64,000 bases of DNA from an uncultured Candidatus Entotheonella sp. (lineage in GTDB: Bacteria > Tectomicrobia > Entotheonellia > Entotheonellales > Entotheonellaceae). Made by a program: the position numbers and the translations under genes. Positions 1 through 64,000 of this stretch are shown piece after piece (the first letter of the stretch is position 1; each line of letters begins with the position of its first letter). The stretch is from positions 1,351,300 through 1,415,299 of the forward strand of contig OX639990.1 in NCBI GenBank assembly GCA_951828535.1, in the 5' to 3' direction. The notes below the pieces were generated by a model. It did not search any database and had not been told where the DNA came from. It saw only the letters and a program-made list of their open reading frames with translations.

Positions 1-2
1 CC

Positions 3-848
3 CCGCTGACACAACGTTTGTTGGTCACTGCCTGCCTGTCATTTGTCGCTTTCCTTGTCATCGAGTTCTATCGCAAGGATCCGCTGGTCGATTTGCGCCT
101 GTTCAACAATCTGGGTTTCGCGGCCGTGTCGATAGCGTTATTCGTCACCGCAATGGCCTTTTGGGGCACCAACTTTCTACAGACCTTCCTGCTGCAGCGA
201 CTGTTCGACTACACTCCGGCGCAGGCGGGCTACATTGTGCTGCCGGGCGCCCTGGGCATGGCCCTCACGACGGTCTACGCTGGGCGTCTCGTGGACATGA
301 TCGACCGTCGGTTGGTGGTTTACTGCGGCTTGGGCATGTTTATGGCGGCCACGTATGCGTTTTCCTTCCTCAGCCTCGACCGCCCCACCAGCTGGATGAT
401 CGGCATGATCGCAGCACGTTATGTCACCATGGGGTTCATCTTCATCCCGATGGCAGCGGCGTCGTTGATGGTGCTGCGGCCCGATCAGGTGCGCATGGGC
501 TCCGGGCTGATCAATCTCATTCAACATGGCCTCGGCGGCACCATGGGTCTGGCCCTGATGACCACCGTTCTGCAGCGCCGCACCACCTACCACAGCGGCA
601 TGCTTGCCCAGGAGCAGGTGGCCTCGCCCCTGCCCTGGCCCGACGTGGTGGCGCCCGTCCACAACCTCCTGCTGCACGCCGGTGAGATCGGCGGCATGAT
701 GGAAGCCAAGACCCTGGCCATGGTGCAGCGGCACCTGGTGCAGCAGGCATCCGTGGCCGCCTACCAGGATTGCTTCATTCTGGTGGTCATCCTGTGTCTT
801 GCGGTAACCCCCCTCATCCTATTCATGCGCCAGCGCCGCGCCGCCTGA
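3..848 (+). CDS. MFS drug exporter, DHA2 (EmrB-like) family, C-terminal part
   Basis: The reading frame is open to the left edge, so the gene begins outside the window and only about the last 280 residues are seen. They contain at least six hydrophobic segments. A loop between two of them carries GRLVDMIDRR, the MFS motif A type of loop. The stretch beginning LRLFNNLGFAA, followed by FLQTFLLQ and YTPAQAGYIVLPGAL, is typical of the second half of 14-helix DHA2 proton antiporters such as EmrB. The protein would sit in the inner membrane and export hydrophobic compounds, usually with an HlyD-type adaptor, which may lie upstream. The substrate cannot be told. Family assignment is firm. Confidence 0.85.
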   Translation, partial: PLTQRLLVTACLSFVAFLVIEFYRKDPLVDLRLFNNLGFAAVSIALFVTAMAFWGTNFLQTFLLQRLFDYTPAQAGYIVLPGALGMALTTVYAGRLVDMIDRRLVVYCGLGMFMAATYAFSFLSLDRPTSWMIGMIAARYVTMGFIFIPMAAASLMVLRPDQVRMGSGLINLIQHGLGGTMGLALMTTVLQRRTTYHSGMLAQEQVASPLPWPDVVAPVHNLLLHAGEIGGMMEAKTLAMVQRHLVQQASVAAYQDCFILVVILCLAVTPLILFMRQRRAA

Positions 849-913
849 CGCTGTGCTATACTGCGGCCGCAATTCGCCTTTCGTGGCGCACGATACCCTC
901 GCAAAGGAAGCCA

Positions 914-1756
914 ATGATGAGTGTTACGGAAGTGGTCTTTGTCGTTGCAGCGCCGTTGATCCTGCTGATCCTGGCTCGTCTGGTCCTGCAGTGGGTGCTC
1001 GGTTTCAGCCTGCGGGTGGCGCTGACCGATCATGACAATCCGGCCATGGGCCTGGCCGTGGCAGGGTATCTGTTCGGGGTGATCTGGACCATTACGGTGC
1101 TGCTCGGCACGCCGGGCCGCGGCTTGTGGCAGGATGTGTTGGACGTGGCCCTCTACGGTGGGTTGGGTATCGTGCTGCTGACCCTGGTGACGTTGGTCAG
1201 CTGCCGCTTCTTCCTGGGCCTGCACGTGCGCGAACAGTTGGAGGCGCGCAACACCGCGGCCGCCATCGTGGTCGCCGGGGCTTACGTCGCCACCAGCTTG
1301 ACCTATAGCGGGGCGTTGGACGGCGAGGGCGGCGGGTTCTGGATCCTGCTGCTCTTTTTCGTCCTCGGTCAGTTGGCCTTGCTGGCCATGACCTACGTCT
1401 TCCGCTGGCTTACCGGCTACGACGACGTGCAGGAAATCGGTTCCGGCAACCTGGCGGCAGGCATTGCCCAGGCGGGATTGCTGATCGCCATGGGCGTGGT
1501 AGTCGGGCAGGCCGCCTCGGGCGAATTCACGACCCTGACGGATTCGCTACTGGGCTTCGTGATCGCCCTGCTGGTTGCCGTGGTGTTCTATCCGGTGCGG
1601 CAGTTGGTGGTGCAGTGCCTGATTCTCGGTGGGCCAATTCGCTTCCGCAGCACCTTGCTGGACAACGAAGTCGCCGACGACAAAAACATCGCTGCCGGAT
1701 TGCTGGAGGCCAGCGCCTACCTCTCCACCGCTCTGTTTATCACCTCGATTGTTTGA
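914..1756 (+). CDS. DUF350 family inner-membrane protein (tandem DUF350)
   Basis: A membrane protein of 280 residues with about eight hydrophobic segments, arranged as two similar halves. Both halves show the small-residue pattern of DUF350 (YjfL-type) proteins: DNPAMGLAVAGYLFGV near residue 40 and KNIAAGLLEASAYLSTA at the C-terminus. Function of the family is unknown. The frame is open further upstream to about 770, but the double ATG at 914/917, preceded by AAAGGAAG, is the better start because the upstream part overlaps the end of the MFS gene and has no membrane character. It may be cotranscribed with the exporter. It ends facing the convergent gene at 1847, with a hairpin repeat between them. 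Confidence 0.75.
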   Translation: MMSVTEVVFVVAAPLILLILARLVLQWVLGFSLRVALTDHDNPAMGLAVAGYLFGVIWTITVLLGTPGRGLWQDVLDVALYGGLGIVLLTLVTLVSCRFFLGLHVREQLEARNTAAAIVVAGAYVATSLTYSGALDGEGGGFWILLLFFVLGQLALLAMTYVFRWLTGYDDVQEIGSGNLAAGIAQAGLLIAMGVVVGQAASGEFTTLTDSLLGFVIALLVAVVFYPVRQLVVQCLILGGPIRFRSTLLDNEVADDKNIAAGLLEASAYLSTALFITSIV

Positions 1757-1792
1757 TCCACTGGATGATAGCTGCAGAGAGGAAAATGCTGG

Positions 1793-1831
1793 CCCCCTCT
1801 CCCCTGGTGGGAGAGGGTTGGGGTGAGGGGG
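1793..1831. repeat. Palindromic dispersed repeat between convergent genes
   Basis: CCCTCTCCC (1795-1803) pairs with GGGAGAGGG (1809-1817) around a 5-base loop, followed by TTGGGGTGAGGGGG. This is the common dispersed element read CCCTCTCCC...GGGTTGGGGTGAGGG. Related, shorter versions occur at 47754-47783 and 56261-56287. Lying between converging stop codons, it could also end transcription from both sides, though it has no T-run. Confidence 0.75.
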
Positions 1832-1846
1832 AAATTCAACACGCAC

Positions 1847-3772
1847 CTATAGGCGACTCAGATAGAGGATCGTCTGCTTCTTCTGCTTCAGTACGCCTTC
1901 CCGCTTGGAAACCGCCACCAGAATCCCCGGCGTGCGGCCCTTCAACACCGCCACGCCGCTCACCACGCCATCGAATCCCGGACTGACCGGTGACAGCCTG
2001 AAGCCTTGCGGCGTCTGACGCATCAGCACCACATGGCCGTCGCTGTACAGATTCAGATTCGGAAGCACGCCGAGACGACTCTGATTCTGCGGAACCAGCA
2101 CCTCGTCAATGCCGTCACCATCGAAATCCGCCACCGCCGGAATGGCCTCGAAGTCAAACTGTGCCTGCTCAACGACACTGGGGCTGTAACGTAACTCCAG
2201 CACGGCAAACACGTAGCTGCCGCCTACGTCTGCGGGAGAGGTCCAGCGCCTGGTCTTGCCGTCGTACACCTTCAGGTTGTGGCGCTCGTCCACGAACACC
2301 AATTGGCGGTTTCCCGGCGCGCCGAGTTGAGCCAAGGCGGCACCGGTGGCCCGGAACCCCCCCGGCAGCGCCAGCTTCCGCTGCCGCTTCAAGCGGCCGT
2401 TCCGCAGTTCGTATTCCCTCACTTGGCCGCGCCGGAAAAAGTCCTTGCCGTCGAAGCGCTGCCCCCACAGGCTCTCGTTCACCCCGTCACCGTCGACATC
2501 CACAGCAAGCAAAATGTCCGACAGGCCCTTCTGCTGCCGAACCAACTGACGCCCCTGCAGGACCAGGAAGAACGAATCCATACCCCCCCGATTCGGGCTG
2601 TAGCGATTCACTACCACACCGGGCGTCTGCCCGTCACCGAGGCGCACCAGTTGCGCGCTCAACAGAGTGCCGGGCCGTCTGTCGGAGTAGGAAGCGATAG
2701 GGGCCAATTGGCTTTCCTGCACGTGATACAGCAACACCTTCGTGTCGCTTAGCATCACCAGTTCGGTCTCGCCGTCACCGTCGATATCCGCGGCATCAAA
2801 GCCACGTAGCTCCGTGGGGAATTGCGCCAGCGGCACATAGCTCTTTTCGAGAGTAATGGGGTCGGCGGCAAGCAGGCTCTGCAACGTTGTCAGATTGGCC
2901 GACGGCGGCGGCGGAACCGCCGCGGCAGGCGGCGAATCGAGGGGGGTTGGCGGCATGGAAACGGCGGCAGGAGGTTGGGAAACGGGCGGCGCGGCCGCCC
3001 GTTGGGTCATAGACGCGGTTTCAGAAAGAATGGCCAAGGCTGTGGTCACAGGCGTTTGCGGCTGAGCAGGTGCAAACGTCCGAAGCTCGACAACCGTCGT
3101 GTCTCCAGCGGCCCGTAATACCGGCTGGGCAACGTAGGCCACGTCCAAAGCGCTCGCCATCTTGGACACGATTTCGGGGGACGACAGCACATCGCCGGGC
3201 GACAGGTTGCGTTCCAGCAGCCACACCGTCAGACTCGCCCGCGGCACCACGTTAAACCGGCCAGTGGCGTTGAGGCCGCGCTGCAGAGCATCGGCCAGCG
3301 CGGACAACGGCATCGCGTGCCCGGTCTGGTCGGTTACCGGCAGCAAACCCAAGGATAACCGCCCGGCGGTAATCCGCACCTTGTCACCGGCTTGCACCCT
3401 CCCGCCGTCAGCCACGTCCGCCAGTATTGCCACCGCGTAAGTCTCGGCCACCTGCGTGACCGTGACCGTTCCCAACTCCTCTTCCAAACGACCCAATACC
3501 TCGCCGGTGCTGGGCGAGGTCAGTTCCTCGCCTTCCCGGAACACGTCGAGCCGCATGCCTTGGAGCACCTGATCCCGCGCCCCCAGGCTGAGGTAGAGTT
3601 GCTCGCCCCGCACCTCGACCACCTCGCCCTGCAGATGAGGGAACCGCTGCGCCAACTGTTCCGCCACGTCGCTGGCCGCGGCGTCGAAGCCATAGTTCAC
3701 TTGCGCCAATGCCAAACAGGGCCACATCAACAGCAGCACCATCCAGAAAAGGCATCGTACACGGCGTGTCAT
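1847..3772 (-). CDS. Secreted FG-GAP/VCBS repeat protein
   Basis: A 641-residue protein with a signal peptide (residues 1-23, cleavage after ALA). Residues ~25-125 form a region of the type seen next to FlgT-like C-terminal domains (GEVVEVRGEQLYLSLG, then GDKVRITAG). Next comes a stretch resembling a lipoprotein or CsgG-like module (LADALQRGLNATGRFNVVPR), then a Pro/Ala-rich linker (~250-300). The C-terminal half has FG-GAP/VCBS calcium-loop repeats: DIDGDGETELVML, DVDGDGVNESLWG and DFDGDGIDEVLVP. These usually form a beta-propeller in exported proteins. The frame is open 27 codons further upstream, but ATG 3772 is preceded by GGGGGAGAGACGT and starts a clean signal peptide. It probably forms an operon with the secreted protein at 3819-4535. 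The role is unknown. Confidence 0.7.
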   Translation of the reverse strand: MTRRVRCLFWMVLLLMWPCLALAQVNYGFDAAASDVAEQLAQRFPHLQGEVVEVRGEQLYLSLGARDQVLQGMRLDVFREGEELTSPSTGEVLGRLEEELGTVTVTQVAETYAVAILADVADGGRVQAGDKVRITAGRLSLGLLPVTDQTGHAMPLSALADALQRGLNATGRFNVVPRASLTVWLLERNLSPGDVLSSPEIVSKMASALDVAYVAQPVLRAAGDTTVVELRTFAPAQPQTPVTTALAILSETASMTQRAAAPPVSQPPAAVSMPPTPLDSPPAAAVPPPPSANLTTLQSLLAADPITLEKSYVPLAQFPTELRGFDAADIDGDGETELVMLSDTKVLLYHVQESQLAPIASYSDRRPGTLLSAQLVRLGDGQTPGVVVNRYSPNRGGMDSFFLVLQGRQLVRQQKGLSDILLAVDVDGDGVNESLWGQRFDGKDFFRRGQVREYELRNGRLKRQRKLALPGGFRATGAALAQLGAPGNRQLVFVDERHNLKVYDGKTRRWTSPADVGGSYVFAVLELRYSPSVVEQAQFDFEAIPAVADFDGDGIDEVLVPQNQSRLGVLPNLNLYSDGHVVLMRQTPQGFRLSPVSPGFDGVVSGVAVLKGRTPGILVAVSKREGVLKQKKQTILYLSRL

Positions 3773-3818
3773 ACGTCTCTCCCCCTGCAGCTGGACCCTG
3801 CTGGTGCAGCTCTTTGTT

Positions 3819-4535
3819 CTAGTTGCGCTTACCCTGATCTCTTGCATGTCCACCCTTGTGTTCCACGTTTTCCCAGCCCAGTATGACCTTGTACGTCTGT
3901 CCCGCCCGCGGCATGCGTACCATCAGGTACACCGTGTCGGACTGCTGCGCGTTATGATGGCGTCCGACAATTACCGACAGCCCGTCGTAGGACGCCGCAC
4001 GCCGTTCGACCCAAGCCGCGAACGTACCGCTTTCCACGGCGTGCGTCAGATAACTCGCCGCCGTTGCCGGCACCTGCATGGGCTGCAATCGGGACGCAGG
4101 AATGCCGCGCACCGGAAATCGGGTCAGATCCCCATCCGTGCGCACCGCCACGCGCCTCAGCTTTTGGTAATTTCTCTGTATGCCGCGCACGCGAAACACC
4201 ACCACCTGCCCCTCTTTGCCGTTCCACGTCGTCGCGCCCCATGGGTCATTTCGCTTGGGAAGCGTCACGTTGACAGAGAACGTCGCCGACTGCTCCGGTT
4301 CCGCGAGTTCCAGCGGCTGCGGCTGCCGGTCGCGGAATAGCACGTATTTGGACCGCCGCGAGTCGAGGAACGACTCGATACCCGGCAACGTGCGGTCTTC
4401 TGTGAAATACATGAAAACACGCTCGGGAAGGCTGGCCACCCGGAGTTGGTATGTGGCCGCGTTCGACATCACCGGCCAGCAGAGCAGAACGGCGGCCAAC
4501 CACCCCGACGGGATTGCCAATCCGCGATTTTTCAT
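3819..4535 (-). CDS. Hypothetical secreted protein
   Basis: A 238-residue protein that I do not recognise. It has a clear Sec signal peptide (residues 1-26, ending SNA before ATYQ). The rest has the alternating hydrophobic pattern of a beta-rich periplasmic domain, without cysteines, repeats or transmembrane segments. The gene ends 46 bases before the start of the FG-GAP/VCBS gene on the same strand, so the two are probably cotranscribed and may form one surface or periplasmic complex. Base composition matches its neighbours. The ORF is supported by the signal peptide and length, not by homology I can name. Confidence 0.6.
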   Translation of the reverse strand: MKNRGLAIPSGWLAAVLLCWPVMSNAATYQLRVASLPERVFMYFTEDRTLPGIESFLDSRRSKYVLFRDRQPQPLELAEPEQSATFSVNVTLPKRNDPWGATTWNGKEGQVVVFRVRGIQRNYQKLRRVAVRTDGDLTRFPVRGIPASRLQPMQVPATAASYLTHAVESGTFAAWVERRAASYDGLSVIVGRHHNAQQSDTVYLMVRMPRAGQTYKVILGWENVEHKGGHARDQGKRN

Positions 4536-4710
4536 GACCCGGTCCTTCTCACGATGTTTGGTAATTCCGTATGGCGGCAGTGATGATACCAGGATCCTCC
4601 CAGGGGGAGCAAACGCGCCGGTCCGGGGTTTTGTCCCTCGGGGTCAGGTGGATGGCGGATAATGCTACACGCGGATACCTCATCGGGCGGATTTGGGAGG
4701 GGAAGTGGAG

Positions 4711-4740
4711 CATCGGATTACGCTTCGCTAATCCGACCTA
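4711..4740 (-). repeat. Palindromic repeat, GGTCGGATTAGCG type
   Basis: CGGATTA (4714-4720) pairs with TAATCCG (4731-4737) around CGCTTCGC. Read on the minus strand it is TAGGTCGGATTAGCGAAGCG followed by TAATCCGATG. A second copy lies at 62070-62101 on the plus strand. Such REP-like hairpins are common between genes in proteobacterial genomes. Confidence 0.75.
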
Positions 4741-4751
4741 ACAATGCGCGA

Positions 4752-5214
4752 TTACTGGGTAGCCGTGTCCAGGGTGCCGGCCTGGCGCTCATCAAGGGCG
4801 CTTTCAAGAGCGTCGATGCGGCGTTGGAGTCCGTTGGGCGTAGCGTTGACGGTGTCTTCCAGCCCCTGGACTCTGGCGTCCAGGGTACTTTCGAGGCCGG
4901 TGATGCGCGATTCCGCGGACCTGTCCAGGCCGATGGTAAGCCGCTCCAGGGATTGGAAGCGGACGCCCATGCTTTCCTTCAAATCGCTGATACTTCTCTC
5001 AACCGCCTCGAAACGAGTTTCAATTGACTCGAAACGGTCATCGATCGCCTCGAACCGATCTTCCAGCGCATCGAAGCGGGCATTGATGGTGCGGTTTTGG
5101 GCGTTGTTCAGAGAACCAATATAGAACGTAATACGCAAGGATGGCAACCAGCGTGCCAAGAAGGGTGGCGTCGAGGATGTACGGGGCGAGTCTCTGCTTC
5201 CAGGTGTCGGGCAT
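4752..5214 (-). pseudogene. Membrane-anchored coiled-coil protein, frameshifted
   Basis: From ATG 5214 (preceded by GAGGGAAAAA) the first frame encodes MPDTWKQRLAPYI, then one membrane segment (ATLLGTLVAILAYYVLYW) to about FSEQ. It then degenerates. The next frame continues from the same place as AQNRTINARFDALEDRFE and runs about 115 residues to 4752 as heptad-patterned coiled coil, with repeats such as DRFEAIDD, DRFESIE and TRFEAVE. Moving between frames needs a one-base skip somewhere in 5095-5120. Together they make one plausible 153-residue protein: a short cytoplasmic tail, a TM anchor and a long coiled coil. Either the gene is broken, the assembly has an indel, or a +1 shift is used. 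Function unknown. Confidence 0.6.
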
Positions 5215-5309
5215 GGCATTTTTTCCCTCAGGGTGCGCATCGAAGCCCTGGCGGGACGGTACTCGCATTGGAAGCGGGTGACAAGACAATGCAGAGGGGG
5301 TTTCCGGGG

Positions 5310-5355
5310 ACTAAAACAACGATGGCCGACGGCTGGGGAAGCCGTCGGCCATCGA
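5310..5355 (-). terminator. Rho-independent terminator of the outer-membrane barrel gene
   Basis: A perfect 14-bp stem, CGATGGCCGACGGC (5320-5333) with GCCGTCGGCCATCG (5341-5354), around a 7-base loop. On the minus strand it is followed by TTGTTTTAG. It lies 23 bases past the stop codon of the gene at 5378-6892. Confidence 0.88.
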
Positions 5356-5377
5356 TACCTACTCGGCGGGGGTTAGA

Positions 5378-6892
5378 TTAGAAGCTGTACACCACTCTGC
5401 CACCGGCGCCCATCACGTCCTGGGACTCGTACATCATCCCATCCATCATCAGATCCAGAGCGTCGCCCATCATGGCATAAGCCACGAACAGGGAAATGGT
5501 GGTGTTGGAGTAGAGATTATAATGCAGAAATACGTCGATCTCGGTCGCAAGGTTCGACCCACCGGCGTATGTTACGCCCTCGTCCGCAAGCTGCGAACCC
5601 CTCGGCATACCTGCAGTCTCTTCGGCAGTATTGAAGAGGCCCAAGGCCGCCCCAATGGACGTCTGCGGCGTCAGCGTATATTCTGCTTTGGCGGCCAGGT
5701 GCACCAAACCGAAGCCCTCGTGCCGGATATTTCCCTGAACGGAATCGCCGACCAGCAGGGGCCCCAAGTCGTTAAAGGTGGGACTGCCGGAGGAATTGCC
5801 AAACAAGGTAAACCACTGGGTAGCATGAGGGATGCCCCAGACACCGATCACGTCATAGTCCTTGTCGGTGCGCTGCATGCCATTCGAGTCGACTCCACTA
5901 CCCGGCGTGTACACAAACCGGCCCGAAAGCGACAGCGGGCCCATGTCGTAGCTGGCGCGCACGTCGATCAGCATGGACTCGGTGTCCCCCGCCAGCTCAT
6001 CATCGGCCATGTACAGGATCACGGTAGGCGAAAGGCTGAAATCGCCATAATCGTAACGCAGGGTGCTGCCGATCCAGTGCCGGTTTTCCTCATACGCCCC
6101 ATTATTGCCCGCACCGTACAGGGCGCCCGTATCACAGGGCATGTTGGGGAACTTTGCTTTCTGCGACTCACCGCATTCCGTGAAATGGTATGCGTAAATT
6201 AGATCAGCTTCCAGACCTTCCGCGAGCGCCAAAGTGGCACGGGTACCGAAAGCCCAGTCGTCGCCATGGCCGCCCCCGTCACCAACATCGCCCGGTTCCA
6301 TGACATCGTCCGATCCAGGTGCATAGCCGTCATTTTCCTGACCAATCCACGCAAACCACGTGTAGGTGCTGATCGTATCACTCAACGGGGCGCTCAGGGT
6401 TGCGCCAGGCGCAGCGGTGTTGAAAATCTTGTTGGCTGCAGCCCACCCGCCGGACTCGGCGGCGAAATAAGGAACACCGAGTTCGAACTTCGCCGCGGTG
6501 CCTGGAAGCAGGCCTTCGATCCAGTACCCTTCAATCACGAAAGCGCCGCTGTAGGCGCCAACGCCAATGTTGTAAGTCCTCATACCCCATTGCTGATCCA
6601 CGTGCGACTGAGTAACCACCTTGGTGTTCTCAAACGCTTCAACTGAAATCTTAAAATTGAAACGCTGGTGCATCCAGGTCAGCGAGTCTTCATCACCGCG
6701 CTGGCCTGGGACCCCGGGGCTTCCAATTATCGCATCCGTGTAGTGGAGATCGTTATGGGAGTAGTTCTCCAACATGAGAAAACGGAAATCCATGTTACCG
6801 CTAACTGTCAGCCGGTCGTCGGCAGACACCGACGCGCTCATCATAAAAAGCCCTACGAACAGTAGAACGAGAATTCGAGTTACATAGGTCAT
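5378..6892 (-). CDS. Outer-membrane beta-barrel protein (porin-like)
   Basis: A 504-residue protein with a signal peptide (1-23, ending VSA before DDRLTVSG). The mature part consists of alternating amphipathic strands with short polar turns, such as GNMDFRFLMLENYS and LSPTVILYMADD. It ends in the aromatic residue Phe (GGRVVYSF), the usual signal for insertion of outer-membrane barrels by the BAM complex. A glycine/aspartate-rich loop (GDVGDGGGHGDD) may bind ions. I cannot assign a named porin family. Start at ATG 6892 is supported by AGGAGT 8 bases upstream. It is a single-gene unit, with a promoter 240 bases upstream and a strong terminator. Codon use here is less GC-rich than in the dcw cluster. 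Confidence 0.7.
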   Translation of the reverse strand: MTYVTRILVLLFVGLFMMSASVSADDRLTVSGNMDFRFLMLENYSHNDLHYTDAIIGSPGVPGQRGDEDSLTWMHQRFNFKISVEAFENTKVVTQSHVDQQWGMRTYNIGVGAYSGAFVIEGYWIEGLLPGTAAKFELGVPYFAAESGGWAAANKIFNTAAPGATLSAPLSDTISTYTWFAWIGQENDGYAPGSDDVMEPGDVGDGGGHGDDWAFGTRATLALAEGLEADLIYAYHFTECGESQKAKFPNMPCDTGALYGAGNNGAYEENRHWIGSTLRYDYGDFSLSPTVILYMADDELAGDTESMLIDVRASYDMGPLSLSGRFVYTPGSGVDSNGMQRTDKDYDVIGVWGIPHATQWFTLFGNSSGSPTFNDLGPLLVGDSVQGNIRHEGFGLVHLAAKAEYTLTPQTSIGAALGLFNTAEETAGMPRGSQLADEGVTYAGGSNLATEIDVFLHYNLYSNTTISLFVAYAMMGDALDLMMDGMMYESQDVMGAGGRVVYSF

Positions 6893-7136
6893 GGACTGGA
6901 CTCCTTTGCTTGGCCTACGTTTGGTCCTTTGTTGGCAGCACCTCATTCAAGCTTGCCCATATGGTCAACCCTTCACACCCATCGTACCACACCGGAGGCG
7001 CACGCTGGGGCGTTACGGCGTTCCTGGCTATTGGCATCGCAACACGTTGCAAGACGTGCCCCCCTCTGCCTTTCCAGGCTGCCCTCCGGATACGCTGCAT
7101 TTGGTTCGTGTTAGCGTCCGGTTAACGCATGGCGCA
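6893..7136 (-). other. Long 5' untranslated leader of the barrel gene
   Basis: About 240 bases lie between the predicted promoter and the start codon. No gene-like frame with a ribosome site was found. The leader contains several short inverted sequences, such as CACGTCTTGCAACGTG around 7040-7055. No known riboswitch consensus is recognised. Confidence 0.35.
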
Positions 7137-7165
7137 TATTTACACGGTTTTAGCGGAATCGTCAA
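7137..7165 (-). promoter_or_regulatory. Sigma70 promoter for the outer-membrane barrel gene
   Basis: On the minus strand TTGACG (7165-7160) is followed after exactly 17 bases by TAAATA (7142-7137). This is a near-consensus -35/-10 pair, and transcription would start near 7130. It is the only strong pair I see upstream of the barrel gene. Confidence 0.5.
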
Positions 7166-7705
7166 TAAGCCACATGACAGTAGATCCTGCTATCGCCTGT
7201 CCCAAGGGCGCCGTCATACGCCAAACCGCCATGCGCCAGCGAGCCATAACGGTCGCCGGAACGCAGCCCATTCCAGTACACAACGCCTCGTTAAAACCGG
7301 GACTTAGCGCCCTTTACTATACGGGTTTGCCAAGCATGTCAACACCCCGCAACGCATTTTTCGCGCCGTCTACGAAATTTCCACGGGGCGGCATGACCCC
7401 GCGGGGCGGTTTATCGCTCGGGTTTCGTGCCGCTTTTCGGACGCGCCTCTCATGGTCGCCAGGGGACGGGCAGCCCAAGCCCTGATAGGATGGGCTGGAC
7501 GGCCGGCTGAGGAAACTAGCCTCGAACCAAAGCAGATGATGGGCCATATTGATATGCTACGTCTGAACTCTGGCGCGGTGGGAAGCCTGCCCCGGATTGG
7601 CTCCGGGGTCGCTGGATTCCGGCATGCGACGGTAATGACGATACGGTGGCCTTGTATGGTTTCAATCAGTCCTGAACTGCTCTTAGGAGCGTAAGGGAAC
7701 GACGC
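7166..7705. other. Intergenic region, no gene recognised
   Basis: About 540 bases between the barrel-gene promoter and the small membrane protein at 7706. It holds a dispersed repeat (7585-7640) and some G/C-rich inverted sequence around 7380-7410 (GGGGCGG / CCCCGCGGGG). Short open frames here have no ribosome sites or protein-like composition. Confidence 0.5.
7585..7640 (+). repeat. Dispersed repeat, GCCTGCCCCGGA...GGTCGCTGGATTCCGG type
   Basis: The string GCCTGCCCCGGA, a short inverted repeat (CCCCGG / CCGGGG), then GGTCGCTGGATTCCGG and AATGACGAT match the copy at 31666-31720 almost word for word. The second hairpin arm is degenerate here (CATGCGACGGT). This is an intergenic REP-like element. 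Confidence 0.8.
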
Positions 7706-8146
7706 ATGAGTGCTGAATTCTGGGCAATCATTGGCGTTGGCGTGGCCGTTGTCGGCCTGCACTGGCGCATGTTCGACCGTCTGAGCAGACGCATTGACGC
7801 CTCGCAAGCGGACATGGCGACCGTCAAAGAGCGACTGGCGCGCATCGAAGGCTGGATTGAAGACGATTCACCGAGGGAACGACGGCATGACACAGACACC
7901 CTGCAAGAACGCTTGGCGTGGAGTAGTGGAACACCCCGCCCAACGTGTTCTGCAACCTTTACAAGACGGGCCGTTTGCTTTATGGTGCCTTGTCCACCGG
8001 CTACAGATTTTATCCAGTCTTATTTTGCGGGAATTGTGATACGCAAGTCTCTAATTCCATCAGAATTGAGACGCGCTCAAGCAGGCAGTGGCCGCCCAAA
8101 AGAAGCTTGGCGGCTGAGGACGAACGGGGCCCTACCAGTCAAATAA
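7706..8146 (+). CDS. Small membrane protein with short coiled coil; C-terminal part doubtful
   Basis: The first ~55 residues look real: a membrane segment (EFWAIIGVGVAVVGLHW), then a charged helix with heptads (RMFDRLSRRIDASQADMATVKERLARIEGWIE). Proteins of this plan, usually 60-90 residues, are common next to unrelated genes in proteobacteria and have no known role. After about residue 60 the frame runs on to 8146 through Arg-, Ser- and Pro-rich sequence without protein character. The natural stop has probably been lost through a frameshift or deletion near 7880-7920. The start is weakly supported (AGGAGCGTAAGGGAACGACGC upstream). It ends 13 bases before ctpA. Confidence 0.45.
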   Translation: MSAEFWAIIGVGVAVVGLHWRMFDRLSRRIDASQADMATVKERLARIEGWIEDDSPRERRHDTDTLQERLAWSSGTPRPTCSATFTRRAVCFMVPCPPATDFIQSYFAGIVIRKSLIPSELRRAQAGSGRPKEAWRLRTNGALPVK

Positions 8147-8159
8147 AGGAAAATCCCAA

Positions 8160-9425
8160 ATGGCGCAAAGGCTTCGGGGAAAACCCGTGTGGTTATGGTC
8201 GATCATTGTCGTTCTGGTGAGCATTTGTACGGGCGTGGTGATGGCGAATCGCCACCCGTTCCAAATTGAGCGCTACGAGGACCTCAAGATTTTCACGGAA
8301 GTCCTTTCCTACGTTGAGGCCAACTACGTGGAAGAGGTGGAGCCCGAACGGGTCGTCCACGGCGCCATCCGCGGCATGCTGCGCAGCCTGGATCCGCATT
8401 CGTCCTTTATGCCACCGGAAATGTTCAGCGAAATGCAGGTCGAAACGGAAGGACGCTTCGGCGGTTTGGGCATCGAAATTACGATTCGCGACGACGTGCT
8501 GACCGTGGTCTCCCCTATCGAGGGCACGCCGGCCTTTCGGGCGGGCATCCAGGCCGGCGATAAAATCGTGCTCGTGGAGGGCGAGTCGACCAAGGACATG
8601 ACGTTGATCGAAGCGGTGAAGAAGCTTCGAGGCCTCGAAGGCACGGAGGTGACGATCGGCATCCTGCGCCCAGGGTTTGCCGAACCCAAGGATTTCACCA
8701 TTGTCCGCGCGGTCATTAAGATCCAAAGTGTGCGATGGACCAAGCTGCCCGAGGATGTGGGGTACATCAAGGTGCGAAGCTTCCAAAAAACCACCGTGAA
8801 GGAGGTGAAGGAAGCCCTGCAGGAGCTTGAGTCACAAGACATTTCAGCCCTCATCCTTGACCTCCGCAACAATCCGGGCGGCCTCTTGGACCAGGCGATC
8901 GCGGTGTCCGAGGTCTTTCTGGAAGATGGCAAACTGGTCGTTTACACCAAGGGGCGTCTGAGTAATCAGAATATGAAGGGGTTCTCGAAAGGCGGGGACA
9001 TTTGGTCCAACCAGCCGCTGGCCATTCTGATCAACGGCGGCAGCGCCAGTGCTTCCGAAATTGTTGCCGGCGCCTTGAAGGACTGGGACCGCGCCACCCT
9101 CATCGGCACGCAGAGCTTCGGCAAGGGCTCGGTGCAAACGATCATTCCGCTCAGCGACGGCTCAGGCTTGCGTCTGACGACGGCGAAGTATTACACCCCC
9201 AACAACGCCGAAATTCATGGCAAGGGCATTACGCCGGATATCGTTGTCGAACTGGAACCGCTGACCGAGTCCGACGAGCCAGGATCAGAACAGCGCAGCC
9301 GGCGTCAGATGGAGTTGCCGGGTGAAGACCTGTCCGGCGACACGCAATTGCAAAAGGCTTTTGACTTTCTCACCGACAAAATGACAGAAAAGGAGAAGGC
9401 GGCCCAGGCCGAACCGCAGGAGTAA
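8160..9425 (+). CDS. ctpA: Carboxyl-terminal processing protease (S41A family)
   Basis: A 421-residue periplasmic serine protease. Residues 11-29 are an uncleaved signal or membrane anchor. A PDZ domain follows (about 95-180, with GRFGGLGIEI and AGIQAGDKIV), then the S41 protease core. The Ser/Lys dyad is visible as Ser297 in GGSASASE and Lys322 in SFGKGSVQ, 25 residues apart as in the plant D1 protease. LDLRNNPGG is the usual substrate-binding strand. Such enzymes trim or degrade envelope proteins from the C-terminus and often act on peptidoglycan hydrolases. ATG 8160 follows AAAGGAAAATCCCAA. tsaD starts 56 bases downstream, an arrangement also seen in other deep-branching Gram-negative groups. 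Confidence 0.93.
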   Translation: MAQRLRGKPVWLWSIIVVLVSICTGVVMANRHPFQIERYEDLKIFTEVLSYVEANYVEEVEPERVVHGAIRGMLRSLDPHSSFMPPEMFSEMQVETEGRFGGLGIEITIRDDVLTVVSPIEGTPAFRAGIQAGDKIVLVEGESTKDMTLIEAVKKLRGLEGTEVTIGILRPGFAEPKDFTIVRAVIKIQSVRWTKLPEDVGYIKVRSFQKTTVKEVKEALQELESQDISALILDLRNNPGGLLDQAIAVSEVFLEDGKLVVYTKGRLSNQNMKGFSKGGDIWSNQPLAILINGGSASASEIVAGALKDWDRATLIGTQSFGKGSVQTIIPLSDGSGLRLTTAKYYTPNNAEIHGKGITPDIVVELEPLTESDEPGSEQRSRRQMELPGEDLSGDTQLQKAFDFLTDKMTEKEKAAQAEPQE

Positions 9426-9481
9426 CTCGCGGTCCACACATCTGGGTAGCGCTGGGTCGGCGCCCCTGACGGAATCCCACC

Positions 9482-10576
9482 ATGCTCACCTTGGGAATCG
9501 AGACCTCGTGCGACGAAACGTCCGCTGCTGTTCTGGCGGACGGCCACGATGTCCTCGCCAACATCATTTCCTCACAGCACAGTATCCACGCGGCCTATGG
9601 GGGCGTGGTTCCGGAACTGGCCTGCCGGAGCCACACGCAGAACATCCGACCCGTGGTTGAAGCCGCACTGGTGCAGGCAGACGTGACGCTGCGCGACATC
9701 GACCTGATTGGCGTCACGCAAGGTCCGGGGCTCGTCGGCGCGCTTTTGATTGGTTTGAGCTTTGCAAAATCCTTGGCCTACGGCTTGGGGAAGCCGTTAG
9801 TCGGCGTACATCATCTGGATGGCCACGTCAGCGCCATCTACCTCGGGGACGAATCCGTGCCGTGTCCATTCGTCGCCTTAGTGGTCTCCGGGGGGCATTC
9901 AGACCTGTATTATTGCCCGCAAAGGGGGCGATACGACGTGCTGGGACGAACGCGCGACGACGCTGCCGGCGAATGCTTCGACAAGGTTGCCAAGATGCTC
10001 AGTTTGGGCTACCCTGGAGGTCCGGTTGTCAACCGCTTGGCAGAGCATGGGAACCCTGCAGCGATCCATTTCCCGCGCGCCATGCAGCGACGGAACAACC
10101 TGGACTTCAGTTTCAGCGGCGTGAAAGCCGCTGTCCGATCTTACCTCCTCGACGTAAGCGACCTGCACGGTCAACGTATTTTTCAGGACGATTCCTTTTG
10201 GCCGCTACCTGATAGCCCACAATGGGAACAAGACCGTAACGACATTCTGGCCAGCTTCCAGGAAGCGGTTGTTGATGCCTTGGTAAGCAAAACGATTCGA
10301 GCCGTCGAACAGACAAAGGCTGAAGCCATCGCCGTGGTAGGCGGGGTGGCCTGCAACACGGTGCTTCGGCGGCGGATGGCTTTGGCGGGAGAATCGTTGG
10401 GTTTGCCGGTTCTCTTTCCACCCCCTATTTTGTGTACCGACAATGCCGCCATGATTGCCGCGGCGGCGGCTTTCCGATACGAGGCTTGCAGGGAACTTTA
10501 CCAGTACCCTGCCTTTCTCGATCTTGACGCGTGTCCCAACCTGGGTATTTCGGAAACGGTTTCCGTCTCCACATAG
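9482..10576 (+). CDS. tsaD: tRNA N6-adenosine threonylcarbamoyltransferase
   Basis: A 364-residue member of the TsaD/Kae1 family of ASKHA-fold enzymes. It transfers the threonylcarbamoyl group from TC-AMP to A37 of ANN-decoding tRNAs, with TsaB and TsaE. Visible signatures are LGIETSCDETSAAV at the N-terminus, the metal-binding histidines in ACRSHTQN and GVHHLDGH, the nucleotide loop VVSGGHSDL, and CTDNAAMIA with the C-terminal metal Asp. Length is slightly above the usual 335-345 because of an insert around DLHGQRIFQDDSFWPLPDSP (residues ~225-250). Start ATG 9482 gives the conserved N-terminus directly. Partner genes tsaB, tsaC and tsaE are not in this window. Confidence 0.97.
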   Translation: MLTLGIETSCDETSAAVLADGHDVLANIISSQHSIHAAYGGVVPELACRSHTQNIRPVVEAALVQADVTLRDIDLIGVTQGPGLVGALLIGLSFAKSLAYGLGKPLVGVHHLDGHVSAIYLGDESVPCPFVALVVSGGHSDLYYCPQRGRYDVLGRTRDDAAGECFDKVAKMLSLGYPGGPVVNRLAEHGNPAAIHFPRAMQRRNNLDFSFSGVKAAVRSYLLDVSDLHGQRIFQDDSFWPLPDSPQWEQDRNDILASFQEAVVDALVSKTIRAVEQTKAEAIAVVGGVACNTVLRRRMALAGESLGLPVLFPPPILCTDNAAMIAAAAAFRYEACRELYQYPAFLDLDACPNLGISETVSVST

Positions 10577-10682
10577 ACGGGTTCACTCGCGAAGAGTGCC
10601 GTAGAGCCCGGGGCGATAGGAGCAGCGAGCGCTGCTTGGGATGTGATGGTTGCCTGTTTCTCAAGGGAGGAGGTTTTCGGAT

Positions 10683-11063
10683 ATGTTCAGTAAGTGTGTG
10701 GTGGTTTTCGTGACGACGGCAGTAGCGGCACTGGTCGGTCTTTCCGGTCTTGCCGAATCGGCGGATATCGAAGCCGGCAAGACGCTTTATGAGCAACGCT
10801 GCGCACCTTGCCACGGGCCGGACGGCAAAGCCAACACACCGACCGCCAAAGCCTTGCAGCCCTCACCGAGGGACCACACCGATGGGGGCTACATGAACGC
10901 GCTGTCGGACCAACACCTGTTCAGGGTCATCAAAGAAGGCGGTCCCGCTATTGGCAAATCCCCCATCATGCCGCCGCAGTTCGACTTGAAAGACGATCAA
11001 TTGCAGAACCTCGTGGCCTTTCTACGAACGCTCGCGGTCCCGCCGTACCAAGGCGGCAATTAG
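10683..11063 (+). CDS. Small periplasmic cytochrome c
   Basis: A 126-residue single-haem class I cytochrome c. A signal peptide covers residues 1-27 (cleavage near AESA). The haem site is C40-AP-C43-H44 in YEQRCAPCHGPDG, and the distal ligand is probably Met96 in SPIMPPQF. The helical end LQNLVAFLRTLA is typical of cytochrome c555/c553-like and cbb3-associated domains. It probably shuttles electrons in the periplasm, but no oxidase gene lies nearby. The start chosen is ATG 10683 after GGGAGGAGG. An in-frame start 11 codons upstream would spoil the signal peptide. Confidence 0.9.
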   Translation: MFSKCVVVFVTTAVAALVGLSGLAESADIEAGKTLYEQRCAPCHGPDGKANTPTAKALQPSPRDHTDGGYMNALSDQHLFRVIKEGGPAIGKSPIMPPQFDLKDDQLQNLVAFLRTLAVPPYQGGN

Positions 11064-11407
11064 GGCCTGTTAACACCGAACAGAGGCTCAGTAAGACTCC
11101 ATCCCACTCGCTCGCTACGGAGCGGACAGGTCAAACACCTCGCAAGGGCACAAGCCACAAGTTCCTGCCCGCTCCGGCAGCGCAATAACCCGTCCTGGTT
11201 ACGGACCGCAAATACGAAGGCAACGAGGCACATTATCTCATATATTGATGTTGTTGGGTTTTACGCTCGTTGTTCCAATCTCAGGGTCGGTCGACCCACA
11301 GCAGTATGACCGCAAGGTATTGACCACCGAAGCGATCAGTCCCACCGCTTGCGATAACGAAACACGAATGCACGCTGAGTGCTGAACAACGCCCGCCATT
11401 TTAGGAT
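11064..11407. other. Intergenic region before rnpB
   Basis: About 340 bases with no convincing reading frame or tRNA. The rnpB promoter must lie near the right end: CATTTTAG at 11397-11404 is a possible but poor -10, and no good -35 accompanies it. Confidence 0.4.
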
Positions 11408-11845
<438 letters not shown>

Positions 11846-11975
11846 TCCTGAACTATAACCCGCCTTTATGTTTCCTCGCGCATTGGCCCATCGCCGAGTT
11901 TCTTTCATACCTCCCCAACGCACCGTCAGAATGGCGCATAAGACCCATGATTTCAGAGGTGTCGAAATTTACCCC

Positions 11976-12004
11976 TTGACGGGTATCAAGGTGGTTCCTA
12001 TATT
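11976..12004 (+). promoter_or_regulatory. Sigma70 promoter of the dcw cluster
   Basis: TTGACG (11976-11981), a 17-base spacer, then TATATT (11999-12004). Transcription would start near 12011, right at the MraZ boxes and about 60 bases before mraZ. Confidence 0.8.
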
Positions 12005-12012
12005 TGCCCGTG

Positions 12013-12037
12013 TGGGAGAAAATGGGATGAAGTGGAG
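12013..12037 (+). promoter_or_regulatory. MraZ operator boxes
   Basis: Three direct repeats with a 10-base period: TGGGA (12013), TGGGA (12023) and TGGAG (12033). MraZ is known to bind tandem TGGGN boxes separated by 5 bases in front of its own gene and repress the dcw operon. The third box deviates from the consensus. Confidence 0.82.
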
Positions 12038-12073
12038 TGAAATGCCTCAATAGTCCTAAAAGGACGGCCTGTT

Positions 12074-12523
12074 ATGTTAGTGGGGGAATACGATCTCAGC
12101 CTGGACGAAAAGGGTCGCTTAAGCGTACCCGCAGGGCTGCGTCACATCCTGCACGAACTCTACGGTCCTGAGGACGGGGGACTCCTGTTCATCACCAGGT
12201 ATTTTGAGAACTGCTTGGTCGTCTACCCCAAACCCGTTTGGATGGATATTCAGGAACAGGTGAATGAGCTGCCAAGCGATGCCAAGGCCCGCTCTTTCAC
12301 ACGCAGCTTTTACTCCAGCGCCTCGATGTTGTGCCTGGACCGGCAGGGGCGCATGCTGCTTCCGCAGAAGTTGCGACATTGCGCCGGCATCGGCTCCGAG
12401 GTTCACATGGTGGGTGTTGGGAGGAAACTCGAATTATGGTCTCCGACCCGCTGGGAGGCTTACGAAGCAAATCAGCCGACCGATTTCGAGTCCCACGAAC
12501 ATATTGCGGCTCTCAAGCTGTGA
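12074..12523 (+). CDS. mraZ: Transcriptional regulator MraZ
   Basis: A 149-residue DNA-binding protein that controls the division and cell wall cluster. It has the two SpoVT/AbrB-like half-domains of the family, marked by DEKGRLSVPAGLR (residues ~12-24) and DRQGRMLLPQKLR (~93-105). MraZ forms a ring-shaped oligomer and binds the TGGGN repeats in front of its own gene, which are visible at 12013-12037, so autorepression is likely. It is the first gene of the cluster and overlaps none of its neighbours. rsmH starts 12 bases after its stop. Confidence 0.96.
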   Translation: MLVGEYDLSLDEKGRLSVPAGLRHILHELYGPEDGGLLFITRYFENCLVVYPKPVWMDIQEQVNELPSDAKARSFTRSFYSSASMLCLDRQGRMLLPQKLRHCAGIGSEVHMVGVGRKLELWSPTRWEAYEANQPTDFESHEHIAALKL

Positions 12524-12534
12524 GGCAAGCCCCG

Positions 12535-13494
12535 ATGGACGCCGCGCCACTCGTCAAACATTGCGCTGTCATGAAACAGGAGGTGCTCAGCCATTTGCTG
12601 AGCCCCAGCCCCGCGGTCTATGTGGACTGCACCCTGGGCGGCGGCGGGCATAGCCGCGCCTTGTTGGAGGCGAGTGAGGCATCAAGCATGGTGATCGGCA
12701 TCGATCGCGATCAAGACTGCATCGCCGCAGCGCGTGACTGGGGGAAGCCGTGGAGTCAGCGATTGTTGGCGCGGCATGGAAATTTTCGTGACCTTGGGGA
12801 GATATTGCAGGCGTGCGGGCACCCACGTGTCGACGGCATCCTCTTCGACCTCGGGGTATCGTCGCATCAGTTAGACACTCCCTCGCGCGGTTTCAGCTTC
12901 CGTCAAGACGGTCCCCTCGACATGCGCATGGACACCCGTCAGGAGGCCACCGCCAGCACCCTCATCAATCAGGCTTCCGGTGAGCAGTTGAGGGCCATCT
13001 TCCGCACCTTGGGGCAGGAACGCTGGGCCGGGCGAATTGCCAAGGCGATCGTGACTGTGCGTGGCAACTCAGCCATCACGCGCACACGGCATTTGGCCGA
13101 CCTCGTCGCTCAAACCATCCCACGAGCCGCTTGGCCCCCCCGCATTCACCCTGCCACGCGCGTCTTTCAAGCCCTCCGCATAGCGGTGAATCACGAACTG
13201 CCGGCTCTGTCCGATGCCTTGCCGCAAGCGGTAGCGGCGCTGCGCGGTGGCGGCCGCCTCGGTGTCGTCGCCTTTCATTCTCTGGAAGATCGTCAAGTTA
13301 AGACATTTATTCGCCAGCAGGCACAAGGGTGCCAGTGCCCGCCTCGCCTGCCCCAATGCTGCTGTGGCCAACGACCGCAATTGAAAATGCTGACGCGTAA
13401 GCCGCTTGCTCCCCAGCCCGAGGAGCAAGTATCCAACCCGCGCAGCCGGAGCGCGCGATTTCGAGTTGCGGAAAAACTGGACATCGAGAACTAG
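12535..13494 (+). CDS. rsmH: 16S rRNA m4C1402 methyltransferase
   Basis: A 319-residue SAM-dependent methyltransferase that modifies N4 of C1402 in 16S rRNA. The SAM-binding motif is VDCTLGGGGHSRALLE, followed by the family hallmark FDLGVSSHQLDTPSRGFSF and PLDMRMD. Near the end VVAFHSLEDRQVK and the CxCPP/CCCG cysteine cluster (QCPPRLPQCCCG) are typical. The frame is open upstream into mraZ, but ATG 12535 (MDAAPLVKHCAVM) fits the family N-terminus and follows GAGGCAAG. It is the second gene of the dcw cluster, with ftsL 3 bases after its stop. Confidence 0.97.
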   Translation: MDAAPLVKHCAVMKQEVLSHLLSPSPAVYVDCTLGGGGHSRALLEASEASSMVIGIDRDQDCIAAARDWGKPWSQRLLARHGNFRDLGEILQACGHPRVDGILFDLGVSSHQLDTPSRGFSFRQDGPLDMRMDTRQEATASTLINQASGEQLRAIFRTLGQERWAGRIAKAIVTVRGNSAITRTRHLADLVAQTIPRAAWPPRIHPATRVFQALRIAVNHELPALSDALPQAVAALRGGGRLGVVAFHSLEDRQVKTFIRQQAQGCQCPPRLPQCCCGQRPQLKMLTRKPLAPQPEEQVSNPRSRSARFRVAEKLDIEN

Positions 13495-13497
13495 ACC

Positions 13498-13872
13498 ATG
13501 AAAAGCCAACAACAGGCATCAGACACGGTACGACGGCAGCGCCAGGAACGCATTATGGGCAAGCCGACAATCTTCGTCCTGTTTTGTTGCACAGTTGCGA
13601 TGCTAGGAGGCATTTTGATCTACCTCTGGCCGCAGATGCGGCTTGTAGATATGGGCTACCGCGAAGGCGTTCTTCAAAAACAACGCGTAGAAGCCTTGCA
13701 GCGCCAGGAGGAGTTGCGCCTGGAACTCGTCTCGCTGAGTCAACTATCTCGTATTGAAGAGATCGCTACCAAATTTCTTGGTTTGCGAATCCCTCAGAGC
13801 ACCCAGATCATTTACGTGCGTTCGCAGCACAACCCCCAACACGACCCCCCAACAGTAACGAGGGAACCATGA
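13498..13872 (+). CDS. ftsL: Cell division protein FtsL
   Basis: A 124-residue bitopic membrane protein with a basic cytoplasmic tail (1-22), one membrane segment (about 24-44, TIFVLFCCTVAMLGGILIYL), and a periplasmic leucine-zipper-like coiled coil (QRVEALQRQEELRLELVSLSQ). FtsL forms the FtsQLB complex that activates FtsWI. Sequence conservation in the family is low, so the call rests on length, topology and position between rsmH and ftsI. Its stop overlaps the start of ftsI (ATGA). The Pro/His-rich tail after residue 108 is unusual. Confidence 0.9.
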   Translation: MKSQQQASDTVRRQRQERIMGKPTIFVLFCCTVAMLGGILIYLWPQMRLVDMGYREGVLQKQRVEALQRQEELRLELVSLSQLSRIEEIATKFLGLRIPQSTQIIYVRSQHNPQHDPPTVTREP

Positions 13873-15629
13873 GGCGCGTCAGGTATTCCACAGGCTATAA
13901 CCGCCCACGGCTGTATCTCGTCGTGGGTTTTTTTGGTCTTGGTTTTTTGGCAATACTGGTGCGGTTGACCGTTGTTCAGGTTGGGCAATACACCTACTGG
14001 CGAGATTCGGCGGAGGCGCAGTATGGGCGTCGGATTACCGTGGCGCCAGTGCGGGGCAGCATTTACGACCGGCGCAACAATGTCCTGGCCTCCAGCATCC
14101 CAGCTCCCTCCGTTTTTGCGGCGCCGCGCGAAGTCAGACAACCCGGTGCCACGGCACAAAAGATAGTCAGCATCTTCCCATCCCTCTCCCGAAGCCGCCT
14201 TGAGCAGCAACTCACCTCTAAGGCTTCCTTTGTGTGGCTGGCGCGTCAGGTATCGCCGGAAAAGGTATCAGCATTGGAAGCTCTGGAGCTCCCCGGCATT
14301 CATATAATGAAGGAAACGCGCCGGATTTACCCCAGAGGCATTATGGCGGGTTCCACGATAGGCTATGCCGGAGTCGACGAGCAGGGTCTGGGGGGCTTGG
14401 AACGCCAATACGATGACGTATTGGCGGCACAGCCGCTTCGCACCAATGGAACACGGGACGCGCGGGGTCGGACCGTGAGCTTTGACCAGGCAGCCCACGC
14501 GGGGCCACCTCGTGGGGCAGACCTTCACCTGACGCTTGATATGCGGCTGCAACACTTCGCGGAGAAGGAACTTGCCCAGCAGGCGGAGGCGATAGGCGCT
14601 CGCAGCGGTCTGGTCATTATCATGGACCCGTACACGGGCGGTATCCTCACGCTGGCATCTTATCCCTTCTTTAACCCGAACGACTATCGAAACAAAGAGC
14701 AACGTGCCTGGCGGCGCAACCGAGCCGTCACCGACCCCGTAGAGCCTGGCTCCACCTTCAAGGTTGTTGCGGCGGCGGCGGCGCTGGAGGAGAAAACCCT
14801 TAACCTGGACGAGGTTTTCTTCTGCGAAAAGGGCCGGATGATACGCAACAATCGCGTGTTGCGGGATCATAAGCCATTCGAGTTCCTCACCTTTCCAGAG
14901 GTGATGGAAAACTCGAGCAACATCTGCATGGCCAAAGTAAATGAACGGATCGGCTCCGAGCAGTTCTACGAGTACATCAGGCGCTTCGGGTTCGGCGAGA
15001 AGTCCCTTATCGACCTGCCGGGTGAGCATCCCGGCGGAATTCGCCACCCGGAGGATTGGTCGGCCCTGTCGCACGATTCGCTGACGATTGGACAGGAAAT
15101 CATCGTGACGCCGGTGCAATTGGTCACCGCCTTTTCCGTCATCGCCAACGGCGGCTGGCTATTACGGCCACGCCTTGTTGACCGCATAGTCAAGGGCGAC
15201 TTGGAGCAGACGTTCAAGCCCGAGCGCCGCCGTCGTATCCTGTCGCAGCAGACGGCGAACCGCCTCACCTCAATCCTGGTCGGCGTTGTTGAGCGGGGCA
15301 CGGGCACCCAGGCCGCCTTGGACGGCTACTTGGTGGCTGGGAAGTCCGGCACCGCACAGAAGGCCGAAAACGGCCGCTACAGCCACAGCAAAGTTGTGGC
15401 TTCTTTTATCGGCTATGCCCCGGCTGAGGCGCCGCGGTTCGTGATGCTCATCATGTTCGATGAACCGAAGAAAAAGCAATGGGGCGGCTCAGCAGCAGCA
15501 CCCGTGTTCCGCCGCATTGCGGCACAGGCGCTTCACCATTTGCAGGTCCCACCCGGCAGGATCCGTCCGGCGATCGAAGACAATTACATCGCCAACCGCA
15601 CAGAAGAACTGAGTCTGGCAGAGCGCTAA
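13869..15629 (+). CDS. ftsI: Peptidoglycan transpeptidase FtsI (PBP3)
   Basis: A 586-residue class B penicillin-binding protein that crosslinks septal peptidoglycan with FtsW. It has an N-terminal membrane anchor (about 15-37), a PBP dimerisation domain starting at APVRGSIYDRRNNVLA, and a transpeptidase domain with all three active-site motifs: Ser295-TF-Lys298 (EPGSTFK), Ser349-S-Asn351 and Lys492-SGT. The C-terminus (QALHHLQVPPGRI) is short and there is no PASTA domain, so it is the FtsI rather than SpoVD type. The start overlaps ftsL by 4 bases. Confidence 0.97.
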   Translation: MRRVRYSTGYNRPRLYLVVGFFGLGFLAILVRLTVVQVGQYTYWRDSAEAQYGRRITVAPVRGSIYDRRNNVLASSIPAPSVFAAPREVRQPGATAQKIVSIFPSLSRSRLEQQLTSKASFVWLARQVSPEKVSALEALELPGIHIMKETRRIYPRGIMAGSTIGYAGVDEQGLGGLERQYDDVLAAQPLRTNGTRDARGRTVSFDQAAHAGPPRGADLHLTLDMRLQHFAEKELAQQAEAIGARSGLVIIMDPYTGGILTLASYPFFNPNDYRNKEQRAWRRNRAVTDPVEPGSTFKVVAAAAALEEKTLNLDEVFFCEKGRMIRNNRVLRDHKPFEFLTFPEVMENSSNICMAKVNERIGSEQFYEYIRRFGFGEKSLIDLPGEHPGGIRHPEDWSALSHDSLTIGQEIIVTPVQLVTAFSVIANGGWLLRPRLVDRIVKGDLEQTFKPERRRRILSQQTANRLTSILVGVVERGTGTQAALDGYLVAGKSGTAQKAENGRYSHSKVVASFIGYAPAEAPRFVMLIMFDEPKKKQWGGSAAAPVFRRIAAQALHHLQVPPGRIRPAIEDNYIANRTEELSLAER

Positions 15630-15683
15630 GGTTGGTGAACAGGCACACGACGGCACAAACCGCAGACAGGGGGCAACACGGTT

Positions 15684-17171
15684 TTGGAAACGAGTCGTGA
15701 TCTGGCAACCCTGATATCCGAGCTTCCTGGAGAGATCCTGACGGGCAGTGCGCATTGCCCAGTCGAGCAACTCATAACGGACTCACGCCAGGTGCAGCGA
15801 GACACCCTGTTCACCGCCCTGAGGGGGACGCGGACGGACGGGCACCTCTTTCTCACCGAAGCGCTCGACAAGGGCGCCAGCGTGCTTGTCGTTGAGGAAT
15901 TGCCTGCCACGCTGTGGCTCAGGGTACAGGCGGAGGGGCAGACGGTCATCCGAGTACCGGATTGCCATCAGGCGGTAGCGGTGTTGGCCAGCGCTTACCA
16001 CCAGCACCCGGCGCGCCAGTTGTCTCTGATCGGTATCACCGGGACAAACGGCAAAACCACCACGGCCTACATTGTGGAAGCTATCCTGCAAGCCGCCGGA
16101 GAGTCTGTCGGTATGCTGGGCACAGTGGATTACCGCATTGGGGCGAAGCGCCTGCCGTCGCCGCAGACCACCCCCGATGCCCCACTGCTGCACGATCTGT
16201 TGTCTCAAATGGTCGCTGCGGGCACGCGTTATGCGGTGATGGAAGTTTCAAGCCATGCCCTGACGCAAGAGCGCGTGCGAGGATGCCCTTTTGTAGTGGC
16301 CGCATTTACCAACTTGAGTCGTGATCATTTTGATTATCACGGTTCCGAATCGGCCTACTTCAATGCGAAGGCGCGGCTGTTTCGAGACCTCGAAGCGGAG
16401 TGGCACGTTCTAAATCTCGACGATCCATACGGACGTGCTCTCCTCCGGACGTCCCACGCCCGTCCACTAACCTATGGCCTCGCCAGTTCTACCAGCCTAA
16501 AGCCCCATGCTGCCCACCACGGCCTCGACGGGATTCGCTTCGTTTTGCCGACTTCCGAAGGGCCTCTCGCCCTGAGTTCTTCTCTCGTGGGACGTCACAA
16601 CATTTACAACCTGCTCGCCGGCATCGGTATCGCGCAGGCTTTGGGCATAGACGCGGGGGCGATTCGACAAGGCGTCGCACAGCTCCACAATGTCCCAGGC
16701 CGGTTAGAGCGCGTCGACTGCGGGCAGGATGTGACCGTGTTCGTGGATTACGCGCATACACCCGCGGCATTGGAGCAGGTTCTGCGCCTGGTGCGGGCCG
16801 AAACCGTCGGCCGCTTGATCACCGTCTTTGGATGCGGCGGCGATCGCGATCCCGGCAAACGCCCGCTCATGGGCCAAGCCGCAACCACCATCAGTGATTA
16901 CACGATCATCACCTCCGACAATCCCCGAACCGAAGACCCCCAGCGCATCATCGACGACATCGTCGATGATCTGACCGCACCCTCGTCCAGCTATACCGCC
17001 ATCCCCGACCGCCGCCAAGCCATTGAACAGGCGATCGCCAGGGCAAAGGCGCAGGATACCGTTGTCATCGCCGGCAAAGGTCACGAGGACTACCAGATCA
17101 TTGGTCAACAACGTTGCCACTTTGATGACCGGGAAGTGGCACGAGCAGCCTTTCACAGGATAAAGCGATAG
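15684..17171 (+). CDS. murE: UDP-MurNAc-tripeptide synthetase MurE (meso-DAP adding)
   Basis: A 495-residue Mur ligase that adds the third amino acid to UDP-MurNAc-L-Ala-D-Glu. The N-terminal domain has LITDSRQVQRDTLFTALRG, and the ATP loop is ITGTNGKTTTAYI. Near residue 415 lies SDNPRTEDP. The DNPR motif is known to mark meso-diaminopimelate specificity, which predicts A1-gamma-type peptidoglycan. The start is a TTG at 15684 after ACAGGGGG, and the preceding gap to ftsI (54 bases) has no better start. Confidence 0.97.
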   Translation: METSRDLATLISELPGEILTGSAHCPVEQLITDSRQVQRDTLFTALRGTRTDGHLFLTEALDKGASVLVVEELPATLWLRVQAEGQTVIRVPDCHQAVAVLASAYHQHPARQLSLIGITGTNGKTTTAYIVEAILQAAGESVGMLGTVDYRIGAKRLPSPQTTPDAPLLHDLLSQMVAAGTRYAVMEVSSHALTQERVRGCPFVVAAFTNLSRDHFDYHGSESAYFNAKARLFRDLEAEWHVLNLDDPYGRALLRTSHARPLTYGLASSTSLKPHAAHHGLDGIRFVLPTSEGPLALSSSLVGRHNIYNLLAGIGIAQALGIDAGAIRQGVAQLHNVPGRLERVDCGQDVTVFVDYAHTPAALEQVLRLVRAETVGRLITVFGCGGDRDPGKRPLMGQAATTISDYTIITSDNPRTEDPQRIIDDIVDDLTAPSSSYTAIPDRRQAIEQAIARAKAQDTVVIAGKGHEDYQIIGQQRCHFDDREVARAAFHRIKR

Positions 17172-17173
17172 TT

Positions 17174-18589
17174 ATGCCGACATGGCGTGTTGCCGACCTC
17201 GCGCACTGGGCGCATGGCACCCTCCTCCGCGGCGACGGACGACAAGACGTGTGCGGCATCAGCACCGATTCCCGAACGGTGCAGGCCGGCAACGTGTTTG
17301 TCGCGCTGCGCGGGGAGCGATTCGATGGGCATCGCTTCGTGCCCGACGCCATACATCGCGGCGCCACTGGCGTCCTGGTTTCCAATACGGCCTGCCTCAA
17401 CGAAGCGGCGCTGAGCGAGTACGGGTCGGTCCCGGCTGTGATTTGCGTCGCGGACACGGAAAAGGCGTTGCAGGATCTTGCTCTCGCCCACCGGCAACGG
17501 TTTCAGGGCTCGGTGGTGGCCGTGACCGGAAGCAACGGCAAAACCACCGTCAAGGAGATGATCGCCAGCGTTCTGCAGACCTGGTTTTCCACCCACAAGG
17601 CAAGCGGCAATCTGAATAACCATATCGGCGTGCCCCTTGCCGTGCTGGATCTGGACGTACTGAAACGCGCCATGGTGCTCGAACTTGGCATGAATCATTT
17701 GGGCGAAATCCGTCGTCTGTGCGAGATCGTCCAGCCGGATGTTGGCGTCATCACGAATATCGGTCTTGCCCACCTCGGCTGCCTGGGCTCTGTTGAGGCC
17801 ATTCAACAGGCCAAAGGCGAACTGACGGCGTCGCTTGACGTGTCAGGCGTGGCGATCGTCAATGCCGACGACCCGAGGGCTTTGGCCTTGGGACAACAAT
17901 CGGCGGGGCGCTTGATGACCTTTGGACAAACGCAGCACGCCGATGTGCGTGGATGGGTGCAAGAGAATCTGGGCCTTGCCGGCACGCGGTGTTGTGTGGT
18001 CCTTGACGACGAAACGCAAGAATTCAGGCTTCAGGTACCGGGGGCGCACCAAATTATGAACGCGCTGGCGGCGGCGGCTGTCGGCATGGCCTTTGAGGTG
18101 CCAAAGCAGCGTATCGTCTGGGGCTTACAACATTATCGGGGCGTTTATGGACGCCTGGCCATGCGCCGCGGACAGGAGGACGTGTGGCTAATCGACGATA
18201 CCTACAATGCCAATCCGCAATCCATGCAGGTAGCCCTAAACTTTCTCGCCGAGGTTCCCGGTTCCGGACGTCACATCGCAGTGCTGGGCGATATGCTGGA
18301 ACTCGGAGATGACGGTCCGACATTCCATCAAGAGGTCGGCTCCCTGGTCTCGCAAACCAATGTGCATACCCTGATCGCTCTGGGTCCAGCGGCTGAACAC
18401 ATCGCCCGCGGCGCCCATCAAGCCGGGATGGAGCACGCCCGCATCCACCATACCACCAGCCAGCAAGACGTTCTGAACCTGTTGGCCGAACTGATGCAGC
18501 CCCGGGACGTGGTACTACTCAAAGGATCGCGCGGCATGGCGATGGAGCATCTCGTTGCAGCCCTTGTTGCAGAGTCGGGAGGGTCTTGA
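17174..18589 (+). CDS. murF: UDP-MurNAc-tripeptide-D-Ala-D-Ala ligase MurF
   Basis: A 471-residue Mur ligase that adds D-Ala-D-Ala to the tripeptide precursor. Visible are the N-terminal substrate domain ([19 protein letters not shown]), the ATP loop [14 protein letters not shown], the metal/lysine region [11 protein letters not shown], and the C-terminal domain with [11 protein letters not shown] and LGDMLELG. It starts 2 bases after murE and its stop overlaps the mraY start (TGATG). The D-Ala-D-Ala ligase gene ddl is not in this cluster. Confidence 0.97.
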
Positions 18590-19674
18590 TGTTCTACCAT
18601 GTCCTGTACCCGCTGCATCAAACCTTCACCGCTTTTAACGTCTTCCGCTACATCACCTTTCGCACCGCCTATGCCATCATGACCGCCCTGATCATCAGTT
18701 GGCTGATCGGTCCGTACGTCATCCGGCTGTTGCGTAACCTGCAGGTGGGGCAGGTGGTGCGCGACGACGGTCCGCAGTCTCACCTCAGCAAGGCCGGCAC
18801 GCCGACGATGGGCGGTGTGCTTCTCCTTGCTGCACTTGGTGTGTCGACCCTGTTATGGGGCAACCTGGGAAAGCCTTACGTCTGGTTGGTGCTGAGCACG
18901 ACTTTGTGCTTCGGCGCCATCGGCTTCTGGGATGATTACCTGAAAACCGTGCGGAAAAGCCCCGCCGGCCTGCGGGCAAAATATAAATTCGGCGCGGAAA
19001 TCGTCGTGGCAGGCGTCATGGTGCTGGCGCTCCTGCTCATTGCGGAAGACCGCAGCGGCGTGACACGCCTGAGCGTGCCGTTCTTCAAGGAGCTCACGCC
19101 CGATCTTGGCTGGTGGTACATCCCATTTGCTATCGTGGTCATCGTCGGCACCAGCAACGCCGTCAACCTCACCGACGGCTTGGACGGCTTGGCCATCGGG
19201 CCCGTGATTATTGCCACCCTCGCCTACACGGGTCTTTCCTATGTGGCGGGAAATGCACGTTTTGCCGAATACCTGAATATCCTGCACGTACCCGGTGCTG
19301 GCGAGGTTGCCGTATTCTGCGGTTCCTTGCTTGGCGCCAGCCTGGGTTTCCTGTGGTTCAATTCGTATCCCGCCCAGGTTTTCATGGGCGACGTGGGCTC
19401 CCTATCTCTTGGCGGCGCTTTGGGAATGATTGCGGTGCTGGCCAAACACGAACTCCTCTTAATGATCATTGGCGGCCTTTTCGTCATCGAGACCCTGTCG
19501 GTCATCGTGCAAGTGGTGTCGTTCAAGTTGACGGGAAAGCGTGTGTTCCGCATGGCTCCCTTGCATCATCACTTTGAAGAAAAGGGATGGCAGGAACCAA
19601 AGGTCATCGTCCGATTCTGGATCATCGCCATCACCTTGGCCCTGCTCAGTCTCAGCACCCTGAAGCTCCGGTAA
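18589..19674 (+). CDS. mraY: Phospho-MurNAc-pentapeptide transferase MraY
   Basis: A 361-residue integral membrane enzyme that moves phospho-MurNAc-pentapeptide to undecaprenyl phosphate, making lipid I. It has about ten membrane helices and the catalytic and substrate motifs [17 protein letters not shown] (Asp pair), [15 protein letters not shown], and [13 protein letters not shown] near the C-terminus. ATG 18589 overlaps the murF stop, and an in-frame TTG one codon earlier is less likely. The next gene is ftsW, 7 bases on, where murD is normally found. Confidence 0.97.
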
Positions 19675-19681
19675 ACCGTCT

Positions 19682-20770
19682 ATGTTCTCAGCACGACGCA
19701 CCGACCTGCCCCTGCTCATCGTGACCCTCGTCCTGGTCACGGTCGGCTTGGGAATGCTTTACAGCACAAGCGCCATCATGGCACAGGACCGCTATGACGA
19801 TTCCCTGTACTTCCTGAAGCGCCAGTTGATGTGGTCCGGCCTGGGATTGGTGGCAATGTGGATAGCGGCTTCAGTTCCGTATCCGGTGCAACGGCGCTTG
19901 GCGCTGCCGGCCACGGGCTTTGTGCTGCTGCTGTTGGTCGTTGTTTTGGTGGCTGGCAAGAAAGTTGGCGGCGCTCAGCGCTGGCTGGTTCTCGGCCCCT
20001 TCTCCTTTCAACCATCGGAACTCGCCAAATACGTCCTGATCATGTACGTGGCCCGCATTTTAGCGGCCAATTCACACCGTCCGGAGAGCCTCGTTCATAC
20101 TTACCTTCCCAATGTCATCATGATGGGCATCATCTTTGGCCTGGTCATGCTGCAGCCGGATCTGGGCACCGCGGTCGTTCTGGTGGCGTCCGCTGGCTTA
20201 ATACTGCTTATTGCCGGCGTTCCATGGCGGTACCTGGCGTTCACGGCCGCCGGGACGTTGCCATTCCTCTGGTACAAATTGTTTTTCGCCGGCTACAACC
20301 TCGACCGTGTGTTGGCCTTCCTCCAGCCATGGAAGGACCCGCAAGGTATCGGTTATCAGATCGTCCAGGCTCACAAGGCTCTAGGGAGAGGAGGTTGGGC
20401 CGGCGTTGGGCTGGGACAGAGTCAGCAGAAACTGTTCTATCTGCCCGAATCGCATACCGACTTTATCTTCGCGATTATCGGTGAGGAGATGGGCCTGATG
20501 GGCACCTTTGCGCTCATCGCGCTGTTTGTCGTGCTGCTGTGGCGCATCCTGAACATCGCCGTGAAGTGCAACGAGCCCTTCGGCAGCTATTTGGGACTTG
20601 GCATCTTCATCTCCCTGGCCCTGCAGGTCACCATGAATCTGGGGGTAGTTAGCGGTCTGCTGCCAACCAAGGGCATGCCGCTGCCGTTCATCAGTCACGG
20701 CGGATCGAATCTTCTTTTCTCAATGCTTGCTGTGGGAACCATGCTGAACATCGCCAGAAGGAAAACATAA
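19682..20770 (+). CDS. ftsW: Peptidoglycan polymerase FtsW
   Basis: A 362-residue SEDS-family membrane glycosyltransferase that polymerises lipid II at the septum with FtsI. There are ten predicted membrane helices. Family motifs visible are GGAQRWLVLGPFSFQPSELAK, MLQPDLGTAVV with its conserved Asp region, and PTKGMPLPFISHGGSNLL near the C-terminus. The N-terminal tail is short. It starts 7 bases after mraY with no murD between, and its stop overlaps the murG start (TAATG). Confidence 0.97.
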   Translation: MFSARRTDLPLLIVTLVLVTVGLGMLYSTSAIMAQDRYDDSLYFLKRQLMWSGLGLVAMWIAASVPYPVQRRLALPATGFVLLLLVVVLVAGKKVGGAQRWLVLGPFSFQPSELAKYVLIMYVARILAANSHRPESLVHTYLPNVIMMGIIFGLVMLQPDLGTAVVLVASAGLILLIAGVPWRYLAFTAAGTLPFLWYKLFFAGYNLDRVLAFLQPWKDPQGIGYQIVQAHKALGRGGWAGVGLGQSQQKLFYLPESHTDFIFAIIGEEMGLMGTFALIALFVVLLWRILNIAVKCNEPFGSYLGLGIFISLALQVTMNLGVVSGLLPTKGMPLPFISHGGSNLLFSMLAVGTMLNIARRKT

Positions 20771-21888
20771 TGGCGCCTAGGTCGGATCCGCCAGGATGGC
20801 GAATTCTGGTAGCTGCCGGAGGAACCGGCGGACACCTCTATCCGGGCGTTGCCGTGGCCCGGTGTTTTCAGGCCGCTTGCCCCGGCACCGACGTCGCTTT
20901 TTTGGGGCGGCGAGGTGGACTGGAGGAGCGCTTGGTGCCCGGAGAAGGTTTCCCTTTGTACACGGTAAACGTACAGAGCTTGCAAGGCCGCACGAAACTG
21001 GCCCAGATCCGATCCTTAGGTGTGCTGGGCATTGGCACACTGCAGGCATTGCGGCTGTTGCGCCGTTGGCGACCTCATTTGGTTATCGGGGCCGGCGGCT
21101 ACGTCATGGCGCCTGCCCTGCTTGCTGCGGCGCTGCTGCGTCTGCCGCGGGTCATCATGGAGCAGAACCTCGTGCCCGGCCTCACCGTGCGTGTCCTGGC
21201 ACGATACGCCCAGCGGGTGTTTACGGCCTTCCCGGAGAGCAGCGATTTTCTGCCGGAGCCACAGGTTGTATGTACCGGCACGCCGATCCGCCCGGAAATT
21301 ATCGCCCAGACGTCGGATACTGCACCCGACGACACGGCCCGTCTCAACATCCTTGTGGTGGGCGGCAGCCAGGGCGCCCATCGGCTCAATCAGGCTGTGA
21401 TAGAGGCGTTGCCTTTACTAGAGACACACAGACAGCGAGTCAGTTTCGTACACCAAACGGGTGAAACCGACATGCTCCGCGTCACCGAGGCATACCAAGG
21501 AAGTGGTATCACGGCAGAGGTCCATGCTTTCCTGCACGACATGCCAGAACGCTATCGCTGGGCTCATCTTGTGCTGTGTCGGGCCGGTGCCAGCACGCTG
21601 GCGGAGCTGACAGCTTGCGGCAAACCCGCCATTCTGGTGCCTTATCCCCATGCCGCCGACGATCATCAACGCCACAACGCCCTGGCGTTACGAGAACGCG
21701 GCGCGGCGCACGTCATTCTCGATGCGGAGCTGACCGGACGGCGGCTCTATGAACACTTGCGACCGTACATTCTTGATCCGGCAAGCCTGAGAGAACAGGC
21801 AGCGCAGAGTCGCAGCCTCGGGCGTCCACACGCGGCTCGCGATATCGTGAGCGCGTGTCTGCAAATGCTCGACGCGCCCGCGGCGTGA
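20770..21888 (+). CDS. murG: Lipid II synthase MurG
   Basis: A 372-residue GT28 glycosyltransferase that adds GlcNAc to lipid I at the inner face of the cytoplasmic membrane. The N-terminal glycine loop AAGGTGGHLYPGVAVA, the second loop VVGGSQGAHRLNQ, and the UDP-GlcNAc site CRAGASTLAELTACGKP with PYPHAADDHQRHNA are all present. The N-terminus carries a short extra stretch (MAPRSDPPGW). Overlap with ftsW and a 3-base gap to murC indicate translational coupling. Confidence 0.97.
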   Translation: MAPRSDPPGWRILVAAGGTGGHLYPGVAVARCFQAACPGTDVAFLGRRGGLEERLVPGEGFPLYTVNVQSLQGRTKLAQIRSLGVLGIGTLQALRLLRRWRPHLVIGAGGYVMAPALLAAALLRLPRVIMEQNLVPGLTVRVLARYAQRVFTAFPESSDFLPEPQVVCTGTPIRPEIIAQTSDTAPDDTARLNILVVGGSQGAHRLNQAVIEALPLLETHRQRVSFVHQTGETDMLRVTEAYQGSGITAEVHAFLHDMPERYRWAHLVLCRAGASTLAELTACGKPAILVPYPHAADDHQRHNALALRERGAAHVILDAELTGRRLYEHLRPYILDPASLREQAAQSRSLGRPHAARDIVSACLQMLDAPAA

Positions 21889-21891
21889 GAG

Positions 21892-23277
21892 ATGTCTATG
21901 TTATGTAAAGCGCGCCACATTCATTTCGTTGGCATCGGCGGTATGGGCATGAGTGCCATCGCCACCGTCCTGCTTCAACTCGGCTACACCATCAGCGGAT
22001 CAGACATAGCCCTGTCCGATGTAACACGTGAGCTGCAGGATGGGGGCGCCACGGTGTTCCAGGGCCATGCGGCGTCTCATATCTCGGGATGCGACATTGT
22101 GGTGGTTTCCTCTGCCATATCGGCGGACAACGTCGAAGTGACCGCGGCGCACGCGCAAGATACGCTGGTCATTCCGCGGGCGGCGATGCTGGCGGAACTG
22201 ATGCGCGGCAGACAGGGCATTGCCGTTGCCGGCACCCATGGAAAAACAACAACGGCATCTTTGATCGCAACGGTTCTGGAGTCTGGAGGTCTGGACCCTA
22301 CCGTGCTGATCGGGGCGCGACTGAATAGCCTGGGGAGCAACGGGAAGCTCGGTCAGGGCGATTACGTGGTTGCCGAGGCTGATGAAAGTGACGGGTCATT
22401 CCTTCTGTTACCGCCGGTTATGAATGTCATTACAACCCTGGACCTGGAGCACCCTGATCATTACGAAAATCTTGAAGATATAAGCCAATACTTCAAGAAA
22501 TTTATGAATAACGTCTCTTACCATGGATTAAATATAATATGCAATGATAACGAAAATTTAAGAAGAATAGTTAATGATTACGAAATGAAGGCTCCTGTGA
22601 TGACCTACGGGCTGAATAATTCTGCTGACTACTCGGCCCAAAACATATACAATGCAGGGCTGCAAACGTTTTTTGAGGTTGTCAGGAAAGACTCGTCATT
22701 AGGCCGCTTCATCCTTAACCTTCCAGGACGTCATAATGTCTCTAACGCTTTGGCAGCGATAACAGTAGGTTGCGAGTTAGGGCTGTCTAAATCGGCTATT
22801 TCAAGTGCACTCGAAAGTTTTGGCGGCGTGCAGCGGCGTTTTGAAACGCGCGGCGAATGCCATGGCGTAACGGTCGTCGATGACTACGGTCATCATCCCG
22901 AGGAAATCCGCCACACACTCAGGACTGCCAAAACGGTGTGGCCGCACAGACGTCTCGTCGTGGTATTTCAACCGCACCGATACACTCGAACGCACCTGCT
23001 ACAGCGGGAATTCAGCATGGCATTCAGCGAGGCCGATGCGCTCATCATGTTGGACATCTATGGCGCCGGTGAAGAACCTATTCCGGGTGTCACGACCGGC
23101 GTCTTATACAAAGGCGTCACCGCACACGGACAAAAGGACGTGTATTACCTCAACGATGCCTCTCAGGTGGTGCCATTTCTGAATGGTTACGCGCGAAAGC
23201 ACGACGTGCTTTTGACCCTCGGCGCGGGCGACGTATGGAAAGTTGCCGAGGAATTCCTGCGGACGGGAAAGGCATAG
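21892..23277 (+). CDS. murC: UDP-MurNAc-L-alanine ligase MurC, with AT-rich internal patch
   Basis: A 461-residue Mur ligase that adds L-Ala to UDP-MurNAc. The N-terminal nucleotide fold (HFVGIGGMGMSAIA), the ATP loop GTHGKTTTASLI, EADESDGSF, LPGRHNVSNALAA and VVDDYGHHPEEI are intact, so the enzyme should work. The stretch from about 22450 to 22820 (about 120 codons of the central domain) is strikingly AT-rich. By hand count 22501-22620 has 37 G/C in 120 bases, with ATA, AGA and TTA codons nearly absent elsewhere in the cluster. The flanks return to normal composition without a frameshift. This fits homologous replacement from a low-GC donor, but that is inference. Confidence 0.96.
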   Translation: MSMLCKARHIHFVGIGGMGMSAIATVLLQLGYTISGSDIALSDVTRELQDGGATVFQGHAASHISGCDIVVVSSAISADNVEVTAAHAQDTLVIPRAAMLAELMRGRQGIAVAGTHGKTTTASLIATVLESGGLDPTVLIGARLNSLGSNGKLGQGDYVVAEADESDGSFLLLPPVMNVITTLDLEHPDHYENLEDISQYFKKFMNNVSYHGLNIICNDNENLRRIVNDYEMKAPVMTYGLNNSADYSAQNIYNAGLQTFFEVVRKDSSLGRFILNLPGRHNVSNALAAITVGCELGLSKSAISSALESFGGVQRRFETRGECHGVTVVDDYGHHPEEIRHTLRTAKTVWPHRRLVVVFQPHRYTRTHLLQREFSMAFSEADALIMLDIYGAGEEPIPGVTTGVLYKGVTAHGQKDVYYLNDASQVVPFLNGYARKHDVLLTLGAGDVWKVAEEFLRTGKA

Positions 23278-23278
23278 G

Positions 23279-24220
23279 ATGGGGCCGGCACAGGCACCGC
23301 AATGGAATCTCCCGGAGCTTCTGCACGATATCCCGGCGCGCATGGCCTTTGGGTGTCCCTTGGCCCCCTACACCTCGCTACGAGTCGGCGGCCCTGTGGA
23401 CGCGCTGATACAGATCGACAACCTTGAAATGCTCCGACAGGTGCTGGCCATAGCCAACCGGCATGAAATTCCACTTTCCGTCCTCGGCGGCGGCTCCAAT
23501 ATGCTGATACGTGACGCCGGCATCCGTGGTATCATTTTGCTGATGCGCGGCGCATTCCGTAGCTACGATCTGCAACCCAATGCCGACGGCGAGACGGCGG
23601 TCGTGAAAGTGGGCGCCGGATACTCGTTGTCGCGCCTGGCGATGCAAGTGGGCAGGTGTGGTTGGAGCGGCCTGGAATTTGCCTACGGAATACCGGGGAC
23701 GATTGGCGGGGCAATGGTGATGAACGCCGGCACCAGCCTCGGAGACATGAGTGGCACCTTGGTAGCCGCGCGTATGTTGTGTCGAGACGGCAACGTATAC
23801 AACTTGCCGGCCAGTGCCTTGGGATTGCGCTATCGATCCTCCTCGTATCCGCCGGGGGCCATCCTGTTGGAAACGACCCTACGGCTTCAGCGCGGTGACG
23901 CATCAGTCGTCAACTCGACCATGCGCGGAGCATACAAGCGGCGGCGCCAGACACAACCCCTTACATTACCCAGCGCCGGCTCTACCTTCACAAACCCCCA
24001 CGGGCGGGCTGCCGGGTATTTGATCGAACGCCTGGGATTGAAGGGCACCCGAATCGGCGGTGCGCAAGTCTCGCTCGTGCACGCCAATTTCATTATTAAC
24101 GTTGCCCGCGCTACGGCTGCCGATGTCGAAACCTTAATCGCTTATATCCGGGACCGCGTTCAGGAAGCGTACGACATCTCACTGACCAGGGAAGTGCGCA
24201 TCGTCGGGGAGAAGGGCTAA
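23279..24220 (+). CDS. murB: UDP-N-acetylenolpyruvoylglucosamine reductase MurB
   Basis: A 313-residue FAD enzyme that reduces UDP-GlcNAc-enolpyruvate to UDP-MurNAc with NADPH. It has the FAD loop LGGGSNMLIRDAGI, the second site GIPGTIGGAMVMNAG, and the proton-donating serine region LPSAGSTFTNPHGRAAGYLIE, then LKGTRIGGAQVS and HANFIIN. ATG 23279 lies one base after the murC stop; upstream in-frame codons overlap murC. murB between murC and ftsQ replaces the ddl seen here in enterobacteria, an order found in many alphaproteobacteria, deltaproteobacteria and Gram-positives. Confidence 0.97.
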   Translation: MGPAQAPQWNLPELLHDIPARMAFGCPLAPYTSLRVGGPVDALIQIDNLEMLRQVLAIANRHEIPLSVLGGGSNMLIRDAGIRGIILLMRGAFRSYDLQPNADGETAVVKVGAGYSLSRLAMQVGRCGWSGLEFAYGIPGTIGGAMVMNAGTSLGDMSGTLVAARMLCRDGNVYNLPASALGLRYRSSSYPPGAILLETTLRLQRGDASVVNSTMRGAYKRRRQTQPLTLPSAGSTFTNPHGRAAGYLIERLGLKGTRIGGAQVSLVHANFIINVARATAADVETLIAYIRDRVQEAYDISLTREVRIVGEKG

Positions 24221-24223
24221 GAC

Positions 24224-25039
24224 ATGCCACTAGCCGCCATCAGCAACGCGCTGCATCAAGCACAACGCCGACAACTGCGTGCCAGGCGCTGGCTGCGCAG
24301 AACGTTCTTCCTAGGCAAATGCTTGGTGGGACTGACACTGTGTGCGGTGTTGGCATGGGGCGCCTACGGCGTGTGGGAACGTGTCGTACAGGCCGATTAT
24401 TTCAAGCTGCGGACCATTCGAATCACCGGTAACAAAACGCTCTCGGAGCAACGCATTCGCTATCTTCTCGCCATTCCGGCCGATCATTCGCTGCTGGCAA
24501 TCGATTTGCCACGGCTCGGAACGCGCTTATCCGGTCATCCATTTATCCAAACGGTAGCCTTGCGCCGCCTCCTACCCGACACGCTGGAGGTTACCATTCG
24601 GGAGCAGTCCCCTGCCCTCGTCATACGCTCGCGCGGGCAGAGCCTGATCGTAGATACCGAAGGGCACGTCCTACGCGACTTCGATACCGAAGAGGATGGC
24701 GCCCTACCGGAGCTGGTTTTGAATCAGCAGCACGTCTTGTCGCCCGGTATGCGCCTGAACCTGAAGGAGATTGAACGCGCCTTTGAATTGCTTCACACCT
24801 ACCGGAAATCCCCATTGAATGCCACCATGCGCCTCCGGAAACTCTCCGTCTCGGCCTCGGGCGCCTCGGTGTGGAAGATAGAACCGTACACGTTCCAACT
24901 GCGTTTTGGTGAGGGGCAGATCGTCTCCCAACTGGGGCGCCTACCGCACGTCTTGACCTACATTGCCCATCAAGGGCTCGCAGTACAGGCCATTGATCTT
25001 TCATATCGAAATAGGATTATCGTCATACCCAAGGGCTGA
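24224..25039 (+). CDS. ftsQ: Cell division protein FtsQ
   Basis: A 271-residue bitopic divisome protein. It has a basic cytoplasmic tail (about 1-27), one membrane helix (about 30-50, CLVGLTLCAVLAWGAYGV), and a periplasmic POTRA domain starting FKLRTIRITGNKTLSEQRI. The beta domain follows, with LPDTLEVTIREQSPAL, LIVDTEGHVL and AIDLSYRNRIIVI at the C-terminus. FtsQ links early and late division proteins through the FtsQLB complex. It starts 3 bases after murB and ends 18 bases before ftsA. Confidence 0.95.
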   Translation: MPLAAISNALHQAQRRQLRARRWLRRTFFLGKCLVGLTLCAVLAWGAYGVWERVVQADYFKLRTIRITGNKTLSEQRIRYLLAIPADHSLLAIDLPRLGTRLSGHPFIQTVALRRLLPDTLEVTIREQSPALVIRSRGQSLIVDTEGHVLRDFDTEEDGALPELVLNQQHVLSPGMRLNLKEIERAFELLHTYRKSPLNATMRLRKLSVSASGASVWKIEPYTFQLRFGEGQIVSQLGRLPHVLTYIAHQGLAVQAIDLSYRNRIIVIPKG

Positions 25040-25057
25040 CGCGTTGGGAGGAGCACT

Positions 25058-26296
25058 ATGGGCCGCAAGGCACGCAACATTGTAGTTGGTCTGGATATGG
25101 GGACCACCAAAATTTCGGCCATCATCGGAGAAATCCAAGACGATGGAATGATCGACGTGATCGGTGTCGGCTCCCATCTTTGCAGCGGGCTCCAGAAGGG
25201 TGTCGTGGCCCATATGGATAGGACCGTGGAGGCCATCGGCGAAGCCGTCGAAGAAGCCCAGTTCATGGCCGGTGTCGAGGTTGACGCCGCCTACGTGAGT
25301 CTTGCCGGTCCGCACATTAGCGGCATCAACAGCGCCGGCATCATCGCCGTGAAGAACCAGGAAATTACGGGGCGCGAGATTGAGCGGGTCATCGAGGCGG
25401 CACGGGTCGTGGCACTGCCGGAGGATCGCGAGATCATTCATGTCTTGCCGCAAGAGTTCGTCGTGGACGACCAAGGCGGCATTCTGGAACCGCCTCTCGG
25501 AATGTCCGCTACCCGCCTGGAGGCGAAAGTCCATATCGTCACCGTCACCATGGCTGCGGCCAACAACGTTATCAAATGCGTCAACAAGGCGGGATTCGAA
25601 GTCGAGGACATCGTGTTGGACCAGTTAGCGGTCAGTGAGGCGACTTTGAATGCCGATGAACGCGACGGGGATGTGCTGCTTATCGACATCGGCGGCGATA
25701 GCACCAACATCGCGCTGCTTGCAGACGGCAGCCTGAAATTCACGACGGTTCTGGGTATCGGCGGCGCCCACATTACCAAAGATCTGGCTATCGGACTGAA
25801 TACCTCCGTGCCGGATGCCGAACAGATCAAGAAAGCCCACGGCTGCGCATACCTCCCGCTCGTCAATGATCGCGACGTGGTGGAGGTCAGTTTCAACGGC
25901 AATTACGAAACTGAGCGTATGCGGCGGCTCGACATCTGCGAGATCATCGAGCCGCGGGCTGAGGAGATTATGCAGATGGTCCTAAGCGAGATCAATGACA
26001 GCGGCTACGAGGCTGACATGATTTCGTGCGTCATTCTGACGGGCGGGACGGCGTCGCTGGAGGGCGTCGCGGAACTGGCAGAGGAGGTGTTTCAGGTGCC
26101 AGTTCGGTGTGGTATTCCCAATGGCATCGAGGGGCCGACGGAAATTGTAAAAAACCCCGTGAATGCCACGAGTGTGGGCTTGTTGTTATTTGCGGCTAGA
26201 CAGCACCAGGGTCGTTTACACCAGTTCGCGGGGCAAGGTCTGTTCAGCAGGTTCTACCATCGCGTGCGCGATTGGTTCACTGACTTCGTTTCATAA
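25058..26296 (+). CDS. ftsA: Cell division protein FtsA
   Basis: A 412-residue actin-like ATPase that tethers FtsZ to the membrane. The phosphate-1 loop is VVGLDMGTTKISAIIGE; the 1C domain follows (GVEVDAAYVSLAGPHI), then LIDIGGDSTNIAL and ILTGGTASLEGVAELAEEVF. The last 14 residues (FYHRVRDWFTDFVS) form the expected amphipathic membrane-targeting helix. The ribosome site GGGAGGAGC precedes ATG 25058. It lies directly before ftsZ, as in most bacteria. Confidence 0.97.
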   Translation: MGRKARNIVVGLDMGTTKISAIIGEIQDDGMIDVIGVGSHLCSGLQKGVVAHMDRTVEAIGEAVEEAQFMAGVEVDAAYVSLAGPHISGINSAGIIAVKNQEITGREIERVIEAARVVALPEDREIIHVLPQEFVVDDQGGILEPPLGMSATRLEAKVHIVTVTMAAANNVIKCVNKAGFEVEDIVLDQLAVSEATLNADERDGDVLLIDIGGDSTNIALLADGSLKFTTVLGIGGAHITKDLAIGLNTSVPDAEQIKKAHGCAYLPLVNDRDVVEVSFNGNYETERMRRLDICEIIEPRAEEIMQMVLSEINDSGYEADMISCVILTGGTASLEGVAELAEEVFQVPVRCGIPNGIEGPTEIVKNPVNATSVGLLLFAARQHQGRLHQFAGQGLFSRFYHRVRDWFTDFVS

Positions 26297-26314
26297 AGCA
26301 GAAGGGGCGGGGAG

Positions 26315-27511
26315 ATGGAGAATCGTTTGTCATTGGCCGATGTGTCTGATGTGTCTGGGGAAGAAAACAATCGTATTCACCTTGCCGACCGCGCACATGA
26401 CGGCGTGACGTCGATTAAGGTCATCGGCGTAGGCGGTGCGGGCGGCAACGCCGTAGACAACATGATCGCGGAGCGCAGCACGGGTGTCGAGTTCATTACC
26501 ACGAATACCGACCTGCAGGCACTCGAAGCCACCGCGGCATCAACCAAGCTGCAGATCGGCGTGGAGCTGACCAAGGGCTTGGGCGCTGGCGCGAATCCCG
26601 AAATTGGGCGCCAGTCCGCAGAGGAAAACTACGAGGAAATTAGCAGCCAGCTGGCCGGCACCGACATGGTGTTTATTACCGCCGGTATGGGTGGCGGTAC
26701 CGGCACGGGCGCGGCGCCAGTTTTCGCCAAAATTGCCAAGGAACTAGGTTGTTTGACCGTCGCGGTCATCACCAAGCCGTTTGACTTCGAGGGCAAGACG
26801 CGCAAAACGCAGGCCGAGGAGGGCGTGCGTGCACTGCGCAACACTGCAGACACGCTGATCACCATTCCCAACCAACGATTGCTGCAGGTCGTGGGCCGCG
26901 GCACCTCGCTACGCGATGCTTTCAAGGTGGCGGACAACGTACTGCGGCAGGCGGTGCAGGGCATTGCAGACCTGATCGTTGCGCCCGGGCTGATCAACCT
27001 TGATTTCGCCGACGTTCAGACCATCATGAGCGGCATGGGTTTGGCCGTTATGGGAACCGGTGTCGGACATGGCGACAAGCGTGCCATTGAGGCGGCACAC
27101 TTGGCTGTCTCTAGCCCACTGCTCGAGGATTCTTCGATTGACGGCGCACGCGGCATTTTATTGAACGTCACCGGCGGCTACGACATTGCCCTCCATGAAG
27201 TTCACGACGCAGCGTCGATTATCCGCGAGGCGGTCCACGAAGATGCGCATATCATTTTCGGCGCTGTGACCGACGAGAAACTGGAAGACGAATTGCGCGT
27301 GACGGTTATCGCTACCGGCTTTCATCATCGGGATGCGGATGCGCGGGCGCTACGGCCGGCGGGGCGCGGCAATCAGGACATGCACGGTCTTGACGGGGCT
27401 CGGGAACGTCGCCAGCGGCCGCAAGGTCTCAAAGAGGTCGCGCCGCCTGCCGCTGAACCCGGCGGACGACGCCTGGACATTCCCGCCTTTGTACGCCGCA
27501 AAGTCCGTTAA
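26315..27511 (+). CDS. ftsZ: Cell division GTPase FtsZ
   Basis: The 398-residue tubulin homologue that forms the Z-ring. GTPase motifs are [41 protein letters not shown] (the tubulin signature), and [17 protein letters not shown] with the T7 loop. The C-terminal linker (residues ~330-385) is Arg/Gly-rich and low in complexity, and it ends in [12 protein letters not shown], a good copy of the conserved peptide that binds FtsA and ZipA-like partners. This shows the linker is in frame. A 40-residue N-terminal extension before the globular fold is longer than in E. coli. Ribosome site: GGGGCGGGGAG. Confidence 0.97.
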
Positions 27512-27539
27512 CATATCAGCCGGCCACGGAGAGAGGCAC

Positions 27540-28394
27540 ATGCAGGCCGTTGCGGAAGAACGCCTGCTGTGGTATCGCACGTCCGAGGTCGCATACTTGA
27601 TACCGGCCGCCATACAGGGTCATGCTTGGCTCCGATGCGCCTTTACCACGCGCCGGACCGATTCTGTGGCACGGGGGTTCAATCTCAGCTACGACCGGGG
27701 CCCACATCACGTGGTCAGCAGACACCGTGAGGCGTTGTTGAAGGCACTGGGTCTGGAAGGGTCAGCGCTCCACACGGTAAGTCAGGTCCACGGAAACAGG
27801 GTGTGCGTTGTTGATTCTGCGGCATTGCAAAACGGCCTTGCCGGTGTCGAGGCCGACGCGCTGGTAACAACGCAGCCTAACGCGGCCCTAGGCATTCTCG
27901 CCGCCGACTGCCTCCCCATCGTGCTTTACGCCTTGCATACCCCACTTGTTGCGCTCGTGCATGCCGGCCGTATGGGAACCTCCCATCTCGTTACTCGCGC
28001 TGCAATCGGCGTCATCAAACAGCAATTTGGCGTCCACCCGACTCAATTGCACGCCTTGCTTGGCCCGGCCATAGGCGCGTGCTGCTATGACCTGGACGAC
28101 CGCGCCGTACGCCCCTTCCAGAAACGTTTCCCCGATTGGCCACGGTTCATCAAACCCAGCGAGCGGCACAGAGATACGGCCCGACCCTGGACGATGAGCC
28201 TCACGGCTGCCAACGAAGGCCAACTCCTGGCCGCAGGGGTACCGCCGGCCCATATTGAGACCGTGTCACCGTGCACGCAGTGCCACCACCAACACTTTTA
28301 TTCCCACCGCGCCGAGGGGTCAAAGGCCGGACGCGGCATGGCCGTTATCGGCATACGGCGTTATGGCAAACCCCCCTATCTCGACGATTCATGA
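27540..28394 (+). CDS. pgeF: Peptidoglycan editing factor PgeF (laccase-domain, YfiH family)
   Basis: A 284-residue protein of the purine-nucleoside/laccase-domain family. In E. coli, PgeF removes wrongly incorporated amino acids from UDP-MurNAc intermediates. Metal-site residues are visible as His in SQVHGNRV, Cys in LAADCLPIV and His in LVHAGRMG. The usual HAGWRG is here HAGRMG, so the Trp-Arg pair is changed. The C-terminus has PCTQCHHQHFYSHRAEG, matching the family CT...FFSYRR region. ATG 27540 follows GGAGAGAGGCAC; the upstream extension overlapping ftsZ is rejected. Position after ftsZ is common in several phyla. Confidence 0.92.
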   Translation: MQAVAEERLLWYRTSEVAYLIPAAIQGHAWLRCAFTTRRTDSVARGFNLSYDRGPHHVVSRHREALLKALGLEGSALHTVSQVHGNRVCVVDSAALQNGLAGVEADALVTTQPNAALGILAADCLPIVLYALHTPLVALVHAGRMGTSHLVTRAAIGVIKQQFGVHPTQLHALLGPAIGACCYDLDDRAVRPFQKRFPDWPRFIKPSERHRDTARPWTMSLTAANEGQLLAAGVPPAHIETVSPCTQCHHQHFYSHRAEGSKAGRGMAVIGIRRYGKPPYLDDS

Positions 28395-28497
28395 AAGTAA
28401 TTGCACTTTGCCGGGTGCCTTGCTATACAAGGCGCTCGCTCCACAGTGTTGTCATCGTCGCTGGGCCATCCATTCATCGCAGACCTCAGGGGTTGTT

Positions 28498-29232
28498 ATG
28501 GCGCAGGCCAACGCATCCGATACCGACAAAGTCCTGTCCATCGCCGACAATGTCAGGCGCGTGCGCACACGCGTCCGCCAAGCGGCCGAACGCGTTGGCC
28601 GCGACCCTCTGACCGTGCGTCTGGTTGCCGCCAGCAAGACGGTGGATGCCGCTCGCATTCGTGCCGCCATTGCCGCCGGGGTGACCATCCTAGGGGAAAA
28701 TTACCTCCAGGAAACGCGGCAGAAGCTGGGTCAGCTCGGTCGGGCCGGCGTCGAGTGGCACTTGATCGGCCCTTTACAGCGCAACAAAGTGCGGTACGTC
28801 TTCGACCTGTTTGACATGATGCATTCGCTTGACCGCCTGGAACTTGCCGAGGAGATCAACCGCCGAGCCGAGCGTCTTGCGCGCCGACTGCCGGTGCTGC
28901 TTGAGGTGAACATTGGCGGTGAGGCGAGCAAAAGCGGCTGGAACCCGACGGGCCTTCTGAACGACATCAGGCAACTCGCTGGCTTGCCGCATATTCAGGT
29001 GCGCGGCTTGATGACCATCCCGCCGCCGACGCCGCAGCCGCACGAGGCCAGACCCTTTTTCCGCCAGTTGCGCCAATTGCGCGATCGCCTGGCCCAAGAA
29101 GGCTACGACGGCATGACGTTCGACGAACTATCCATGGGCATGACGGCAGACTATGAGGTGGCCATCGAAGAGGGCGCGACCCTCGTGCGAGTCGGGACAG
29201 CCATTTTTGGCCCGCGCCCGGAGCGCCACTGA
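28498..29232 (+). CDS. Pyridoxal phosphate homeostasis protein (YggS/PLPBP family)
   Basis: A 244-residue alanine-racemase-like TIM barrel without racemase activity. It carries PLP and helps balance free PLP and amino acids. The PLP lysine is in VAASKTVD (about residue 43). GENYLQE, WHLIGPLQRNK, LLEVNIGGEASKSG, RGLMTIPP and LSMGMTADYEVAIEEG are family motifs. ATG 28498 is used; the 103 bases before it are free of genes, so a separate promoter is possible. It overlaps proC by TGATG, and the yggS-proC pairing is widespread. Confidence 0.94.
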   Translation: MAQANASDTDKVLSIADNVRRVRTRVRQAAERVGRDPLTVRLVAASKTVDAARIRAAIAAGVTILGENYLQETRQKLGQLGRAGVEWHLIGPLQRNKVRYVFDLFDMMHSLDRLELAEEINRRAERLARRLPVLLEVNIGGEASKSGWNPTGLLNDIRQLAGLPHIQVRGLMTIPPPTPQPHEARPFFRQLRQLRDRLAQEGYDGMTFDELSMGMTADYEVAIEEGATLVRVGTAIFGPRPERH

Positions 29233-30071
29233 TGAGCCAGGGGGAAACCGTGATCGAAAATTTGCGCTTCGCCTTTCTCGGCGGCGGGAACATGGCCGAG
29301 GCCCTCATCAAGGGTTTGCTTACCGGCTTGGCGGTGCCACCCCGGCACGTTGTGGCCACGGATGTCATTCGCGAGCGGTGCGGCTATCTGCACGAGACGT
29401 ACGGCATTTGTACCTCCAACGATAATCCGCAGGCGGTGCGCGACAGCGAAGTCATTTTCCTGGCTGTAAAACCGCAGACCGTGCCCACGTTACTGGAAGC
29501 CATCGCGCCTGATGTCAATCGGGGCAAACTGATCGTCTCGATCGCCGCGGGAATCCCCCTGTCCACCCTGCAATGCGCCCTGGCTGACGACAGCCGCATC
29601 GTGCGAGTCATGCCGAACACGCCGGCCCTGGTTCTGGCAGGCGCGGCAGGCATTTCACCCAGCCCCACGGCCACCCCAGCGGATATCGCCCTGGTGGAGC
29701 GCATATTCAACGTCGTCGGCCGCGCCACGGTCGTAAGCGATAGCTTGATGGACACCGTCACCGGCTTGAGCGGCAGCGGGCCAGCGTTCGTTTTTGCTCT
29801 CATCGAGGGGCTCTCCGACGGTGGCGTGCTGATGGGGCTGGACCGTCCAACCGCCACCATGCTGGCCGCACAAACCGTCTTGGGCGCCGCCAAAATGGTC
29901 CTCGAGACCGGAAAACATCCGGGCGAGCTCAAGGACATGGTAACCTCACCCGCTGGCACCACCATCGCCGGCATGCAGGCACTGGAAGACGGTGGTTTGC
30001 GGGGACTGATGATGGCAGCCGTGCGCCGTGCTACCGAGCGTTCGCAAGAGCTTGGACGGGGCCTCAAATAG
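29232..30071 (+). CDS. proC: Pyrroline-5-carboxylate reductase
   Basis: A 279-residue NAD(P)H enzyme that makes proline from pyrroline-5-carboxylate. The Rossmann loop is FLGGGNMAEALIKGLL; the dimerisation and active-site part has TGLSGSGPAFVFALIEGLSDGGV and the signature HPGELKDMVTSPAGTTIAGMQALE. Length fits the family (about 270). It is coupled to the YggS-family gene by overlapping stop and start codons, and is followed 12 bases later by the DUF167 gene. Confidence 0.97.
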   Translation: MSQGETVIENLRFAFLGGGNMAEALIKGLLTGLAVPPRHVVATDVIRERCGYLHETYGICTSNDNPQAVRDSEVIFLAVKPQTVPTLLEAIAPDVNRGKLIVSIAAGIPLSTLQCALADDSRIVRVMPNTPALVLAGAAGISPSPTATPADIALVERIFNVVGRATVVSDSLMDTVTGLSGSGPAFVFALIEGLSDGGVLMGLDRPTATMLAAQTVLGAAKMVLETGKHPGELKDMVTSPAGTTIAGMQALEDGGLRGLMMAAVRRATERSQELGRGLK

Positions 30072-30083
30072 GCGCTTGGCGAC

Positions 30084-30404
30084 ATGGGAACGGTTCCATA
30101 CCCGCCCGTACTCACCGCTACTGCGAAAGGCGTTTTGCTGCGTGTTCGCGTACAGCCTGGCGCCAGGATGGAACGTCTTGACGGCGTGCACGATCATGAC
30201 CTTCGCCTGCGTCTTACGGCGCCGCCTGTTGACGGGGCCGCCAACGCCGCCTGCCTGGGCTTTCTGACCAAGATGCTGCGCCTGCGCCGCTCACAGGTCA
30301 GACTGCAGTCCGGCCAAAAAAGCCGCCACAAGCTCATCCATATTGATGGGGTCACCCTGCGGCAAGTCGCCGCTGCCTTGGGTATCCCCCACTCATCCGC
30401 GTAA
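30084..30404 (+). CDS. DUF167 (YggU family) protein
   Basis: A 106-residue member of the YggU/UPF0235 family. GVLLRVRVQPGARMERLDG, LRLRLTAPPVDGAANAAC and the basic end VRLQSGQKSRHKLIHIDG are the family hallmarks. The structure is a small alpha/beta fold and the function is unknown. It often follows yggS-proC-yggT; yggT is missing here. The family-like region starts only at about residue 14, so a shorter start is possible. Confidence 0.92.
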   Translation: MGTVPYPPVLTATAKGVLLRVRVQPGARMERLDGVHDHDLRLRLTAPPVDGAANAACLGFLTKMLRLRRSQVRLQSGQKSRHKLIHIDGVTLRQVAAALGIPHSSA

Positions 30405-30413
30405 AGGTCTGCC

Positions 30414-31502
30414 ATGGAATCGCTCATTCACACGATCGAAATTCTTGAGGATGCCGTGCGGCTGCTTGATCAGCGCAAGCTGCCGATCTCTGAAGAATAC
30501 GTCACCTGCCGCACGGCCGAGGACGTAGCTGAGGCCATCCGCACGATGGTGGTGCGCGGCGCTCCGGCCATTGGGGTAACGGCGGCAGCCGGCATCGCGC
30601 TAGGCATGCGACAGGTGTTGCGTGGGCCTGACAACGATATCGAGGCCCGGTTTGAATCCATTTGCCAAATCATGGCGCAAACCCGGCCAACCGCCGTCAA
30701 CCTGTTTTGGGCCATTGAACGCATGCGCGCCTGCGCCGAACCGTATCTCGACGGTTCTTTGCGGCACCTGCAGGAGGCCCTCACGGCAGAGGCCCACCGC
30801 CTGTGGCGGGAAGACGTCGAGATCAATCGGCGTATCGGTGAGCACGGCGTGCCGCTGGTACCGCCCCAAAGCACCGTTCTGACCCACTGCAACGCCGGCG
30901 CCCTGGCCACAGCCGGCTACGGCACCGCCCTGGGCGTGATACGCGCCGCCCACTTCGCCGACCGACACATCCGGGTTTTTGCCGACGAAACCCGACCCTT
31001 TTTGCAAGGCGCCCGCCTCACCACGTGGGAACTGCAGCGGGACGACATCCCGGTTACGCTCATCACTGACAACATGGCCGGGTACTTCATGCGCGAAGGC
31101 AAGATCGATCTCGTCATCGTCGGCGCCGACCGCATCGCCGCCAATGGCGACACCGCCAACAAAATCGGCACCTACGGCCTCGCCGTGCTCGCCAAGGAAC
31201 ACGCCCTGCCCTTCTACATCGCCGCGCCCCTCTCCACCATCGACCGCTCCCTCGAAACCGGCGCCGCCATCCCCATCGAACAGCGCCACGGCGACGAAGT
31301 CCGCCTCGTCGGCACCCAACGCATCGCGGCTGCCGACGTCGAAGTCGCCAACCCCGCTTTCGACGTGACACCCGCCCCCTACATCCGCGGCATCATTACC
31401 GAAGCCGGCGTCGCCATGCCCCCCAACTCCGAAACCATTGCAGCGCTGTTCAAGCCGACGCAGATGCCTGCGGATTGTGGCGGAGAGGCGCACCGGCGCT
31501 AA
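30414..31502 (+). CDS. mtnA: S-methyl-5-thioribose-1-phosphate isomerase
   Basis: A 362-residue member of the eIF2B-alpha-like family. It isomerises methylthioribose-1-phosphate to methylthioribulose-1-phosphate in methionine salvage. Motifs visible are [38 protein letters not shown] (catalytic Cys), [17 protein letters not shown], and [22 protein letters not shown] (catalytic Asp). [18 protein letters not shown] is the C-terminal signature. It is 9 bases downstream of the DUF167 gene and likely the last gene of the dcw-proC transcript. No other mtn genes are nearby. Confidence 0.96.
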
Positions 31503-31614
31503 CCCGTAAAGCCGGACTCCACAAGGACCTGTCAGTTGAACCGCAAGAATCTCCATGGCCCCTCGTTCAAGCCGAGGGCAGGCTTTATAGGCCATAAGAG
31601 CCATGGAATAGATC

Positions 31615-31720
31615 CCGTCACCCCGGCGGAAGCCGGGGTCCAGGTTTTTCTGGCGGCCGAAGAGCCTGCCCCGGACTCAATCCGGGGTCGCTGGATTCCG
31701 GGTCAAGCCCGGAATGACGA
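31615..31720 (+). repeat. Composite dispersed repeat with three hairpins
   Basis: Three palindromes in a row: CCCCGGCGGAAGCCGGGG (31621-31638), CCCCGGACTCAATCCGGGG (31669-31687), and ATTCCGGGTCAAGCCCGGAAT (31695-31715) followed by GACG. The last two match the repeat at 7585-7640, and the second is echoed at 55124-55210. Confidence 0.85.
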
Positions 31721-31780
31721 TTTGGAGGCGTCGGATGGTCTATTTCCATACGTAAATCCGTTGATGAAGGAGAGCCGGGT

Positions 31781-32152
31781 ATGGCGTCATGCAGGTATGA
31801 CTTTGATTGGCTGTTGGACAACGCGAGGGTGATTGCCTTCGACCCCGGGCGGCTTAGCCTGTACGTGTTCGGCCAGGACATGGCGGTTGAAGACATACGG
31901 GGGCGCATGCTGGCGCCCATGAACGAAGCGGGGCTGTTTTCGTTGTCCGACGCCAAGTTCATCGAAGCCGACCGGCGCGAGCAATACCGTGGGCAACTGG
32001 TACGTGTGGCGCTGACGGTGTTCGACGTTGCCGGGCAGACCGGCGGCATTGCGATGACATACCACAGCAGGTATCAGCCGGATTTGGGACAGTACGAGGC
32101 GTGGTCCCGATTCTGGCACGAACGCTGTCTGCAGGCAGCACAGGCGTCATAA
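31781..32152 (+). CDS. Hypothetical 123-residue protein
   Basis: I do not recognise this protein. It has no signal peptide or membrane segment. It is acidic and mixed alpha/beta in pattern, starting MASCRYDFDWLLDNARVIAFD and ending QYEAWSRFWHERCLQAAQAS. GGAGAGCCGGGT lies just before the ATG. It stands 166 bases before the DUF1501 gene and in the same direction, so it could belong to that group. Coding is supported by the ribosome site, protein-like composition and lack of a better frame. Confidence 0.5.
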   Translation: MASCRYDFDWLLDNARVIAFDPGRLSLYVFGQDMAVEDIRGRMLAPMNEAGLFSLSDAKFIEADRREQYRGQLVRVALTVFDVAGQTGGIAMTYHSRYQPDLGQYEAWSRFWHERCLQAAQAS

Positions 32153-32318
32153 AACAACCCTGCAAACCCGATGGGTAAATGCCCTGTACTCGTTGATGGA
32201 TATATGTTATATCGACAGGGTAGCGCCTCAGGGACAAATCACGTTATTCGGTTATACTTCGGCACCCGGTCATCCCGACGACCCGTTTGCGAACAACCCA
32301 TCCGGAAAGGAGAAGGTG

Positions 32319-33458
32319 ATGGCTTCTCAGCGTGACAAGAAGCTGGTGGTAATACAGCTTAGCGGCGGTAATGACTGCCTCGACACCGTAGTACCCTACA
32401 GCAACGGCCTGTATTACGATTTCCGATCCACCGTTCACATTGCGCCCGATGCCGTCCTGCCCATCAACGATCAGTTCGGATTCCACCCCAGCATGGGCGC
32501 CATCAAGAATCTGTGGGACGAAGGCAGGGTCGCCATCATCAACGGTATCGGCTATCCCAACCCCAACCGTTCCCACTTCCGCTCCCTGGATATCTGGCAC
32601 ACCGCCGAGCCTGCCAAGATCGGCACCGAAGGCTGGCTGGGTCGCGTCATTCGCGAGCTTGATCCCAAGGGTGAGAACGTGCTGACGGGCATCAACTTCG
32701 GTCGCGGCCTGCCGCGGGCCTTGGGCCTGCGGGGCGTTCCGGTGGCGTCGGTGGGCAACCTCGATACCTACGGCCTGTTCCCGGACCTGCAGGATGAAGC
32801 GCTCAAGCAATCCGCCCTGGCCACTTTCACCAAGATGTACGGCGGCGCGGCAGGTCGGGACGTTGTCTTCGATTATCTCGGACAGACAGGCGCCGACGTG
32901 CTCAAGGGCGCCGACATTCTTCGCCAGGCGCCGGCCCAGTATGCCTCCACGGTCAGCTATCCCGACAACCCCGTAGCGCATAACCTCAAGGCCATCGCCC
33001 AAGTACTCCTTGCCGACATCGGCACCCGCATTTACTACACCACGCACGCCAGCTTCGACACGCATTCCGGCGAGCTACCGACGCACGCCCAGCTGTGGGA
33101 GCATGTCGACAGCTCGGTGGGGAGCTTCATGGACGACTTAAAGCTGCACAATCGCCTTGACGACACCGTGATTTACATTTTTTCGGAGTTCGGGCGGCGC
33201 GTGAAGGACAACGGTTCCGGCAGCGATCATGGCTCCGGCGGCGTGGCGTTCGTCATCGGCGATTCGGTGAAGGGCGGCATGTACGGCGAGTATCCCTCCC
33301 TGGAAGAAAAAGACCAACTCGAAGGCGATCTGCATTTCAATAATGATTTCCGCTGCACCTACGCCACGCTGTTGGAGCAGTGGATGGGGCTGGAATCTGC
33401 GCCGATCGTCAACGGACATTTCGAGCAGTTCGATTTCCTCAAACCGGCGGCTGCGTAA
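32319..33458 (+). CDS. DUF1501 family protein
   Basis: A 379-residue protein of the DUF1501 family, related to the alkaline phosphatase/sulfatase superfamily. Family motifs: VVIQLSGGNDCLDTVVPY, FGFHPSMGAIKNLWDEGRVAIINGIGYPNPNRSHFRSLDIW, YTTHASFDTHSGE and IYIFSEFGRRVKDN...DHGSGG, which hold the expected metal-binding Asp, Glu and His. Most relatives begin with a twin-arginine signal; this one starts directly at MASQRDKKLVVIQ after AAAGGAGAAGGTG and seems cytoplasmic. An in-frame upstream extension to 32193 has no signal either. It is followed by DUF1800, its usual partner. Confidence 0.9.
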   Translation: MASQRDKKLVVIQLSGGNDCLDTVVPYSNGLYYDFRSTVHIAPDAVLPINDQFGFHPSMGAIKNLWDEGRVAIINGIGYPNPNRSHFRSLDIWHTAEPAKIGTEGWLGRVIRELDPKGENVLTGINFGRGLPRALGLRGVPVASVGNLDTYGLFPDLQDEALKQSALATFTKMYGGAAGRDVVFDYLGQTGADVLKGADILRQAPAQYASTVSYPDNPVAHNLKAIAQVLLADIGTRIYYTTHASFDTHSGELPTHAQLWEHVDSSVGSFMDDLKLHNRLDDTVIYIFSEFGRRVKDNGSGSDHGSGGVAFVIGDSVKGGMYGEYPSLEEKDQLEGDLHFNNDFRCTYATLLEQWMGLESAPIVNGHFEQFDFLKPAAA

Positions 33459-33516
33459 GGGAACACGCCAAGACGGCCAATTCGCCGATGCACGGACAGG
33501 ATAAGGAGACAGGAAG

Positions 33517-34935
33517 ATGAGTAATCAGGACTTTGCGCTTTTGGCCCACCTGATGCGTCGTGCCGGCTTTGGAGCCACGCGGGACGAACTCGAGGCATAC
33601 GCCGCGCAGGGCTACACGGCGACGGTGGACGAACTGCTCAATCCCGGCGACCCGGAGGTGATGCCCGATGACCTTATCCGGCGTTACCATGTTGATCAGT
33701 CGGAACTGCGGCAGTTGGACGGCGCCGGCGCCAACTGGCTGTATCGCATGGTCACGACCAGGTGCCCGCTGGAAGAGAAGATCGCCCTGTTCTGGCACGG
33801 GCTGTTTGCCACCGGCTACAGCAAGCTGAACCAGGCGAGAGCCTTGCTGAATCAGATCGACATGTTCCGGCGCCACGGCCTGGGGCGCTTCGACGCCCTG
33901 CTGGTGGAGTTGTCCAAGGACCCGGCGATGTTGCTGTGGCTGGACAACACGGACAACCACAAGGGTGCCATCAACGAAAACTACGGGCGCGAGTTGCTCG
34001 AGTTGTTCTCGATGGGCATCGGCAACTACACGGAAGAGGACATCAAGGAGTGCTCGCGGGCGTTCACCGGCTGGACGCTGGGCAACGCCGAGTACATGGC
34101 GATGCGCGCCAGCAAGGATTCGATCTGGCCGTACAGCCGTATCGCTTGGCACTTCCAGTACCGCGACTGGGACCACGACGAGGGACAGAAGACGTTCCTG
34201 GGCGAAACGGGCAATTTCAACGGTGAGGACATCATCGGCATCATCGCCCGTCAGCAGGCGACGGCGCGTTTCGTCAGCATGCGACTGTTCCAGTTCTTCG
34301 CCGCCGATGACGTAGACAGCGATGGCGAGCAGGTGATCGAGGCGATGATGCAGTCGTACTTCGACTCCGGCTACGAAATCCGCGCGGCGCTGCGGACGTT
34401 GTTCCTGTCGGAGTATTTCATGTCCGAAAAGGCGCGTTATGCGCGGGTGAAGGGGCCGGTGGAGCTTCTGGTAGGCGCCATCCGCCAAGCCGGCAGTTAC
34501 CGCGCCCCGACGCTGGGCGTGCACCAACTGGCCTATCAGGGCTTCTTCATGGGGCAGGGCCTGTTGCAACCGCCTTCCGTTGAAGGCTGGCACGAAGGCA
34601 TGGAGTGGATCGACAGCGGCTCGCTGGTCGAACGGGTCAACTTCGTGGCGCAGGAGCTGAGCAGCCTGGATAAGCCGGGCGTGCGAGCCATCATCGACCG
34701 ACTGGCCGCCGAGAACGGCGGCGTGTTGACGCCGGAGCAACTCGTCGATCAGTGTCTGGACCTGCTGGGGCCGGTAGCGGTTGAGGACGATACGCGTACG
34801 GCGCTGGTGGACTTCGCCGCGGCGGGCGGTGGCGCGCTGAACCTCAGCGGGCATCAGCCGGGCGATGCCACGGAGCAACGGGTCAGCAACGTGTTGCGGA
34901 TTATTGCCTCGACCCGGGAGTATCAGTTGGCGTAA
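33517..34935 (+). CDS. DUF1800 family protein
   Basis: A 472-residue protein of the DUF1800 family. The N-terminal LLAHLMRRAGFGATRDELEAY, the central LFWHGLFATG, MLLWLDNTDNHKGAINENYGRELLELFSMGIGNYTEEDIKECSRAFTGWTL and the C-terminal QPPSVEGWHEG are clear family hallmarks. The biochemical role is unknown; DUF1800 and DUF1501 genes are almost always paired. There is no signal peptide, which matches the DUF1501 partner. AAGGAGACAGGAAG precedes ATG 33517. The gene ends at a strong terminator, yet the NHL gene follows immediately. Confidence 0.92.
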   Translation: MSNQDFALLAHLMRRAGFGATRDELEAYAAQGYTATVDELLNPGDPEVMPDDLIRRYHVDQSELRQLDGAGANWLYRMVTTRCPLEEKIALFWHGLFATGYSKLNQARALLNQIDMFRRHGLGRFDALLVELSKDPAMLLWLDNTDNHKGAINENYGRELLELFSMGIGNYTEEDIKECSRAFTGWTLGNAEYMAMRASKDSIWPYSRIAWHFQYRDWDHDEGQKTFLGETGNFNGEDIIGIIARQQATARFVSMRLFQFFAADDVDSDGEQVIEAMMQSYFDSGYEIRAALRTLFLSEYFMSEKARYARVKGPVELLVGAIRQAGSYRAPTLGVHQLAYQGFFMGQGLLQPPSVEGWHEGMEWIDSGSLVERVNFVAQELSSLDKPGVRAIIDRLAAENGGVLTPEQLVDQCLDLLGPVAVEDDTRTALVDFAAAGGGALNLSGHQPGDATEQRVSNVLRIIASTREYQLA

Positions 34936-34945
34936 TGGCATTTTG

Positions 34946-34982
34946 CGGGCGGGCCTTGGTTTTACAGCCCGCCCGTTTTTTA
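34946..34982 (+). terminator. Rho-independent terminator after DUF1800
   Basis: CGGGCGGGC (34946-34954) pairs perfectly with GCCCGCCCG (34967-34975) around a 12-base loop and is followed by TTTTTTATAT. It lies 10 bases past the DUF1800 stop. Confidence 0.92.
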
Positions 34983-35003
34983 TATCAAGAGGGAGATTGA
35001 GGC

Positions 35004-36035
35004 GTGAGTACGCAAGGCGTGATGCAGGGCGTGACGATGGCCTACGTCAAGACCATCGGCATCGTGAACAACGGCGATAACGGACGCGGTTTTGCCAACC
35101 CGCACGATGTGGTGGTGAGCCGTGACGGGCGCATTTTCGTGCTGAACCGCTGCGACCCGGCGCGGGCGACAGCCATCCGGGTCGGCATCTGCAATCTCGA
35201 TGAGGAATACCTGGGCGAGTTCGGCAACGGGTTTGGCGAGGGCGACGGCCAGTTTGGACTGCCGGTGGCGATGGCGTTGGGCAGCCAGGAGCGGCTGTAC
35301 GTCACAGACGAATATCTCCACCGCGTGTCGATTTTCAACACCTCCGACGGAACTTTCATGGGCAAGTGGGGCGTGATGGGCAGCGGCGACGGGCAGGTGA
35401 ACGGGCCAGCCGGCATTGCCATCGACGATGATGACAACGTTTACATCGCGGACCAGAACAATCACCGCATTCAGAAGTTCACGACGGACGGCCAGTACGT
35501 AAGCCAGTGGGGCGAGAAAGGCGCCGGCAGCGGTCAGTTCAACATGCCGTGGGGGCTATGCGCCGCCGGCGGCCACGTGTACGTGGCAGATTGGCGAAAC
35601 GACCGCGTCCAGAAGTTCACCGGCGACGGGACGTACGTGGCGGCATTCGGCAGCTCGGGTGACGGCGACGGCCAGTTCAGCCGACCCTCCGGCGTGGCGG
35701 TGGACGCGGATGGCAACATTTACGTGGCGGACTGGGGCAACGAACGGATACAGGTACTAGGACCGGACGGCAGTTTTCAGCAGCGGCTGCGGGGCCAGGC
35801 GACGCTGTCGAAGTGGGCCGAGGCGTTCTTTGCGGTCAATCCCGACGAGCAGGGAACGAGGGAGGTCGCCGACCTGACGCCGTCTTTACCGCCGCATCTC
35901 GAAACGCCCTACCAAATTTCTTCGCAGGTCGAGCCTTATTTCTGGGGGCCGGCTTCGGTCACGGTGGACGCAGACAATCGGCTGTACGTCGCGGAGACCA
36001 ACCGGCACCGCCTGCAAATCTACCAGAGGGTCTGA
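35004..36035 (+). CDS. Six-bladed NHL-repeat protein
   Basis: A 343-residue beta-propeller. Six NHL blades can be counted, e.g. FANPHDVVVSRDGRIFVLNR, GPAGIAIDDDDNVYIADQNN, RPSGVAVDADGNIYVADWGN and GPASVTVDADNRLYVAETNR, the last separated by a ~45-residue insert (GQATLSKWAEAFFAVNPDE) that might be an arm or lid. NHL propellers act as binding scaffolds, lactonases or lyases; no catalytic set can be assigned. There is no signal peptide. The start is GTG 35004 after GAGGGAGATTGAGGC; ATG codons at 35022 and 35037 are alternatives. A terminator lies between it and DUF1800, but the shared orientation suggests a linked function. Confidence 0.88.
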   Translation: MSTQGVMQGVTMAYVKTIGIVNNGDNGRGFANPHDVVVSRDGRIFVLNRCDPARATAIRVGICNLDEEYLGEFGNGFGEGDGQFGLPVAMALGSQERLYVTDEYLHRVSIFNTSDGTFMGKWGVMGSGDGQVNGPAGIAIDDDDNVYIADQNNHRIQKFTTDGQYVSQWGEKGAGSGQFNMPWGLCAAGGHVYVADWRNDRVQKFTGDGTYVAAFGSSGDGDGQFSRPSGVAVDADGNIYVADWGNERIQVLGPDGSFQQRLRGQATLSKWAEAFFAVNPDEQGTREVADLTPSLPPHLETPYQISSQVEPYFWGPASVTVDADNRLYVAETNRHRLQIYQRV

Positions 36036-36089
36036 GATGTCAGAGCGTATTTGTAAAGGTGGTAAAGAAATAGAGTAAGGAGTACAAAC

Positions 36090-36320
36090 CCAGGAAACCC
36101 CTATCCGACCAATCTCGCCGATGAGCAGTACAAACCGCTCAAGCCGACGGTACCACAACCGAAGCTAAGAAGTCGTAAACGACGTGTTAAATCACGCCAT
36201 ATGACCAACGCCATCCTGTATTTCTTCGCACGGGCTGTGCATGGCGCATGCTGCCACACGATTTGACAACTTGGCAGGCCGTCTACGTCTATTTCCGTCG
36301 GACCAGGTGGCGAGCGTGGC
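36090..36320 (+). pseudogene. IS5-type transposase remnant (N-terminal fragment)
   Basis: From about 36096 one frame reads NPYPTNLADEQYKPLKPTVPQPK...MTNAILYFF, matching the DUF4096 start of IS5-family transposases (YPTDLTDEQW...NAILYLLRTGCQWRMLP). Near 36224 the match moves to another frame and continues RTGCAWRMLPHDLTTWQAVYVYFRR to about 36300. The rest of the transposase and clear inverted repeats are missing. It is a decayed fragment left by an insertion between the NHL gene and the amidohydrolase gene. Confidence 0.85.
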
Positions 36321-36365
36321 TATATGCTGGCAATAAAGATCATGGTAGGGAGAAGCTATCAGGAC

Positions 36366-37481
36366 TTACTGCAGTCCATAGAATTGCATGGCGCCGCCGG
36401 CCAAAATCTGACGTTTGGTCTCCGTAGAGAGTTCTGGCCGGTCGGCGATCATGGCTGGGGCGCCTGGGAAAAATCCATCAGGATGCGGATAGTCCGTGGC
36501 CCAGAGAATTTTGTGTGGACCGATGTAGTCGGCCAGCACGTTCAGGCTGCCTTCCACCGGCTCGAAAGAGATCCAGCAGTTGCGTTGAAAAAGCTCGCTG
36601 GGACGCATACTCAGCCCCGAGTCATTGAAGCCTTCGTCATCGAAATGACGGTCCATGCGCTCCAACCACGGCGCCACCCAGCCCCCACCAGACTCCAGAA
36701 AGGCAATACGCAACCCCGGAAAGCGGTCGCATACCCCGCCCCAGATGACACTCATGCAAGCCAGCATCATTTCCATGGTGTGTGAGATGATATGGCGTGC
36801 CCCACGACCTTCAAAGCGCTCGATGCCAACCGTCGGCATACCGCTGGCGCCCCCTTCGTGCAGGCCAATGCAAAAATCAAGCTCCTGCGCCTCGGCCCAG
36901 AACGGATCATAGTCCGCGTGGCCGAGCATGCGGTCGTTATACGGATTGGGTCTCAGGAACCCGCCCCGCATCCCCAATTCCTTACAGGCAAAGCGCATTT
37001 CCTCGATGGCCAGGGCAATCGATTGCATGGGCAGCATGGCCACCGCAAAGAGCCGGTCGGGGTAAGGCTGGCAATAATCCGCCAACCAGCGGTTGTAAGC
37101 CCGGCACATGGAAGCGGCCAATTTGGGGTCCGTCACGGCCCCGGAAAACAGGCCCAGACTGGGATACAGGAAGGCAGCGTCAATACCGTCCAGATCCAGG
37201 TCGGCAATACGCGCGTGGGGGTCAAAACCGCCTTTGCGCCCCTCGATGTACTTCATGTCATCCGATACCGAGCCATCGCGGGCGCCAATTGCCCCAAGCA
37301 AGCCAAAGCCTTTGGGACCGCCTAGCACGCGGCCCTCTACGTTCAATCGCTCCTTGCCATCGGTATCGACAAACAGACGCGGGGCGCGGTCGCGGTAGCC
37401 CGGGTCCATGTAGCGGTCCCATAGATCAACCGGTTCGAGCACATGACCATCCGCGTCAATAACGTTGTACGTGCGTCCCAT
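36366..37481 (-). CDS. Amidohydrolase family protein (COG2159 type)
   Basis: A 371-residue metal-dependent hydrolase or decarboxylase of the amidohydrolase-2 family. VIDADGHVLEP at the N-terminus matches the DxDxH metal motif start. GLHEGG and ISHTMEMMLACMSVIWGGVCDRFPGLRIAFLESGGGW supply later metal and substrate residues, and LWATDYPHPDGFF carries the conserved Asp. Family members include ACMSD-like decarboxylases and hydrolases of ring-fission products; the exact substrate is unknown. It is divergent from the dehalogenase gene at 37661, with a shared 179-base control region, and points towards the IS remnant. Confidence 0.88.
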   Translation of the reverse strand: MGRTYNVIDADGHVLEPVDLWDRYMDPGYRDRAPRLFVDTDGKERLNVEGRVLGGPKGFGLLGAIGARDGSVSDDMKYIEGRKGGFDPHARIADLDLDGIDAAFLYPSLGLFSGAVTDPKLAASMCRAYNRWLADYCQPYPDRLFAVAMLPMQSIALAIEEMRFACKELGMRGGFLRPNPYNDRMLGHADYDPFWAEAQELDFCIGLHEGGASGMPTVGIERFEGRGARHIISHTMEMMLACMSVIWGGVCDRFPGLRIAFLESGGGWVAPWLERMDRHFDDEGFNDSGLSMRPSELFQRNCWISFEPVEGSLNVLADYIGPHKILWATDYPHPDGFFPGAPAMIADRPELSTETKRQILAGGAMQFYGLQ

Positions 37482-37660
37482 GGTGTCTCTCGCTATAACT
37501 TGAAGTGGTTCGAAGGCGCGCTATCCTGCCGCATGATGGGCAATGCGTCAAGGTATTTTATGCAGCTTCGGCATCGCAAAGCGCCGACTGGGGTAGCGAC
37601 GGTGTTACACATAGCACCTGATGGGGTCTAAGTAAGGATAAGGATATGGAGGCGTGAAAT

Positions 37661-38563
37661 ATGTTTGACGGTTTCACCAGGACACGGCTCAAGGTAAACG
37701 GTGTGGTCATCAATCTGGTATACGGCGGCAGCGGGCCGCCGGTACTGCTACTGCACGGCTATCCGCAAACCCACGTCGAATGGCACAAAGTGGCACCGCT
37801 GCTGGCCGAGCGGCACACCATCGTGGCACCCGATCTGCGGGGCTACGGCGACAGCGATAAGCCGCCGGCCGCGGCGGGCGATCACAGCGTGTACTGCAAA
37901 CGCAGCATGGCGCAGGATCAGGCCGAGGTGATGACGGCGCTGGGTTTCGACGCCTTCCACCTCGTCGGACACGACCGCGGCGCGCGGGTCGGGCATCGCT
38001 TGGCGCTGGACCATCCGGGGCGTGTGCGTAGCTTCACCTCGCTCGACGTCGTGGCGTCCCAAGCGGCCTTCGAAGCCATGGACAGCCAGCTGGCATATTC
38101 GTGGTTTCATTGGAACCTGATGCGCCAGCCGTCGCCGCTGCCGGAAACGCTGATCGGCAACAGTGCCAAGGTTTTCCTGGACTTCCTGCTGCAGCAGTGG
38201 ACCGACGTCACCGGCGCCATCACGCCCGAAGCCTACGCCGAATATCTGCGCTGCTTTGACAACCCCGAGACGATCCGCGCCACCTGTGGGGATTACCGGG
38301 CCATCGCACTCGACCTGGAACACGACGACGCCGACCGCGGCCGCAAGCTGGATTGCCCGGTACTGGTGCTGTGGGGTGCCAACATGGCGCGGCGGCCCGG
38401 CTGGCAGACCGGCGCCAGGCTGAACATGCTCGACACGTGGCGGCAGCGCGCCCACGACGTTCGCGGCAAGGGCATCGACTGCGGCCACTTCATTCCCGAA
38501 GAACGCCCGCAGGAAACTGCAGCGGAATTGCTGGCCTTCTTCGCCGAGCACGAGAAGGGTTAA
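37661..38563 (+). CDS. Alpha/beta hydrolase, fluoroacetate/haloacetate dehalogenase type
   Basis: A 300-residue alpha/beta hydrolase. The nucleophile elbow GHDRGAR has Asp105 in place of Ser, with Arg106 and Arg109 set to hold a carboxylate. His150-Trp151 (WFHWNLMRQPSPLPE), Tyr212 (GDYRA) and His276 (GHFIPEE) match the halide-binding and base residues of fluoroacetate dehalogenases, and Asp129 in TSLDV can be the acid. HGYPQTHVEWHKVAP supplies the oxyanion region. The full residue set predicts hydrolysis of 2-halo-acetates to glycolate, though epoxide hydrolases share part of the pattern. GGATATGGAGGCGTG precedes the ATG. It stands divergent from the amidohydrolase gene and converges on the SDR gene at 38571. 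Confidence 0.85.
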   Translation: MFDGFTRTRLKVNGVVINLVYGGSGPPVLLLHGYPQTHVEWHKVAPLLAERHTIVAPDLRGYGDSDKPPAAAGDHSVYCKRSMAQDQAEVMTALGFDAFHLVGHDRGARVGHRLALDHPGRVRSFTSLDVVASQAAFEAMDSQLAYSWFHWNLMRQPSPLPETLIGNSAKVFLDFLLQQWTDVTGAITPEAYAEYLRCFDNPETIRATCGDYRAIALDLEHDDADRGRKLDCPVLVLWGANMARRPGWQTGARLNMLDTWRQRAHDVRGKGIDCGHFIPEERPQETAAELLAFFAEHEKG

Positions 38564-38570
38564 GGCGCCC

Positions 38571-39368
38571 TCAGATGACCGACCGGACAGCGCCACCGTC
38601 CACCAGGATCGTGGTGCCGGTGATGTAGCTATTCTTTTCCGAGGCCAGAAACGTTACCAGATTGGCCAACTCTTCGGGCTGTCCGAACCGGCCCAGGGGT
38701 ATCGTCGAAGCGCGCGCTTGCAACACGGTGTCCAGATCCGTATCCGTTTCCCGTGCTCGGGTCTTGAAGAGATCCATCATGCGATCGGTGAGTAGGAAGC
38801 CAGGCGCCACGTTGTTGATCAGGATGTTGTCCCGGCCTACTTCATCAGCCAGGCTCTTGGCGAAGGCCACTGCCCCTAAGCGGGTCACGCCTGAGGTCGC
38901 CAGGTTGTCGATGGGTTGATACACGGTGCTGGCCAGGATGTTGATGACGCGGCCCCATGACTGCTGCTTGAGGTGCGGTACGGCCTCACGGCTCATGCGG
39001 ATGAAAAATTGCAACGCCATCTGGATGGCGCGCTCCCAGTTGTCCTCGCTCGTGTCCACCGCCCTGCCCTCTGGTGGCCCGCCGGAATTGCTGATCACGA
39101 CGTCGAGACGCCCAAAGTGGTCGACGGTGCGCTGGATCAAGTCCTGGATATCGGCCAGGCAGGAGAGGTCACCGGGCACAGCGAGCACCTCCACACCAGT
39201 GGCCGAGCGAATCTCCTGCGCCGTCGCCTCTAACGGCTCTGCGCTGCGACTGCTGATAGCGACCCGTGCACCCTCTTGGGCCAGTCCCATGGCACAGGCG
39301 CGCCCCAGTCCCCGACTGGCGCCGCCAATAATCGCCACCCGACCTTGCAATCCCAGATCCATGGTCAT
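38571..39368 (-). CDS. SDR family oxidoreductase lacking the YxxxK motif
   Basis: A 265-residue FabG-like short-chain dehydrogenase. The cofactor loop GGASRGLGRACAMGL, the SNSGG strand, INILASTVYQPIDNL and PLGRFGQPEELANLVTFLAS are present, and it ends in GTTILVDGG. At the place of the catalytic Tyr-x3-Lys the sequence is LATSGVTRLG, so both Tyr and Lys are absent. This is a recognised subset of SDRs (QPIPNLxxSNxxR-like) annotated as 3-oxoacyl reductases, whose chemistry is uncertain. The next two minus-strand genes upstream are also SDR types, so it is likely part of an operon (38571-41928). Confidence 0.85.
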   Translation of the reverse strand: MTMDLGLQGRVAIIGGASRGLGRACAMGLAQEGARVAISSRSAEPLEATAQEIRSATGVEVLAVPGDLSCLADIQDLIQRTVDHFGRLDVVISNSGGPPEGRAVDTSEDNWERAIQMALQFFIRMSREAVPHLKQQSWGRVINILASTVYQPIDNLATSGVTRLGAVAFAKSLADEVGRDNILINNVAPGFLLTDRMMDLFKTRARETDTDLDTVLQARASTIPLGRFGQPEELANLVTFLASEKNSYITGTTILVDGGAVRSVI

Positions 39369-39394
39369 CCCTCCAGTCTATTGATATGGCCTCT

Positions 39395-40366
39395 TTATCC
39401 AGACCCCTCTGGTGCGGCAAGCTTCCGGGTCAGGTTTTCCAGCATGTCGTCAACCATGGCGTCCATATCAAATTCCGGTTGCCAACCCCATTCCGATCTT
39501 GCCGCTGAATCGTCCAAGGAATTCGGCCAGGAATCGGCGATCGCCTGGCGCAGCGGATCGATGCGATAATCGATGCGGAACTCCGGAAGCCTGGATTGTA
39601 TGGCGTTGGCAAGATCGGGGGGTGTGAAGCTCATTGCATTGACGTTGAAATCGGCGTGATGATGCAGTCGCTTCCCATCCGCTTCCGCAACCTGTATGAG
39701 GGCCAGGATGGCATCCGGCATGTACATCATCGGCAGAAAGGTGTCTGGCTTCAGGTAGCAGGTGTAGTGGCGTTGACGTATGGCGCCATAGAAAATCGCC
39801 ACGGCGTAATCGGTCGTTCCAGCCGTTGGTTCGGTCTTCCAGCTGATGATGCCGGGCAGCCTGACCCCTCTAACGTCGCATCCGAGTTGATGGACGTAGT
39901 AATTGCCCATGAGTTCCCCGAAGACCTTGGAGATGCCGTAAAGCGTGTTGGGCTTCTGTATGGTCTCATTGGGGGTACGATCACCAGGGGTATCCGGCCC
40001 GAAGGCTCCGATGGAGCTGGGAATGATGACCCGTTCAAGGCCATTGTCTACGGCAGCCTCCAGGATATTGTAAAGCCCTTGTATATTAACGCGATACGCC
40101 ACCTGGCGGCGTTGCTCGGCCAATGCGGAGAGAATCGAACTCAGGTGGTAGATCGTGTCGATCCCGTATGCCTTTATGACCCGATCGATCTGCGCACGAA
40201 CTGATACGTCAAGGGTAGTGCAAGGACCGGCCTGTCGGATGTCAGCAGGTAGGGATGTGTGATGACCCGCGGCAATGACGTTGGCGTTGCCATACCGTTG
40301 TCGCAGTTCGGGCACCAGTTCGGAGCCAATTTGTCCGGCTGCACCCGTAACCAGTATGCGTTGCAT
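39395..40366 (-). CDS. NAD-dependent epimerase/dehydratase, SDR-type threonine dehydrogenase-like
   Basis: A 323-residue extended SDR. GAAGQIGSELVPELR is the NAD loop, SSIGAFGPDTP the serine strand and YGISKVFGE the catalytic Tyr-x3-Lys. LPGIISWKTEP, GTTDYAVAIFY, YTCYLKPDTFLPMMYMPDAI and SWPNSLDDSAARSEWGW closely resemble SDR-type L-threonine 3-dehydrogenases, which oxidise threonine to 2-amino-3-ketobutyrate. No kbl (ketobutyrate lyase) gene lies next to it, so another beta-hydroxy acid substrate is possible. It is 26 bases upstream of the SDR at 38571. Confidence 0.85.
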   Translation of the reverse strand: MQRILVTGAAGQIGSELVPELRQRYGNANVIAAGHHTSLPADIRQAGPCTTLDVSVRAQIDRVIKAYGIDTIYHLSSILSALAEQRRQVAYRVNIQGLYNILEAAVDNGLERVIIPSSIGAFGPDTPGDRTPNETIQKPNTLYGISKVFGELMGNYYVHQLGCDVRGVRLPGIISWKTEPTAGTTDYAVAIFYGAIRQRHYTCYLKPDTFLPMMYMPDAILALIQVAEADGKRLHHHADFNVNAMSFTPPDLANAIQSRLPEFRIDYRIDPLRQAIADSWPNSLDDSAARSEWGWQPEFDMDAMVDDMLENLTRKLAAPEGSG

Positions 40367-40396
40367 GGCTGATTCTCCGGGAACCTGGCATACCCC

Positions 40397-41161
40397 CTAG
40401 ATCATGAGATCGCCACCGTTGATGTCGAGCGACGCCCCGGTGATATAGGCGGCTCGGTCGGAGGCCAGAAAAGCGACCAGTTCGGCGACTTCGAAGGGCT
40501 CCCCCAAGCGTTTGATCGGGAAACTGTCAGCGTATGCCTGGGCTCGCTCAGCGCTGATGGTAGATCTGACCATCTCGGTATCGATCAGACCAGGACAGAC
40601 GGCATTGACCGTGATACCGTACCGGGCGACCTCTTTAGCCAGATGACGCGTGAAGCCTAAAATGCCTGCCTTAGCCGCCGTATAGTGAGCGCCGCCCACG
40701 GTGCTGATGTTTTTGCCGGCGGTGGAAGAAAAATTCACGATACGCCCCCAGCCCGTCTTTTGCATGCCAGGCAACACGGCTCTGGAGCACAGATACGTTC
40801 CCTTCAGGTTCACGTTGACGACCAGGTCCCACTCGTCTTCCTGAATGTCGATGACGGGCGTTGGACGGAGTATCCCGGCGTTGTTGATTAAGATGTGTAC
40901 CTCTCCATAATGGTCCACCGCCCTCGCCACGAGTCGGCCAACATCGTGGCCAGACGTGACGTCTCCGGGCACAGCGAGCGCTGCATGACCGAGGGCGTGC
41001 AGATCAGATGCCACTCGTGCTGCCGCCTCAGCGTTAATGTCATTGATAACGACGCTGGCACCGCCGGCAGCAAGCCGCTTCGCCACGGCGTACCCCATAC
41101 CTCGTGCGGCGCCCGTTACAATGGCGATTTTGCCTGAGAACTCTTCTGCTGCATCTACCAT
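40397..41161 (-). CDS. SDR family oxidoreductase (FabG-like)
   Basis: A 254-residue classical short-chain dehydrogenase. GAARGMGYAVAKRL binds NAD(P), NNAGIL follows, and the catalytic set is complete: Ser in NFSSTAGK, Tyr-x3-Lys in HYTAAK. The C-terminus is typical (AAYITGASLDINGGDLMI). It is likely to act on a secondary alcohol or keto acid within the local catabolic set (threonine-dehydrogenase-like gene 30 bases downstream, aldolase gene 41 bases upstream, same strand). The exact substrate is unknown. Confidence 0.9.
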   Translation of the reverse strand: MVDAAEEFSGKIAIVTGAARGMGYAVAKRLAAGGASVVINDINAEAAARVASDLHALGHAALAVPGDVTSGHDVGRLVARAVDHYGEVHILINNAGILRPTPVIDIQEDEWDLVVNVNLKGTYLCSRAVLPGMQKTGWGRIVNFSSTAGKNISTVGGAHYTAAKAGILGFTRHLAKEVARYGITVNAVCPGLIDTEMVRSTISAERAQAYADSFPIKRLGEPFEVAELVAFLASDRAAYITGASLDINGGDLMI

Positions 41162-41202
41162 ACGTTTCTACCTGTGACTTTCCGCAAGCTCATGGTTGAC
41201 AG

Positions 41203-41928
41203 TTACGGCTTGGGGCTCTCCATCAGAACGGTGACGCCCATGTCGAGGTATTTGTTGCGCAGGGCGGGATCGTAGCTGCGGAAAGAGACGCGCGTGGTGC
41301 TGCCGTCGAGTTGCTTGAGGACGTGCTGCACGCAATCGTCGACGGTACGGAACGGGTGCTGTGGGTGTGCCTCGATGTCATAGCGCAGATCGTTCGGCCC
41401 CCAGGTCAGGCAGTCGACGCCGGGCTTGGCGAGGTGGCGGGCGTTGCTGACGGCCTGAATGGATTCCATCTGCAGGCACAGCCAGCCGTGTGTGTTCCAC
41501 CAATCGGCGTAAGCCAGGCGGTCGTCGTTGCCCTCAATCTTCCAGCGCGCCACGCCGCCCCAGCTGCGCTTGCCTTGCTGCGGATAGTAGAAATACTTGA
41601 GGGCTTCGTCGACGGTGGCCGGCTCTTCGACCTGCGGCACCTCGATACCCGCCGGACCGAGGTCGAGGACGTTGCCGATGAGATAACTATGGTAGGTGTG
41701 CTTGATACGGAATTGTACGGGCATGTCGAGCTCGTCGGCAAAATTACAGAATCGCACCAGGGTCTCTTCGTTGAAGGCCGAGTGCTGGCTGTCGGTGGAG
41801 ACAAAGGCGTAATCGTCTTTGCCGAGGATGTCTTCAAGCTGGCTCTTGCTTGCGGTCACGGGCGCGGAAACACCGATGAGCACGTCGCCCCGGTGGATAC
41901 GCTGCTTGATGTCGTCACGATTGGCCAT
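41203..41928 (-). CDS. HpcH/HpaI family aldolase
   Basis: A 241-residue class II aldolase-like TIM barrel related to 2-keto-3-deoxy-acid and 2,4-dihydroxyhept-2-ene-1,7-dioate aldolases. VSTDSQHSAFNEE carries the likely base His, GIEVPQVEEP the core strand, LQMESIQAVSNA the metal Glu and TWGPNDLRYDI the metal Asp. The family cleaves a C-C bond to give pyruvate and an aldehyde with Mg or Mn. It is the first gene of a likely four-gene minus-strand operon with the SDRs, as expected for a sugar-acid or aromatic-acid pathway. The substrate is unknown. Confidence 0.85.
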   Translation of the reverse strand: MANRDDIKQRIHRGDVLIGVSAPVTASKSQLEDILGKDDYAFVSTDSQHSAFNEETLVRFCNFADELDMPVQFRIKHTYHSYLIGNVLDLGPAGIEVPQVEEPATVDEALKYFYYPQQGKRSWGGVARWKIEGNDDRLAYADWWNTHGWLCLQMESIQAVSNARHLAKPGVDCLTWGPNDLRYDIEAHPQHPFRTVDDCVQHVLKQLDGSTTRVSFRSYDPALRNKYLDMGVTVLMESPKP

Positions 41929-42048
41929 GGAATGAGGTCTCCCGTGTTTGGCTTGTGCGGGTTAATGTCTTGCCCTACCCTATCGCTTCCGCCAACGGGT
42001 GTCCAGGGTGCCCACCCGCGCGGCATTCCTCGTGCTTTGGAGGAACTT

Positions 42049-42699
42049 ATGGCAACCGTGATACAGCCGGTGGACCAGCCAATTCTGATGGACGGCGTCA
42101 GTTGGGAAACGTACGAGGCACTGCTGGCCGACGGCGGCGACTGTCGCCAGACGCACATGGCGTTTGACCGGGGAGTGCTGGAAATCGTAACACCAAGCTA
42201 TGAACACGAACACGCCGGGAACATTTTGACCAGCGTTGCCCAAGCCCTTATGGATGCGCGCCGTCAGGATTATGCGCCGGCCGGCTCCACAACCTTCAAA
42301 GACCAACGTGCAGGGCGCGGTTTTGAGCCGGGCGCGTCTTATTACGTAGAGCACGCCGCCCGGATACGGGGGCTGACGCGCATCGATCTGAATAGCGACC
42401 CGCCTCCGGACCTGGTGATCGAAATCGACGTGACGCAGGATTCGCTGGACAAATTGCCCATCTACGCCGCCTTGGGTGTTCCCGAGGTGTGGCGGCACCA
42501 GCACGGCAGGGTGCAGATATATCGTCTGGCGAGCGGGTCGTACGTCGAGGTTGATGACAGCACGGTCATTCCTGGATTGTCCAGTGCCCGCTTGACGGCG
42601 TTTGTGCGGGACAGCCTGACGATGCCGCGACCCGATTGGTGGCGAGGCGTGGAGGCTTGGGTACGAGAGACCACCTCGAGGGAAGGTAATCCAGAATAA
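42049..42699 (+). CDS. Uma2 family (DUF820) nuclease-fold protein
   Basis: A 216-residue protein of the Uma2/DUF820 family, which has a PD-(D/E)XK restriction-enzyme-like core. The active-site pattern is visible as FKDQRAGRGFEPGASYYVEH, then PPPDLVIEIDVTQDS (Asp, then Glu-x-Asp) and YAALGVPEVWRH. The family is multiplied in cyanobacteria, Chloroflexi and Entotheonella, and its function is unknown; many copies look mobile. ATG 42049 follows TTGGAGGAAC; the frame extends upstream antisense to the aldolase but is a shadow there. It lies 37 bases before the aldo/keto reductase gene. Confidence 0.9.
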   Translation: MATVIQPVDQPILMDGVSWETYEALLADGGDCRQTHMAFDRGVLEIVTPSYEHEHAGNILTSVAQALMDARRQDYAPAGSTTFKDQRAGRGFEPGASYYVEHAARIRGLTRIDLNSDPPPDLVIEIDVTQDSLDKLPIYAALGVPEVWRHQHGRVQIYRLASGSYVEVDDSTVIPGLSSARLTAFVRDSLTMPRPDWWRGVEAWVRETTSREGNPE

Positions 42700-42736
42700 A
42701 AGGTCTGAACAACAACGAACCGGAAAGGTACATTTC

Positions 42737-43705
42737 ATGGAATACCGGCAACTAGGCCCCGCCGGCGTGCGGGTATCGGTCATCGGGCTGGGTACCAATC
42801 GCTTCGGCGCCAAGGTCATGCCGCAAGACGAGGTCGACCGAGTGGTAGCCGCGGCGCAGGACCTGGGCATCAACTTCATCGACTCGGCGGACATCTATCC
42901 GGCGCAAAGCGGACGCCGAACCCCGGGCAGATCGGAGAAGACCCTTGGCAAGGCGCTCAAGGGCCGTTGGGACAAGTTTGTCGTCGCCACCAAATTCGTC
43001 ATCACCGTTGGCGATGGCACCAACGACCGTGGCGCCTCTCGTTATCACATGATGAACCAGGTCGAAAAAAGCCTACGGCGCCTGAAGAACGACTACATCG
43101 ACTTGTTTTACGTGCACCGCTGGGACCCGCAGACGCACGTGGAGGAGACCCTGCGCGGGCTGGACGACCTGGTGCGCATGGGCAAGGTGCGGTACGTCGG
43201 CTGCTCGGACTTCGCGGCCTGGCAACTGGCCAGGGCCAACGCCATCGCCGAGTTGCGTGGCTGGTCGACCTTCGTGGCCATCCAGTCCGAATACCAGATG
43301 CTGGAACGCTACGTTGAACGCGAGGTCCTGCCCTATTGCCAGGCCCACAACGTCGGCTTCGTACCCTACTATCCGCTGGCAGGCGGCTTTCTGACCGGCA
43401 AGTACCGGCGCGGCCAACCGGCGCCGGAAGGCTCGCGCGGGGAGTTCAGCGCGCAGGTGCAGAAATACATGCAGGACACCTATTACGACACCGTGGAGCG
43501 CCTGCAGTCCTGGGTGGAAGCGCGCGGGCACGGCCTGAACGAACTGGCGCAGGCGTGGCTGCTGGCGCAGCCGCAGGTATGCTCGGTGATCACCGGCGCC
43601 ACGCGACTGGAACACATGCTGGACAACGCCAAGGCCGTCGAATGGACGTTGACCGCCGAGGAAGTCGCCGAAGTAAACGCCATATTGGAGCCCACCTCGG
43701 CATGA
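42737..43705 (+). CDS. Aldo/keto reductase
   Basis: A 322-residue NADPH-dependent (alpha/beta)8 reductase. The catalytic tetrad is visible as Asp and Tyr in FIDSADIYPA, Lys in VVATKFV, and His in FYVHRWDP. The middle part (VRYVGCSDFAAWQLARANAI) and VQSEYQMLERYVERE-type strand fit the AKR11/12 group (YajO/PhosphoAKR-like). NELAQAWLLAQPQVCSVITGAT binds the cofactor end. It reduces or oxidises sugars or aldehydes; the substrate is unknown. It converges with the acyl-CoA synthetase gene 10 bases downstream, with no obvious terminator between. Confidence 0.93.
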   Translation: MEYRQLGPAGVRVSVIGLGTNRFGAKVMPQDEVDRVVAAAQDLGINFIDSADIYPAQSGRRTPGRSEKTLGKALKGRWDKFVVATKFVITVGDGTNDRGASRYHMMNQVEKSLRRLKNDYIDLFYVHRWDPQTHVEETLRGLDDLVRMGKVRYVGCSDFAAWQLARANAIAELRGWSTFVAIQSEYQMLERYVEREVLPYCQAHNVGFVPYYPLAGGFLTGKYRRGQPAPEGSRGEFSAQVQKYMQDTYYDTVERLQSWVEARGHGLNELAQAWLLAQPQVCSVITGATRLEHMLDNAKAVEWTLTAEEVAEVNAILEPTSA

Positions 43706-43715
43706 GACCGCCCGA

Positions 43716-45353
43716 TCAGGCCTCGTCGCCGCCCAACAGCTGCCGGGCCTGATCCCGTAATTCGGTCTTGCGAATCTTGCCCGACGCCGTCATCGGGAAA
43801 TCGCCGACAAACACAACGTGGCGCGGCAGCTTGAAGCTCGCCAGCTTGCCGCGGCAGTAGTCGATGACCGTGTCGGCTTCGAGCACGTGTCCCGCAGCGG
43901 GCTGCACGAAGGCAACGGGCACTTCGGTGAGCCGGTCGTCGGCGAGGCCCACGACCGCCACTTGGTGGATGCCGGGATGTTCCAGGAGCAGCCCCTCCAC
44001 CTCCATCGGATCGACGTTCTCCCCGCCCACCTTGAGCATGTCCTTGTAACGCCCCAGAAAACGCAGGTAGCCGTCGTCGCGCCAGTAAGCCGTGTCGCCG
44101 GTCTTGAACCAGCCGTCCGCGGTATAGCAGGCGGCCGTTTCTTCGGGCTTGTTGTAATAACCGAGCATGACGCAGTAACCGCGCACCTGCAACTCGCCGG
44201 GAGCGTTGGGGCCGAGCACGGCGCCGGAGTCAAGATCGACGATGCGCATGTCGTAGCCGGGCGCCGGGTAGCCCGAGGACTCGGTGCGTTGCGTATCATC
44301 GTCGTCCAGGGCGCCCAGAGCCGCGCCGATCCACACCTCGGTCATGCCGTACCCGGAGAGGGCCTCGAAGGGCGCCAGCAGCCGCGCGCCGCGGCGGCAG
44401 ATCGGGGTGGCACTGTGCATCCCCGCGGCAAACAGACCGGTGCGCAGCGTCCTCAGGTCGCGGGGTTGGCGCTCCTGGGCATCGCAGAGGTCCTTCATGT
44501 GGGTCTCAAAGCCGTGCATGATGGTGACGCCCTCGCGCTCGATCAGATCGAGGCAGGCGGGCGCGTCGAAGGTAGACGTGACGACCTGTTTGGCGCCGGT
44601 GAGCATGGACGTCAGGGCGCCCTCGGAATAACCGAAGGCGTGAAACAGCGGCAGGTAATTGAGAATGACGTCGTGCGGCGTCACAGCCAAGCGGTAGGCC
44701 CGTTCCTCGACGTTGCGCACCAAGTTGTGCGTGTGCACGACGCCTTTGGGAAAACCGGTGGTGCCCGAGGTGTACATGATGAGCGCCGGGGCGTCGCAGT
44801 CCACCGCCTCGGCGCGTTGGCGCAGGTCCTCGTCCGACACGGCAGCGCCGGCTTGCAGGGCAGCCTGCCATGCGGTGGCGCCGGGGTGCGCGCCATCGGC
44901 AACAATCACCACGCGCTTTAATCGGGGATAATCGGGGTCCGACACCTCCGCCTCCCCGGCCGGCAACCTGACAACCTGCCGCACCATGCCGAGGTAATCC
45001 ACCGGGCCGGAAACGTCATGGGTGATGAGCATGGCGCTGTCGGACTGATCCAGCACGTACGCCAGGTCGCGGGTGCGGAAGCGGGTGTTGACCGGAATCT
45101 GCACGGCGCCGATCTTCGCCAAGCCGTATAGGATGAAGATCCAGTCGTCGCAGTTGTTGAGCCACAGGCAGACGTGATCACCTTGGCGCACGCCGAGGGC
45201 CATCAATGCCTTGGCCGCGCGGTCGACCTCCGCCGCCACATCGGCAAAGGTGAATCGCCGCGTCTCGAAAACCAACGCTTCCTGGTGCGGCAACTTGCGC
45301 GCCATGCTGTCGGGCAGGCTTCCGAGGGCGCGTTTCTCATACCAATCAGCCAT
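43716..45353 (-). CDS. AMP-forming acyl-CoA synthetase
   Basis: A 545-residue member of the ANL superfamily. The ATP loop is LIMYTSGTTGFPKGVVHTHNL, with later motifs SGYGMTEVW, GWFKTGDTAYWRDDGYLRFLGR, DMLKVGGENVDPMEVE and the C-terminal catalytic Lys in PMTASGKIRKTELRD. It activates a carboxylic acid as acyl-AMP and passes it to CoA. The sequence resembles FadD3- or medium/short-chain ligases; the acid is unknown. It is divergent from the MFS gene at 45532, with a 178-base shared region. Confidence 0.94.
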   Translation of the reverse strand: MADWYEKRALGSLPDSMARKLPHQEALVFETRRFTFADVAAEVDRAAKALMALGVRQGDHVCLWLNNCDDWIFILYGLAKIGAVQIPVNTRFRTRDLAYVLDQSDSAMLITHDVSGPVDYLGMVRQVVRLPAGEAEVSDPDYPRLKRVVIVADGAHPGATAWQAALQAGAAVSDEDLRQRAEAVDCDAPALIMYTSGTTGFPKGVVHTHNLVRNVEERAYRLAVTPHDVILNYLPLFHAFGYSEGALTSMLTGAKQVVTSTFDAPACLDLIEREGVTIMHGFETHMKDLCDAQERQPRDLRTLRTGLFAAGMHSATPICRRGARLLAPFEALSGYGMTEVWIGAALGALDDDDTQRTESSGYPAPGYDMRIVDLDSGAVLGPNAPGELQVRGYCVMLGYYNKPEETAACYTADGWFKTGDTAYWRDDGYLRFLGRYKDMLKVGGENVDPMEVEGLLLEHPGIHQVAVVGLADDRLTEVPVAFVQPAAGHVLEADTVIDYCRGKLASFKLPRHVVFVGDFPMTASGKIRKTELRDQARQLLGGDEA

Positions 45354-45531
45354 CTCAGGGGCTCCTTCCTGGTCTCACCGCGCCAAGTCTCGGTCGTCAG
45401 AACCGGGGCAATGTACCATATCCACCGGCCACCGCCTCAATGCCCCGGCCCTTCTTGACACCTCCCCGGCGCCGGACCTACACTGCCAGCACCATATCTC
45501 GCCACCCAATCCCCGGCCGCCCAGAGATTCA

Positions 45532-54955: not shown

Positions 54956-55344
54956 GTCGCCTTCCTCCTCGTTGCCGCATGGCCCGCGCGGAGCCGCACG
55001 GCGTGGATTCTCACCTCGGCTATGAAGCCCAATGTCGTGGAAATCGCGCGCTACTATGCAACCGGAACGCCGCCGGGTCAAGGGAAAAGCCGGGCCGCAA
55101 TTCGGTCGTTCCCACTCTGAGTTTCCCCCTCACCGCAACCCCCGGATCGAAGCCTCCCCCGGACCCGATCCGTGGTTCGGGGCAGGCTCCCTCCGGCCGT
55201 GGGGAGTGGGAGCAGCAATTCCGCTGGCGCAAACAGGACGCATTCGATAGCCTAAACCGGTTGACGCCGGGGCTGGAGTTTAGATCGGCGGGCGCCGGGT
55301 TGTGAAACGTTCATCGCAGATAACGAGCGAAGGAGACGTGAGAC
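54956..55344. other. Intergenic region with a REP-like repeat
   Basis: About 390 bases between divergent genes. A dispersed repeat occupies 55124-55210; elsewhere no protein-like frame or RNA gene is seen. Promoters for the acetamidase and SDR genes must lie here but no consensus pair stands out. Confidence 0.5.
55124..55210. repeat. REP-like G/C-rich repeat
   Basis: CCCCCTCACCGCAACCC, then GGATCGAAGCCTCCCCCGGACCC and CCCCGAACC read from the minus strand with GAGCCTGCCCCG. The last string matches the start of the 7585 and 31666 copies. The copy is degenerate. Confidence 0.6.
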
Positions 55345-56103
55345 ATGGGTTCGAGTGACAGGGTGGCGATCATTACAGGCGCGGGGAGCGGCATCGGCCG
55401 GGAAACGGCGCTGGCATTGCTACGGGAGGGATACGCGGTAGCGCTGGCCGGACGGCGTGCCGAGCGCCTGGAGGAGACGGTGAAAGCAGCCGGCGAAGCG
55501 GCCTCGCGGGCGCTGGCGGTTCCCACCGACGTAAGCGATCCAGACTCGATTCGGGGGTTGTTCGCCAAAACCCAGGAGACGTTCGGACGCCTGGACGTGC
55601 TATTCAACAACGCCGGCACCGGCGCGCCACCCATACCGCTGGAAGACCTCACCTACGAGCAGTGGAAAACCGTGGTGGACATCAACCTGACCGGCGCCTT
55701 TCTGTGCACCCAGGAGGCGTTCAAATTGATGAAGGCCCAGGACCCCATGGGCGGACGCATTATCAACAACGGCTCGATTTCGGCCACCACCCCGCGGCCC
55801 AACTCGGCGCCGTACACGTCCACCAAGCACGGCATGACGGGCCTCACCAAGGCCACCTCGCTGGACGGGCGCAAGTACAACATCGCCTGCGGTCAAATCG
55901 ACATCGGCAACGCCGCCACCGAGATGACCCAGCGCATGCAGGGCGGCGCGCTGCAGGCGCACGGCGAGGTGATGGTGGAACCCACCATGAACGCCGCCCA
56001 CGTGGCCGATGCCGTGGTATACATGGCCGGGTTGCCGCTGGACGCCAACGTTCAGTTCATCACGGTGATGGCGACGAAGATGCCATTTGTCGGGCGGGGG
56101 TGA
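55345..56103 (+). CDS. SDR family oxidoreductase
   Basis: A 252-residue classical short-chain dehydrogenase with [15 protein letters not shown] as the cofactor loop, FNNAGTG, Ser in NGSISATTP, and Tyr-x3-Lys in YTSTKHG. The C-terminus ([17 protein letters not shown]) fits the subgroup found next to TRAP and acid-catabolic genes. It starts just after GGAGACGTGAGAC and is 276 bases before the TRAP receptor gene in the same direction. The substrate is unknown. Confidence 0.92.
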
Positions 56104-56254
56104 GGCTCACAGCAGGCCCCTGCCCTGCGGCGGCGCGCTCGGAAAACGGCAGGTCGGTCGTGCGCAACACCAGCAGCACGTCGGCATCACTGCCGGGAGC
56201 GGCGGCGCCGCGCTGCAGCGAGCCGAACAGCACCCCGCGCTCAATCTCCGGGCA
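56104..56254 (-). pseudogene. Nucleotidyltransferase (MNT-type) fragment
   Basis: Read from 56254 the minus strand encodes IERGVLFGSLQRGAAAPGSD, then ADVLLVLRTTDLPFSERAA. GS-x2-RG-x5-SD-x-D is the active-site motif of minimal nucleotidyltransferases (MntA/KNTase type). No start codon, second catalytic strand or partner (HEPN) gene is found, and the SDR gene overlaps its far end. This looks like a remnant of a lost toxin-antitoxin-like gene. Confidence 0.65.
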
Positions 56255-56260
56255 CCGTTC

Positions 56261-56287
56261 TCCCTAGCCCTCCCCGCGGTGGGGAGA
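56261..56287. repeat. Dispersed repeat, CCCTAGCCCTCCCC type
   Basis: TCCCTAGCCCTCCCCGCGGTGGGGAGA forms a short hairpin (CTCCCC/GGGGAG). It is a shortened relative of the repeats at 1793-1831 and 47754-47783. Confidence 0.6.
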
Positions 56288-56379
56288 CATTTGGATCGTT
56301 CCTTATTGTGCTATGATGCGCGGCGTTTCACGACTACTGCGCCCCTATCGGCTTGGCCGGGTTAAGGAGATCACACGAG

Positions 56380-57450
56380 ATGGGTACGAACCGTTTTTTG
56401 ATGAAGACTATCGGCATCCTTGTAACCCTATCCCTGTTGTACGCTGCCCCTGTTGTCTCGCAGACGTTTCGGCTGAAGTTCACGTCGCCAATCGCGCCGC
56501 CGCCGTTTCTGGTGAGCGAAACGGCCAAGTGGTGGGCCGACGAGGTCGCCCGGCGCAGCGAGGGTCGCATCAGTTGGGAGTTCTTCTGGGCGGGCGCCCT
56601 CACCAAGGCCGGCGAGGAGCTGGAAGCCGTCGAGATCGGGCTGGTGGAGGTGGGCAGCATCGCCGCGCCCTACTACGCCGGCAAGCTGCCGCTCGTCAAT
56701 TGGACCTACGCGGTACCCTTCGGTCCGGGCGATCCCAAGATGATTCTCGACGCCTGCCAGCGCATGTTCGAGGAAGTGCCGGAACTCAAGGCCGAGATCG
56801 AGCAGTACAATCAGAAGCTTCTCTTCCCGCTGGTCATCGACACCTACAACCTCACCTCCAGGCGGCCCCTGGTCACCTTCGACGACCTGGATGGCATCAA
56901 GATCGCCTCCATCGGCGCCTACCACCCGAAAATCCTCAACAGCGCCGGCGCCCTGGCCATTCACATGCCGGTTGCCGAGCGCTATACGGCCCTGCAAACA
57001 GGCGTCGTCGAGGCCGAGTTCCTACCCTGGGATATCTCCTTTGCCTATAAATACCAGGACTTCAACAAGCACGCCACGTGGATCGACATGGGCGCCGCCA
57101 TGCCCATTCTGATCACCATCAACACGACGTTCTGGAACAGCCTGCCGGAAGACTTGCAGACGTTGATGATGGAGATGGGCAAGGAAGCGGTTGCGCGCAA
57201 CGCCGACCTGATCCGCACTCGCCGCGAGGAGGCCAAGGCCGGGTTCGAGGCAGCCGGCGTGACCTTCCACGAGATGCCGTTCGACGAGAAAGTGAAATGG
57301 TCCAACGCCCTGGCCGACATTCCTGACACCTGGATCGAGGAGATGGAGGGCAAGGGACGGGCCGGCAAGGCAGTGATGGTGCGCTATCTGGAGTTGCTGG
57401 AGTCCATGGGGCACCAGTTCCCCCGCAAGTGGGCAGCGGATTCTCGCTGA
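56380..57450 (+). CDS. TRAP transporter solute-binding protein (DctP family)
   Basis: A 356-residue periplasmic receptor. A signal peptide (about 1-28, MKTIGILVTLSLLYAAPVVSQ) precedes FRLKFTSPIAPPPFLVSETAKWWADEVARRSEGRISWEFFWAGAL. The later LPLVNWTYAVPFGPGDP, LTSRRPLVTFDDLDGIKIASIG and LQTGVVEAEFLPW are DctP-family signatures; the arginine in SRRPL is the usual carboxylate-binding residue. Such receptors bind organic acids. ATG 56380 follows AAGGAGATCACACGAG; a TTG nine codons earlier is less likely. Q and M subunit genes follow at once. Confidence 0.92.
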   Translation: MGTNRFLMKTIGILVTLSLLYAAPVVSQTFRLKFTSPIAPPPFLVSETAKWWADEVARRSEGRISWEFFWAGALTKAGEELEAVEIGLVEVGSIAAPYYAGKLPLVNWTYAVPFGPGDPKMILDACQRMFEEVPELKAEIEQYNQKLLFPLVIDTYNLTSRRPLVTFDDLDGIKIASIGAYHPKILNSAGALAIHMPVAERYTALQTGVVEAEFLPWDISFAYKYQDFNKHATWIDMGAAMPILITINTTFWNSLPEDLQTLMMEMGKEAVARNADLIRTRREEAKAGFEAAGVTFHEMPFDEKVKWSNALADIPDTWIEEMEGKGRAGKAVMVRYLELLESMGHQFPRKWAADSR

Positions 57451-57469
57451 CGCCACGAAGGAGGCTGCC

Positions 57470-57973
57470 ATGCAGGACGTATCGCGGCTTAACCGGGCGC
57501 TGGGGTGGCTGGTCGCCGGCGCCAACGTGGTGTCGGCAGCCTTCGTGCTCCTGCTGATGATACTGGTGGTGGCCGACATCACCGGGCGCTACGTGTTCAA
57601 CCGCCCGGTGCCCATGGCCTACGAAGTCGGCTCCTTCATGCTGGTGTTCATCGTCTTCCTCGCCCTCGCCTCGACGCAACGAATGGGCGCCCACATCCGC
57701 GTCGAGTTCGTCACCCTACGCCTGCCGCCGCGCGTCCGCGCCTGTCTGGACATCCTGGCCTACGGCCTCGGCATCATGGTGTACGCTACCATCCTGTGGC
57801 GCGGCTTCGGGTGGGCCTGGACGTCGTGGCTCGTCGGCGATTACGTTGCCGGACTGATCAACATCCCCCGCTACCCGTCACAGTTCGTCGTGCCCCTCGG
57901 GGCGGCCATTCTGTGCCTGCAGTTTGCCGCCGACGTGGCGCGTCGGTTTCGCGACCTCAAGAAACAGCCATAG
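57470..57973 (+). CDS. TRAP transporter small permease (DctQ family)
   Basis: A 167-residue inner-membrane protein with four hydrophobic segments. The conserved ILVVADITGRYVFNRPVPMAYEVGSFMLVFIVFLALA and STQRMGAHIRVEFV are DctQ hallmarks. It forms the small membrane subunit that supports the large M subunit in sodium-driven uptake. It is 19 bases after the receptor gene (SD GGAGGCTGCC) and 10 bases before the M gene. Confidence 0.93.
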   Translation: MQDVSRLNRALGWLVAGANVVSAAFVLLLMILVVADITGRYVFNRPVPMAYEVGSFMLVFIVFLALASTQRMGAHIRVEFVTLRLPPRVRACLDILAYGLGIMVYATILWRGFGWAWTSWLVGDYVAGLINIPRYPSQFVVPLGAAILCLQFAADVARRFRDLKKQP

Positions 57974-57983
57974 GGAGCACGGC

Positions 57984-59315
57984 GTGGATCCAATGATATG
58001 GGGAATCGTCGGCTTCGTCGCGGTTCTGGTGCTGCTGGCGCTGGGGATTCACGTCGGCTTGTCGCTCGCCGTGGTAGGTTTTTTAGGCATCATCGCCATG
58101 ACCGGCAGCGTCAAGTTCGGCCTGGGGCTGCTGACCACAACGCCGTATGCCACCACCGCCTCATTCGCCTTCACCGTTCTGCCCCTGTTCATCATCATGG
58201 GATTGTTCGCCACGCACGCCGGCATGAGCAGCCGGGCCTTCGACGCGGCGTACAAATGGGTCGGCCGGCTGCCGGGCGGCCTGGCCATCGCCACGACGTG
58301 GGCCAATGCCTTGTTCGGCGCCTGCACCGGCTCCAGCGTGGTTGCCTGCGCGGTGTTCACCCGCATCAGCCTGCCGGAAATGCGCAAGCGGTCGTACGAC
58401 AAACGCTTCGCCTGCGGCACGATTGCGGCGGCGGGCATGCTGGGCATGCTCATTCCGCCCAGCGCGCTGATGGTGATCTACGGCATCCTGACCGAGCAGT
58501 CGATCGGCATTCTGCTGATCGCCGGAGTCGGACCCGGCGCCGTGCTGACGGCGATCTTCACGTTGGGGATCGTGGTGTCGGCGCTGATGCGACCCCAGTT
58601 GGCGCCGCGTGCCGAGGTGGTGGTTTCGTGGTCCGAGAGGCTGAAATCGCTCGCCGGCGTGTGGGGCATCATCGTCCTGGTGGCCGGGATCATTGCCGGC
58701 ATGTACACCGGCGTCTTTACCCCCACCGAGGCTGGCGCCGCCGGAGCTCTGGGCGCGCTGATTCTGGCGCTGCTGTCGGGCGGCCTGACGTGGCGCAACT
58801 TCATGGCGGCGCTGAACGAGGCGGCGCAGACCACGGCGCTGGTGTTCTTCATTCTCATCGGCGCCATGATTTTCGCCCGCTTCCTGGTGTTCACCGGCCT
58901 GCCGAACGCCTTCGTTTCCTGGGTCACCAACGCCGGTATCCCGCCGATGGCGGTCGTCGTGATGTTCCTGGCCATGTACTTCTTTCTCGGCATGTTCCAG
59001 GACTCCATCTCGATGATGTCCATCACCCTGCCGGTCGTGCACCCCATCATCGTGCAGTTGGGCATCGACCCGATCTACTTCGCCATGCTGGTCATTATGG
59101 CCATCGAGATCGGCCTGCTGACGCCGCCCGTGGGGCTGAACGTCTACACCGTGCGCTCCGTGGCGACCCAAATCCCGGAGGGCCGGGACGTGTCCCTCGA
59201 CGACATTTTCCGGGGCATCCTGCCCTTTTTCTTCCTCGCCTTGGTGGCGCTGGTCATCTTGATTCTGGTCCCGTCGATCAGCACCTTCCTGCCCACAGCC
59301 ATGTTCGGGCAGTAG
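57984..59315 (+). CDS. TRAP transporter large permease (DctM family)
   Basis: A 443-residue membrane protein with about 12 helices, the sodium-coupled transport channel of the system. GACTGSSVVACAVFTRISLPEMRKRSYD, AAGMLGMLIPPSALMVIYG, TPTEAGAAGALGAL and MEIGLLTPPVGLNVYTVRS-like endings are characteristic DctM motifs. The start chosen is GTG 57984 after TAGGGAGCACG; ATG 57993 is an alternative. The M gene ends the three-gene unit, and no terminator is apparent. Confidence 0.95.
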   Translation: MDPMIWGIVGFVAVLVLLALGIHVGLSLAVVGFLGIIAMTGSVKFGLGLLTTTPYATTASFAFTVLPLFIIMGLFATHAGMSSRAFDAAYKWVGRLPGGLAIATTWANALFGACTGSSVVACAVFTRISLPEMRKRSYDKRFACGTIAAAGMLGMLIPPSALMVIYGILTEQSIGILLIAGVGPGAVLTAIFTLGIVVSALMRPQLAPRAEVVVSWSERLKSLAGVWGIIVLVAGIIAGMYTGVFTPTEAGAAGALGALILALLSGGLTWRNFMAALNEAAQTTALVFFILIGAMIFARFLVFTGLPNAFVSWVTNAGIPPMAVVVMFLAMYFFLGMFQDSISMMSITLPVVHPIIVQLGIDPIYFAMLVIMAIEIGLLTPPVGLNVYTVRSVATQIPEGRDVSLDDIFRGILPFFFLALVALVILILVPSISTFLPTAMFGQ

Positions 59316-59342
59316 AGTGACCGCCGCATTTTCACCTTTGAA

Positions 59343-59552
59343 CTATGCAAACTCAAAAACGGGGGTCTCAACCCCACGCGTCGGTTTTCTTTGCTCCCAG
59401 ACAATTTGTTGCAAGCGTTCGGCAGTGTGTGGTGCAAAGAATCGCTCTCCGGTTTCCACGCATACTCTGGCAGGAACGTTTTCGACGATGACGACCCTCC
59501 CCTCCTGCTCAAGTACATAGGTGACCTTTTTTCCGCAAACCTCTCTTTCCAT
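59343..59552 (-). CDS. YgiT-like small protein, zinc-finger cysteines partly lost
   Basis: A 69-residue protein resembling the short YgiT-type zinc-finger proteins that act as antitoxins. VTYVLEQEGRVVIVENVPARVCVETGERFFAPHTAERLQQIV fits the family, but the first Cys-x2-Cys pair is missing and the second has become C-V-E-T. The best ribosome site (TTAGGAGGCGCTTCG) points to an ATG at 59566 in another frame, so the N-terminus may be frameshifted. The usual toxin gene (DUF4258 type) is not next to it. Probably an orphan or decayed antitoxin. Confidence 0.5.
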   Translation of the reverse strand: MEREVCGKKVTYVLEQEGRVVIVENVPARVCVETGERFFAPHTAERLQQIVWEQRKPTRGVETPVFEFA

Positions 59553-59620
59553 GCTTCACTGGCCATCGAAGCGCCTCCTAACCTTGAAATCTACCCACCG
59601 TTGAGGGTCAGGTTCGTAGG

Positions 59621-60637
59621 CTACGGGAGGATGGGCACGATGCGAACGGTTGCTGAAAACGTTTCACCCGGCGCCAAGACGATCACGCCCGCGGGGATGC
59701 CTTTCGCCTCCAAATTGATGGCATCCGTTGGGCAGGTATAGGGCTCAAAACAGATCACATCCCTGCCCGAGGGCGTATAGACGACCAGCTCGCGGAATTG
59801 GGCATCCGATTCCATCACCATGCCATGCCCGGCATCCCGGTTCTCGATGACACACCGGCTGACGCCATCCGCTTCCATCTGAACGTCCGTAAACACGTGG
59901 TCGAGGGTCAATCCGGCGAACGGCTTGCCGTGCCGCAGGTCCAGGGCGGCGGCGAGGCGGTTGCCGGTCGGCACCGAATCTTCGTCCAATTCCCAGTACG
60001 CTGCGGCAGGGACTTTGATCAGTGCCGCTCCGGCGTTCGCGTCGGGCGACAAGCCGACACGGAAATACGGGTGGGTGCCGAACCCCATCGGCATGTTCCG
60101 GTTGCCGGTATTTTGAATGGAAACACCCATCGACAACGCAGCGTCTTTGAGCGTGTACGTGATCCCGATTCTGAACGGAAACGGGTACTGGCGCCCCATA
60201 TCCGCAAACTCGCGCGAATCGAGGGTACACACCAGCGTCGCGCCGCTTTCGTCCGCGGCGTGGCTTTCCACTTGATAGGGCCGATTCAGCAGCAGGCCGT
60301 GGATCGAGGTTGGGGAATCGGACGGTTTGTCGAACTGGTAGGTTTCACCCTCAAAGCGCCACGTACCGCCTCGGATACGATTCGGAAAGGGAAACAGGAT
60401 CGGAATGCCGTAAATGTCGGCGCGTTCTTGCAGCGTCCTCAAATCGGGGGGCGCGTCGATCAAGCTCAGCCATTCGCCTCCTTCACAACCAGGCCTCGTA
60501 TCCGCCACCCGGAAGGCGTAGCAGTTGTTTCCAAGCCCAGGCGCAATTTCAGCGACGGCTTTCTGATCTTCCTGCAGGACGTAGACTTGAAACCCATCAA
60601 CCGTTTTGTTGCCTACCGAGTACGTTGCCTGCTCCAT
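59621..60637 (-). CDS. Aldose 1-epimerase family protein
   Basis: A 338-residue galactose mutarotase-like beta-sandwich. FPFPNRIRGGTWRFEGETYQF, SIHGLLLNRPY (active-site His), GFGTHPYFRV (second His) and CFEPYTCPTDAINLEAKG with the catalytic Glu are present, as in GalM-like sugar epimerases. It interconverts sugar anomers; the sugar is unknown. ATG 60637 follows a run of G (GGGGGGTAAAAAG). The frame is open upstream without family features. It stands alone, divergent from the DUF169 gene. Confidence 0.92.
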   Translation of the reverse strand: MEQATYSVGNKTVDGFQVYVLQEDQKAVAEIAPGLGNNCYAFRVADTRPGCEGGEWLSLIDAPPDLRTLQERADIYGIPILFPFPNRIRGGTWRFEGETYQFDKPSDSPTSIHGLLLNRPYQVESHAADESGATLVCTLDSREFADMGRQYPFPFRIGITYTLKDAALSMGVSIQNTGNRNMPMGFGTHPYFRVGLSPDANAGAALIKVPAAAYWELDEDSVPTGNRLAAALDLRHGKPFAGLTLDHVFTDVQMEADGVSRCVIENRDAGHGMVMESDAQFRELVVYTPSGRDVICFEPYTCPTDAINLEAKGIPAGVIVLAPGETFSATVRIVPILP

Positions 60638-60834
60638 CTTTTTACCCCCCCTCCCTATTGTTCCCTTTCGGTCATGGCGATTCCGCGGACTGAACAACGG
60701 CGACTTTTACCATTGACGCATACCCGGTCAATCGGGTGTACTCTCTCAAGGCATCCATCCAAGAAGCTGGCAATCCCACGCCGGAGCGGCTGTAGCATAA
60801 CGGCCACCCTGTACCAACAAAAGGAGAATGACCC

Positions 60835-61587
60835 TTGAACAATTACCCGGAGCTTGCCAACCAGTTGACGACCTCGCTGCAACTCTCCCTGCCGCCTATC
60901 GCAGTGGCGTTCAGCGACGCCGCACCCGCGGGCGTTCCGGCCTTTGACGGCACGGTGCCGGCGGGGTGCAGTTTTTGGCAGGAGGCAGCGACGCGCACCT
61001 TTGCGACCTCGGCGGCGGATCATGCCCTGTGCTCGATCGGCATCCACACGCATCACCTGACGCCGGCACCGGCGACGCATGGCGGCGAACTGCAGGAAGC
61101 TTTGCAGGCGATGAGCGGTCTGGATTACGTGCGCGCCGAGGAGGTGGCGGCGATCCCGGTTTTGCAGCGCGAGGTGCAACATGCCGTGTATGGGCCGCTG
61201 GCAGACTTCCCGCTGAGCGCGGAAATCGTGCTGCTGTTCGCGCATGCGCAGCAGGGATTGATCCTCAGCGAGGCGGTGGCGAGGGTGGACGAAGGCGTGC
61301 CGGCCGCCATGGGCCGCCCGGCGTGCGCGGTGGTGCCGCAGGTGGTCAACCAGGGACGGGCGGCGATGAGCCTGGGCTGCTGCGGCGCCCGCGCTTACCT
61401 GGACGCCATGTCCGACGACGTGGCCCTGTGGGCGCTGCCTGCAGACAAGCTGGACGCCTACTGCAAGGAGATCGGTGTTCTGGCAAACGCCAACACGATC
61501 CTCACGGTGTTTCACGAACGCCGCAGAACGGATGTCGAGGCGGGACAGCGGCCAACCGTGCAGGAGTCTCTGGCGCGGCTGTCGTAA
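60835..61587 (+). CDS. DUF169 family protein
   Basis: A 250-residue protein of the DUF169 family, of unknown function, with conserved cysteines. LPPIAVAFSDAAPAGVP, GCSFWQEAATRTFATSAADHALCSIGIHTHHL, and GRPACAVVPQVVNQGRAAMSLGCCGARAYLDAMSDDVALWALP are family signatures. Cysteines in these motifs may bind metal or a cluster. The start is TTG 60835 after AAAGGAGAATGACCC, the best ribosome site in the gap. Soluble and cytoplasmic by sequence. Confidence 0.88.
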   Translation: MNNYPELANQLTTSLQLSLPPIAVAFSDAAPAGVPAFDGTVPAGCSFWQEAATRTFATSAADHALCSIGIHTHHLTPAPATHGGELQEALQAMSGLDYVRAEEVAAIPVLQREVQHAVYGPLADFPLSAEIVLLFAHAQQGLILSEAVARVDEGVPAAMGRPACAVVPQVVNQGRAAMSLGCCGARAYLDAMSDDVALWALPADKLDAYCKEIGVLANANTILTVFHERRRTDVEAGQRPTVQESLARLS

Positions 61588-61687
61588 GAAGCTTGTCGCC
61601 CCCTCTTGACCGGCTCGGCGCAGCGGACCGCTTCAGGCGGGGGCTTCATGAATGGAGCGGGAGTGGCGGCGGGATGTCCGAAGGGGC

Positions 61688-61975
61688 TTACACCCCTTCA
61701 ACGCTGCTTAGTATGGTGTCGGCGGATTGCTGACGAAGCTTGATAAGCGGCGCGTATTCCGGCGAATTGTAGAACCGCTGTACGTGGTCCATCGACGGGA
61801 ATTCCAGTACGACAACCCGGCCGGGGTCCCACTCGCCTTCCAAGTTATCCGTCTTGCCGCCCCGTACCAGATACTTGCCGCCAAACTGTTCCACCACAGC
61901 CGGGACCTGCTGGCTGTATTTGGCGAAGGTGTCGGGATCGGTGATATTGACTTGCCCAATAACGTAGGCCGCCAT
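61688..61975 (-). CDS. DUF1330 domain protein
   Basis: A 95-residue ferredoxin-like dimeric alpha/beta-barrel protein of the DUF1330 family. YVIGQVNITDPDTFAKYSQQVPAVVEQFGGKYLVRGG, EGEWDPGRVVVLEFPSMDHVQRFYNSPEY and IKLRQQSADTILSSVEGV are family hallmarks. Function unknown; these proteins often stand alone, as here. Confidence 0.92.
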   Translation of the reverse strand: MAAYVIGQVNITDPDTFAKYSQQVPAVVEQFGGKYLVRGGKTDNLEGEWDPGRVVVLEFPSMDHVQRFYNSPEYAPLIKLRQQSADTILSSVEGV

Positions 61976-62069
61976 GAGGCTCCCTTTCTTAATGGTAGAC
62001 TTGAACGTGAATGCGAAGCCGACATCATACGAGCGAGGCCCCGCAGCGTCAATTGTTGCCTTGGCCTAT

Positions 62070-62101
62070 GTAGATCGGGTTAGCGCAGCGTAATCCGACG
62101 A
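62070..62101 (+). repeat. Palindromic repeat, GTTAGCGCAGCGTAATCCGAC type
   Basis: GATCGGGTTAGCGCAGCGTAATCCGACG forms a hairpin (CGGGTTA with TAATCCG). This is the second copy of the element at 4711-4740, here between the DUF1330 gene and the molybdenum enzyme gene. Confidence 0.8.
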
Positions 62102-62132
62102 TTCCTCAGCATGCCTTCAAGGAGACGTTCCC

Positions 62133-64000
62133 ATGGCGACCCAACCAGACACCGCGCCAGCCTGGATACCCGGCGCCTGCCCGCACGACTGCCCGGACCG
62201 CTGCAGTTGGCAGGTCAAGGTTGAAGACGGCACGGCCGTCGAGCTGGTCGGCGACAAGCTGCAGCCCTTCACGCGCGGTGTCCTGTGCGCCAAGGTCGAT
62301 CACTACCTGGACCGCGTCTACAGCTCGGATCGCGTGCTCCACCCGCTGCGGCGCGTCGGCGCCAAGGGCGACGGCCAATTCGAACGCATCGGCTGGAACG
62401 AGGCCATCGCCGACGTTGCCGCGCGCCTGCGCCGCCTCATCAACCAGCACGGCGCTACCACCGTCCTGCCCTACAGCTACATGGGCACGCAAGGCATCGT
62501 CCAGACCAGTTCGCTGGACCGGCGCTTTTTCGCGCGCCTCGGCGCCACCCGTCTGGAGCGCAACATCTGCGCCAGCACCGCGGGCCGCGGCATCGTCGCC
62601 ACCCTCGGCGCCACCACCGGCATGCTGCCCGAGGACATCGCGCATAGCCGCTTCATCATCCTGTGGGGCACCAACACGGTGGTCACCAATCTGCACCTGT
62701 GGCCGTTCATCCGCCAAGCCAGGGCCGCCGGCGCCACCGTGGTGGTGATCGATCCGCTCAAGACGCGGACCGCGGCGCAGGCCGATTGGCACCTGCGCCC
62801 CCTGCCGGGCACCGACGCCGCCCTGGCCCTGGGCATGATGCACGTCATCGTGAACGAAGACCTGCATGACAAGGATTACGTTGCGCGGCACACCCTGGGT
62901 TTCGACCGCCTATGCGCCCGGCTTGACGACTACCCGCCGGAGCGCGTCGCCGCCATCACCGGCCTGCCGGCTAACGACGTCGTGCGGCTGGCTCGCACGT
63001 ACGCCGAAACCCAGCCGTCCGCTATACGGGTACTGGTCGGCATGGAGCATCACGCCCACGGCGCCATGGCCTTTCGCACCATCGCCTGCCTGCCGGCCCT
63101 GGTCGGCGCCTGGCGTCATCGCGGCGGCGGCATTGTCGATTTCACCGCCAAGCCGCACTACCAGGCGCTGAACGTCGCTGGCGCCGAAAAGCGCGAGTTG
63201 GAAGACCGCAGCATCCGCTCCGTCAACATGGTGCAGTTGGGCGAGGCGCTGACCAGCGAAGCGATGACACCGCCCATTCATGCTCTCATCGTCTACAACA
63301 GCAACCCTGCGGTCATTGCGCCCAATCTGAACCGGGTGCGCGCCGGCCTGGCCCGGCAGGACCTGTTCACGGTCGTCCACGAGCAGTTCCTGACCGACAC
63401 CGCGCGTTATGCCGATTACGTCTTTCCGGCCACCACGCAAGTCGAGCATCTCGACCTGTTGTGGTCGTGGGGCCACACCTACGTCACCCTGAATCGCCCT
63501 GCCATTGCGCCACTCAGCGAGACGGTGCCGAATACCGAATTCTTTCGCCGCCTGGCCGCCGCCCTCGGCCTCCACGAGCCGGACTTGTATGAATCCGACG
63601 AGAGCCTCGTGCGTACCGCCCTGGACAGCGACCATCCCTATCTGGACGGCGTCACCTTCGAGCGCCTGTGGGAGTACGGCTGGGCGCCGCTCAACCTACC
63701 CGGAGACTGGCGGCCCTTCGCCGATGGCGGCTTCCCCACGCCGTCCGGCAAGTGCGAGTTCTACGCCGAGCACCTGCAGGCCCTCGGGCTGGACCCCCTG
63801 CCGGCGTTCGAGCCCGCGAACGAGAGCCCTGCTGGCGACACCGCGCTGGCCACCCGCTTTCCGCTGCTGCTGATGACGCCGAAGACGCCCTTGCACTTCC
63901 TCAATTCGAGCTACGCCAACCTGCCCCGCCATCTGCGCGCCGAACCCGAACCCAGGCTCGACATCCACGCCGCTGACGCCGAGTCCCGAGGCATCGCCGA
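62133..64000 (+). CDS. Molybdopterin-dependent oxidoreductase, partial (runs off the end)
   Basis: The frame from ATG 62133 (after AAGGAGACGTTCCC) is open to the edge, giving at least 622 residues of a DMSO-reductase superfamily enzyme. The N-terminal 4Fe-4S motif is CPHDCPDRC...VLCAKVDHYLDRVYSSDR, then FERIGWNEAIADVA, NICASTAGRG (near the Mo ligand) and WGTNTVVTN. NSNPAVIAPNLNRVRAGLARQDLFTVVHEQFLTDTARYADYVFPATTQVEHLD and PTPSGKCEFYAEHL are conserved. The group is annotated as formate or sulfur-compound oxidoreductases without proven substrates. No twin-arginine signal is present, so it is probably cytoplasmic. The C-terminus lies beyond the window. Confidence 0.93.
   Translation, partial: MATQPDTAPAWIPGACPHDCPDRCSWQVKVEDGTAVELVGDKLQPFTRGVLCAKVDHYLDRVYSSDRVLHPLRRVGAKGDGQFERIGWNEAIADVAARLRRLINQHGATTVLPYSYMGTQGIVQTSSLDRRFFARLGATRLERNICASTAGRGIVATLGATTGMLPEDIAHSRFIILWGTNTVVTNLHLWPFIRQARAAGATVVVIDPLKTRTAAQADWHLRPLPGTDAALALGMMHVIVNEDLHDKDYVARHTLGFDRLCARLDDYPPERVAAITGLPANDVVRLARTYAETQPSAIRVLVGMEHHAHGAMAFRTIACLPALVGAWRHRGGGIVDFTAKPHYQALNVAGAEKRELEDRSIRSVNMVQLGEALTSEAMTPPIHALIVYNSNPAVIAPNLNRVRAGLARQDLFTVVHEQFLTDTARYADYVFPATTQVEHLDLLWSWGHTYVTLNRPAIAPLSETVPNTEFFRRLAAALGLHEPDLYESDESLVRTALDSDHPYLDGVTFERLWEYGWAPLNLPGDWRPFADGGFPTPSGKCEFYAEHLQALGLDPLPAFEPANESPAGDTALATRFPLLLMTPKTPLHFLNSSYANLPRHLRAEPEPRLDIHAADAESRGIA

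Follow-up and report, generated by a model that had tools for sequence, protein, structure and literature searches.

A short AT-rich, divergent patch within murC of two Candidatus Entotheonella species, possibly left by an old fragment replacement

We found that murC of an uncultured Candidatus Entotheonella sp., the gene for UDP-N-acetylmuramate--L-alanine ligase in the dcw cluster, contains a short, bounded AT-rich patch, that the patch occurs in two Entotheonella species, and that the phylogenetic signal of the family is lost in this part of the gene only. Between the two species the patch also shows raised synonymous change at an unchanged dN/dS ratio. The explanation that we favor, with somewhat better than even confidence, is that a low-GC, divergent piece of murC replaced this short stretch long ago, ahead of the split of the two species, and has since been partly ameliorated. 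All positions given below refer to the window, i.e., the entire stretch of 64,000 nucleotides that was analyzed. The gene and the core of the patch are the following.

21892-23277, + strand: murC, UDP-N-acetylmuramate--L-alanine ligase, 461 amino acids, dcw cluster; assigned by its open frame, TIGR01082, and the predicted fold
22457-22589, + strand: core of the AT-rich patch, delimited by maximum-likelihood change points; GC 0.248 inside and 0.560 outside

Judged by its motifs and a structural model, the gene most likely encodes a functional MurC. The frame of 461 codons (21892-23277) is uninterrupted, and the whole protein scores 520 bits with the MurC equivalog profile TIGR01082, against a curated cutoff of 335. 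The P-loop GTHGKTTT, EADESD, the metal-binding His, and the C-terminal motifs are present, and the residues that are invariant in the MurC alignment are kept (G114, H116-T119, E162-D167, H187, D330-Y332, and H334-P336); His187 corresponds to the residue that is known in MurC to bind the metal ion. The AlphaFold model has a pLDDT of 93 overall and of 90-96 over the patch, and this predicted structure matches H. influenzae MurC (1p31/1p3d) with a TM-score of 0.96. The patch corresponds in the model to helices 194-205 and 221-229 and the surrounding strands, and the three-domain fold is predicted to be intact despite it. The protein thus resembles known MurCs (TIGR01082; solved structures 1p31 and 2f00): the ligase is full-length, no catalytic motif is missing, and the predicted fold agrees. 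It differs from other MurCs in its residues 187-260, which hold two extra residues and belong to the most divergent in the set (profile rank 123 of 124). The statement in a preliminary description of this DNA that the frame and the Mur ligase motifs are intact was borne out. Upstream of the cell-wall cluster, the window also carries a bacterial class A RNase P RNA (11408-11848, + strand; Rfam RF00010, 317 bits).

The patch stands out in base composition. The genes neighboring murC have a GC content of 0.56-0.68; positions 22500-22619 hold 37 G/C in 120 bases (GC 0.308), the same count as in the preliminary description. Over 147 nt, the GC content inside murC is 0.279 versus 0.566 in the flanks, a drop of 0.287 (about 6 SD) that is the deepest among 518 long ORFs in 844 kb, made up of the window and 39 spaced stretches of the same genome (mean, 0.068; SD, 0.036; runner-up, 0.183). 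The murC of the sister species likewise ranks first, with a drop of 0.309, among 250 ORFs in 420 kb of this nearest relative. A two-break maximum-likelihood scan resulted in lnL gains of 24.2 (own) and 25.6 (sister), whereas the highest gains in 60 codon shuffles of each gene were 11.0 and 9.3, respectively. These values confirm that the patch is a real feature and not due to chance, and that the composition changes abruptly and within bounds, as had been proposed. The left edge is sharp and falls on the identical base in both species; the right edge is softer and differs, the change points in the sister being equivalent to 22457-22689. Positions 22690-22820 are only mildly AT-rich and not divergent. 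The extent of about 370 bases (22450-22820) proposed earlier was too wide: the AT-rich divergent part spans some 130-230 bp, from 22457 to 22589 or at most to 22689, and lies in residues 187-260.

Codon choice contributes substantially to this dip. In codons 197-245, the third-position GC content is 0.39 versus 0.65 in the flanks (own) and 0.22 versus 0.63 (sister). The sister patch has a GC content of 0.259, and 0.444 would be expected from its residues under genomic codon use; about half of the dip is due to amino acid composition and about half to codon choice. Over residues 197-245, the dips are -0.264 and -0.301 in Entotheonella versus a mean of -0.044 (SD, 0.040; lowest, -0.162) in 128 other MurC genes, among which no comparable dip was found. 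With a synonymous-only score, the own murC was outside the top 12, where gene starts or repeats make up most entries.

The same comparisons yielded several further observations. (i) A seeming second case of a dip at the patch site, murC of genome G044 (L017), was rejected: it has a run of N there. (ii) The start of the AT-rich runner-up ORF in the own genome (L147) is probably extended wrongly. (iii) In the sister sample, a DNA methylase gene (PF01555; L196:12757-14298) ranks second in depth of its internal GC drop (0.395 at about codon 228 versus 0.616 in the flanks), which possibly represents a swapped target-recognition region. (iv) Three transposase-like ORFs with an rve integrase core (L143:7903-9126, L145:17527-18750, and L206:14585-15808) have equal length and identical composition statistics at distant genome sites and are apparently copies of one insertion element.

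The closest match to the own MurC in public genomes is that of the sister, Candidatus Entotheonella sp. (L031 in genome G001), with 92% protein identity. Two family-level relatives, L032 (genome G003) and L033 (genome G002, Candidatus Tectomicrobia KatS3mg131), both have about 60% MurC identity. The murC of L033 is in two frames, residues 5-79 and 78-460, with a break at about codon 78 that is probably a frameshift in the draft genome. Comparison with these proteins defines the following features.

22450-22464, + strand: H-P-D-H-Y motif at the left edge of the patch; His187 is retained and Pro188 is found in both Entotheonella
22450-22671, + strand: residues 187-260, the divergent segment; L032/L033 match it at 32-33% identity and the flanks at 66-72%
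22576-22581, + strand: two additional codons, residues 229-230, in both Entotheonella and absent from all other aligned MurCs
22672-22815, + strand: residues 261-308, within the span described earlier but native; 50-60% identity to the family and placed there by the tree

In residues 187-260, L032 and L033 share 69% identity, and MurC pairs with a similar flank identity (65-70%) have a mean of 49% (SD, 7). The identity of residues 261-308 to the family (50-60%) is as expected at that evolutionary distance. Residue 188, Pro in both Entotheonella, is L, M, I, or V in all 124 other aligned MurCs. On a profile for residues 187-260 from which Entotheonella had been left out, the own and sister segments score 75 and 82 bits, which is 3.2 and 2.4 SD under the flank-based expectation; L032 and L033 are above theirs, and 23 low-GC MurCs average 102 bits. 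In the own copy, the PFYG motif is without its near-invariant P-F-Y, and the loss of motif residues has gone further than in the sister (P209S and Y211H). Given the low scores and this loss, the patch is not simply an ordinary low-GC MurC fragment. Regression of patch similarity on the GC content of the other MurCs gave coefficients of -6.6 (SE, 3.5; own) and -0.6 (SE, 3.5; sister), i.e., no firm correlation with low GC.

Segment by segment, we then tried each of the 144 branches of a fixed flank tree as the attachment point of the two Entotheonella. The N-terminal segment, the C-terminal segment, and the 48 residues 261-308 each grouped Entotheonella with L032/L033 at rank 1. For residues 187-260, the native stem came 30th of 144 and was 5.5 lnL units worse, scattered single rows being preferred. 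The same columns placed L033 with L032 at rank 1; this segment can thus hold the family signal. In AU tests on residues 187-260, the native stem had a p value of 0.25, and direct sister placements to L032 and L033 had p values of 0.011 and 0.050, respectively. In a tree of residues 187-308, the family clade had an AU p value of 0.354, and the native position is thus not rejected. The tree evidence consists of a family signal lost in the patch and not of a positive foreign placement. Analysis by segment, as the preliminary description had recommended, showed native N- and C-terminal parts and a loss confined to residues 187-260. It had also reasoned that a patch shared by relatives, with an agreeing tree, would speak against transfer; the sister does share the patch, and residues 187-260 place the native stem 30th without rejecting it. 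A search of about 630 genomes for a donor gave best patch identities of 38-47% and none higher, phage records remained below 35% identity, and a scan of viral contigs also returned no donor.

The patch DNA of the sister differs from the own at 27 of 147 bases (about 16-18%), the two species being about 10% apart in DNA. With 23 other genes of the region, own versus sister, as background, the patch dS is 0.66-0.80 versus a median of 0.30, and only 0.3% of windows are as high. The patch dN is also raised (7-11% of windows reach its value), and dN/dS is about 0.15 both in the patch and outside. Relaxed protein constraint would raise dN/dS, and a lowered dS would be expected if a DNA or RNA element were conserved here; an unchanged dN/dS with a raised dS is as expected of ameliorating DNA rather than of relaxed constraint. 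By a rough estimate, AT-rich DNA moving to a GC-rich composition would raise dS about 1.5- to 1.7-fold. Since the synonymous excess seen is 2- to 3-fold, amelioration alone may leave part of it unexplained.

From these data we infer the replacement itself, a donor, and the amelioration. Before the split of the two sampled Entotheonella species, about 130-230 bp of murC, directly 3' of the conserved metal-binding His motif, would have been exchanged through homologous recombination for divergent, AT-rich murC DNA that was two codons longer. The enzyme fold would have been retained under continuing purifying selection, and the foreign stretch would then have shifted to the host composition in both species, faster than its surroundings. 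The event is neither recent nor strain-specific, since it predates the split of species about 10% apart. Of the original proposal, in which a low-GC homologue replaced the central segment, the bounded change and the lost family signal stand; the affected part is not the whole central domain. As for recombination with a low-GC homologue, no donor or sister lineage came to light in about 630 genomes, AU tests do not reject the native position (p values of 0.25 and 0.35), and the patch scores lower as a MurC than ordinary low-GC MurCs do.

The main alternative, which we hold possible with a good deal less confidence, is change in situ, in which a local burst of AT-biased mutation was tolerated where the central domain is least constrained, from the Entotheonella stem onward and without foreign DNA. 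This would fit the empty donor search in about 630 genomes, the native placement that AU tests do not reject, the motif loss that is further along in the own copy (P209S and Y211H), the synonymous sites still evolving fast between the sisters, and the variability of the segment across MurC (mean of 49% at flanks of 65-70%). However, dN/dS is no different between patch and flanks, so that protein constraint is not relaxed, and relaxation would not push third-position GC to 0.22-0.39 across about 150 bp; moreover, both species have a sharp left edge at one and the same base, and the patch is unique among the 518 and 250 ORFs. We know of no bacterial mutator confined to about 150 bp. A mutational hot spot of about that size within the gene, in place of transfer, would have to be a lasting AT-biased, accelerated regime that persisted through a speciation and raised dN and dS at an unchanged dN/dS, which we consider improbable.

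It is very unlikely that selection keeps the tract AT-rich for a DNA or RNA element within murC, such as an internal promoter for murB-ftsQAZ, a regulatory RNA, or an antisense gene. The tract does lie upstream of cell division genes, but its synonymous sites evolve faster, not slower, than elsewhere; the single weak promoter match (9/12, at 22625) is outside the patch core and compares with 1.8 matches in shuffles; the RNA folding z-score is -0.12; and Rfam has no match at the patch. Gene conversion from the Mur ligase paralogue mpl of the same genome (L112; TIGR01081, 444 bits), the only full-length close paralogue found, is scarcely credible: the paralogue matches the own patch at 29% and the sister patch at 36% identity, no excess over the 32% and 29% expected from L032/L033. 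Although both genomes come from uncultured bacteria, an assembly chimera or sequencing artifact, for which a check had been advised, has a negligible probability, since in the separately assembled sister the frame is also open and the patch begins at the same base, in DNA that differs at 27 of 147 bases, so that the two are separate records.

The patch can be compared with two known systems. (i) The preliminary description considered gene-internal transfer unusual, which was too strong: Chan et al. 2009 (cited in PMC3212841) reported recombination break points inside genes for 19.6% of 1462 sets of prokaryotic orthologues. As in the within-gene lateral transfer of Chan, Beiko, Ragan, and colleagues, outlined in PMC3212841, part of a conserved, otherwise vertical gene would have a history of its own in murC; there, conflicting trees support the break points, whereas in murC the signal is lost without another home and the case is mainly one of composition and divergence. 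(ii) In Streptococcus pneumoniae, the mosaic genes for penicillin-binding proteins and the mosaic murM are likewise cell-wall genes with divergent blocks acquired via homologous recombination, and some pbp2b blocks are also without a known donor (PMC5487634). The pneumococcal mosaics occur at the population level, are associated with drug resistance, and stem from close relatives (PMC5487634), whereas the murC patch is fixed in two species, old, AT-rich, and without a known selective reason.

Among the features of mosaic genes, abrupt composition boundaries (lnL gain of 24-26 versus at most 11 in shuffles) and fixed presence in a related genome (L031 of G001) were found, and a donor lineage was not found in about 630 genomes (best identity, 38-47%). 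On the favored reading, the patch is a new, somewhat extreme instance of well-documented gene mosaicism. Entotheonella are sponge symbionts rich in natural products, and little is known of DNA exchange in this lineage. If the patch arose by local drift, its very local scale needs a new explanation. If it arose by transfer, whole-gene murC trees of the Entotheonella group mix histories, and even part of the central domain in an essential ligase of peptidoglycan synthesis can be exchanged for very divergent DNA that stays fixed across species.
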